In this document: positions 1-33,311 of the stretch, in pieces
How the letters are laid out: each line of letters begins with the position of its first letter
How positions within the stretch are numbered: the stretch's first letter is position 1
From: Planctomycetota bacterium
GTDB lineage: Bacteria; Planctomycetota; Phycisphaerae; WQYP01
Direction of reading: 5' to 3'
Length of the DNA: 33,311 bases
NCBI GenBank assembly: GCA_021831565.1
Contig: JAKBMM010000034.1
Span: 1 to 33,311, forward strand
Made by a program: the position numbers and the translations under genes
The notes under the pieces: generated by a model
What the model was told of the DNA's origin: nothing
Database searches by the model: none
The model's input: only the letters and a program-made list of their open reading frames with translations

Positions 1-172
1 TCGACATTCAAGAGGCGGTACTTGCGCCGGATCCGTCCGAGTGATGGTGCATCCATCTTCCCTATATCGACTGGAGTACGCGCATGTCATTAAAATTTGT
101 TCAAGTTATTGTTGAGCGCGCCCTAAGGATGGCCACACCGGGCCGAACCGCAACCGCGATTACGCGATTTCC

Positions 173-901
173 ATGATTCCCCTGCCCAAGTCTTACCATT
201 TCATTATTTTTAATCCCCGGCGTGTCAATACAGCGTCGTTGGCGGATATGCGCGGTGCGGCCCAGAGCCGGGTGGTGAATTTCTGGGGCGGGGTCTGGAA
301 ACGGTTCCTGGTGCGCGGGCCGATGAAGCTGGCTGTTCGCGTGGCGAGAAATTATTCGCTCGACGCTTGTCTGGCCGGGGCGATGCTGGACCCATTGGCC
401 GAGCATCCGGCGCCCTATTATTTCGGCCACCGGGCCTGGCAAGCTCATGAAAAGCAAAGAGCGGAATTGCGCACCCGTTTGGTGGCCGCCTGGCAGAGCA
501 TTCGGAGCGCGGACGTCCTCGTCCGCAATACTGCGACCAACCACACGGCCCGCCTGATTCTGCAAATCTTGAATGTTCTCGAACACCGCAACCCCGCCGC
601 CTGGGCGGCCAATCAGCGGCAGGCTTATCTATCGGTTCTGCGCTGGTGCGTGGCGCATTACGGCAAATTGCCGAAAAATCCAGCCGCCGCGGCCATCACG
701 GAAAAATGCTATTACCACTTGGGGCTTTTTCATCACTGGGAGGCGGTGGAAAAGTCGCGCCAAATTCTCACCTCCCGGCAAATTGAGAAGGGACTGCGGT
801 GGAATGTTAAAAAGGTTTTCTTGTACGTCTACGGTTATAAGGCGATACGGTTGTACTTGCGCAGACTTGGCAAAGGTCATCCGTCGCCCCACGGAGAATA
901 G
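173..901 (+). CDS. Hypothetical protein (242 aa)
   Basis: I do not recognise this protein. It has no signal peptide or clear membrane segment and is rich in Arg, Ala, Trp and Tyr. The middle and C-terminal parts look helical (about residues 85-240), with many aromatic and basic residues, and the end is strongly basic. ATG at 173 is the first ATG of the frame. The frame stays open upstream to a TGA near position 107, and no convincing Shine-Dalgarno precedes the ATG, so the true start could be a little upstream. It lies 72 bases before the Cys-rich small protein on the same strand and may be co-transcribed with it. The opposite-strand frame over its first part is a shadow. It looks coding, but the function is unknown. 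Confidence 0.55.
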   Translation: MIPLPKSYHFIIFNPRRVNTASLADMRGAAQSRVVNFWGGVWKRFLVRGPMKLAVRVARNYSLDACLAGAMLDPLAEHPAPYYFGHRAWQAHEKQRAELRTRLVAAWQSIRSADVLVRNTATNHTARLILQILNVLEHRNPAAWAANQRQAYLSVLRWCVAHYGKLPKNPAAAAITEKCYYHLGLFHHWEAVEKSRQILTSRQIEKGLRWNVKKVFLYVYGYKAIRLYLRRLGKGHPSPHGE

Positions 902-973
902 TAATTGCGTCCAGGCTGGAGCGCCGCTGTGTCGGTGGCGTGTTCGGCCGGGCTTATAAAGAGGAGTCCTGTC

Positions 974-1279
974 ATGAGGACACGTAAGGTTTTACTAAGT
1001 TGTGGATTGGCTCTCGGTATCGCAGCGGGGGCAGTTGCGTGGTCACTGAATGAGGGGCTGGCTTCAGCGAACTACGCGACGGAAGCCGGTGAATGTGGCA
1101 TACTTGTGTATTGCCCGAATAGCACGAGCACCTGCACAACGACAGACAACAACCAAGACGCCGTTGAAGTGAGCTCAAGTGGCTACAAAAGTGGTGATAA
1201 TCAGTGTGGGGTCGCAACTAATGGTACTAACCTAAGTTACTGCGGTCCTTATACCGATACTGGTGTAAAATGCCCATGA
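974..1279 (+). CDS. Small secreted Cys-rich protein (NVEALA-like architecture)
   Basis: This 101-residue protein has a short basic N-terminus, a hydrophobic stretch (about residues 6-24) and then a small mature domain with six cysteines (41, 47, 54, 78, 90, 100) rich in Ser, Thr, Asn and Gly. The likely job is a secreted, disulfide-bonded small protein. The start at 974 is chosen because GAGGAG lies just upstream with good spacing and a signal peptide follows at once; the longer open frame from 905 lacks both. The next genes are a LolA-like protein, DUF1573 and a MauE/thioredoxin fusion. In Bacteroidetes the NVEALA family of short secreted Cys-containing peptides sits in similar surroundings. 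The NVEALA motif itself is absent, so this is an analogy of architecture and context, not a family assignment. Confidence 0.7.
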   Translation: MRTRKVLLSCGLALGIAAGAVAWSLNEGLASANYATEAGECGILVYCPNSTSTCTTTDNNQDAVEVSSSGYKSGDNQCGVATNGTNLSYCGPYTDTGVKCP

Positions 1280-1351
1280 CAAATGATGGCGGCGGTGCCG
1301 TGATGGCCGATTGGGAATCACGGCGCCACCTTTGGAAAAGGAGTACCTAGC

Positions 1352-2350
1352 ATGCGGATGTTATTGTGTTCAATCGTTATTTTGGTGCTGTTGTGCGTTT
1401 CCGGTGCCCGCGCGACGTCTCCCACAACGCCAACCAATTCTGTTGCACAAGCCCTGCTTTGGCAGGCTCGTCAATACACGCACATTAAAACCATTCATTT
1501 TCTAGCCGTGGGACACGACAAGTTTACGAAACCGAATGGTAAGACAGAGACTTCCACACAGCGATACGAATATTGGGGGGCCGGGATAAAATACCGTATC
1601 GACTTTCAGCAATTTGTCCCGCAAGCTGATTCTGACTTCTTAGTAACCGACAACGGCAGACACTTCCGCATGTTTAACCGTATTGCTGCTCTTATGACCA
1701 TTGAACCTACGCACCCGATCCATCACGGCGTACCCGTTACACCAAACCCCATCTTGATGCCTTTAGTACCATTGGCACCATTTTTTCCGCCTCGTCTTGG
1801 TACGCCGCACATGCAGTGGGTTAATCTCGCGCGGTTTACGCGGAATCCTCAGTCAATATTTGACCGCTGCCGAGAGGTTGCACCCTGCGGGAAAAAAGGC
1901 TTGGGTGTCGGCCTGCATGGCTGCATATTGGGCGCATATCAGAACTATTCCGTGCACGTCAGGTTTACGATTGGCGGTGGGATGCACCACCTTTTGGTGA
2001 CTGGCTGGACAGCAAACTATTTGCAGCTCGCCGGGAACTATATGCGTCTTAGTCATATTAAATACCGGGCGTTTCGCCTTCCATCAAGGCGAAAGATATT
2101 TCTGCCGGTGGCGTTTGACGAAAAAGGCATGACCAAAAACATGCCGGGGCCAGGTAGGGGGGGCTGGAGCAATAAGGTTGTCATTTCCAATGTTTCAATT
2201 GACCAGCCGATTCCGCCAGGGGAGTTTAACATTAACTATAAGCTGGCACGCTTCATAAAAGAGGTGTCTCCTGACGGTAAGGCCCAATTCTTTTCAGTTT
2301 ACCCCACCACCAGCCCCGCCCCGCCGCGCGAGCGGAATTCAAACAAGTAA
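1352..2350 (+). CDS. Secreted LolA-like protein of the Cys-rich peptide cassette
   Basis: This is a 332-residue exported protein with a cleavable signal peptide (about residues 1-21, ending GARA). The body is a mostly beta-type sequence resembling LolA/LolB-like lipoprotein carriers: an N-terminal helix (VAQALLWQARQY) is followed by strands such as QRYEYWGAGIKYRIDF and FLVTDNGRHFRMFN. This pattern is common in planctomycete LolA-like proteins, but the similarity is weak and no catalytic motif is visible. The start has a strong Shine-Dalgarno (AAGGAG, about 9 bases upstream). It lies 72 bases after the Cys-rich protein and 32 bases before the DUF1573 gene, which suggests one operon. It might bind the small secreted protein or a lipidic ligand; that is inference. 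Confidence 0.6.
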   Translation: MRMLLCSIVILVLLCVSGARATSPTTPTNSVAQALLWQARQYTHIKTIHFLAVGHDKFTKPNGKTETSTQRYEYWGAGIKYRIDFQQFVPQADSDFLVTDNGRHFRMFNRIAALMTIEPTHPIHHGVPVTPNPILMPLVPLAPFFPPRLGTPHMQWVNLARFTRNPQSIFDRCREVAPCGKKGLGVGLHGCILGAYQNYSVHVRFTIGGGMHHLLVTGWTANYLQLAGNYMRLSHIKYRAFRLPSRRKIFLPVAFDEKGMTKNMPGPGRGGWSNKVVISNVSIDQPIPPGEFNINYKLARFIKEVSPDGKAQFFSVYPTTSPAPPRERNSNK

Positions 2351-2382
2351 GATACCGCTTTCCATGGAAAGGTTGTGTTGCC

Positions 2383-3495
2383 ATGCCTACAGAAAATCAG
2401 TACAAAACTGATCCAAGTTCAGTGGTTCGCCCGCTCGCATTCGGAGCCGCCCTGTTCGGTCTGCTTTTTCTGGTCGCCGCAAAAGCGTGGGCCGTCAACA
2501 ACGCCGCCGCACCCATTGGCGGGCCGCCATCCGTTACGCATACAGTGAACCTAGGGCCACAATTGCCGGGTCGGATAATCAGTGAAAAGCAGGTAATCGC
2601 CAACCATGGCTCGACGAAAATGCATATCTCGAAGATTATCACCTCCTGCGGATGCTTTGGCGGTGATCTGCGGCCAGATGTGATACCGCCGGGAAAGTCC
2701 GCGACATTGTATTTGAAGCTCACAACGCATCATACTCCTGGAGCCTATATGGTAACAGCTGTGCTCTACGGCCGAACAGGCTCCGCTTCAGTCTTCCGGC
2801 AATACAGGTTTCTATATTCCGTTCACCGAATGATCCGAGTCTCGGGGATTCAGGACAATCCAGAGCAGTCCTATTACCTTAACTTGGGGTCCACTACTGC
2901 GGGCGCCAAGCCGATACCATATCGGTTAACCGTGACGCGAGGTGGTTATCCGGCCCCTTGGGATTCCTTAAAGTGCTCCGCCAACGCCGCGGACCTTGCC
3001 CTCGACCTGAACCAAAAAGGCAAGAATAACTGGTTGCTTACTCTGCTTCCGAAAAATCTCGCCATTCTGGGATCCCAATCGTATATGCTCCGTTTTTCGT
3101 TTTACCAGAAGGGGAAGGAACTGCGATACCATTTTTCGGAACCAGTGAATTTCAAGGTACGCGGGCCGTTGGAAATGGAGCCGGACAGCGTATTTTTCGG
3201 GGCCGTTCCTTATGGTTCCACCGTGGTAAAGCACCTGCAACTCGTCACCAGTGCAACGGGGGAGATAGGGAAAGGCAGGATCGTTTCCGCGACATCGACC
3301 GACCCCACGCACGCGGTTGCTTCCATCATCAACGGCGGCAAAGGGCTTCGGGTCGCATTCCACGCGGTCCACGTTCGAGGGAGAACCACGGGACGCTTCT
3401 TGGTGACGGCTGAGTACGGCGGATCGCGGTACCAATTTCGCGAGGATTACCTGGCGTATGTGGGGAAGCAGCGACCCAAGGCCAAGGTTCGCTGA
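2383..3495 (+). CDS. DUF1573 domain protein, secreted or membrane-anchored
   Basis: The 370-residue protein has an N-terminal hydrophobic export signal (about residues 17-38) and then an immunoglobulin-like DUF1573 domain (about 50-150). Its hallmark is visible: a strand ending in TSCGCF (Cys89 and Cys91), then a Gly/Asp turn and IPPGKSATL. A second similar beta domain without the cysteines follows (about 150-360). DUF1573 proteins are periplasmic or surface proteins of Bacteroidetes and Planctomycetes with unknown biochemical role. The CGCF motif is shared with the membrane protein encoded next (CGCFG), which hints at a common redox or metal role for the pair. The start has an AAAGG about 10 bases upstream. 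Only 12 bases separate it from the longest reading of the next frame. Confidence 0.8.
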   Translation: MPTENQYKTDPSSVVRPLAFGAALFGLLFLVAAKAWAVNNAAAPIGGPPSVTHTVNLGPQLPGRIISEKQVIANHGSTKMHISKIITSCGCFGGDLRPDVIPPGKSATLYLKLTTHHTPGAYMVTAVLYGRTGSASVFRQYRFLYSVHRMIRVSGIQDNPEQSYYLNLGSTTAGAKPIPYRLTVTRGGYPAPWDSLKCSANAADLALDLNQKGKNNWLLTLLPKNLAILGSQSYMLRFSFYQKGKELRYHFSEPVNFKVRGPLEMEPDSVFFGAVPYGSTVVKHLQLVTSATGEIGKGRIVSATSTDPTHAVASIINGGKGLRVAFHAVHVRGRTTGRFLVTAEYGGSRYQFREDYLAYVGKQRPKAKVR

Positions 3496-3540
3496 GACCT
3501 TGCATTTATGGTGTTCTCATCAAAAGAGAGGGCGTTACGG

Positions 3541-4590
3541 ATGAAGGAAAACGGCTTCTCATACAGCACTCCGGCGGTTGGGTCGGGCGCAATGTCTCCG
3601 GCCAGGCGCGTTGTTATTGCAACAAGCATGGTGCTGCTTCTGGCTGCGGGGCTGAAGGCTTGGCAGGTTATTCATTCGCCGGTTCCCATGCCGGAACCGC
3701 TGGGAATATCCGGATTCACCCCCGCACTGATCGGTGGTGAAATCTTTCTCAGCCTCTGGCTGCTCAGCGGGGCGCTGCCGACTGCGGCCCGGCGCACGGC
3801 GATAGGCTGCTTTGCTCTCTTCGGCGGCTATGCCTTCTGGGAAGCTCTGGCGGGAAAATTGTCCTGCGGCTGCTTCGGCCAAGTGCACGTGAATCCGTGG
3901 TTTACGGTGGTGCTGAATGCGGCGATGCTTGTCCTGCTGATCGCCTTCCGGCGAGAACCATCCGGCGGCAACGGCACGGGGGCCGTGCCGTCTACAAAGG
4001 GGGTTGGGCATCCTGCCCGACAGAAGCTCAGGACAATGGCGGCCAAGGCCGCCTCTCAACAGAATGCCGGCCATAGCCGTTGGCCGGTGGGCACGGCGGT
4101 TATTGCCGGGGTACTCGCATCAATCACAGTTTCTATACTGCATCCACGCCCCGTTGCCGCGGGCCATGGCTTACTGGTTGCCGACGGCGGAAAGATCGTG
4201 ATTCTGGAACCGCACAAGTGGCTCGGCCAACGCTTGCCGGTGCTCAAACATATCCGCATCGGCAAGCAGCTTGCGCAGGGCCGATGGGTGGTGATGTTTT
4301 ATCACGCTGATTGTGATGTTTGTTGGCACACGATCCCGGTTTACGAGGCCCTGGCCATGCAAGACGCCTTCGGCGGCGGGCCGCGGGTGGCGTTTGTGCG
4401 CGTGCCGTCCGAGGATCCGCCTGGACCGCCGCCGGCGGGCCTTTTTCATACGAACCTGGCGTTGCATGGCGCGCTGGATGAGAGTCATGAATGGTTTGCC
4501 GCCGCGCCGATGGCGGCGGAACTGCGCAACGGCAGGGTGATTGCCTTTGCCTCGGGCACGGCGGCGAGGAATGCAGATTGGCTGAAATAA
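3541..4590 (+). CDS. MauE/DoxX-type redox membrane protein fused to a thioredoxin-like domain
   Basis: The N-terminal half has four hydrophobic segments (about residues 20-150) with the layout of MauE/DoxX-family redox membrane proteins and the typical motif SCGCFG near residue 108 after the third segment. Another membrane segment lies near residues 180-200, and a thioredoxin-like domain follows (about 220-349) with a CxxC centre, CDVC near residue 256, in the context VVMFYHADCDVC. MauE proteins are linked to disulfide formation in partner proteins. Here the membrane part and its thioredoxin partner are one chain, suited to oxidising or isomerising the six cysteines of the small secreted protein upstream. 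ATG 3541 is preferred because GAGAGGG precedes it; an ATG at 3508 in the same frame lacks a ribosome site. It ends the cassette. Confidence 0.75.
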   Translation: MKENGFSYSTPAVGSGAMSPARRVVIATSMVLLLAAGLKAWQVIHSPVPMPEPLGISGFTPALIGGEIFLSLWLLSGALPTAARRTAIGCFALFGGYAFWEALAGKLSCGCFGQVHVNPWFTVVLNAAMLVLLIAFRREPSGGNGTGAVPSTKGVGHPARQKLRTMAAKAASQQNAGHSRWPVGTAVIAGVLASITVSILHPRPVAAGHGLLVADGGKIVILEPHKWLGQRLPVLKHIRIGKQLAQGRWVVMFYHADCDVCWHTIPVYEALAMQDAFGGGPRVAFVRVPSEDPPGPPPAGLFHTNLALHGALDESHEWFAAAPMAAELRNGRVIAFASGTAARNADWLK

Positions 4591-4651
4591 TCCCGACTCC
4601 CAATCAGTGCAATCCGTGTAATTGTGGTCAAAAGGAACGGTAGGGCGCCTG

Positions 4652-5833
4652 ATGGAGAAAGAACCACGAATGAAAGGTGAAAAAGTCAACGACCACGGCA
4701 CGATTGTAAACCGCCAAGACGCCAAGGGCGCCAAGAATGTATTACCGTGTCCTGGCGGTTCCCCAAATACACCTTGGCGTTCTTGGCGTCTTGGCGGTTC
4801 GTGGTTCAATGGCTATTCAGCCACGCGCGGGACAGGTCCCGCGGCTAACAGTAAATCGCCATCCGGCTTCACTCTGGTGGAGATGCTGGTGGTCATTTCG
4901 ATCATCGCCGTTCTGCTCTCGCTGTTATTGCCCGCTTTGGGCAAGGCGCGCAACCTGGCCCTGCAGATCGTCTGCGCCTCGAATCTGCGGTCGCTGGGGC
5001 AGGGCGTGTTTATTTACATCGGCGAATACAAAAACTATCCCATGCCGGCGGGGTGGCACAATCAGAACAGCGGGGGAGGATATATACACGAGGACCTCGA
5101 GCCGTTCGGCAATCTTGACTCCACCGGCCCCGGCATGGACATGGCCAACCAGCCTTACTCCTTTGGTTATGGTTTGCTCTATACCAGCGGCATCATCAAG
5201 AATCCAACGGTTTTCTTTTGCCCGCAGGCCGGCCTGTTCACCCTCGACGGGGATACCTGGCAGGCGAACGGTACCGCCGGGCAAAAGTCCCGCACGTTTC
5301 CCATGTCTTGGATTGCGCCGCAGAAACTATACGATCCCGCCGAATGGGGCCAGCCGCTTTCTCCCTGGCAACAAAGCCTGACCAAACCCTACGAGTTTTT
5401 GCAGGCCATTTTCCTTGGCTACAACTACTGGTTCGGATTTTCGCAGGGCACGTTTTCGAATCCGACGGGCAAACACGGGCTTACGAACACCAGCCCCATT
5501 AACGTAACCAACCCTTGGACGGGCGTTACGGCGTATACCTCCCTTCTGGATCCGGCGCATCCGTTCACTTCGGTCACCAACTGCCACAGCGCCGTGGAGT
5601 CCATTCTGGGCAGCGACGTGACGGTGAGCAATTCGCAGCCCCCGCCGCTGTCCTGGTTATTCCAGCCCAATAACATAGGCGAGCCGGGAATCGTGCCCCT
5701 GTCGAACCATGTCGGCCAAAACGGCGTGCGGGGCGCGAACATTCTCTACAACGACGGCTCGGTACAGTGGAAAGGCCCGGCCGATTTGCATTGCAACTAT
5801 TACGATGGCGGGTCATTGTTCTTTTGGGAATAA
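4652..5833 (+). CDS. Type IV prepilin / pseudopilin-like protein (DUF1559-like)
   Basis: The prepilin signature is clear: a Gly-Phe cleavage site followed by TLVEMLVVISIIAVLLSLLL and the start of a long helix, with conserved Glu at mature position 5. A long globular domain follows, and the C-terminus has the NILYNDGSV stretch typical of planctomycete DUF1559/H-X9-DG pseudopilins. It would be cleaved by a prepilin peptidase and assembled into a type II secretion or pilus-like fibre. The start is uncertain. Between the inverted repeat and the cleavage site no start codon occurs in frame, so translation seems to begin upstream, at 4652 or 4670 (ATG), and to read through the repeat, giving an unusually long leader of about 70 residues. 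AGGG lies just before 4652. Confidence 0.75.
   Translation: MEKEPRMKGEKVNDHGTIVNRQDAKGAKNVLPCPGGSPNTPWRSWRLGGSWFNGYSATRGTGPAANSKSPSGFTLVEMLVVISIIAVLLSLLLPALGKARNLALQIVCASNLRSLGQGVFIYIGEYKNYPMPAGWHNQNSGGGYIHEDLEPFGNLDSTGPGMDMANQPYSFGYGLLYTSGIIKNPTVFFCPQAGLFTLDGDTWQANGTAGQKSRTFPMSWIAPQKLYDPAEWGQPLSPWQQSLTKPYEFLQAIFLGYNYWFGFSQGTFSNPTGKHGLTNTSPINVTNPWTGVTAYTSLLDPAHPFTSVTNCHSAVESILGSDVTVSNSQPPPLSWLFQPNNIGEPGIVPLSNHVGQNGVRGANILYNDGSVQWKGPADLHCNYYDGGSLFFWE
4661..4807. repeat. Imperfect inverted repeat of the CGCCAAGACGCCAAG type
   Basis: The right arm (4773-4807) is the reverse complement of GAACCACGAA followed by CCGCCAAGACGCCAAG and a further CGCCAAG unit. The left arm has the same parts but split: GAACCACGAA at 4661-4670, then a 40-base interruption, then the CGCCAAG units at 4711-4735. 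The loop is 37 bases. Short elements of this type recur between genes in many environmental bacteria. The element overlaps the 5' part of the prepilin frame. Just upstream, at about 4596-4630, a tract with AATCCGTGTAAT looks like another widespread intergenic repeat family. Confidence 0.8.
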
Positions 5834-5876
5834 CCAACCCCGCAGGCCGGCGAAGGGGGATCGTCGCGCCCGGCCT

Positions 5877-6190
5877 TTATTCGATAATATCCCGCAGCTT
5901 GCCGCTGGCCTTCGCCTCCAGATCGACCATCATGTTTCCATACACCTTGCCGATCTGCACCATCGCCAGGGTGCTGATGATGTTGAGAACCGTCTTGGTG
6001 GCGGTGCCGGCCTTGAGCCGCGTGGAGCCGGCGATCACTTCCGGCCCGGTGGGCAGGCAGATGAACAAATCCGCTGGGACACGAATGTGCTCCCGCGCGG
6101 TGCAGGTCAGGAAAATGGTTCTGGCTCCGAGGCGGCGCGCTTCTTCTATCACCCCGTGCACAAAAGGCGTGGTGCCGCAAGTGTCACCCA
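5877..6190 (-). pseudogene. murQ: murQ remnant (N-acetylmuramic acid 6-phosphate etherase fragment)
   Basis: The minus-strand frame ending at 5877 encodes about 100 residues that match the C-terminal half of the MurQ SIS domain: GTTPFVHGVIEEARRLGA, then LPTGPEVIAGSTRLKAGTAT, then LNIISTLAMVQIGKVYGNMM. MurQ removes lactate from MurNAc-6-phosphate in cell-wall recycling and is about 300 residues long. Here the N-terminal half, with the first part of the active site, is missing, and the C-terminal helical tail is cut off after KLRDII by a stop. The open frame runs on upstream to 6602, but that part is the complement of the aminotransferase gene and has no MurQ similarity. A degenerate remnant is the most likely reading. 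Confidence 0.7.
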
Positions 6191-6243
6191 AGCGGGAAAA
6201 CGCCGTGCAATGCTTTTTTTTTCTGGTATCCTCAACGTTTTGT

Positions 6244-7176
6244 ATGTCGGATTTTGTCGCAATCAACGGACAAATCACGCCGTATGAAGCCGCGCGGATT
6301 CCCCCTTTCGATGCCGGTTTTCTGCACGGAGCGGGGTTGTTTGAAACGATGCTCGCCGGCAACGGGCGGGTCTTTCGCCTGGCGGAGCATCTGCATAGAC
6401 TCCACGAGAGCGCGCGGGAACTGGGATTCGCCGTGCAACTGGACACCGCCGCCACCGCCGAGCTTGTAGCCGAACTCATGGAAACCAACGGCCTTTTCAC
6501 CGCGCGTGTGCGAATCACTCTAACGCCCGGCGATATCTCGGCGCCCGTTCCCGACCACCATCCCGATCCCGATAGCCAGCAGGATTGGGATCCGCCCCGC
6601 ACCGTGCTTATTTCCGCCGGGCCGTTGGCCGCCTACCCGCCGGCGCTGTATGAAAAAGGCATGACGGTGGCGGTTTCGTCGTATTACCAGAACCCTCATT
6701 CACCTCTCTGCGGCCATAAAACCATCAGTTATATGGATCGGCTGCTGGGATTGCGGCAAGCGCAAAAGTGCGGGGCGGGTGAAGCGCTCTGGTTTACCGC
6801 CGCGGAATCCCGACAATTCTCGGTACTGGCCGAGGGGTGCATCAGCAACGTTTTTCTGGTTGATGGCGGTGGCGCCATTGGTACGCCGCCGTGGCAAATG
6901 CCGGGTCAGCCTGGCTGTCGCCTGGCGCTGCCGGGAATCACCCGCCAAACCGTGCTGGAGCTTGCCGCCACACATGGCCTGCCGGTACAGGAAAAAGTTT
7001 TGAATGTCCAAGATGTACTTACGGCAAAGGAAATCTTTCTTACCAACGCCATCATGGGAGTCATGCCGGTGGTGCGAGTGGAGCGGCACGCGGTCGGCGA
7101 TGAAAAACCGGGGCCTCTCACGAACCAGATCCGCCGAATTTACGAGCAAAAGGTTCAGGAGCAATGTCATGGCTGA
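6244..7176 (+). CDS. Class IV PLP aminotransferase (4-amino-4-deoxychorismate lyase / branched-chain aminotransferase-like)
   Basis: The 310-residue protein has the fold-type IV signature throughout. It starts with INGQITPYEAARIPPFDAGF and has the expected LHGAGLFETM, the PLP lysine in HKTISYMDRLL (Lys159), and the phosphate-binding region AEGCISNVFLVDGG followed by LPGITRQTVLELA. It could be PabC (folate pathway), a branched-chain aminotransferase or a D-amino-acid aminotransferase; sequence alone does not decide, although FLHGAGLFETM is PabC-like. The ATG at 6244 is chosen because homology starts there; the frame is open upstream to 5767, but that part overlaps the murQ remnant on the other strand. 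No good Shine-Dalgarno is seen. Its end overlaps the NIF3 gene by 8 bases, so the two are translationally coupled. Confidence 0.85.
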   Translation: MSDFVAINGQITPYEAARIPPFDAGFLHGAGLFETMLAGNGRVFRLAEHLHRLHESARELGFAVQLDTAATAELVAELMETNGLFTARVRITLTPGDISAPVPDHHPDPDSQQDWDPPRTVLISAGPLAAYPPALYEKGMTVAVSSYYQNPHSPLCGHKTISYMDRLLGLRQAQKCGAGEALWFTAAESRQFSVLAEGCISNVFLVDGGGAIGTPPWQMPGQPGCRLALPGITRQTVLELAATHGLPVQEKVLNVQDVLTAKEIFLTNAIMGVMPVVRVERHAVGDEKPGPLTNQIRRIYEQKVQEQCHG

Positions 7177-8437
7177 CCAACCGCTCAGAGATTCAAACCC
7201 GGGAAAATCGACGACCGGAAAAGTATCTGATGCCGGGATCGCCGGCTCCTTGTCGAGAGAACCGGTTCGCCGCCGTTGTGTGAATATCTGGACCGGCGGC
7301 GTACAGGGTCGCTCCTGCGAAGACCTGCATAATGTCCGGGAGTATCTGGATTCCATCGCCCCGCCTCATCTGGCGGAAGAATGGGACAAGGTGGGCCTGC
7401 TTTCGGCGCCGCCATCCCCCTGCTCGGTGGCCAGAATATTTATAGCCCTGGACCTCACGCCCCCGGTACGCGATGAAATGATCCAAAAGGGAATTGATCT
7501 ACTGGTATGCTACCACCCGCCGATTTTCAAACCACTCGAACATTTGTGCGCCCAGGGTAACGAGCCGGCTTCCTTGGCGGTGGAACTGGCTTATCACGGC
7601 GTGGCCATTTACAGCCCGCATACGGCGTTGGACGCGGCCGTGGGCGGTACCAATGACGTGCTGGCCGCCGCGCTGCGCCTGCGGGTATGCGGATCGCTGG
7701 TATTGCCTCCCCGGCGGCGGCACGTCAAGCTGGTGGTGTTTGTTCCGGAAAGTCACGTGGAAGAGATCGCCGGCGCGGTGTTTACCGCCGGCGCGGGGCG
7801 CATCGGTAACCGCACCCGCTACAGCCAGTGCAGCTTCCGAACCAAAGGCACGGGTACATTTTTCGGCGATGAATCCACATCGCCGGCGGTTGGAGAAAAG
7901 GGGCGGCTGGAATTCGTCCCGGAAGTGCGGTTTGAAACTGTAGTGCCGATCTCGTGCCTGGACGCTGTGGTTCAGGCGATGCGTGATTCGCATCCCTATG
8001 AGGAACCCGCCTTTGATTTATTGACCATGGAAAACTTGCCGGAAGAACCGGGGCTGGGCCGGCTGGCGGCGCTGGAAAAACCGCTGTCGCTGGCGGCGCT
8101 GGCGCAACATGCCAAACAATCGCTCGGTCTCGATCACGTGCAACTTGTAGGCCCGCCGGATCGCGTGATTTCCACGCTGGCGGTTCTGGCCGGCAGTTGC
8201 GGCCGGTTGCCGATCGCGGCCGGCGGGAAGCGATCTTTCGACGCCGTCATCACCGGCGAATTAAAACATCATGACATGCTGGCGTTGCGCGCCGCGGGAA
8301 TCTCGGCTCTCTGCCTGGGGCACGGTCGCAGCGAAAAACCGGCGCTGCGGATGCTCCGCGATAAACTCGCGGAGCGATTCCCGTCTCTGGAGGTGCAATT
8401 GAGTTCCGCGGATGTTGCGCCGTATCAGTGGGTGTAG
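7169..8437 (+). CDS. NIF3-like dinuclear metal centre protein with inserted domain
   Basis: This is a 422-residue member of the NIF3/DUF34 (YbgI/YqfO) family. About 55 poorly conserved residues precede the domain. Visible metal-site motifs are the His of CYHPPIFKPL (about residue 115), the His and Asp of SPHTALDAAVGG (about 152) and TGELKHHDM near residue 370. Between the two halves (about residues 185-285) sits an inserted domain with the look of the CutA1/PII-like module of YqfO proteins, with SHPYEEPAFDL at its end. Family members bind two metal ions; the reaction is unsettled, with GTP cyclohydrolase-like and metal chaperone roles proposed. AGGAG at 7157-7161 lies 7 bases before the chosen ATG. 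The overlap with the upstream aminotransferase indicates an operon. Confidence 0.85.
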   Translation: MADQPLRDSNPGKSTTGKVSDAGIAGSLSREPVRRRCVNIWTGGVQGRSCEDLHNVREYLDSIAPPHLAEEWDKVGLLSAPPSPCSVARIFIALDLTPPVRDEMIQKGIDLLVCYHPPIFKPLEHLCAQGNEPASLAVELAYHGVAIYSPHTALDAAVGGTNDVLAAALRLRVCGSLVLPPRRRHVKLVVFVPESHVEEIAGAVFTAGAGRIGNRTRYSQCSFRTKGTGTFFGDESTSPAVGEKGRLEFVPEVRFETVVPISCLDAVVQAMRDSHPYEEPAFDLLTMENLPEEPGLGRLAALEKPLSLAALAQHAKQSLGLDHVQLVGPPDRVISTLAVLAGSCGRLPIAAGGKRSFDAVITGELKHHDMLALRAAGISALCLGHGRSEKPALRMLRDKLAERFPSLEVQLSSADVAPYQWV

Positions 8438-8448
8438 AACCGGGGCAT

Positions 8449-8477
8449 TAGTGATTCCACCATTTTACGGTTATAAT
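8449..8477 (+). promoter_or_regulatory. Possible promoter before the SurA-like gene
   Basis: A perfect TATAAT lies at 8472-8477, 80 bases before the start codon, in the only sizeable gap in this stretch. At a 17-base spacing upstream is TAGTGA, a poor -35, so the call rests on the -10 box alone. Confidence 0.3.
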
Positions 8478-8556
8478 GCGTCCCGACTATTGGGTCATCA
8501 GACCGCAATACGCAATGCAATAATGGTTCGTACATGCAGCAAAGGAGTCCGGCATC

Positions 8557-9705
8557 ATGATGAAACGTAAAGCCTTGGGGAAACGAATATGCGCAGCGAG
8601 TCTGGCCGTTGCCGGTGTGATAAGCGTCGCCACGTTTCGACCTGCCCAGGCTTCCGCCGCTGTGGTCCCGGCACAAAGTCCGGTGTTACCGGGATTGCCG
8701 GCGCCGGCCGCCCTGCCGGCCGCCACAGCGCCCGCCAACGTCTACCAATACTCCATCATGCCGCGCTACGTCGCCGCCGGCGAGCCGGCGATAGCCGAAG
8801 TTAACGGCCAGCGGCTTAGCGAGAAAAAGTTCACTAATTCCTTAATTCTGCTCAATGGAATGCCGCTTTTTGCAAAATGGCTTCAGTTGACGCTTTTGAA
8901 GCAAGCCTGCCGACAAGCGGGGTTGCACGTTGGCCCGGCGCAAATCAAGGCCCAGGAAAAGGATGTGATGGCTTCGCTGGCCAAACAGCATATCCCGCGT
9001 ACCGAGCGTATGGCCGTGTTGGAACGCCTGCTGGCCCGGCGTGGCGAGAACATTTTGGAATTTCAAATGGACCTGAGCCGGACGGCCTATATCCTGGCAC
9101 TGGCCAAGGGACACGTGCGGGTGACGCGCAAGCAAATCAAGCTGGCGTACCAGACGAACTACGGCCCCAAACTACTTGTGCGGGACATCGTGGTGCGAAA
9201 TTTGGACGGCGCGGCTATGGTCCGTCACCTCATTATGGACAAGCACGAAGATCCCGCCCGGGTGGCCAAGGCCGACAGCGTCGACAAACAGACGGCCGCC
9301 AATGGCGGGCTGGAATTTATCCCGGTGCATGATACGGCCCTTCCGCCGCTGTTTCTGCAGACGGCCCTGGACCTGAAGAAGGGACATCTTTCCCCGGCGA
9401 TTCCACTGAACGGCGCCTACCATCTGCTGTGGCTGGTCAAGAAAATTCCAGCCCGGAAAACCCCGCTGGCGAAAGTGCGGGCGCAAATTAAGAAAAAGAT
9501 TCTTCACATACTCAAACTGCAATGGGGCCAGCGGGAAATCAACCGATTGCTGGCGGCGGCCAAAATCAAAATCTACAACCCGATTCTGGCCCGCCAGTAT
9601 CAGCCGTTCCGCGAAGCTCTCCGCGAGCAGCAAAAGCTTCTGCAAGCGGAGAAAAATCTGACCAATGGGAAACCGGCGACAACGAAACCGCAGCCGGGCA
9701 AGTAG
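8557..9705 (+). CDS. Periplasmic SurA/PrsA-like foldase with parvulin domain
   Basis: The 382-residue protein has a signal peptide (about residues 1-33), a Pro/Ala-rich linker, a SurA-like N-terminal helical region starting at AIAEVNGQRLSEKKF, and a PpiC/parvulin-type domain (about residues 205-300) with GGLEFIP and LKKGHLSPAIPLNGAYHLL. A basic helical tail follows (about 310-382). It would be a periplasmic peptidyl-prolyl isomerase or chaperone for outer-membrane or secreted proteins. Two ATGs stand in tandem at 8557 and 8560; AAGGAG at 8542-8547 fits the first. The parvulin domain is divergent, so chaperone function without isomerase activity is possible. Another member of the same family is encoded at 16363-17739. 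Confidence 0.8.
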   Translation: MMKRKALGKRICAASLAVAGVISVATFRPAQASAAVVPAQSPVLPGLPAPAALPAATAPANVYQYSIMPRYVAAGEPAIAEVNGQRLSEKKFTNSLILLNGMPLFAKWLQLTLLKQACRQAGLHVGPAQIKAQEKDVMASLAKQHIPRTERMAVLERLLARRGENILEFQMDLSRTAYILALAKGHVRVTRKQIKLAYQTNYGPKLLVRDIVVRNLDGAAMVRHLIMDKHEDPARVAKADSVDKQTAANGGLEFIPVHDTALPPLFLQTALDLKKGHLSPAIPLNGAYHLLWLVKKIPARKTPLAKVRAQIKKKILHILKLQWGQREINRLLAAAKIKIYNPILARQYQPFREALREQQKLLQAEKNLTNGKPATTKPQPGK

Positions 9706-9724
9706 GTCGACAGGAATTCCAATT

Positions 9725-11038
9725 ATGGCTGGTGGAAACGACACGCCGATCACCATTGAAGCGTCCACGCGCATCAAACGACTGCCGCCGTACTTGTTTT
9801 CCCGCATCAATGCCCTTAAGGCATCCAAGCGGCGGGCCGGCCACGATGTGATCGACCTGGGTATGGGCAATCCCATTGATCCCGCTCCGGATTTCGTCGT
9901 GGACAAGCTCACCGAATCCGCGCACGACGCCCGCAATCATCGTTATTCGGTCAGCATCGGCCTGTATAATCTGCGACGCGAAATCGCCCGCAAATACAAA
10001 CGCCGTTATGGCGTGGAACTCGATCCGGACAACGAAGTGGTCGTCACCATCGGCAGCAAAGAGGGCTTTTCGCATCTGATGCTGGCCATGCTCGGCGCCG
10101 GCGATACCGTGGTGGTCGGCGACCCGGCTTATCCCATCCATGTCTACGCCGTGGCCCTGGCGGGCGCCAACGTCATCAGTGTGCCGCTGGGAAATGATGA
10201 GGCCTTCCTGGCGCGCATCGAGCACGTGCTTAAAAATCTTTTTCCCCGGCCCAAGCTGCTGATTCTCAATTATCCGCACAATCCCGCGGCCATGACCATC
10301 GAAGAGCTTTTCTACCGGCAGGCCGTGCAATTGGCCCGTCAATACAACGTGCTCATCGTGAGCGATTTCGCCTATGGCGAAACATGTTTCGACGGCTATC
10401 GGGCGCCATCGTTTCTGGCGACGCCGGGCGGCAAGGATATCGGCGTGGAATTTTCCACCATGAGCAAACCTTACAATATGGCCGGCTGGCGAGTGGGTTT
10501 CTGCTGCGGCAATCCGCAAATGGTGCGGGCGTTGGCCACGATCAAGGGCTATTACGATTACGGACATTTCGCCCCCATTCAGATCGCCAGCATCCTCGCG
10601 CTGCGCAACGGCGATGAATTCGTCGCCCGGCAGGCTCTCGTTTACCAGAAGCGCCGGGACGTACTGGTGGCGGGTCTGCGGAAAATCGGCTGGGAAGTCG
10701 AATTGCCCCGCGCCAGCATGTTCGTATGGGCCAGAGTGGCCGGGAAACATCTGGCCGGCCAGGGAACCATTGATTTTTCCCTGCGTCTCCTGGAAGAGGC
10801 GGATGTGGCTGTGGCCCCGGGGCGCGGCTTCGGCGAGAACGGCGAAGGGTTTGTGCGCATTGCTCTGGTGGAAAATGAGTTGCGCATCAAGCAGGCCCTG
10901 CGCCAAATGGACGGGTGTCTAAACGGCCGCAAACGCCACCAGCGCCCCAGCCGTCTGGCGGCCAAACCCGACTCTGACTCGCAAGCCGACGGCGAACACC
11001 TGACCAGCCACGATCAGTCCGGAATCATCGGCGGGTAA
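9725..11038 (+). CDS. Class I/II PLP aminotransferase (AlaC / LL-DAP-aminotransferase-like)
   Basis: This fold-type I aminotransferase has all landmarks: VIDLGMGNPIDPAPDFVVDKL near the N-terminus, NHRYSVSIGLYNLRREIA, the NYPHNPAA substrate/PLP segment, VSDFAYGETCFDG, and the Schiff-base lysine in SKPYNMAGWRVGF (Lys248). The C-terminal arginine region is GFVRIALVENE. AlaC-type enzymes make alanine from pyruvate and glutamate, and close relatives include LL-diaminopimelate aminotransferase; the substrate cannot be fixed from sequence. The chosen ATG follows AGGAAT and lies 20 bases after the foldase stop. At 437 residues it is some 30-40 residues longer than usual, because of a polar tail after MDGCLNGRK. 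Confidence 0.85.
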   Translation: MAGGNDTPITIEASTRIKRLPPYLFSRINALKASKRRAGHDVIDLGMGNPIDPAPDFVVDKLTESAHDARNHRYSVSIGLYNLRREIARKYKRRYGVELDPDNEVVVTIGSKEGFSHLMLAMLGAGDTVVVGDPAYPIHVYAVALAGANVISVPLGNDEAFLARIEHVLKNLFPRPKLLILNYPHNPAAMTIEELFYRQAVQLARQYNVLIVSDFAYGETCFDGYRAPSFLATPGGKDIGVEFSTMSKPYNMAGWRVGFCCGNPQMVRALATIKGYYDYGHFAPIQIASILALRNGDEFVARQALVYQKRRDVLVAGLRKIGWEVELPRASMFVWARVAGKHLAGQGTIDFSLRLLEEADVAVAPGRGFGENGEGFVRIALVENELRIKQALRQMDGCLNGRKRHQRPSRLAAKPDSDSQADGEHLTSHDQSGIIGG

Positions 11039-11238
11039 ACCGGCGGAAGGGTCTCCGAAGCCTCCGCCAGGCGCCGCTCTCGCGACTCTCTTCTGGCAGG
11101 AGTTTCGCATATGGAGCCGATGTCCGCAGCGGCCAAATGATCCCGAAACTATGCGGGACTACGGGCTTGGGCAGCCGCGTGGAAACTTGCGGCCGTTTTC
11201 CGCGCCGCCGGGAACGGTTGCGTTATTCGGATAGGCCC

Positions 11239-12063
11239 TTATTGACCCGGCCGGTCTTTCCAGTGATGGATTTCGACCGTCCAGCCGGAACCGGCGGGGG
11301 GCGTTTGAACAGGGAAATGATGGCGCATCTTCTGATTGATCCGCACATGGCACAGCGTGGCGGTGGTGGGCGAACCGTCGGAATTGATCCGTACAATCTT
11401 CACCGGCAGGCGAATCTTGCGGTCGATCTGAAAATCCAATATCTTAAATGTAAACATGTTTTTTTGCCGCGGCGTCAGGCGTAAATGGATGATACCGGGA
11501 GTCCGGCGCCGGTTCTTTCTCAGGCTGACCGTGAATTCCCGAAGAACTTCGGCCGGATTCTGGCCGATGGGAATGGGGATGGGACCTGCGCCGAGCTCCA
11601 GGGGATTGAACCGGCGACCGGGCGGAGCGACGGCGGTCTTTCGAAATATCTTCGCCGCCCCATTGCGGTCGATCAGCCAGCGCCCGTCGAAGATAATGTC
11701 GTGATCGGCATGCCTTTTGGCGATCGCTCCGTCCACCACCAGCGTGTTCAAGCGTATATCAAACCGGGTGCGCGAACCCCGGCGTTGATACCAGATGCGA
11801 CCGATGTCGATATCGGTTTCGTCGGTGCGCAGATGCTGAGTCTTCACCCGCACGTCGGCGGTGAAGTTATGGAGCGTTTGCGCTCTTTTCTGGAGCAGCC
11901 GCAGTACGCGCATGACTCGTGCGGAGGGCGCGGCGATCCTGGCTGGTCGGCTCGCCACACCGGTGGCCGGCGGACTTTTCATCGCCGCACCCCGGCCCCC
12001 CCCGCATAACAAAACAAACACCACCAGCACGGGTGCGACCCGGCGCCAATCCAGAGAACACAT
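11239..12063 (-). CDS. LolA-like outer-membrane lipoprotein carrier family protein
   Basis: The 274-residue protein has a hydrophobic signal (about residues 8-26), then a helix (VMRVLRLLQKRAQTLHNF) and the strand pattern typical of LolA: TADVRVKTQ, RIWYQRRGSRTRFDI, DIIFDGRWLIDRN and later LRLTPRQKN. Such proteins bind lipid moieties in a half-barrel, and planctomycetes carry many of them. A true LolA role is not proven because family members vary in function. It converges with the aminotransferase gene (200-base gap) and is divergent from the TIM-barrel gene at 12242. In the gap, an imperfect hairpin with arms GGCGGA and TCCGCC lies near 11042-11068 without a T tract. The frames on the other strand are shadows. 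Confidence 0.7.
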   Translation of the reverse strand: MCSLDWRRVAPVLVVFVLLCGGGRGAAMKSPPATGVASRPARIAAPSARVMRVLRLLQKRAQTLHNFTADVRVKTQHLRTDETDIDIGRIWYQRRGSRTRFDIRLNTLVVDGAIAKRHADHDIIFDGRWLIDRNGAAKIFRKTAVAPPGRRFNPLELGAGPIPIPIGQNPAEVLREFTVSLRKNRRRTPGIIHLRLTPRQKNMFTFKILDFQIDRKIRLPVKIVRINSDGSPTTATLCHVRINQKMRHHFPVQTPPAGSGWTVEIHHWKDRPGQ

Positions 12064-12241
12064 CAGGTTATTTCCTCACCATACTCCATTGATTATAACG
12101 ATCCGGCGCCACTGCGGCATACCGCTCTCACTGGTGTGTTCCCGGCAGTTTGCATCCGGGGATGACGATGTTTACCATGCCTCCTTGTGTATAGCGGCAT
12201 TTGGGTGCCGCGAATAAAGGTTTTACTGGAGTTTCTTCTTC

Positions 12242-13072
12242 ATGTCGTATATATGCTTGAACCGTGGTACGGCCGGTGGAAAATTATCGGTGGAAGAGTT
12301 TGTCAAACTGGCTGCCGAGGCAGGTTTTGCCGGAGCGGACGTGAACATCGCCTATGGCGTGGAACACGGCGCCGCCGCCTTGGGCGACTTGTATGCCCGC
12401 CATCAAATGCGCTTCGGCGGCTGGCCCCTTCCCGATTTTCGCTCGGAGGCGGCTAAATTGCCGGAATCCCACGAACAACTCAAAAAGATGGCTGCGGTGG
12501 CGGAAAAGCTGGGCATTGACTCGTGCGGAACATTTCTTATGCCCTCTTCCGAATTGCCGTTTGTGGAAAACTGGCTCTTCCACGTGTCGCGGTTGCAGCC
12601 GTTTGCGATCATCCTGGCGGAACATGGTTTACGACTGGGCCTGGAATTTGTTGCGCCGTTTCATTTGCGGCGTAAAGAAAGGCATGAGTTTATTTTTACA
12701 CCGGGACAGATGTTGGAATTGGCCGATGCGATCGGCCCCAATGTTGGTTTGCTGGTGGATTCCTATCACTGTTACACCGCGGGTGATACGTGGGAACACT
12801 TGGCGCAGATCCCAGCGGACAAAATCGTTCTGGGACACATCAACGATGCGCCCAAAGGGGACATATCCCAGTTGCAGGATGGCCGGCGTCTGCTTCCCGG
12901 CGAGGGCGTGATCGATCTGGCGGGATTCCTTAAAGCGCTCGATCAAGCCGGCTACAAGGGACCTGTTTCCGTCGAGGTGCTCAATCCCCTTTCCGGTTCC
13001 TCGCCGCCCCGCGAAAGAGCCATCGCCGCGTGGCAGGGCGTAAAGCGGGCGCTGGACGCCGCGGGACTCTAA
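12242..13072 (+). CDS. Sugar phosphate isomerase/epimerase-like TIM barrel protein
   Basis: The 276-residue protein matches the xylose isomerase-like TIM barrel family (AP endonuclease 2 fold). Visible are the N-terminal LSVEEFVKLAAEAGFAGADV, the metal-site Glu in LGLEFVAPF, Asp in LLVDSYHCY, His in LGHINDAP, and a final Glu in VSVEVLNP, the usual set for binding a divalent metal. The family isomerises or epimerises sugars and inositol derivatives; the substrate is not clear. GGAG lies about 10 bases before the ATG. The gene is 28 bases upstream of ygfZ and may share its transcript. Confidence 0.8.
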   Translation: MSYICLNRGTAGGKLSVEEFVKLAAEAGFAGADVNIAYGVEHGAAALGDLYARHQMRFGGWPLPDFRSEAAKLPESHEQLKKMAAVAEKLGIDSCGTFLMPSSELPFVENWLFHVSRLQPFAIILAEHGLRLGLEFVAPFHLRRKERHEFIFTPGQMLELADAIGPNVGLLVDSYHCYTAGDTWEHLAQIPADKIVLGHINDAPKGDISQLQDGRRLLPGEGVIDLAGFLKALDQAGYKGPVSVEVLNPLSGSSPPRERAIAAWQGVKRALDAAGL

Positions 13073-13100
13073 AATATTCCGTGGTTGTGCCGGTGCGATA

Positions 13101-14294
13101 ATGGAAGAGGTCATGTTGCGGGAAAATCCTCTGCGGCGGGTTCACGAGCGTGCCGAAGCGTCGTTTCTTCCTTACGGTCCCCTGGTTGAAATTGTGGAAA
13201 GCTACGGCCGACCGGAAGTGGAATACGCCGCGATTCGTAAAAGCGTGGCGCTGATGGACGCGCCGCACCGCGCCGTGGTGGAGCTGCGCGGAAAGGATCG
13301 TCTGCGGTTTTTACAAAATCTTCTCACCAACGATACCAGTTCGCTGGCGCCGGGGCGGGGTTGCTATGCCTATCTGCTCGACGTGAAGGGGCGGGTGACG
13401 ATGGACCTCAACATCCTGCACCGGTCGGAAAGCACGTTGCTGGAGGTAGACGCCCGCCTGACGGAATCTCTTTGTCACACCCTGGATAATTACCTGTTTG
13501 CCGATGATGTAAAAATCTTCGATAGCTCGCAGACAATGGGCCGGTTGACGTTGCTCGGTCCCCGGGCGGCGGCGCTTCTGGCAATGCTGGGAACCCTCAA
13601 GATCGCCGAACTTTCAGACGCACTGGCCAGCGCACAAACACGGCTCGGCGGAGTAGACGTCGTCGTTTTCCGCAATGACCTGTGCGGTGAAATGCAGTAC
13701 GAGCTGATAATCCCGCGGGAAAGGCTCGTGCCCCTGTGGGAGGAGTTGCTGCGGGGCGGTCTGTCCGCGCCTCCGCCGGCGCCGGCCGGTACGTGGCGGG
13801 AACAGGACGGCCCATCGCCGGGGAAGCGCCCGATGGCTGTCGGGATCGGTTGGTCGGCTTTCAATATTGCCCGGATTGAAACAGGCACCCCCATTTTGGG
13901 CATCGATATCACGCAACAGAATCTACCAATGGAAATATCGCACTGGTATAGCCGGGCGGTAAGCACGAGCAAAGGCTGCTACCTGGGTCAGGAAGTGGTG
14001 GCCCGCATGCATTCGCGCCAGAGTGTGGCGAGGTTGTTGGTGGGGTTGCGCCTAAAGGGTTCGATGCCGCCCCCCGCGGGAACGGATATTCTCCACGGCG
14101 CCGAGGTGGTCGGCGCCGTGACCAGCAGTTGTCTCTCGCCGATGCTGGGTAATACGCCGATAGCCATGGGCTACGTGCAACGGGAATATGCCCAGCCGGG
14201 CACGGATCTTCTGGTATACAATGAACCGGGCGGAATAGCGGCCCGCGTAACGGCTTTGCCGCACTGGGCGGCGCCGCCACAAGCTGCCAGTTGA
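13101..14294 (+). CDS. ygfZ: Folate-binding YgfZ/GcvT family protein
   Basis: The 397-residue protein has a GcvT-like fold with the YgfZ hallmark KGCYLGQEVVARMHSR at about residues 291-306, containing the conserved cysteine. The N-terminal part has VALMDAPHRAVVELRGKDRLR and LQNLLTNDTSSL, typical of the family. YgfZ proteins bind tetrahydrofolate and help build or repair iron-sulfur clusters such as that of MiaB. It is longer than E. coli YgfZ (326 aa), mainly through an inserted Pro/Gly-rich loop near residues 215-240. The ATG at 13101 gives the longest frame; a second ATG at 13113 is also possible. The receiver-like gene starts 19 bases after the stop. Confidence 0.85.
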   Translation: MEEVMLRENPLRRVHERAEASFLPYGPLVEIVESYGRPEVEYAAIRKSVALMDAPHRAVVELRGKDRLRFLQNLLTNDTSSLAPGRGCYAYLLDVKGRVTMDLNILHRSESTLLEVDARLTESLCHTLDNYLFADDVKIFDSSQTMGRLTLLGPRAAALLAMLGTLKIAELSDALASAQTRLGGVDVVVFRNDLCGEMQYELIIPRERLVPLWEELLRGGLSAPPPAPAGTWREQDGPSPGKRPMAVGIGWSAFNIARIETGTPILGIDITQQNLPMEISHWYSRAVSTSKGCYLGQEVVARMHSRQSVARLLVGLRLKGSMPPPAGTDILHGAEVVGAVTSSCLSPMLGNTPIAMGYVQREYAQPGTDLLVYNEPGGIAARVTALPHWAAPPQAAS

Positions 14295-14313
14295 TTTTTT
14301 GGGGAGCGTCACA

Positions 14314-14685
14314 ATGCCGCCGCGCGTTCTGAACGTGGGCCAATGTGGGTTCGATCATGCCGCGATCGCGGAGTTTCTTTCCCAGGTTGCCGGAGCCGAA
14401 GTGGATGCGGCCGACACCGTCGAAAATACCGAGCGGGAGTTGGCGAAGCATCGCTACAACCTGGTGCTGGTCAATCGCCTTCTGGATGCGGACGGCACGC
14501 CCGGTGTCGAGCTGATTGCGCGACTCCGGCAACGGGCGGATTGCCCGCCGCTGATGCTGGTGAGCAACCATCCGGCGGCGCAGGCCCGGGCCATGGCGGC
14601 CGGGGCGTTGGAAGGGTTTGGTAAAGCGACGTTGCATCTGCCGCAGACGGCGGAACATCTTCGTCAGGTTTTGAATCCGGTTTGA
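14314..14685 (+). CDS. Receiver-like domain protein lacking the phospho-acceptor Asp
   Basis: This stand-alone protein of 123 residues has the length and layout of a response-regulator receiver domain: VLNVGQCGFDHAAIAEFL for strand and helix 1, then RELAKHRYNLVLVNRLLDADGTPGVELIARLR for strand 3 and the following loop. At the phospho-acceptor position of strand 3 there is Asn (Asn54 in LVLVN) instead of Asp, and the N-terminal acidic pair is also absent. LMLVSNH follows for strand 4, and a Lys stands near the usual conserved position (GFGKATL). It is probably a non-phosphorylated pseudo-receiver. GGGGAG at 14301-14306 with 7-base spacing fixes the ATG at 14314, rather than TTG at 14299. Confidence 0.65.
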   Translation: MPPRVLNVGQCGFDHAAIAEFLSQVAGAEVDAADTVENTERELAKHRYNLVLVNRLLDADGTPGVELIARLRQRADCPPLMLVSNHPAAQARAMAAGALEGFGKATLHLPQTAEHLRQVLNPV

Positions 14686-14701
14686 GAATTATTTTATGTT
14701 C

Positions 14702-16318
14702 TCATCTGGCGGTCTGCCGGGGCTTTGCGCCGGAAGCTCGCCGGATGAAAGCCCGCACTTGCGCGGCGAGTTTTTTGCGCATGGGGGCGGGATGGTACAC
14801 CATGTGGCCGCCGCGGAAGAAGACCTCCTGGATGTTGGACTGAAGTTTGCGACTCAAATTCAAATGATTCATGGTGTAAACGGTCCCGAAGAAGGGAGTG
14901 GCAAGATCGAAGTAGCCGCTGCACACCAGGACCTTCATGTACGGATTGCGGATCATGGCCCGCCTGAGATTGTCGGTAACATAAAGAAAGCCGGTGCCGC
15001 CGGGACCGAAATTCCATGGAAAAACCCGCTCCGAAAGCGTCTGATAGGGGAGGTTATTGGCATACTTGAGATCTTTGCGGACATACTCGTTAAACGCACT
15101 GGTGAAAGGCGCCAGGAAGCGGGACAACGACGGATCAAAGCTCGCTGTGCCGGCGGTGGGATTCGGATTGTAGGCGCTCAACCGCGTATCCATCCGCCCA
15201 ATGACTCGTTTTTGGCGGCGCAGGAGGGTCTGCTCAAAGTGGCCGGGACCGACGCGGAGATTGGACAAGAGAATGTAGCGTTTGGACAGACCGGTATATC
15301 GGGCCATGGTGGTGGCGATTTTTTCGCGCTGCGCCTGCGGTAAAGATGCGCCTTGCGCCAGCGCCGCCAGGTAATCTCCCAGCGCCCAGTGTTCGACCTT
15401 CGCCAGGGTGCGGTGGAAGTGTTTTTCCAGGTTGCCCGGTAGCTTGTGGTAATACCACGCGGTGGCGGTGTACGTCGGTAGAAACAGGGGATAGGGCGTA
15501 TCGTTGCCGAGATTCGGTGACAACAACTGAAAATTCAGGGCGCAGGAAATCAGCAGGATTCCATTGAGCGCCATTCCTTCGTGCACGCCCAGGTAATCGG
15601 CCAGAGCGCAGGCCCGGGTGGTTCCGTAGCTTTCGCCGGCGAGAAAAAGGGGGGATCCCCAGCGCTGGTACATGGTGGTATAAAGGCGTATGAAATCAGC
15701 AATGGATTTTACGTCCGGAACCACACCGTAGAACCGCTTGCCCGGTACGCCCGGCGCCAGCCGGCTGTAACCCGTGCCGACAGGGTCCACAAATACCAGG
15801 TCCGTAGAGGAAAGCCAGGTCTGATGGTTGGGAACCAGCTTATACGGTGGAGGCGTAACGTTACCCTTGGGCGTAAGTTGCACGCGAAACGGACCGGCGC
15901 AGCCCAGGTTCAGCCAGTTCGAGGCGGCGCCCGGCCCTCCATTAAAACAGAACGTCAGAGGGCGGTGGTTGCGCCGGGCCGCCGTTGTGTCCTTGGTGTA
16001 GGCGATGAAAAAAATATCGGCCTGCAGTTTGCCGGCTCCGTTTTTCAGCGGCATATAGCCGGTAGTGACGGTGTAAGGCAACACCTTTCCGTGGATGGTG
16101 ATGCTCTGATGGACGATGGAAAGAGCGTTGGGATTGGCGCGTGGCAAATGAGCCGCGGCGGCGGGCGGAAATTGCGGTGGCGGCGATACCTTCCGAAGCG
16201 GCGGTTTCGGTGGCGCGGGGGGAGTGGGAATTGCGGATCGAGCGCCGGAAACGCCGACCGCCGGCCAGAGAGAGACGGCGAGAATAAAGACGCGGAGAAT
16301 AGAGTTGCTCCAGCGCAT
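14702..16318 (-). CDS. Secreted serine carboxypeptidase-like protein (peptidase family S10)
   Basis: The 538-residue protein has a signal peptide (about residues 1-26) and a Pro-rich linker before the alpha/beta-hydrolase domain. The S10 landmarks are present: TFCFNGGPGAAS for the oxyanion region, VFVDPVGTGYSR, the nucleophile in GESYGTTR (Ser230), the acid in SGYFDLATP (Asp471) and the base in FRGGHMVY (His505). S10 enzymes trim C-terminal residues from peptides at acidic pH; bacterial members are exported. ATG 16318 is chosen because AAGGAG precedes it and a signal peptide follows; the longer frame up to 16552 overlaps the neighbouring gene. It lies 44 bases downstream of the PpiC lipoprotein on the same strand, likely one operon. 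Confidence 0.85.
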   Translation of the reverse strand: MRWSNSILRVFILAVSLWPAVGVSGARSAIPTPPAPPKPPLRKVSPPPQFPPAAAAHLPRANPNALSIVHQSITIHGKVLPYTVTTGYMPLKNGAGKLQADIFFIAYTKDTTAARRNHRPLTFCFNGGPGAASNWLNLGCAGPFRVQLTPKGNVTPPPYKLVPNHQTWLSSTDLVFVDPVGTGYSRLAPGVPGKRFYGVVPDVKSIADFIRLYTTMYQRWGSPLFLAGESYGTTRACALADYLGVHEGMALNGILLISCALNFQLLSPNLGNDTPYPLFLPTYTATAWYYHKLPGNLEKHFHRTLAKVEHWALGDYLAALAQGASLPQAQREKIATTMARYTGLSKRYILLSNLRVGPGHFEQTLLRRQKRVIGRMDTRLSAYNPNPTAGTASFDPSLSRFLAPFTSAFNEYVRKDLKYANNLPYQTLSERVFPWNFGPGGTGFLYVTDNLRRAMIRNPYMKVLVCSGYFDLATPFFGTVYTMNHLNLSRKLQSNIQEVFFRGGHMVYHPAPMRKKLAAQVRAFIRRASGAKPRQTAR

Positions 16319-16362
16319 ACCTGGTCTCCTTTTTAAGGGCATGGGAACCGCCTCGGCGCCTA

Positions 16363-17739
16363 TTATTTGTCGTAATAGAGAGCTACGGCCGCGTCGGTGG
16401 CGGTCGCCAGCATGCGTTCCCGCGCCGCGATCGACGCCTGATTGTAGAGTCGTTGATAATAACGATTCATCAATCGGTGGAATTCGCGGTCGCGGAGCTT
16501 CGTGGCAATGCGTTTCTGGGCGACGGCAAATGGAATCACCTTGTGCGGCCACACCCGGGTCACACGGATAATCACCACCACGTCGCGTCGCGGATTCTTC
16601 TTGTTTACGATCAGCAGCGGCGGCGCCATACTGTGCGGCCGCAGCGCGAAAGCCACCTTTTCAATCTGCGGGTTGGTAAGTTCCCCGCGGCGCACGTTCG
16701 GCCAGTGGCCGCCATTGCGGGCATGGTAATCGACGGAGTTATCTTCGGCCAGGAACGCGAAATTCGCGCCATGGCGAATTCGGTCCTCCAGCTTCCGGCA
16801 ATAGGCGATCGCCTGGCGCTGCGCCTGGAGGAGCTGGGCCGGTGTGGGATGGCGAATCGGCCGGGTATGCGTCGGGTCGTGCGGATCGCGCGGCCATTGC
16901 CGGATGACAGGATAGGTGATGGTGTAAAGACTGATGCGGGCATGGGAAGTGAAATGGCTCCGGTGGCTCTGGTAGTAATTCCATATTTGACGCCGCGTGA
17001 CCACCAGCGAAGGCGCAATGAGACGTGATATATACACGCGTATTGTTAACTTCTCGCGGATCTGGCGGGTTTTCCGCGCCAGCGATGATCCCTGCCGCTC
17101 CAGAGCGCGATTGGCCACTTCCGCCGAACCCAGGTACTGGGCGATGAGTTTAGCCTTTTTTTGCGCCGTCAGTACAACGATTTCTTTTTTCTGATCTTTG
17201 CTGAGTTGTTGCCGGGCCGCCTGCAGCAGCAACATGTTGTCGATCTTGATCTGCAATTGGCGGGCGATGCTGGTCATGGCCTGTTCGCGGAAGTAGCTCT
17301 GCGTGCGGCTGGTCGCGGCCTGGTTGCGAAGTTCCGCCGCCAGGGGATGGAGGATGTCCTGCACGAATAACGGCCGGCCATTGACAGTTCCCAAAAGAGC
17401 GGCCACCGTCAATGGTTTGCCCGGCAATGGGGCAGGAGCGGCTCGAATCACCGGTGCTGGCGGGGAGAGCGCCGCCAAGGCCAGGGTGGAATCGCCCTTG
17501 GCAATGTTACCAGGCAAGGCGGCGGGGCCGGCCGAAGAGCGGACGGGTCTTGCCGGAATTCGCGATGGCCGCGTTTGCGACGGCGCCTTCGGCCGTGTGC
17601 TGGTCGGCGCGCCGGGACGAATAAACGCACCGGCCGCTATGACCGAAGGCGGCGGCGGGGAAAAATGCGCACAGCCGGCGAACAAACCGGCGATCGCCGG
17701 CAGGCAGAATTTCCAGATGGATCGCCACCGTATGCGCAT
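16363..17739 (-). CDS. PpiC-type peptidyl-prolyl isomerase lipoprotein
   Basis: The 458-residue protein starts with a basic stretch and a lipoprotein signal ending in LFAGC (Cys23), so it should be lipid-anchored. A long Pro/Ala/Ser/Arg-rich linker follows (about 25-115), then a SurA-like N-terminal segment from TVNGRPLFVQDILHPLA, and a parvulin domain (about 300-410) with RISLYTITYPVI, GANFAFLAEDNSVD and NGGHWPNVRRGEL, which match the usual strand and helix order. It would assist folding of exported proteins at the membrane. The start at 17739 puts the lipobox at the right place; the frame extends upstream to 17895, but without signal character. It heads an apparent pair with the S10 peptidase and is divergent from the LysM gene. 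Confidence 0.8.
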   Translation of the reverse strand: MRIRWRSIWKFCLPAIAGLFAGCAHFSPPPPSVIAAGAFIRPGAPTSTRPKAPSQTRPSRIPARPVRSSAGPAALPGNIAKGDSTLALAALSPPAPVIRAAPAPLPGKPLTVAALLGTVNGRPLFVQDILHPLAAELRNQAATSRTQSYFREQAMTSIARQLQIKIDNMLLLQAARQQLSKDQKKEIVVLTAQKKAKLIAQYLGSAEVANRALERQGSSLARKTRQIREKLTIRVYISRLIAPSLVVTRRQIWNYYQSHRSHFTSHARISLYTITYPVIRQWPRDPHDPTHTRPIRHPTPAQLLQAQRQAIAYCRKLEDRIRHGANFAFLAEDNSVDYHARNGGHWPNVRRGELTNPQIEKVAFALRPHSMAPPLLIVNKKNPRRDVVVIIRVTRVWPHKVIPFAVAQKRIATKLRDREFHRLMNRYYQRLYNQASIAARERMLATATDAAVALYYDK

Positions 17740-17888
17740 AACACTTTTCCCGGCGCCGCGCCGCCCGATCTTCCGGGCCGCGCCGCGTAGGTCATTGGAA
17801 CATAAATATCCTGTGAACACAAAGCCGCGCCGCGGGCATTTTGACTTGCGGGTATGAAATTTCTTTGAATTGCTCCAGGAGTATAGAA

Positions 17889-18863
17889 TTGTCACCGATG
17901 CGTTCTCGATTTGGCGTAAAATCCAGGCGAAAAACGACCGAATGGCCCCTCTGGCTGTTTGTGGGCCTCCTGGTTCTATGGGGCGGATACCAGGTCCTGC
18001 AACTGCGAAGCCGCGTTTTGATCAGCCTAGCCGCCGGGAACAGGGCACACCCCGCAACCGCCGCATCCAATCCATCGCGGATGCCGGCCGGCAATCCTTT
18101 TATGATGTCCCCATCCGCCATCGCTCCGGCAGCGCCGTCGGCATCTCCCCCAGCGATCGCCCCACCGCCCGCAGCTTTGCTGCGGGCGGTAAACGCCGCA
18201 CTGGCCAAGGCTCGCCTTGCTATCAGGCGGGGGCATTGGATCCAGGCCAGGCGAAGGCTTAACGCCCTGCTGGCGCGCCTCGCCGGGATGAACCTGCCGC
18301 AGGCCAAGCGGACGCGGCGGATGCTTACCCGCATCAATCACCATACGCTGCTCGGCTCGGCCTTGTTGCCGGATGACCCGCTGGCGAAACTGATACGCGT
18401 CCGCCCCGGTTGGAATGTCGATTACGTGGCCAATCTGTATCGCATCACGCCGTGGATTTTCCTTCGGCTCAACCCCGCTCTCAATCCGGCCCGTTTGCGG
18501 GCGGGCCAGGCCGTGAAGATTGTTCGCGGTCCTTTTAACGCGCATGTGGTTCTGCATGCTTCACGGATTGATCTATATGACCGCCATTGTTATGTGGAAT
18601 CGTTTCCTATTCGCTGGAATGCTTTGGCTCCCCCGGCGCCGGGAATCTACCATGTAAAAAAAAGAGATTTTGCCGGGATGTCCGGAGTTGATTTACCCTT
18701 GGGTCGGCTGATTCTCCAGCCGCGTTCCGGACATACCGGTCGAAAAATTTTTATCGCCAGCGTGGCGGCTGGTCCTATGGACATTTTCATAAGTCCCCGC
18801 GGTTTGCGAACGCTCCTGCGAACGCTTTGCGGGAAGTACTCGCTGGTCATGGTTAAACCATGA
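17889..18863 (+). CDS. Membrane-anchored LysM protein with degenerate L,D-transpeptidase-like domain
   Basis: The 324-residue protein has an N-terminal membrane anchor (about residues 20-35), an Ala/Pro-rich stretch, a helical segment, a LysM-like repeat (about 166-214: LIRVRPGWNVDYVANLYR, then LNPARLRAGQAVKIVRG) and a C-terminal domain whose order resembles YkuD L,D-transpeptidases (IDLYDRHCYVESFPI, PAPGIYHVKKRD, LPLGRLILQPR). The catalytic His-Gly and the Ser-x-Gly-Cys motif are not seen; the matching place reads ASVAAGPMDIF. It is probably a non-catalytic peptidoglycan-binding protein. TTG at 17889 is chosen because AGGAG (17877-17881) lies exactly 7 bases upstream; the first ATG, at 17898, is too far from it. 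A possible weak promoter (TTGACT at 17841) lies upstream. Confidence 0.65.
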   Translation: MSPMRSRFGVKSRRKTTEWPLWLFVGLLVLWGGYQVLQLRSRVLISLAAGNRAHPATAASNPSRMPAGNPFMMSPSAIAPAAPSASPPAIAPPPAALLRAVNAALAKARLAIRRGHWIQARRRLNALLARLAGMNLPQAKRTRRMLTRINHHTLLGSALLPDDPLAKLIRVRPGWNVDYVANLYRITPWIFLRLNPALNPARLRAGQAVKIVRGPFNAHVVLHASRIDLYDRHCYVESFPIRWNALAPPAPGIYHVKKRDFAGMSGVDLPLGRLILQPRSGHTGRKIFIASVAAGPMDIFISPRGLRTLLRTLCGKYSLVMVKP

Positions 18864-18965
18864 TACAATAATTATCTGCGTCGTGATTCCCTGGCCGCGT
18901 TGATCCCGGCGTACCGACGTCCGCGGCGGATGTGTTTTCCACGGCGCAGCGCGTGGCGATCTTGG

Positions 18966-20480
18966 ATGACTGTTCTGAAAATGATTGATAAAGAGGTATC
19001 TGCGTCGTTGAACGGGCGGGTGACGCCGGCGATTCCCGTTGATCAGCCGCCGGATCTGCGGCATCGCGCGGCGCTGCGGGAATTTGAAGAAAGCTGCTAT
19101 CCGGCGCTGCAAAAAAGTTACCGGCGCAACCGTTATTTCCACAACTACCTGATTCGCATGGTCTGCCGTCACGTCGTACCGGGTGCAAGCGTGCTGGACG
19201 TGGGCTGCGGAAACGGCCGGATGCTGGCTGCCACGGCGCCGGCTCAGGGGGTGGGAATCGACATCAATCCGGCGGCGATCGCCGAAGCGCGCCGGCGGTT
19301 TGCCTCGCTCGTTTTTCATGAGACGGCGGTGGAAGATATCGGCGCGCTGAGTCTTCCCCGGTTCGACTACATAATTGTCTGTGGCGTTCTGCAACAGTTT
19401 TATGATCTGCATACGGCCCTTGCGGCGCTGCGGCCGCTGTGTCACCGGCGTACCCGCCTGATCCTGTGCACCTACAGCCGGCTCTGGCAACCGGTGCTGC
19501 GCTGCGCCGAGATCATCGGCCGCAAACAGGCGGTTCCTGATGAAAGCTGGCTGCCCGGGGATGAAGTGGCCAATGTCCTTTCTCACAGCGATTTTTCCGT
19601 GATCCGCCAGATACCCTGCCTGCTGCTTCCTCTGTGGATACCGCTGTTGGGCAATGCGATCAACCGCTGGATAGCCCCGCTGCCGGTCCTGCGGCACCTG
19701 GGCCTGTGCACGCTCACTGTGGCCAGACCCGTCACGCGATCTTCCGCCGCCCCATCGCCGGATTCCGTGAGCATTGTCGTGCCCGTGCGTAATGAAGCGG
19801 GAAATATTGAACCGCTGCTGCGGCGGTTGCCGCGACTGGCCCGGAAGCAGGAAGTGATTTTCGTTGAAGGCCACAGTACCGATGACACCTGGAGCGTGGT
19901 TCAGCGAACACTTGCGGAATACCACGGAGAGTTTCTGCTCACGGCGCTGCGGCAGAATGGCCGGGGCAAGGGCGATGCTGTGCGCGCCGGCTTTGCCGCC
20001 GCTACCGGCGATATCCTGCTGATTCTGGACGGCGATCTCTCCGTGCCGCCGGAGGAACTGCCGCGGTTCGTTCAACTGATTCATTCCAACCAGTGCGAAT
20101 TCGCCAATGGCTCGCGCCTGGTCTATCCCATGGACAAACAGGCGATGCAGTTCTTGAACATACTCGCCAACAAATGTTTCGGATATCTTTTCACATTTCT
20201 GCTCGGTCAGCGGCTGCGCGATACGCTTTGCGGAACCAAGGTGCTGCGCCGGGATGATTATCTGCGGATCGCGGCGAACCGCGGTTATTTCGGAGATTTT
20301 GACCCCTTCGGCGATTTCGATCTGCTTTTCGGCGCCGCTCGCCTGAATCTGAAAATTCTTGACGTGCCGGTGCACTACAAACAGCGCGCCTATGGCCGCA
20401 CCAATATTTCCCGCTTTCGCCATGGCCTGCTGCTGCTGCGAATGTGCCTTTTCGCCGCCCGCAAGCTGACATTTATATGA
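18966..20480 (+). CDS. Fused SAM-dependent methyltransferase and family 2 glycosyltransferase
   Basis: The N-terminal half is a class I methyltransferase: motif I VLDVGCGNGRM at about residues 76-86, the acidic residue of GVGIDINPAAIAEA, and FDYIIVCGVLQQFYD. The C-terminal half (from about residue 265) is a GT2 domain of the DPM1/GtrB type: SIVVPVRNEAGNIEPLL, VEGHSTDDTW, GRGKGDAVRAGFAAA and the metal-binding LILDGDLSVPPEEL. The last part (YGRTNISRFRHG) matches dolichyl- or polyprenyl-phosphate sugar transferases. It probably makes a lipid-linked or surface glycan and modifies the same pathway by methylation. The start is uncertain (18966 or 18981; TTG at 18900 also fits), as no good ribosome site is seen. 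Confidence 0.8.
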   Translation: MTVLKMIDKEVSASLNGRVTPAIPVDQPPDLRHRAALREFEESCYPALQKSYRRNRYFHNYLIRMVCRHVVPGASVLDVGCGNGRMLAATAPAQGVGIDINPAAIAEARRRFASLVFHETAVEDIGALSLPRFDYIIVCGVLQQFYDLHTALAALRPLCHRRTRLILCTYSRLWQPVLRCAEIIGRKQAVPDESWLPGDEVANVLSHSDFSVIRQIPCLLLPLWIPLLGNAINRWIAPLPVLRHLGLCTLTVARPVTRSSAAPSPDSVSIVVPVRNEAGNIEPLLRRLPRLARKQEVIFVEGHSTDDTWSVVQRTLAEYHGEFLLTALRQNGRGKGDAVRAGFAAATGDILLILDGDLSVPPEELPRFVQLIHSNQCEFANGSRLVYPMDKQAMQFLNILANKCFGYLFTFLLGQRLRDTLCGTKVLRRDDYLRIAANRGYFGDFDPFGDFDLLFGAARLNLKILDVPVHYKQRAYGRTNISRFRHGLLLLRMCLFAARKLTFI

Positions 20481-20541
20481 TGATCGTTCATACCTACAGC
20501 CAAACCCAGCCGCCGAACCGTCAAGAGGGCGGGCGCCGCGC

Positions 20542-20569
20542 TTGAAATTGCGGCGCGTAAGCGTATAGT
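20542..20569 (+). promoter_or_regulatory. Sigma-70-type promoter of rpmB
   Basis: TTGAAA at 20542-20547 and TATAGT at 20564-20569 are separated by 16 bases and stand about 30 bases before the ribosome site AAGGAG (20589-20594) of rpmB. This is the best promoter match in the window and fits an expected highly expressed gene. Confidence 0.6.
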
Positions 20570-20601
20570 GAAAACACTTTGGTACGCGAAGGAGATTTTC
20601 C

Positions 20602-20877
20602 ATGCCTCATGTTTGCCATTACACCGGTCGCAAAACGCGCCTGGGGCGGCAATGCACCTACCGCGGCAAGGCCAAATACCTCGGTGGCGTGGGCGTTAAG
20701 ATTACCGGGCGGTCCGCTCGAAAATTCAAACCAAATTTACAGAAGGTGCGGAGTTTCATCGACGGCAAACCGGTACGGGTATGGGCTTCCGCCAAGGCTA
20801 TCAAAACCGGCTTGGTCCGCAAGCGGTTGGCGCGGCGGTATGTATATCGACCGGCGGAACCGAAAGCGGCATCGTAA
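20602..20877 (+). CDS. rpmB: 50S ribosomal protein L28
   Basis: The 91-residue basic protein matches L28: it begins MPHVCHYTGRK and contains RKFKPNLQKVRSFIDGKPVRV followed by WASAKAIKTGL, the conserved core of the family. L28 is a component of the large ribosomal subunit near the exit-site tRNA. The N-terminal part keeps only one Cys of the zinc-binding set found in some L28 forms. It has its own promoter, a strong Shine-Dalgarno 7 bases upstream and a terminator after it, so it is probably a single-gene transcript. Confidence 0.93.
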   Translation: MPHVCHYTGRKTRLGRQCTYRGKAKYLGGVGVKITGRSARKFKPNLQKVRSFIDGKPVRVWASAKAIKTGLVRKRLARRYVYRPAEPKAAS

Positions 20878-20909
20878 ACCGATTCGGAAGATTTTCGCAT
20901 AATAAAAAC

Positions 20910-20936
20910 GAGGTTCCAGCGGGCCTCTTTTTTTTT
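20910..20936 (+). terminator. Rho-independent terminator after rpmB
   Basis: GAGGTTC (20910-20916) and GGGCCTC (20921-20927) form a 7-base-pair stem, counting two G-U pairs, with a four-base loop, and nine T residues follow directly. It ends 21 bases before the gatC start, so gatC probably depends on read-through or on a promoter overlapping this region. Confidence 0.8.
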
Positions 20937-20957
20937 AGCGCAAGGAGATGCCACACT

Positions 20958-21269
20958 ATGCCCCAGACCTTAAGCGAACAGCAGGTTTTGCACGTGGCGC
21001 GTCTCTCCCGGCTTAAACTCTCTTCCGCCGACGTTGCGCGGTATGCACGGCAATTGTCATCCATTCTGGATTACGTGGCCCAGCTTCAACAGGTGCGCGT
21101 GGAGGGACTGGAGGCGATGTCGCATCCTCTGCCGTTGCACAGTGTGCTGCGCGAGGATCGGGTTGAACCGGCGCTGCCGGTGGAACAGGTATTGGCCAAC
21201 GCTCCCGGCCGGGAAGGGCCGTTTTTTACCGTACCCAAAGTACTGGACACGGCCCTGGACGGAGCTTAA
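20958..21269 (+). CDS. gatC: Asp-tRNA(Asn)/Glu-tRNA(Gln) amidotransferase subunit C
   Basis: The 103-residue protein is a typical GatC: it has LSEQQVLHVARLSRLKLSSA, then the helix QLSSILDYVAQLQQVRVEG, then MSHPLPLHSVLREDRVEPAL and the C-terminal PFFTVPKVLD. GatC wraps around GatA and stabilises the GatCAB complex that amidates mischarged tRNA. AAGGAG at 20942-20947 lies 10 bases before the ATG. gatA follows after one intervening lipoprotein gene; gatB is not in the window. Confidence 0.92.
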   Translation: MPQTLSEQQVLHVARLSRLKLSSADVARYARQLSSILDYVAQLQQVRVEGLEAMSHPLPLHSVLREDRVEPALPVEQVLANAPGREGPFFTVPKVLDTALDGA

Positions 21270-21414
21270 GGATTGGAGAGATCCGGCGATGCGGATCACG
21301 GCGCGCAGACTTTTGCCTCTTTGAATGCGACAATAATATCCGATGTGTGCCGGTCGCGAATGGATCGGCCGGCAACGGTATGTATGCGTCCTTTGTTCAC
21401 AAGGCGAGGTCTTT

Positions 21415-22029
21415 ATGCGATGGTCGCACAGGTTAACGGCTGGCGTGGCAATGGCAGTCCTGCTCTCTCTCGGAGGATGCGAAGGATACAATCCGCTGGC
21501 GTATCCGCAGGCGGTGTATCGGTCAGACCTGACGTCCGAACCGATTCCGGTTTCCCCGCGCGCCGCGGGCGTATCCCCGGGTGAAATTTCCGAACAGGCG
21601 CCGCCGCCGTCCTTTGTCCGGGCGCCGGGGACCTACAAGTTCACCATTCCACCGACGGTGAGCAGTTTCAAGAAATCCAATGATCAACTGCGGCAATATC
21701 TGCTTTATTACGGCGTACCCGCGGCAACGCAAAAACCATTTCTGATCATCACCGTTGCGCCCACCGTGGCGCCCGTGGCGAAGAAGGATCCCAATTTTCG
21801 GATTCTCTCCACTCGGACCTTCCTGCTTAACGGCCTGCCCACCCGGGAATGGAGTGGCTATACGGCGCAAAACTATCCGTTTACGGAATTGATGGTTTCC
21901 CACCGGGCCGGTGGTGATAAGCTTGACGCTCTGGCCATCGCCTCCGGCAAGCGGGTTCGGCGGGTGGCGCTGGCCATTCTCAAAAGTATCCGCTGGAAAT
22001 CCGGCCGCGGCGTACCGGCGGCCAGATAG
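21415..22029 (+). CDS. Predicted lipoprotein of unknown function between gatC and gatA
   Basis: The 204-residue protein has a lipoprotein signal: a basic start, a hydrophobic core and the lipobox LSLGGC (Cys22). The mature part begins with a disordered Pro/Ser stretch and has a compact domain with strands such as FLIITVAPTVAPVA and TFLLNGLPTREWSGYT. I do not recognise the family. ATG 21415 is chosen because the signal peptide begins there and GCGAGG precedes it. It sits between two subunits of the tRNA amidotransferase, 145 bases after gatC and 64 bases before gatA. It does not look related to their function and is probably a lineage-specific insertion in the gene order. Confidence 0.7.
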   Translation: MRWSHRLTAGVAMAVLLSLGGCEGYNPLAYPQAVYRSDLTSEPIPVSPRAAGVSPGEISEQAPPPSFVRAPGTYKFTIPPTVSSFKKSNDQLRQYLLYYGVPAATQKPFLIITVAPTVAPVAKKDPNFRILSTRTFLLNGLPTREWSGYTAQNYPFTELMVSHRAGGDKLDALAIASGKRVRRVALAILKSIRWKSGRGVPAAR

Positions 22030-22093
22030 AAGATTCAGGCGCTGCCTCAAAATGTATCGCGGCGCACGAGTATATGATGAGACAGAGCCTGAC

Positions 22094-23590
22094 ATGACCA
22101 TACTCAATGAATTGTCCGCCGTGGAATTGCGCGATCGCATAACCGGCGGCGAAATAAAATCGGTGGACGCCGCGGAAGCGGTATTCCAGGCGATTGCGGC
22201 ATGGGACCCGTTTCTGCACGCCTACAACAGCACGTTCCGGGAATCCACGCTGCGGGGGGCCGAAAAGATCGATCGCGACCGGGCGGCGGGCAAAAAGCCC
22301 GGTCTTCTAAGCGGGGTGCCCATAGCGATAAAAGATAATATCTGCACTACTTTCGGCACAACGACGTGCTCGTCAAAAATGCTCGCCGATTTTCGCAGTC
22401 CGTACAATGCCTCGGTAGTGGAAAAACTCCAGAACGCGGGCGCTTTGATTGTAGGCAAGACCAACCTCGATGAATTCGCCATGGGCAGTTCAACTGAAAA
22501 TTCCGCCTTCGGTCCGACGCATAATCCCTGGAATACGCGGCGCGTTCCGGGTGGTTCTTCCGGTGGATCGGCGGCGGCCACGGCCGCCGGCTTGTGTTCG
22601 GCCGCTCTGGGATCGGATACCGGCGGATCGATCCGTCAGCCGGCCTCGCTCTGCGGTATCGTGGGCCTCAAACCAACCTACGGCCTCGTGTCGCGGTACG
22701 GACTGGTGGCGTTCGCCAGCTCCCTGGACCAGATCGGACCGCTGGCGCGCACGGTGGCGGACGCGGCGCTGCTGCTGCAAGTTATCGCCGGCCATGATCC
22801 GCGCGACAGCACCAGTTGGCCCGAACCGTCGGACGATTACCTGAGCGAATTGGAAAAACCCCTCGAAGAGGTGCGCCTCGGTCTGCCGGAAGAATTTACC
22901 GGCGAAGGCGTAGATGCCGAGGTGGCATCGGCGGTGCGGACGGCAGTGGAATTTTACCGCGCCCAGGGGGCGAAAATTGTACCCGTAAGTTTGCCGCACA
23001 CACGCTATGGCATTGCGGCGTATTACGTGATCGCGCCGGCGGAGGCCGCGAGCAACCTGGCCCGGTACGACGGCGTTCATTACGGCCATCGTGCGGCCCA
23101 TCCGGAGGATTTATATGATTTGTATGCCGCCAGCCGGGCCCAGGGATTCGGACCGGAAGTGCAGCGGCGCATTATGCTGGGAACTTACGCATTGTCGGCG
23201 GGTTATTACGACGCTTATTATCTGCGCGCGCTGAAAGTGCGGCAACTCATCAAACACGATTTCGACGAAGCCTTCCAACAGTGCGATTTTATCGCCTGCC
23301 CCACTTCACCCACGGTGGCGTTCGAGCTGGGTGCCAAGAGCGGCGATCCGCTGCGTATGTACCTGTGCGACGTCTTTACGGTCACCTGCAACATCGCCGG
23401 TATTCCCGGCATGAACATTCCGTGCGGATTTTCTTCCGACGGCCTGCCCATCGGCTTGCAACTGCTGGGCCCCATTTTCAGCGAACGGCGTATGTTGCGC
23501 CTGGCGCGGCAATACGAAAAGAATCACGACTGGCACAAACGCCGGCCGCAACCGCCGGCCGCCGAGCCGCGGCACAAGCAACCGGATTGA
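22094..23590 (+). CDS. gatA: Asp-tRNA(Asn)/Glu-tRNA(Gln) amidotransferase subunit A
   Basis: The 498-residue protein is GatA, the glutaminase subunit. The amidase triad is intact: Lys80 in IAIKDNI, Ser155 in the GGSSGGS loop, and the nucleophile Ser179 in SDTGGSIRQPAS. Together with GatB and GatC it converts Glu-tRNA(Gln) and Asp-tRNA(Asn) to the amidated forms, releasing ammonia from glutamine. The ATG at 22094 matches the usual family start (TILNELSAVELRDRI); the frame is open to 21911, but that part overlaps the lipoprotein. The C-terminal tail after HDWHKR is Pro/Arg-rich and slightly longer than usual. Confidence 0.93.
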   Translation: MTILNELSAVELRDRITGGEIKSVDAAEAVFQAIAAWDPFLHAYNSTFRESTLRGAEKIDRDRAAGKKPGLLSGVPIAIKDNICTTFGTTTCSSKMLADFRSPYNASVVEKLQNAGALIVGKTNLDEFAMGSSTENSAFGPTHNPWNTRRVPGGSSGGSAAATAAGLCSAALGSDTGGSIRQPASLCGIVGLKPTYGLVSRYGLVAFASSLDQIGPLARTVADAALLLQVIAGHDPRDSTSWPEPSDDYLSELEKPLEEVRLGLPEEFTGEGVDAEVASAVRTAVEFYRAQGAKIVPVSLPHTRYGIAAYYVIAPAEAASNLARYDGVHYGHRAAHPEDLYDLYAASRAQGFGPEVQRRIMLGTYALSAGYYDAYYLRALKVRQLIKHDFDEAFQQCDFIACPTSPTVAFELGAKSGDPLRMYLCDVFTVTCNIAGIPGMNIPCGFSSDGLPIGLQLLGPIFSERRMLRLARQYEKNHDWHKRRPQPPAAEPRHKQPD

Positions 23591-23781
23591 CATGGATTGT
23601 CTCTCCCCATGCCGTTTGCCGTCAGCGCGGCTCAGTGGCAATCCCCAGACGCTGGCGGAACCCCCGCTCTTGATCCGGTCCGCGCCGTCCGCGTGACGGA
23701 CAAGTTGGAACTGTAGCATTGAAAAAGGCCATGCGGAGGATCACTCGCTTATCCTGAATTCAAGTTAAACAGGAACCATTC

Positions 23782-25230
23782 ATGTATAAAATTTCGCTGT
23801 TTCTGATGGTCGGCATGTTGCTTTCCACGGCGGCACAACCGCTGTTGGCCGCGCCGGCCCGCCCGTCTGCCGCGCCCGCTCTCTCTATGTATCTTCACGC
23901 CTGCCTGGACGAGAGAAAACAGCTACGGGAAGGTACGGGACCGGCGGTTTCCCCGGTCCGGCACAGCTTTTTGTTCACTTCGCGCGTACCGCAGGCTATG
24001 GGCGTTGACATTGCCGGAACCCTTGGCTGCTTCCCGCGGCCCGGTGAAATGCGGATGCTCGCCGCGGGGGGCTTTCACTGGGTCCGCATGAATTTTGACT
24101 GGCCCGGTACCGAGCGGATGAAGGGTCGCTATGATTTTCATCCTTACGATCAACTGCTCGCGGCGTTGCGCCGTTACCATATCCGACTGTTGCTCATGTT
24201 GTGCGGAAATAATCCGCTCTATGACCATGGCTTATCGCCGGCCACCCCGCAGGCCCGCTGGGCGTTCTGTCGATGGGTTGCCGCGGCGGTGCGGCATTTC
24301 CGTGGCCATGGCATTATGTGGGAAATGTGGAACGAGCCCAATGGCGCTTGGTCGCCACGAAAGAACGTCCGTGCCTATATCAAGTTGGCCCTGGCCGTGG
24401 GCAAAACGATCCGCCGCGTGGCGCCGCGGGAATTGTATGTCGGACCGGCCCTGGCGGATTCCTGGATCGGGGCCAGAAAGTTCCTTCGTCAGTGCTTTCA
24501 GGCGGGATTGCTTAATTATTGGGATGCCGTGACCATTCATCCCTATCGTTTGAGCGGTCCGGAAACCGTTGTTCCGGTCTACCGCCATGTCCGGGCTCTG
24601 ATCGCCCGCTATGCCCCACCCGGTCGAAACATCCCGGTCATACCGGGTGAATGGGGTTACGCTTCGTCCGGATGGACCCATTATAACGCCGCCCGCCAGG
24701 GGCGTATGCTGGCGCGTGAATTTCTGGTGAATCTATGGCAGGGTATTCCTCTGACAATTTGGTTTGACTGGGACGACTTTGGCTGCTACCCGCGGACAAG
24801 TGCGGATGTCGTCTCCTATAACATGTACGGCATAGTTCATCCTGCATACCATGCCGGCCGCAATCCCGTGTTCGACCCTAAGCCCGCCTATCTGGCGGCC
24901 CGCACGCTGGCGACGCAGCTTGCCGGCTGCCGGTTTGTTAAACGGCTGCCAATCGGTGGCGCGGACGATTACCTGCTGCTGTTCCATGGTCCCCAAGGCA
25001 ATCGCCTCGCCGCCTGGACCACATCCCGCCGGGTACGTGAAGTGGTTTTGCCGCTGGCATCCGGGGGTTATCGTCTTACCAATGAAACCGGCGCGAAAAC
25101 GCGCACGCTTGTCGCCCGGGCCGACAAGCTCCAACTTTCCCTTTCCCATGATCCGGAATACATCGACCTAAGGCGGATTTTGCACCGCAGGCGCAGAGCG
25201 CGCAGAGGCCACGGAGGAGTAAAGGGATAG
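23782..25230 (+). CDS. Secreted TIM-barrel glycoside hydrolase
   Basis: The 482-residue protein has a signal peptide (about residues 1-24) and a clan GH-A-like (beta/alpha)8 barrel: GFHWVRMNFDWPGTER, LLLMLCGNNP, then WEMWNEPNG carrying the probable acid/base Glu185, AVTIHPYR, and VIPGEWGY carrying the probable nucleophile Glu290. The pattern resembles GH39/GH5-type enzymes, and the substrate is unknown. A small beta domain (about 400-465) follows. The last 16 or so residues, very rich in Arg, are encoded by the left arm of an inverted repeat (25178-25335), so the native C-terminus was probably altered by its insertion. AGGA lies about 8 bases before the ATG. Confidence 0.8.
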   Translation: MYKISLFLMVGMLLSTAAQPLLAAPARPSAAPALSMYLHACLDERKQLREGTGPAVSPVRHSFLFTSRVPQAMGVDIAGTLGCFPRPGEMRMLAAGGFHWVRMNFDWPGTERMKGRYDFHPYDQLLAALRRYHIRLLLMLCGNNPLYDHGLSPATPQARWAFCRWVAAAVRHFRGHGIMWEMWNEPNGAWSPRKNVRAYIKLALAVGKTIRRVAPRELYVGPALADSWIGARKFLRQCFQAGLLNYWDAVTIHPYRLSGPETVVPVYRHVRALIARYAPPGRNIPVIPGEWGYASSGWTHYNAARQGRMLAREFLVNLWQGIPLTIWFDWDDFGCYPRTSADVVSYNMYGIVHPAYHAGRNPVFDPKPAYLAARTLATQLAGCRFVKRLPIGGADDYLLLFHGPQGNRLAAWTTSRRVREVVLPLASGGYRLTNETGAKTRTLVARADKLQLSLSHDPEYIDLRRILHRRRRARRGHGGVKG

Positions 25231-25335
25231 GAATGATGAGACAGCAGAGAGTCTGTATCTGCGGTGTCATATAAAAATATCTATAGGTACTTTCATTTCA
25301 ATAACCTCTGCGGTCTCCGCGTCTCGGCGGTGAAA
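25178..25335. repeat. Inverted repeat of the CCGCAGAGGCGCAGAG type
   Basis: The left arm (25181-25215) has CACCGCAGGCGCAGAG and CGCAGAGG; the right arm (25304-25335) is an imperfect reverse complement with CCTCTGCGG and CGGCGGTGAAA. A loop of about 88 bases separates them. The left arm overlaps the 3' end of the glycoside hydrolase gene. The same arm type occurs at 27555, 27975, 28052, about 31171 and 32587. Confidence 0.8.
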
Positions 25336-25343
25336 TGTTCGGG

Positions 25344-26543
25344 CTAAGGGGAGCGTTGCCTGTTGGAGCGAATCTTCATCAGGGAAAGCCTTCGCCGGGA
25401 AACGACCTCAAATTTACCTCCCGTTTCCGCAGCGATCCGCCGCAGCCTTGCCTGAAACACCGGATTTCGATCCAGAAAAGCGAAGGTGTAAACCCGGGCC
25501 GACGCGGTGGCGTTAAGCGCGGCGATTGCGGGGATCAGCCGCGGATCGAAATGTCCGTCCGTAAGAAAATAAATCACCTGCGGGCGCATGGCGTAGGCGG
25601 CCTGAAATGGCCTTAGAAAGGGCAGGAGCCTGTGGTCGTTATGTCCCTCCGCCAGGATGCGCTGGAAACTCTTTTCCACCCAACGGCGTAAATTTACCGT
25701 CGCCGGCAACAGATGCGACGGTCCAAGTATCTGATAATGGCGGGAAAATACGATCACGGCGAATTTCTCAAAAGGAAGCAGTCGGTCCAGCGCACGCCGA
25801 ACCTCGTCCTTGACCAGGTGAAGCTTGCCGATCATGGAACCGGAATGATCGACAAGGAAAACGACACTTGTGGCCCGACTATGAGTCCCGAAGAAGCAAA
25901 CCGGCGGACTGGAACCTCGCCACCGCGCGGGCACGCCGAGCGCGCCGTTCCGATCGCCGTTCCAGCCATTCACCCGCGAAACAGCGGACATTTTTTCGCC
26001 ATAGCCCAAGCTCAGCAGAATGGCTTGCCGGGCTGCCGTCTGCCCGTTGCGCCGGCGTGTTGGCGACTGGAGCGACATGGCTCGCGACCGGAGGTCAAAA
26101 CCCGGTATGTCGCGCCTTGCCACCCGTCCCCACGCTCCGGGACGGTCCCGTGGCGTGTCTTTGGCAAGCGGCCATTCGCCCGCAAACGACACGGGCATGA
26201 ATAGGGGCCGCGGCGGCCGCCGCCGGTGTATATTTATAAAATGATAAGCAAATATAAATCCAGTAATAATCAGAACGTGCAGCAGAACGGAACCGCCCCA
26301 GCCGGCGAGCCGCACCGGCGCTTTCCCCGCCCGGCGATGGTCGCCGGCCCGCGGCGCCGCCCCGGCGCCCGCGGACGCCCGCCCCGGCGGCCGCCGCGAT
26401 GCCATCGCCTGGAAATCCTGCAAAAATCCGTGTTTGGTTTTGTCTCTTGTGGGCAAGGGAGTGTTCCCGTCGGCGCTGTATTCCATGTTGCGATCGCCAG
26501 GGCCGCGTGCGGCGGTACCGAAAAGATCATGCCCTTCGCGCAT
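25344..26543 (-). CDS. Membrane-anchored von Willebrand factor A domain protein
   Basis: The protein has one membrane segment (GSVLLHVLIITGFIFAYHF, about residues 84-102 from this start), a basic linker and a C-terminal VWA domain with the metal-ion-dependent adhesion site DHSGSM (about residues 232-237) after VVFLV, and YFLTDGHFD later. VWA proteins mediate protein binding and are common in planctomycetes. Long open frames reach 26582, but that would overlap the upstream ACT gene; AGGATCC stands before the ATG at 26543, and ATGs at 26486 and 26405 are possible alternatives. The stop lies 8 bases from the inverted repeat at 25335. Confidence 0.7.
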   Translation of the reverse strand: MREGHDLFGTAARGPGDRNMEYSADGNTPLPTRDKTKHGFLQDFQAMASRRPPGRASAGAGAAPRAGDHRRAGKAPVRLAGWGGSVLLHVLIITGFIFAYHFINIHRRRPPRPLFMPVSFAGEWPLAKDTPRDRPGAWGRVARRDIPGFDLRSRAMSLQSPTRRRNGQTAARQAILLSLGYGEKMSAVSRVNGWNGDRNGALGVPARWRGSSPPVCFFGTHSRATSVVFLVDHSGSMIGKLHLVKDEVRRALDRLLPFEKFAVIVFSRHYQILGPSHLLPATVNLRRWVEKSFQRILAEGHNDHRLLPFLRPFQAAYAMRPQVIYFLTDGHFDPRLIPAIAALNATASARVYTFAFLDRNPVFQARLRRIAAETGGKFEVVSRRRLSLMKIRSNRQRSP

Positions 26544-26562
26544 GATTTCGACTGGCCGGATC

Positions 26563-27042
26563 CTAACGCAGATCGCTTTCACCCAACAGGGTAAAATTTT
26601 CTTCCGAAAGAACCATGCTGGCCAGGTCGGGATTGTCGACGTGAATCACCACGGCCGCCGCGTGCAGCGGGTTGGTGATCAGGCCGTAAAGATAACGGAT
26701 ATCGATTTCCGCGCTCAACAGGGCCTTGCCGATTCGGGCCAGTCCTTCGCCGGAGGAATTGTCAGGCATTTCCACCGCCACCAGCTCACAGACGGAAAAG
26801 CGATAATCGTACTGGCGCAGTATCCGGGTCGCCAGATCGGTGTCGTTAAATACGAAGCGGACAATTGCGCAATCGAATCCCTGGATAACCGTCAAGGCCA
26901 GCGTTTTCACATCGGTATTGTCGAAAATACCCAGCAGCCCGGCTAAGACGCCGACACGGTTTTCAACAAACACGGAAACCTGTCGGATGCAGGGGGTATC
27001 GCGGCCTCGCTTGGTCAGCGGTCGTTCACGAGTTCCGGCCAT
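26563..27042 (-). CDS. Tandem ACT domain protein
   Basis: The 159-residue protein is made of two ACT-type domains: QVSVFVENRVGVLAGLLGIFDNTDVKTLALTV in several strands and a helix, then a second unit starting around VAVEMPDNSSGEGLARIGKALLSAEIDIRYLYGL. The pattern is that of a stand-alone amino-acid-binding regulator. No catalytic domain is attached. It is the first of a minus-strand pair with the VWA gene, whose start lies 20 bases away. The ligand is unknown. Confidence 0.8.
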   Translation of the reverse strand: MAGTRERPLTKRGRDTPCIRQVSVFVENRVGVLAGLLGIFDNTDVKTLALTVIQGFDCAIVRFVFNDTDLATRILRQYDYRFSVCELVAVEMPDNSSGEGLARIGKALLSAEIDIRYLYGLITNPLHAAAVVIHVDNPDLASMVLSEENFTLLGESDLR

Positions 27043-27084
27043 GCGGATATATTAACACCGTTTGCGGGTATATGTATACCACCT

Positions 27085-27543
27085 TCACGCAACCCCCCCT
27101 GGAAAATTTCTACGCCCGGCGGCGGCGCGTTCGAAGGCGTCCGCCACCGTGTGGTAGACGTGGTGATTCGGGGTGTAGAGTTGCCAGAAACGTTTGGGGT
27201 TCACGCCCAGAGCATCGCAGATCGCGGCGGCCACGGCCGGACTGCGTGACATGCCCTGTTCGCAATGTACCACGATTGCGCCGACATCCGATTTGTGCCG
27301 GCGTACGAATTTACAAACCCGATCCGCCTGGGCGGGCGTCATTGGCTGAATTTCCGGCGGCGTTTGCGGAAGCTCGCACGGTTCTGTGTCATTGAAAGCC
27401 AGATACAGCGTGTCGCGCAGGCCGGCTTGCTTTTTGACTTTCGCCCGCCGCTTGCCCGGATCGCGAATGGAAATTACCACGTAATCGGACCGAATGAGTA
27501 TCCCGCGTTCAATTTCTTTCCGATCACAGACGCGAATTTCCAT
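27085..27543 (-). CDS. Protein tyrosine phosphatase-like protein
   Basis: The 152-residue protein has the cysteine phosphatase P-loop CEQGMSRS in the context VVHCEQGMSRSPAVAAAI, that is C-x5-R with Cys94 and Arg100. TYP/DSP-like small phosphatases of this type dephosphorylate proteins or small phospho-compounds. A general-acid Asp is plausible in FNDTEP. ATG 27543 is preferred; GTG at 27549 is also in frame. The 5' end lies about 10 bases from the left arm of the GxxExxY repeat element, and the GxxExxY gene on the same strand ends there, so insertion of that element may have replaced its native promoter. Confidence 0.75.
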   Translation of the reverse strand: MEIRVCDRKEIERGILIRSDYVVISIRDPGKRRAKVKKQAGLRDTLYLAFNDTEPCELPQTPPEIQPMTPAQADRVCKFVRRHKSDVGAIVVHCEQGMSRSPAVAAAICDALGVNPKRFWQLYTPNHHVYHTVADAFERAAAGRRNFPGGVA

Positions 27544-27554
27544 GCCCACCCCGG

Positions 27555-28086
27555 AATTTACCGCAGAGGCGCAAAGGGCGCAGAGGATTCCTTATAATTG
27601 AGGACGACGCGTTTGATGCCGGATTTAAGAACTGGAACATTGAAGTTGATGAGCAATCCGACAGTCCAGCCACCGAGTTTCAAATAGGTCAACAACTGAG
27701 ATTCATGGATAGGCGCAAACATATCGATGACCTTGAGTTCCAGGACTACGGCTTTTTCAACGACAAAATCCAGCCGATACCCGCAATCCAACGTGGCGCC
27801 TTTATGAGCGACAGGAAGCGGAAACTGACGCTGAAAGCTCAGGCCGCGCATCTTCATTTCCTGGGCCAGACATTCTTCATAGGCGGATTCCAGCAACCCC
27901 GGACCGATGGTTCTGTGAACCCCGATTGCCGCGCCAATGATTGTTGCTGTCAGTTCTTTCACTTGAATTCTCCGAAATTCACTGCAGAGGCGCAGGGGCG
28001 CAAAAATTTTCTGGTAGTTCAAAGCTATAACGCTTTATACAAAATTTAATTCTCCCCTGCGTTCTCTGCGCCTCCGCGGTGAATTT
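27555..28086. mobile_element. GxxExxY gene framed by inverted repeat arms
   Basis: Arms of the CCGCAGAGGCGCAGAG type bound this stretch: left arm 27555-27588, right arm 28052-28086 in inverse orientation. A third copy (27975-28005) stands just upstream of the gene start and pairs with the right arm as a smaller inverted repeat. The gene starts just inside the third copy and its last codons are encoded by the left arm. GxxExxY genes are repeatedly seen beside this kind of repeat in environmental genomes, which suggests a small mobile unit, although no transposase is present. Confidence 0.55.
27558..27962 (-). CDS. GxxExxY family protein (PD-(D/E)XK nuclease-like)
   Basis: The 134-residue protein contains the naming motif GLLESAY near residue 20, then YEECLAQEMKMRG, the strand RLDFVVEKAVVLELKVID with the predicted nuclease Asp and Glu-x-Lys, and LLINFNVPVLKSGIKR near the C-terminus. 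The family is thought to be PD-(D/E)XK nuclease-like; its role is unknown. GTG at 27962 is chosen because GGAG lies 8 bases upstream and family proteins begin at this point; the frame continues upstream into the repeat to 28022. The last ten residues (SSAPFAPLR) are encoded by the left repeat arm. Confidence 0.85.
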   Translation of the reverse strand: MKELTATIIGAAIGVHRTIGPGLLESAYEECLAQEMKMRGLSFQRQFPLPVAHKGATLDCGYRLDFVVEKAVVLELKVIDMFAPIHESQLLTYLKLGGWTVGLLINFNVPVLKSGIKRVVLNYKESSAPFAPLR

Positions 28087-28091
28087 CGCGG

Positions 28092-28217
28092 TCATTTGGC
28101 CAATTTGGCCAGCGTTTCTGGATACTGTTTGTTGGCTGCGACCAGCGCAACGCGAAGGTTCTGTGCCTTCCGCGGCCGGGGGGTGATGCGTTTCTTGATT
28201 TTCGTGGGCGCTGCCAT
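28092..28217 (-). CDS. Possible small basic protein (41 aa)
   Basis: This short frame encodes a 41-residue, Lys/Arg-rich protein beginning MAAPTKIKKR and ending YPETLAKLAK. AGGATG stands about 6-8 bases before the ATG at 28217; an in-frame ATG at 28226 is also possible. It follows the metallophosphoesterase on the same strand after about 32 bases, and its stop sits just beside the right repeat arm at 28086. No family is recognised. It could be a real small gene or a remnant cut by the repeat. Confidence 0.35.
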   Translation of the reverse strand: MAAPTKIKKRITPRPRKAQNLRVALVAANKQYPETLAKLAK

Positions 28218-28249
28218 GTGGCTCATCCTGATTTCAGCTTTGTTTAATG

Positions 28250-28966
28250 CTAACGCGTTGACTCGGCTGAATCAACCGAATTCTTGTCATCGTTGAACGC
28301 TGTGCCGGCCTCGAATACCACCTCGCTATTGGCTCTGATCGTCAATACGCCGCCGAGGGGACCGGGGCTGACCAGCAATGTCCCAGCCGCTCGCCGCCAC
28401 CGTAGGCCGAACCAATCGTGCTTGTGGCCGAACACAACCGCGATCGGCCCCAACGTTTCCATCAAATCGGCCACGCACCCATAGGCGCAACCAGCCGAGG
28501 CTTCATCGCACGGCAATTCCGGCAACCGGGGCGGATAATGCGTGAGCAAAATGATGCGTTCGCCCGGCATGACCTGCCGGCTTGCCATGCGAATCAGATC
28601 GCGGCATTGCGGTTCGAGGTCGCGCTCGCCGGGCGTGTCACAATACCATTCGGGGGCAAATCCCACGCCTGCCACCCACAGGCCGGCTGCAATGCGATAC
28701 AGGCGGCCGGAGATATCTTCGGCGAGGTCGAGAAAACCGTCCGGATCACGGTAATCATGATTACCGCGAACCGCCAGCACGGGGACACTCTGCGCTGCAG
28801 CCCATGCACGCGGGTTGGCATAATTGTCGCCGTGGGCGAGGGTTGGGGCGTGGTAGACATCTCCGCCGTGGAGAACGGCGTGGATTTTATGGCCCGGCCA
28901 GTGCGGCAATTGTTCGCCATGGGTGTCGGAGCAGATGCCCAATGTGATTGTGGGAAGAATCGTCAT
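28250..28966 (-). CDS. Calcineurin-like metallophosphoesterase
   Basis: The 238-residue protein has the complete set of binuclear metal motifs: CSDTHGE (Asp14, His16), HGGDVYH (Asp36), RGNHDYRD (Asn69, His70, Asp71), LLTHYPPR, and VFGHKHDWFG near residue 185. It should hydrolyse phosphomonoesters or diesters, substrate unknown. The family is diverse, and cyclic-nucleotide phosphodiesterase or nuclease activity is possible. A palindrome GGACA-N5-TGTCC lies 23 bases before the start. A second copy of the first 25 codons and the upstream region, about 89% identical by eye, exists at 32364-32476. Confidence 0.85.
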   Translation of the reverse strand: MTILPTITLGICSDTHGEQLPHWPGHKIHAVLHGGDVYHAPTLAHGDNYANPRAWAAAQSVPVLAVRGNHDYRDPDGFLDLAEDISGRLYRIAAGLWVAGVGFAPEWYCDTPGERDLEPQCRDLIRMASRQVMPGERIILLTHYPPRLPELPCDEASAGCAYGCVADLMETLGPIAVVFGHKHDWFGLRWRRAAGTLLVSPGPLGGVLTIRANSEVVFEAGTAFNDDKNSVDSAESTR

Positions 28967-28989
28967 GCCGCCATTTTAGCCGCCGCCGC

Positions 28990-29004
28990 GGACAGTTATT
29001 GTCC
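28990..29004. promoter_or_regulatory. Palindrome GGACA-N5-TGTCC upstream of the metallophosphoesterase
   Basis: GGACAGTTATTGTCC is a near-perfect palindrome with a 5-base centre. It lies 23 bases before the metallophosphoesterase start. Similar copies stand at 32462-32476 and 32828-32842, each upstream of a minus-strand gene. It could be an operator or a repeat motif. Confidence 0.4.
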
Positions 29005-29034
29005 TCAGGGCGGAAACATGTCGTTGGCGGGATA

Positions 29035-29383
29035 TCAGCCGATGCCTTCGATCCGGTCGATGTAAACGTTCACCAGTTTGTGCGTTTCGAGCAGCAATTG
29101 GATCCGGGGCCAGACGCGGGCAAGCAACGTATGAAACTCACTGGCGCGAAGATTACCGAACCGCAGGTGCACCACGCGCGGCGGCGGCGCCTGCGTGATT
29201 ATCCGGTCTGAAAAATCCGCGTCTTTGTTGACAATGACCAGATCATGTCTTCGTGCATACAGCCAAATCTGTGAATCAGATGGGTTATTTGCGATCTCTA
29301 CGGCTGGAATCTGGAATAATGGGCAACCGGGTGGAGAATTTCAGGCGTGCGGGCAGGTTCTCATCGAAGAGGAAGCCCTTCAT
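29035..29383 (-). pseudogene. DUF5615 PIN-like toxin, frameshifted
   Basis: Starting at ATG 29383, which overlaps the DUF433 stop by 4 bases (ATGA), the frame reads MKGFLFDENLPARLKF, typical for DUF5615, a PIN-like toxin with an acidic N-terminal DEN. Near 29295-29312 the frame must change by one base to continue into NPSDSQIWLYARRHDLVIV, NKDADFSDRII and the family-like end LRFGNLRASEFHTLLARV up to a stop at 29035. Without the shift, translation stops after about 32 residues. So the toxin is broken, or the read has an error. The nuclease core residues after the shift look intact. Confidence 0.75.
29200..29290. repeat. Direct repeat, copy 1a (toxin core)
   Basis: This stretch of the DUF5615 toxin gene matches 30291-30377 with very few differences. 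Together with copy 1b (29576-29655) it makes up the content of the shortened second copy at 30291-30460. Confidence 0.85.
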
Positions 29384-29604
29384 GCGGTCGCCACCAGGGA
29401 GAAACGATGGCCCATCACGCGTGTGGCGTAATCAAGGCACGCCTGCACGTCGCGGCGGGTAAGCCCCGGATATTCCCGCAGGACGTCCTCAACGGAATCG
29501 CCGGCGGCAAGAAATTCCAGGATGGTCTGCACCGTGATCCGCGTACCCCTGATAACGGGCTTGCCGTTGCATATATCCGAATGGATGGTGATTCGGCTGC
29601 GCAT
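29380..29604 (-). CDS. DUF433 antitoxin
   Basis: The 74-residue protein matches DUF433: IHSDICNGKPVIRGTRITVQTILEFLAAGDSVEDVLREYPGLTRRDVQACLDYA, read in parts, has the conserved GKPVIRGTRI and the helix-turn-helix-like end. DUF433 proteins are antitoxins of PIN-like toxins (VapBC-type). The stop overlaps the start of the toxin by 4 bases, the usual arrangement. The antitoxin frame is intact while the toxin is frameshifted. Confidence 0.85.
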   Translation of the reverse strand: MRSRITIHSDICNGKPVIRGTRITVQTILEFLAAGDSVEDVLREYPGLTRRDVQACLDYATRVMGHRFSLVATA

Positions 29605-29655
29605 GCTTCTTATATTAGCTATTGATTGTCAGGGATGTCAAACTCACGAGTGGTC
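29576..29655. repeat. Direct repeat, copy 1b (antitoxin start and upstream)
   Basis: It contains the first codons of the DUF433 gene and its upstream region, and is nearly identical to 30379-30458. It also encodes the last residues of the HEPN gene (TTREFDIPDNQ), so that protein runs into a repeat boundary. Confidence 0.85.
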
Positions 29656-29891
29656 TTTGTGAAAAGACCAGAATCAGTCAAGGCGTCCAGCAACGCCGCC
29701 AGGTCATGGGTTCTCTGGAAGTCCACGTGCCGATGGCACAGGAGCGCCTTCAAGAGCTTTTCCACCGTTTGCTGAGCGTGAAATCCGATTGTGTCATCCG
29801 GCGCTTTGGTGTCCGCCATAAGGATCGTCATGGCGGTTTCATCTTCCGCCGCTTTACCGAGGAGTCGATTCTTATCTTCATCCCACTTCAT
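29619..29891 (-). CDS. HEPN domain protein, C-terminally truncated
   Basis: The 90-residue protein has the HEPN core: ILMADTKAPDDTIGFHAQQTVEKLLKALL followed by FQRTHDLAALLDAL, read in parts. HEPN proteins paired with minimal nucleotidyltransferases form toxin-antitoxin modules (HepT/MntA-type), where HEPN is the RNase-like toxin. A full-length relative is encoded at 31285-31665 (126 aa). Here the last 35 or so residues, including the usual RYP segment, are missing, and the final ten (TREFDIPDNQ) come from the repeated sequence. It overlaps the nucleotidyltransferase gene by 14 bases. Confidence 0.75.
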   Translation of the reverse strand: MKWDEDKNRLLGKAAEDETAMTILMADTKAPDDTIGFHAQQTVEKLLKALLCHRHVDFQRTHDLAALLDALTDSGLFTKTTREFDIPDNQ

Positions 29892-30201
29892 GCATCACCC
29901 GGCCCTCGCGGGCGGCTTCGTAGAGAATGTTGTTCGGCGTGGTCCGCCACTCCTCGAAGACCCGCTTGCTGGTTACGACCACATCCGCCGACACCCGTAG
30001 CGGCCGCAGCGAGTCGCGCAGTCGGACCATCTCCGCGAACTGATTGGTGACCTCCGGCTCAATGACCAGGAAATCCAAGTCGCTTTGTGGGCCGGCGTCA
30101 CCGCGGGCGTGCGATCCGAAGAGCAGCACCATCGATCCCTCCGGCGCCGCTTCACGCAACAGCCGCCCCGCCTTGGTAATTATGTCGCTGTCAATCATCA
30201 T
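29878..30201 (-). CDS. Minimal nucleotidyltransferase (MNT), antitoxin of HEPN
   Basis: The 107-residue protein has the nucleotidyltransferase signature GSHARGDAGPQSDLDFLVI, that is GS-x10-D-x-D, after VLLF. MNT proteins paired with HEPN toxins act as antitoxins, and some modify the toxin with AMP residues. Two ATGs stand in tandem at 30201 and 30198; GGATAAAC precedes them. The gene is upstream of the HEPN gene with overlap, as in known pairs. Confidence 0.85.
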   Translation of the reverse strand: MMIDSDIITKAGRLLREAAPEGSMVLLFGSHARGDAGPQSDLDFLVIEPEVTNQFAEMVRLRDSLRPLRVSADVVVTSKRVFEEWRTTPNNILYEAAREGRVMHEVG

Positions 30202-30283
30202 GTTTATCCATGGCCTGGAACGTCTCCATTCTATCACCATTCGCGGTGCGTATCTTCCTCCATACACGGCCCATCCGCTGCGA

Positions 30284-30406
30284 TCATTTTATCCGGTCTG
30301 AAAAATCCGCGTCTTTGCTGACAATGACCAGATCATGTCTTCGTGCATACAGCCAAATCTGTGAATCAGTGGGGTTATCCGAATGGATGGTGATTCGGCT
30401 GCGCAT
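30284..30406 (-). pseudogene. Internally deleted DUF433-DUF5615 remnant (fused 40-aa frame)
   Basis: This second copy keeps the first ten codons of the antitoxin (MRSRITIHSD) joined directly to the toxin core (NPTDSQIWLYARRHDLVIV, then KDADFSDRI) and stops soon after. Compared with 29200-29655 about 285 bases are missing between the two parts. The fused frame is open but lacks the helices of the antitoxin and the end of the toxin, so it is most likely a dead remnant. It stands between the first MNT gene and the PemK antitoxin gene, in a gap of about 320 bases. Confidence 0.75.
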
Positions 30407-30460
30407 GCTTCTTGTATTAGCTATTGATTGTCAGGGATGTCAAACTCACCAGTGGTCTTC
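30291..30460. repeat. Direct repeat, copy 2 (collapsed)
   Basis: Positions 30291-30377 match copy 1a and 30379-30458 match copy 1b. The two halves of copy 1 lie about 285 bases apart, but here they are adjacent. The repeat pair brackets the first HEPN/MNT module. Confidence 0.85.
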
Positions 30461-30522
30461 ACGCATCGCCCCAAGCAGGTCTCCCGTTGAAGTTGGATGG
30501 ATAATCCGGTAAATTGGGGGTG

Positions 30523-30732
30523 ATGAAAGCGGTCGCATTAACAGCCCATTTTGATGGCGAGAGGGTCCAACTTGACGAACCCTTCGAGCTTGCTCCCCAT
30601 GCGCGGCTGGTGGTCGTGGTGCTTCCCCCAGATGATGAACGCGATGCGTGGTGGCGATTCTCTTCCGGTCAACTGGCGAAAGCGTACGGCGACAACGAGC
30701 CGGAATATACCACGGCTGATTTGCGACCATGA
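30523..30732 (+). CDS. Antitoxin of a PemK/MazF-type module
   Basis: The 69-residue protein begins MKAVALTAHFDGERVQLDEP and ends with AYGDNEPEYTTADLRP, a pattern known for small antitoxins encoded next to PemK/MazF toxins. ATG 30523 is chosen, with GGGGGTG directly before; GTG at 30520 and TTG at 30514 are in frame. Its stop overlaps the toxin ATG (ATGA). It is the only plus-strand toxin-antitoxin module in this island. Confidence 0.75.
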   Translation: MKAVALTAHFDGERVQLDEPFELAPHARLVVVVLPPDDERDAWWRFSSGQLAKAYGDNEPEYTTADLRP

Positions 30733-31087
30733 ACGAAGGCGACATTGTCCTTGCTGCCCTGCCCAGGCCGATGGCCAGGTGAAAAATCGTCCCATTGTTC
30801 TGCTCCGCCGACTGCCTCCATTTGGCGATTTTCTTGTCTGTGGCGTCAGCACCCAAATCCACCAGCGCGTCGCCGGCTTCGACGAAACCATCGTTCCAAC
30901 TGACGGGGAATTCCCGGCCAGCGGTCTCAAAGCAGCGTCCCTCATTCGGCTGGGTTTTCTCGCCGTACTGCCAGAATCGGCGATTCTGGGCAAAATCAGT
31001 TCGCTATCAACCGAATGTCACCAACGCCTGCTGGGCAACCTCTGTCGCCACCTCGGTCCCCAAGACCGACTCGGCAAGGCCATGTAG
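30729..31087 (+). pseudogene. PemK/MazF-type toxin, frameshifted
   Basis: From ATG 30729 the frame reads MNEGDIVLAALP and then, through loss of one base near 30762 (within GCCCTGCCCAGG), ends at a stop after 17 codons. In the shifted frame the toxin continues: QADGQVKNRPIVLLRRLPPFG, read in parts, then FLVCGVSTQIHQRV, and LIRLGFLAVLPESAI. It ends at 31087 with CHQRLLGNLCRHL, the usual end of MazF-type RNases. One added base would restore a toxin of about 119 residues. No slippery heptamer is seen, so programmed frameshifting is unlikely. Confidence 0.8.
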
Positions 31088-31105
31088 CGGATCGTGTTAA
31101 ATCAT

Positions 31106-31190
31106 GTCTATCTTCGCGGCTTCGCGTGCGATGGTTCGTCGTGTCGTGGTGTCGTCGTGGTGAACATCGTTCCTCCGCGGCTCTGCGCCT
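31106..31190. repeat. Degenerate intergenic repeat with GTCGTG units
   Basis: Between the PemK remnant and the second HEPN gene lies a tract with TTCGCGGCTTCGCGTGCGA, several GTCGTG units and then CCTCCGCGGCTCTGCGCC, the last part being like the arms at 28052-28086. It looks like remains of the same class of short intergenic elements. Confidence 0.45.
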
Positions 31191-31284
31191 TGCCGGCGAC
31201 CCCGATGGCGTTCGGGAGAGAATGCCTTCATGGAGCCACAAATTGTTGCCACACCCCACCGCTGGCGCTGGAACCCGTTGTCGG

Positions 31285-31665
31285 TCACCCCAGGCCCATA
31301 CTGTCGCGCATGGTGCGTCGCATGCCGGTGCATATCTGCATGACCTCGCGGGCATCGTCGGCCGATGCGGAAACGCCGGGATATCGCGTTTCGGTGGAGA
31401 ATGGCCGCAGGAACTTTAATTGCGGCCGCAACGGCGCCCACCCTGGCTCAACCGGTAGAACCGTATCAAGCAGCACTTCCAGATCATGGGTTCGGGCGAA
31501 GGGAATGCCGGCCTCCTGCAGCCGGCACTTCAGGTATTTTTCGACACATTGCTGGCAATGAAAGCAGATGGCGTTGAAGGCGGCAGTGGGGCTGGCAGCA
31601 ACCCATTGGGCCACGGCGTAGTCCTCTTCAGCCTTCTGCAGCCATTCCGCGGCGATCGGCGTCAT
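31285..31665 (-). CDS. HEPN domain protein, full length
   Basis: The 126-residue protein has the HEPN pattern: WLQKAEEDYAVAQWV, then ICFHCQQCVEKYLKCRL, FARTHDLEVLLDTV and the C-terminal FSTETRYPGVSAS. It is the probable toxin of the second HEPN/MNT pair. It overlaps the MNT gene upstream by 38 bases, indicating translational coupling. It resembles the truncated HEPN at 29619-29891 in the QQ-VEK-LK and RTHDL segments. Confidence 0.85.
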   Translation of the reverse strand: MTPIAAEWLQKAEEDYAVAQWVAASPTAAFNAICFHCQQCVEKYLKCRLQEAGIPFARTHDLEVLLDTVLPVEPGWAPLRPQLKFLRPFSTETRYPGVSASADDAREVMQICTGMRRTMRDSMGLG

Positions 31666-31966
31666 AGAGCACCTGACCCGTTTTCAGAATTTCCTGGATA
31701 AAAAAATCGTTCAGAGCGCATCGCCTGGCCACATCCTGCGGCGTGCGCACCAGCAGATCCAGTGGAAATCGGTGCTCTAAGCCAAGCGCCATCTCGATCT
31801 CCTTGCGGATGGGAGAGCCTTCAAACTCGGTGATCACCAGTAAATCGACGTCCGAATCAACCCCGGCAGCATCTTTGGCGTGAGAACCAAAAAGAATGAT
31901 CTTGCGCGGCCGGAACTGCCGCACGATTTGATCGCGTAACGCCTCTATGTCCCGGCGCTTTACCAT
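31628..31966 (-). CDS. Minimal nucleotidyltransferase (MNT), second module
   Basis: The 112-residue protein has the signature GSHAKDAAGVDSDVDLLVI (GS-x10-D-x-D) after RKIILF, with the further conserved LDLLVRTPQDV. It is the likely antitoxin of the adjacent HEPN protein. The ATG at 31966 is preferred because AGGAAGAG stands just upstream; the frame is open to 32008. It is only loosely similar to the first MNT (29878-30201), so the two modules do not look like a recent duplication. Confidence 0.85.
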   Translation of the reverse strand: MVKRRDIEALRDQIVRQFRPRKIILFGSHAKDAAGVDSDVDLLVITEFEGSPIRKEIEMALGLEHRFPLDLLVRTPQDVARRCALNDFFIQEILKTGQVLYDADRRGMAAEG

Positions 31967-32065
31967 CGGCTCTTCCTGCGGCGAATGAATGCCACCCTGC
32001 GCTTTCACACGGCCTGAACGTCACCACGAATTCTATGATCTATTCTACGGCACCGTTACCGTTAT

Positions 32066-32363
32066 TCACAACCTTTGGAAGGCCTTGAGGACGAGAGCGG
32101 CCCCGCGCCGGCAAGCCGCTCCGCACGAATGCGTCTCGAACATCGCAGGCCGAACGCCCACCATTTCCGCCAGCGCCCTTGGGCCGGTGACGTGTGCCTC
32201 TTTCATCATCGCCGGCAAAATAAACCCGGCGGCTTCGGCGTCGGCCTGGGCATGGTGATGATCGAACTGGTGGCCGATACGCGCGGCCACCGTCGGAAGC
32301 TGGTGATTTTTCAGCCCCGGCCAGACGCGTGCCGCCAGCCGATACGTGCACAAATAATCGAAT
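32066..32363 (-). pseudogene. DnaQ-like 3'-5' exonuclease, C-terminal fragment
   Basis: The minus-strand frame ending at 32066 encodes about 98 residues: FDYLCTYRLAARVWPGLKNH, then QLPTVAARIGHQFDHHHAQA and DAEAAGFILPAMM. This matches the last third of DnaQ/DEDD exonuclease domains, with the HHAQADA part corresponding to the Exo III region. The Exo I and Exo II regions are missing because the sequence joins the start of a second metallophosphoesterase copy near 32364. The tail with GPRALAEMVGVRP is a typical extra C-terminal segment. No start of its own is found. Confidence 0.65.
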
Positions 32364-32438
32364 ACCGGGCCAGTGCGGCAGTTGTTCGCCATGGGTGTCG
32401 GAGCAGATGCCCAGCATGATTGCGGGGAGAATCGTCAT
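32364..32438 (-). pseudogene. Metallophosphoesterase 5' fragment (second copy)
   Basis: The first 25 codons (MTILPAIMLGICSDTHGEQL and HWPG) and the upstream 38 bases copy those at 28892-29004 with few changes. The frame then enters the exonuclease fragment in another frame and loses all further metal motifs. It is the donor of a start, and probably a promoter, to a chimeric locus. Confidence 0.8.
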
Positions 32439-32461
32439 GCCGCCATTCTATCCGCCGCCGC

Positions 32462-32476
32462 GGACAGTTGTTGTCC
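32462..32476. promoter_or_regulatory. Palindrome GGACA-N5-TGTCC, copy 2
   Basis: GGACAGTTGTTGTCC lies 23 bases before the start of the duplicated metallophosphoesterase fragment, the same distance as for copy 1. Confidence 0.4.
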
Positions 32477-32578
32477 TTGCCGCGGATTGCATGTTCGCCT
32501 GTCTCACCGCTTCGCGGGTCGGTGACACTGCACGCAGGACAGCCGGTCCGCCCGTGGCTGCTGGTCATATACCGTTAA

Positions 32579-32755
32579 TTAACAATACCCTCTGCGGCCC
32601 TCTGTGACTCTGCGGTGAATACATGGAATCAGCCGGATGCGCAGGAATATTTCCTCGCATATTCGGCAGGGAACCCATGTGCCGTCGTCCATGATCTTTT
32701 TCTGATCGTCGTGCGCGGGGGCAAACGGGGTAAAGTTCGCTATTAGATCAGGCAT
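32579..32755 (-). CDS. Small Cys-containing protein, C-terminus replaced by repeat
   Basis: The 58-residue protein begins MPDLIANFTPFAPAHDDQKK and has WVPCRICEEIF, a C-x2-C pair like one half of a zinc ribbon. The last 13 residues (IHRRVTEGRRGYC) are encoded by a repeat arm of the CCGCAGAGG type (32587-32622), so the second half of a zinc-binding site is probably lost. AAAGGAAA lies about 6 bases before the ATG at 32755, a good ribosome site. Function unknown; a truncated gene is likely. Confidence 0.5.
   Translation of the reverse strand: MPDLIANFTPFAPAHDDQKKIMDDGTWVPCRICEEIFLRIRLIPCIHRRVTEGRRGYC
32587..32622. repeat. Single arm of the CCGCAGAGGCGCAGAG-type repeat
   Basis: The tract CCTCTGCGGCCCTCTGTGAC followed by TCTGCGGTGAAT matches the right arm of the elements at 25304 and 28052. 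No partner arm is seen within some hundred bases, so it is solitary. Confidence 0.65.
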
Positions 32756-32827
32756 GGCATTTCCTTTAGTTAAGGCGCGACTGCCGCCACGGGGCAGTCT
32801 TGACATTGTGGTTATATCCGCCGTCGC

Positions 32828-32842
32828 GGACAGTTATTGTCC
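32828..32842. promoter_or_regulatory. Palindrome GGACA-N5-TGTCC, copy 3
   Basis: GGACAGTTATTGTCC lies 72 bases before the start of the small Cys-containing gene on the minus strand. A further CCGCCGTCGC stands in front, as in the other copies. Confidence 0.4.
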
Positions 32843-32965
32843 GGGGGATAAATGTGTTGGCAGGAAAAGGCCATTTGCGAAATACGGGATCGTATCATCG
32901 CGTTCGCACCGTGTTGCCGTTTTATAGTCCATTAAATATGCGCCAATTGCTTGAAACGATGGATG

Positions 32966-33193
32966 TCACCCTTTCGCGTCCCCCCAGTCTGCCGCGAAGC
33001 TCTCCGTGATTATTTCGAGCGTCTTTTCATGCAGTAATAACTCGATCGGCACCCCTAGCTCTTTCGAGAGTTTTCCAGCCTTCTCGGTCCAATCCTGGGC
33101 CTTCGTTTTGGCTGTTGTGATGACGGCCAAACACAGCACTTTCCCATCTCTGCTGTACCGTTCATGCGCCTGCTTGAGTTGCCCTAGGCGTCG
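32966..33193 (-). pseudogene. 3' fragment of an unrecognised gene, probably cut by an insertion sequence
   Basis: The minus-strand frame from 33193 to a stop at 32966 encodes about 75 residues with coding character: LGQLKQAHERYSRDGKVLCL, then AVITTAKTKAQDWTEKAG and ELGVPIELLLHEKTLEIITE. No sensible start codon or ribosome site stands at its 5' end, and an in-frame stop occurs at 33194-33196, just where the sequence turns AT-rich before the transposase gene. It is probably the C-terminal part of a gene split by that element. I do not recognise the family. Confidence 0.45.
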
Positions 33194-33244
33194 TTAATAA
33201 ATAAAGGTAGCAAGTAGGTCCAGGAGTGAGTATGCTGTGGGGGC

Positions 33245-33311
33245 ATGAGAACCTTCAGCCAACTCCAGGAGAAATTTGCCTCAGTCTGGACGCTGCTGGA
33301 CGAGCGGACGC
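33245..33311 (+). CDS. ISAzo13-like transposase, 5' part, cut by the window end
   Basis: The 22 visible codons (MRTFSQLQEKFASVWTLLDE and RT) match the usual start of ISAzo13-family transposases, which begin with a short helix followed by LLDERTRRL. The left end of the element should lie in 33190-33244, a stretch with TTAATAAATAAAGG and CCAGGAG. Only the first 67 bases are in the window, so the family call is tentative. Confidence 0.5.
   Translation, partial: MRTFSQLQEKFASVWTLLDERT

Follow-up and report, generated by a model that had tools for sequence, protein, structure and literature searches.

The window analysed here, 33,311 nucleotides long, opens contig C8. The genome it belongs to has a size of 2.8 Mb and is 95% complete. 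Four open reading frames follow one another on its plus strand. The first (974–1279) encodes P0001, a small Cys-rich, exported-type protein of 101 aa with a signal segment and six cysteines in its mature part. Next come genes for a protein of 332 aa with a predicted LolA fold and a putative periplasmic location (1352–2350), a DUF1573 protein of 370 aa containing TSCGCF (2383–3495) and a MauE-thioredoxin (MauE-Trx) fusion of 360 aa containing SCGCFG and CDVC (3508–4590). The gaps between them are 72, 32 and 12 bp, the last widening to 45 bp with the ATG at 3541 as start codon. An earlier, sequence-only reading had described these four genes as a cassette, and all of them are present on the plus strand as it described. 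The limits it gave (974–4590) proved too narrow: a gene for a prepilin-type pseudopilin (4622–5833, plus strand) lies downstream, part of a propeller gene lies upstream, and related loci show that the unit takes in both.

The analysis of the upstream region revealed that a multicopy repeat ends in positions 1–124. Seven contigs of the genome, C8 included, open with these 123–124 bp at 100% identity, and the stretch is probably the terminal part of a mobile element. Propeller homology starts exactly at position 125, where the repeat stops, and the alignment indicates that the repeat interrupts the propeller gene at this point. The remaining 3′ part of this gene (gene X, 125–901, plus strand) matches residues 634–880 of an 890-aa Reg_prop protein encoded by a different cassette of this genome with 75% identity, and by its sequence gene X is of the two-component-regulator type of beta-propeller genes. 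The propeller is the first gene of the cassette; at least nine other loci likewise have it ahead of the small-protein gene. Since it is broken in the window, not all parts of the cassette can be essential.

The gene for P0001 has AGGAG ahead of its ATG. The protein contains a hydrophobic segment, VLLSCGLALGIAAGAVA, with one cysteine inside it and six after it, the latter spaced 5-6-23-11-9. This spacing class was found in six relatives (5–7, 5–9, 22–28, 8–14 and 7–8), the values being read from single sequences, since MAFFT, when aligning the six-Cys class over its full length, puts some cysteines out of place. A direct similarity search of the order with P0001 returned only noise besides P0001 itself, and a three-sequence profile was needed to find its relatives there. 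Mature P0001 and the small protein of G023:C25 are homologous (z 6.2, 0 of 1000 shuffles). The family shares an N-terminal module, MF..I..R.N.R.GK...AAAVC.AGL..G.GG..LLAQ, and diverges strongly beyond it. The module of P0001 is shorter than the family version, and P0001 does not have the A-Q cleavage site found in the main class. The sequence-only reading had seen a single core protein, without an NVEALA motif and possibly of a new family. P0001 indeed matches no Pfam or NCBIfam family and is a Cys-rich protein of the exported type; it is not single, being a member of a hypervariable multicopy family.

Mature proteins of this family, which we refer to as cargo, are about 70–130 aa long. Their cysteine count is even (6, 8, 10, 12 or 14) in 28 of 31 cases (binomial p 2e-6, with mature starts cut by hand; the relatives are not independent, which makes this value optimistic), and the three with odd counts form a separate clade. 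Such even counts are expected if cysteines are gained and lost pairwise, as disulfide bonding predicts. The AlphaFold model of P0001 has a pLDDT of 41, so that neither its fold nor a disulfide pattern is given by the model. Between a DUF1573 gene and MauE-Trx, two loci (L064, positions 2286–2852, and L072) encode a protein with 17 cysteines whose signal (SRRAFLSRL) resembles the twin-arginine type; judging by its sequence, this protein is possibly a different cargo class.

To read gene order in related genomes, fetched loci were annotated with profiles. The order propeller, small protein, LolA-like protein, DUF1573 protein, MauE-Trx, pseudopilin was found repeatedly, with as many as about six occurrences in a genome. 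Genome G019 has a tandem arrangement, (small-LolA-DUF1573)x3-MauE-pilin, and in G025 tandem units of small, LolA-like and DUF1573 genes also precede a single MauE-Trx. We then counted signal-bearing open reading frames of 80–210 aa with at least six cysteines located directly upstream of each cassette gene. They were found in front of at least 24 of 37 LolA-like genes, and several of the remaining 13 have a Cys-rich frame that the start-codon rule missed. The corresponding counts were 1/34 for DUF1573, 0/32 for MauE, 0/13 for the pilin, 0/19 for the propeller and 0/17 for control frames. Among 28 genomes of the order, small-protein matches were present in 14 of the 15 that have a cassette-type MauE-Trx and in none of the 13 that do not (Fisher p 7e-7); in the one exception, G015, which gave no profile match, the small protein was seen by eye. 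A chance neighbourhood is ruled out by the recurrence of the gene order, the control frames and this co-occurrence. The sequence-only reading had proposed a planctomycete system in which the small protein co-occurs with DUF1573 and MauE-Trx genes, and had named a lack of homologues beside such genes in related genomes as the result that would speak against it. The co-occurrence is as predicted, and homologues do lie beside these genes in related genomes.

The LolA-like proteins gave no Pfam match in 23 relatives, save one doubtful weak match to another family. The AlphaFold model of the window protein (pLDDT 77.5) matched LolA structures of the PDB in a Foldseek search (E 3e-8, probability 1.0) with modest TM-scores of 0.3–0.6. 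On the strength of this model the second cassette protein is predicted to have the LolA fold, which bears out the label it had been given. It shares this predicted fold with the LolA lipoprotein carriers but has only about 10% identity to them, is highly divergent and typically occurs in one copy per cargo; P0001, in addition, is a cargo with no convincing lipobox.

The DUF1573 protein matches PF07610 with 30.7 bits against a cut-off of 26.1 (E 3e-7), and a match to this model (E up to 0.1) was obtained for all 21 cassette relatives. Both cysteines of its CGC motif, C89 and C91, are invariant in relatives. DUF1573 also occurs as a selenoprotein in which the motif reads UGC (PMC9312934), and this suggests that the CGC takes part in redox chemistry. 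In L057, L058 and L167 the DUF1573 protein has an extra N-terminal domain with the look of a C39 peptidase and no catalytic Cys; a Pfam scan of L058 did not confirm this resemblance. The MauE domain of the fourth protein matches PF07291 with 30.2 bits against a cut-off of 27 (E 6e-7), and the profile of the MauE-Trx family matches a thioredoxin-domain chain (E 6e-5). In 15 relatives C101, C120 and C122 are invariant and C269 and C272 nearly so.

The pseudopilin carries the N-terminal methylation motif (PF07963, 29.8 bits against a cut-off of 21.2; TIGR02532), a long leader and an H-X9-DG-like C-terminus, and was found downstream of MauE-Trx in at least eight other loci. An inverted repeat, aaccgccaagacgccaagg ... 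ccttggcgttcttggcgtcttggcggtt, is located at 4708–4802 of the window inside the leader region of its open reading frame and resembles a dispersed repeat.

Comparison of the cassette proteins with one another revealed that similarity among DUF1573 proteins correlates with that among cargos (Mantel p 0.001) and among LolA-like proteins (Mantel p 0.0005), while the LolA-cargo correlation alone is weak (p 0.12) and MauE-Trx similarity correlates with none of the three; the relatives are not independent, which makes these p values optimistic. The pattern suggests that cargo, LolA-like and DUF1573 proteins form a diverging triad and that MauE-Trx is a conserved, shared component. At the DNA level, positions 125–806 are 84% identical to other cassettes, 3641–4800 are 92% identical to the cassette on contig C23 and 4820–5910 are 94% identical to that on C32. 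The triad DNA between the matched ends has a lower GC content and found no match among the compared loci. These alignments indicate that the window cassette is a DNA mosaic, in which the triad would tend to move as a unit. On the minus strand beyond the pseudopilin there is a gene fragment (5889–6178) that we take, from its translation, to be MurQ-like. It is 90% identical to a genome of the same genus, G016, and shares 92% identity with the sequence flanking the C32 cassette; the latter match indicates that the cassette, when it moved, probably took part of its former surroundings along.

In known systems MauE and MauD are tied to the maturation of the beta-subunit of methylamine dehydrogenase, and a role of MauE in its disulfides has been speculated on (PMC7794033). 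As in mau clusters, a Cys-rich exported small protein lies here beside MauE and a thioredoxin-like partner, both proposed to form disulfides. The cassette differs in having MauE and Trx fused, in the lack of a Trp-derived cofactor and of a large subunit, in the addition of LolA-like, DUF1573, pseudopilin and propeller proteins, and in a cargo that is hypervariable and multicopy. The host genome gave no match to the DsbB or VKOR families, with controls positive, although such a protein could be located in the missing part of the genome or be too divergent for the models. Together with the conserved redox cysteines and the MauE literature, this makes oxidative folding by MauE-Trx what we infer to be the best reading. 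Oxidative folding by the cassette had also been suggested by the sequence-only reading; it fits the cysteine parity and the lack of a detectable DsbB or VKOR, and we retain it as a putative activity acting on presumed disulfides. A counterpart of NVEALA proteins (PF14055), which that reading had also proposed, was not supported by sequence. According to that reading, these small exported proteins of Bacteroidetes occur near DUF1573 and MauE genes. P0001 has no NVEALA motif and did not match PF14055 at E up to 1, nor did 12 relatives at E up to 0.01, and there was no match in the whole genome while a Bacteroides control was positive.

We consider it fairly likely that the unit is a recombining cassette which exports and oxidatively folds a variable disulfide-rich cargo, one per unit. 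The cargo would be exported by means of its N-terminal hydrophobic signal, and its thiols would then be oxidised by the MauE-thioredoxin fusion, standing in for DsbB or VKOR; electrons would pass from its CxxC via the membrane-domain SCGC to quinone. In the periplasm, the cargo-matched DUF1573 protein, with a putatively redox-active CGC, and the LolA-fold protein, likewise matched to its cargo, could chaperone, isomerise or carry the cargo, and the pseudopilin and a surface propeller could help to deliver the product or to anchor it outside the cell. Exchange and duplication of the triad as a unit against conserved MauE-Trx and pseudopilin would change the repertoire of the host. We rate the system as real, and MauE-dependent maturation as probably taking a new form in it; the literature searched, whose coverage leaves out most subscription papers, gave no account of such a cassette.

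The variation of the cargo could also be explained by arms races, if the cassette were a biosynthetic cluster and its cargo bacteriocin- or RiPP-like peptides that are secreted and act as antagonists. The available part of PMC7794033 describes MauE genes (one with MauD) adjoining precursors with at least eight cysteines as candidate RiPP families of Streptomyces found with decRiPPter. The cassette resembles these families in this respect; it belongs to another phylum and, in a comparison by description only, its other partners are not named in that part of the source. A hypervariable, multicopy cargo with a conserved leader and one weak Sublancin match (E 0.006) would agree with such a role. 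However, among the cassette genes, in a neighbourhood annotated in part, we noticed neither an immunity gene nor an ABC exporter nor a modifying enzyme; tandem units occur in one genome with no obvious immunity partner; and the cargo size after the signal exceeds that of most such peptides. We regard antagonistic peptides as unlikely.

Many of the related metagenome-assembled genomes (MAGs) come apparently from metal-rich acidic sites and the cysteine content of the cargo is high, as would suit metallothionein-like proteins that bind metal through reduced thiolates in acid mine water and are kept reduced by the redox proteins of the cassette. However, thiolate metal binding is unfavourable at low pH as a matter of general chemistry, mature P0001 has no CxC, CxxC or His, and the even cysteine counts also argue against it. 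MauE systems, moreover, are tied to disulfide formation (PMC7794033), and we find metal binding quite improbable. A MauA-like subunit with a quinone cofactor, encoded in a divergent amine-dehydrogenase cluster, would account for MauE and a MauD-like thioredoxin domain beside a small Cys-rich protein, but we give it hardly any credence, as mature P0001 has no Trp, and hence no Trp pair for a TTQ or CTQ cofactor, matches no MauA (methylamine dehydrogenase light chain) family and has no catalytic large subunit beside it in the cassette.

With oxidative folding of a variable cargo as the preferred reading, several cassettes per genome look like dedicated machinery for making secreted proteins that are disulfide-knotted and vary rapidly. 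A more far-reaching proposal, which we put forward tentatively and with less than even confidence, is a diversity-generating surface system. Exchangeable triads, each of a hypervariable cargo with its matched LolA-fold carrier and DUF1573 redox chaperone, would be recombined with a MauE-thioredoxin oxidase and a pseudopilin common to them, supplying each cell with a changing set of knotted extracellular proteins. The cassette offers testable roles for DUF1573 proteins, MauE-Trx fusions and divergent LolA-like proteins, three families whose function is poorly known, in disulfide formation where no DsbB or VKOR is detectable, and a family-restricted repertoire of hypervariable Cys-rich exported-type proteins outside the Pfam and NCBIfam models tried.

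Cassette-type MauE-Trx genes occur in one GTDB family, in up to about six copies per genome, and strong small-protein matches are limited to the same family among the 397 genomes of the class that were searched. The relatives of the host genome are MAGs of Phycisphaerae, in which binning may be imperfect; mine sites are the apparent origin of many of them and a sulfidic cave that of one. Contigs L052 (G000:C23), L054 (G005:C59) and L168 (G022:C191), assigned to MAGs of different genera, are 99.7–100% identical over 4.8–6.4 kb; the C23 contig is 100% identical to that of G005 across 6451 bp and 99.7% identical to that of G022, reflecting either misbinning or very recent transfer. In G016 (L082, 8903–9125, compared with L165) the MurQ-like gene is accompanied only by a 3′ remnant of the pseudopilin gene, whereas G000 carries a cassette at this place, and this difference between the two genomes is probably due to loss.
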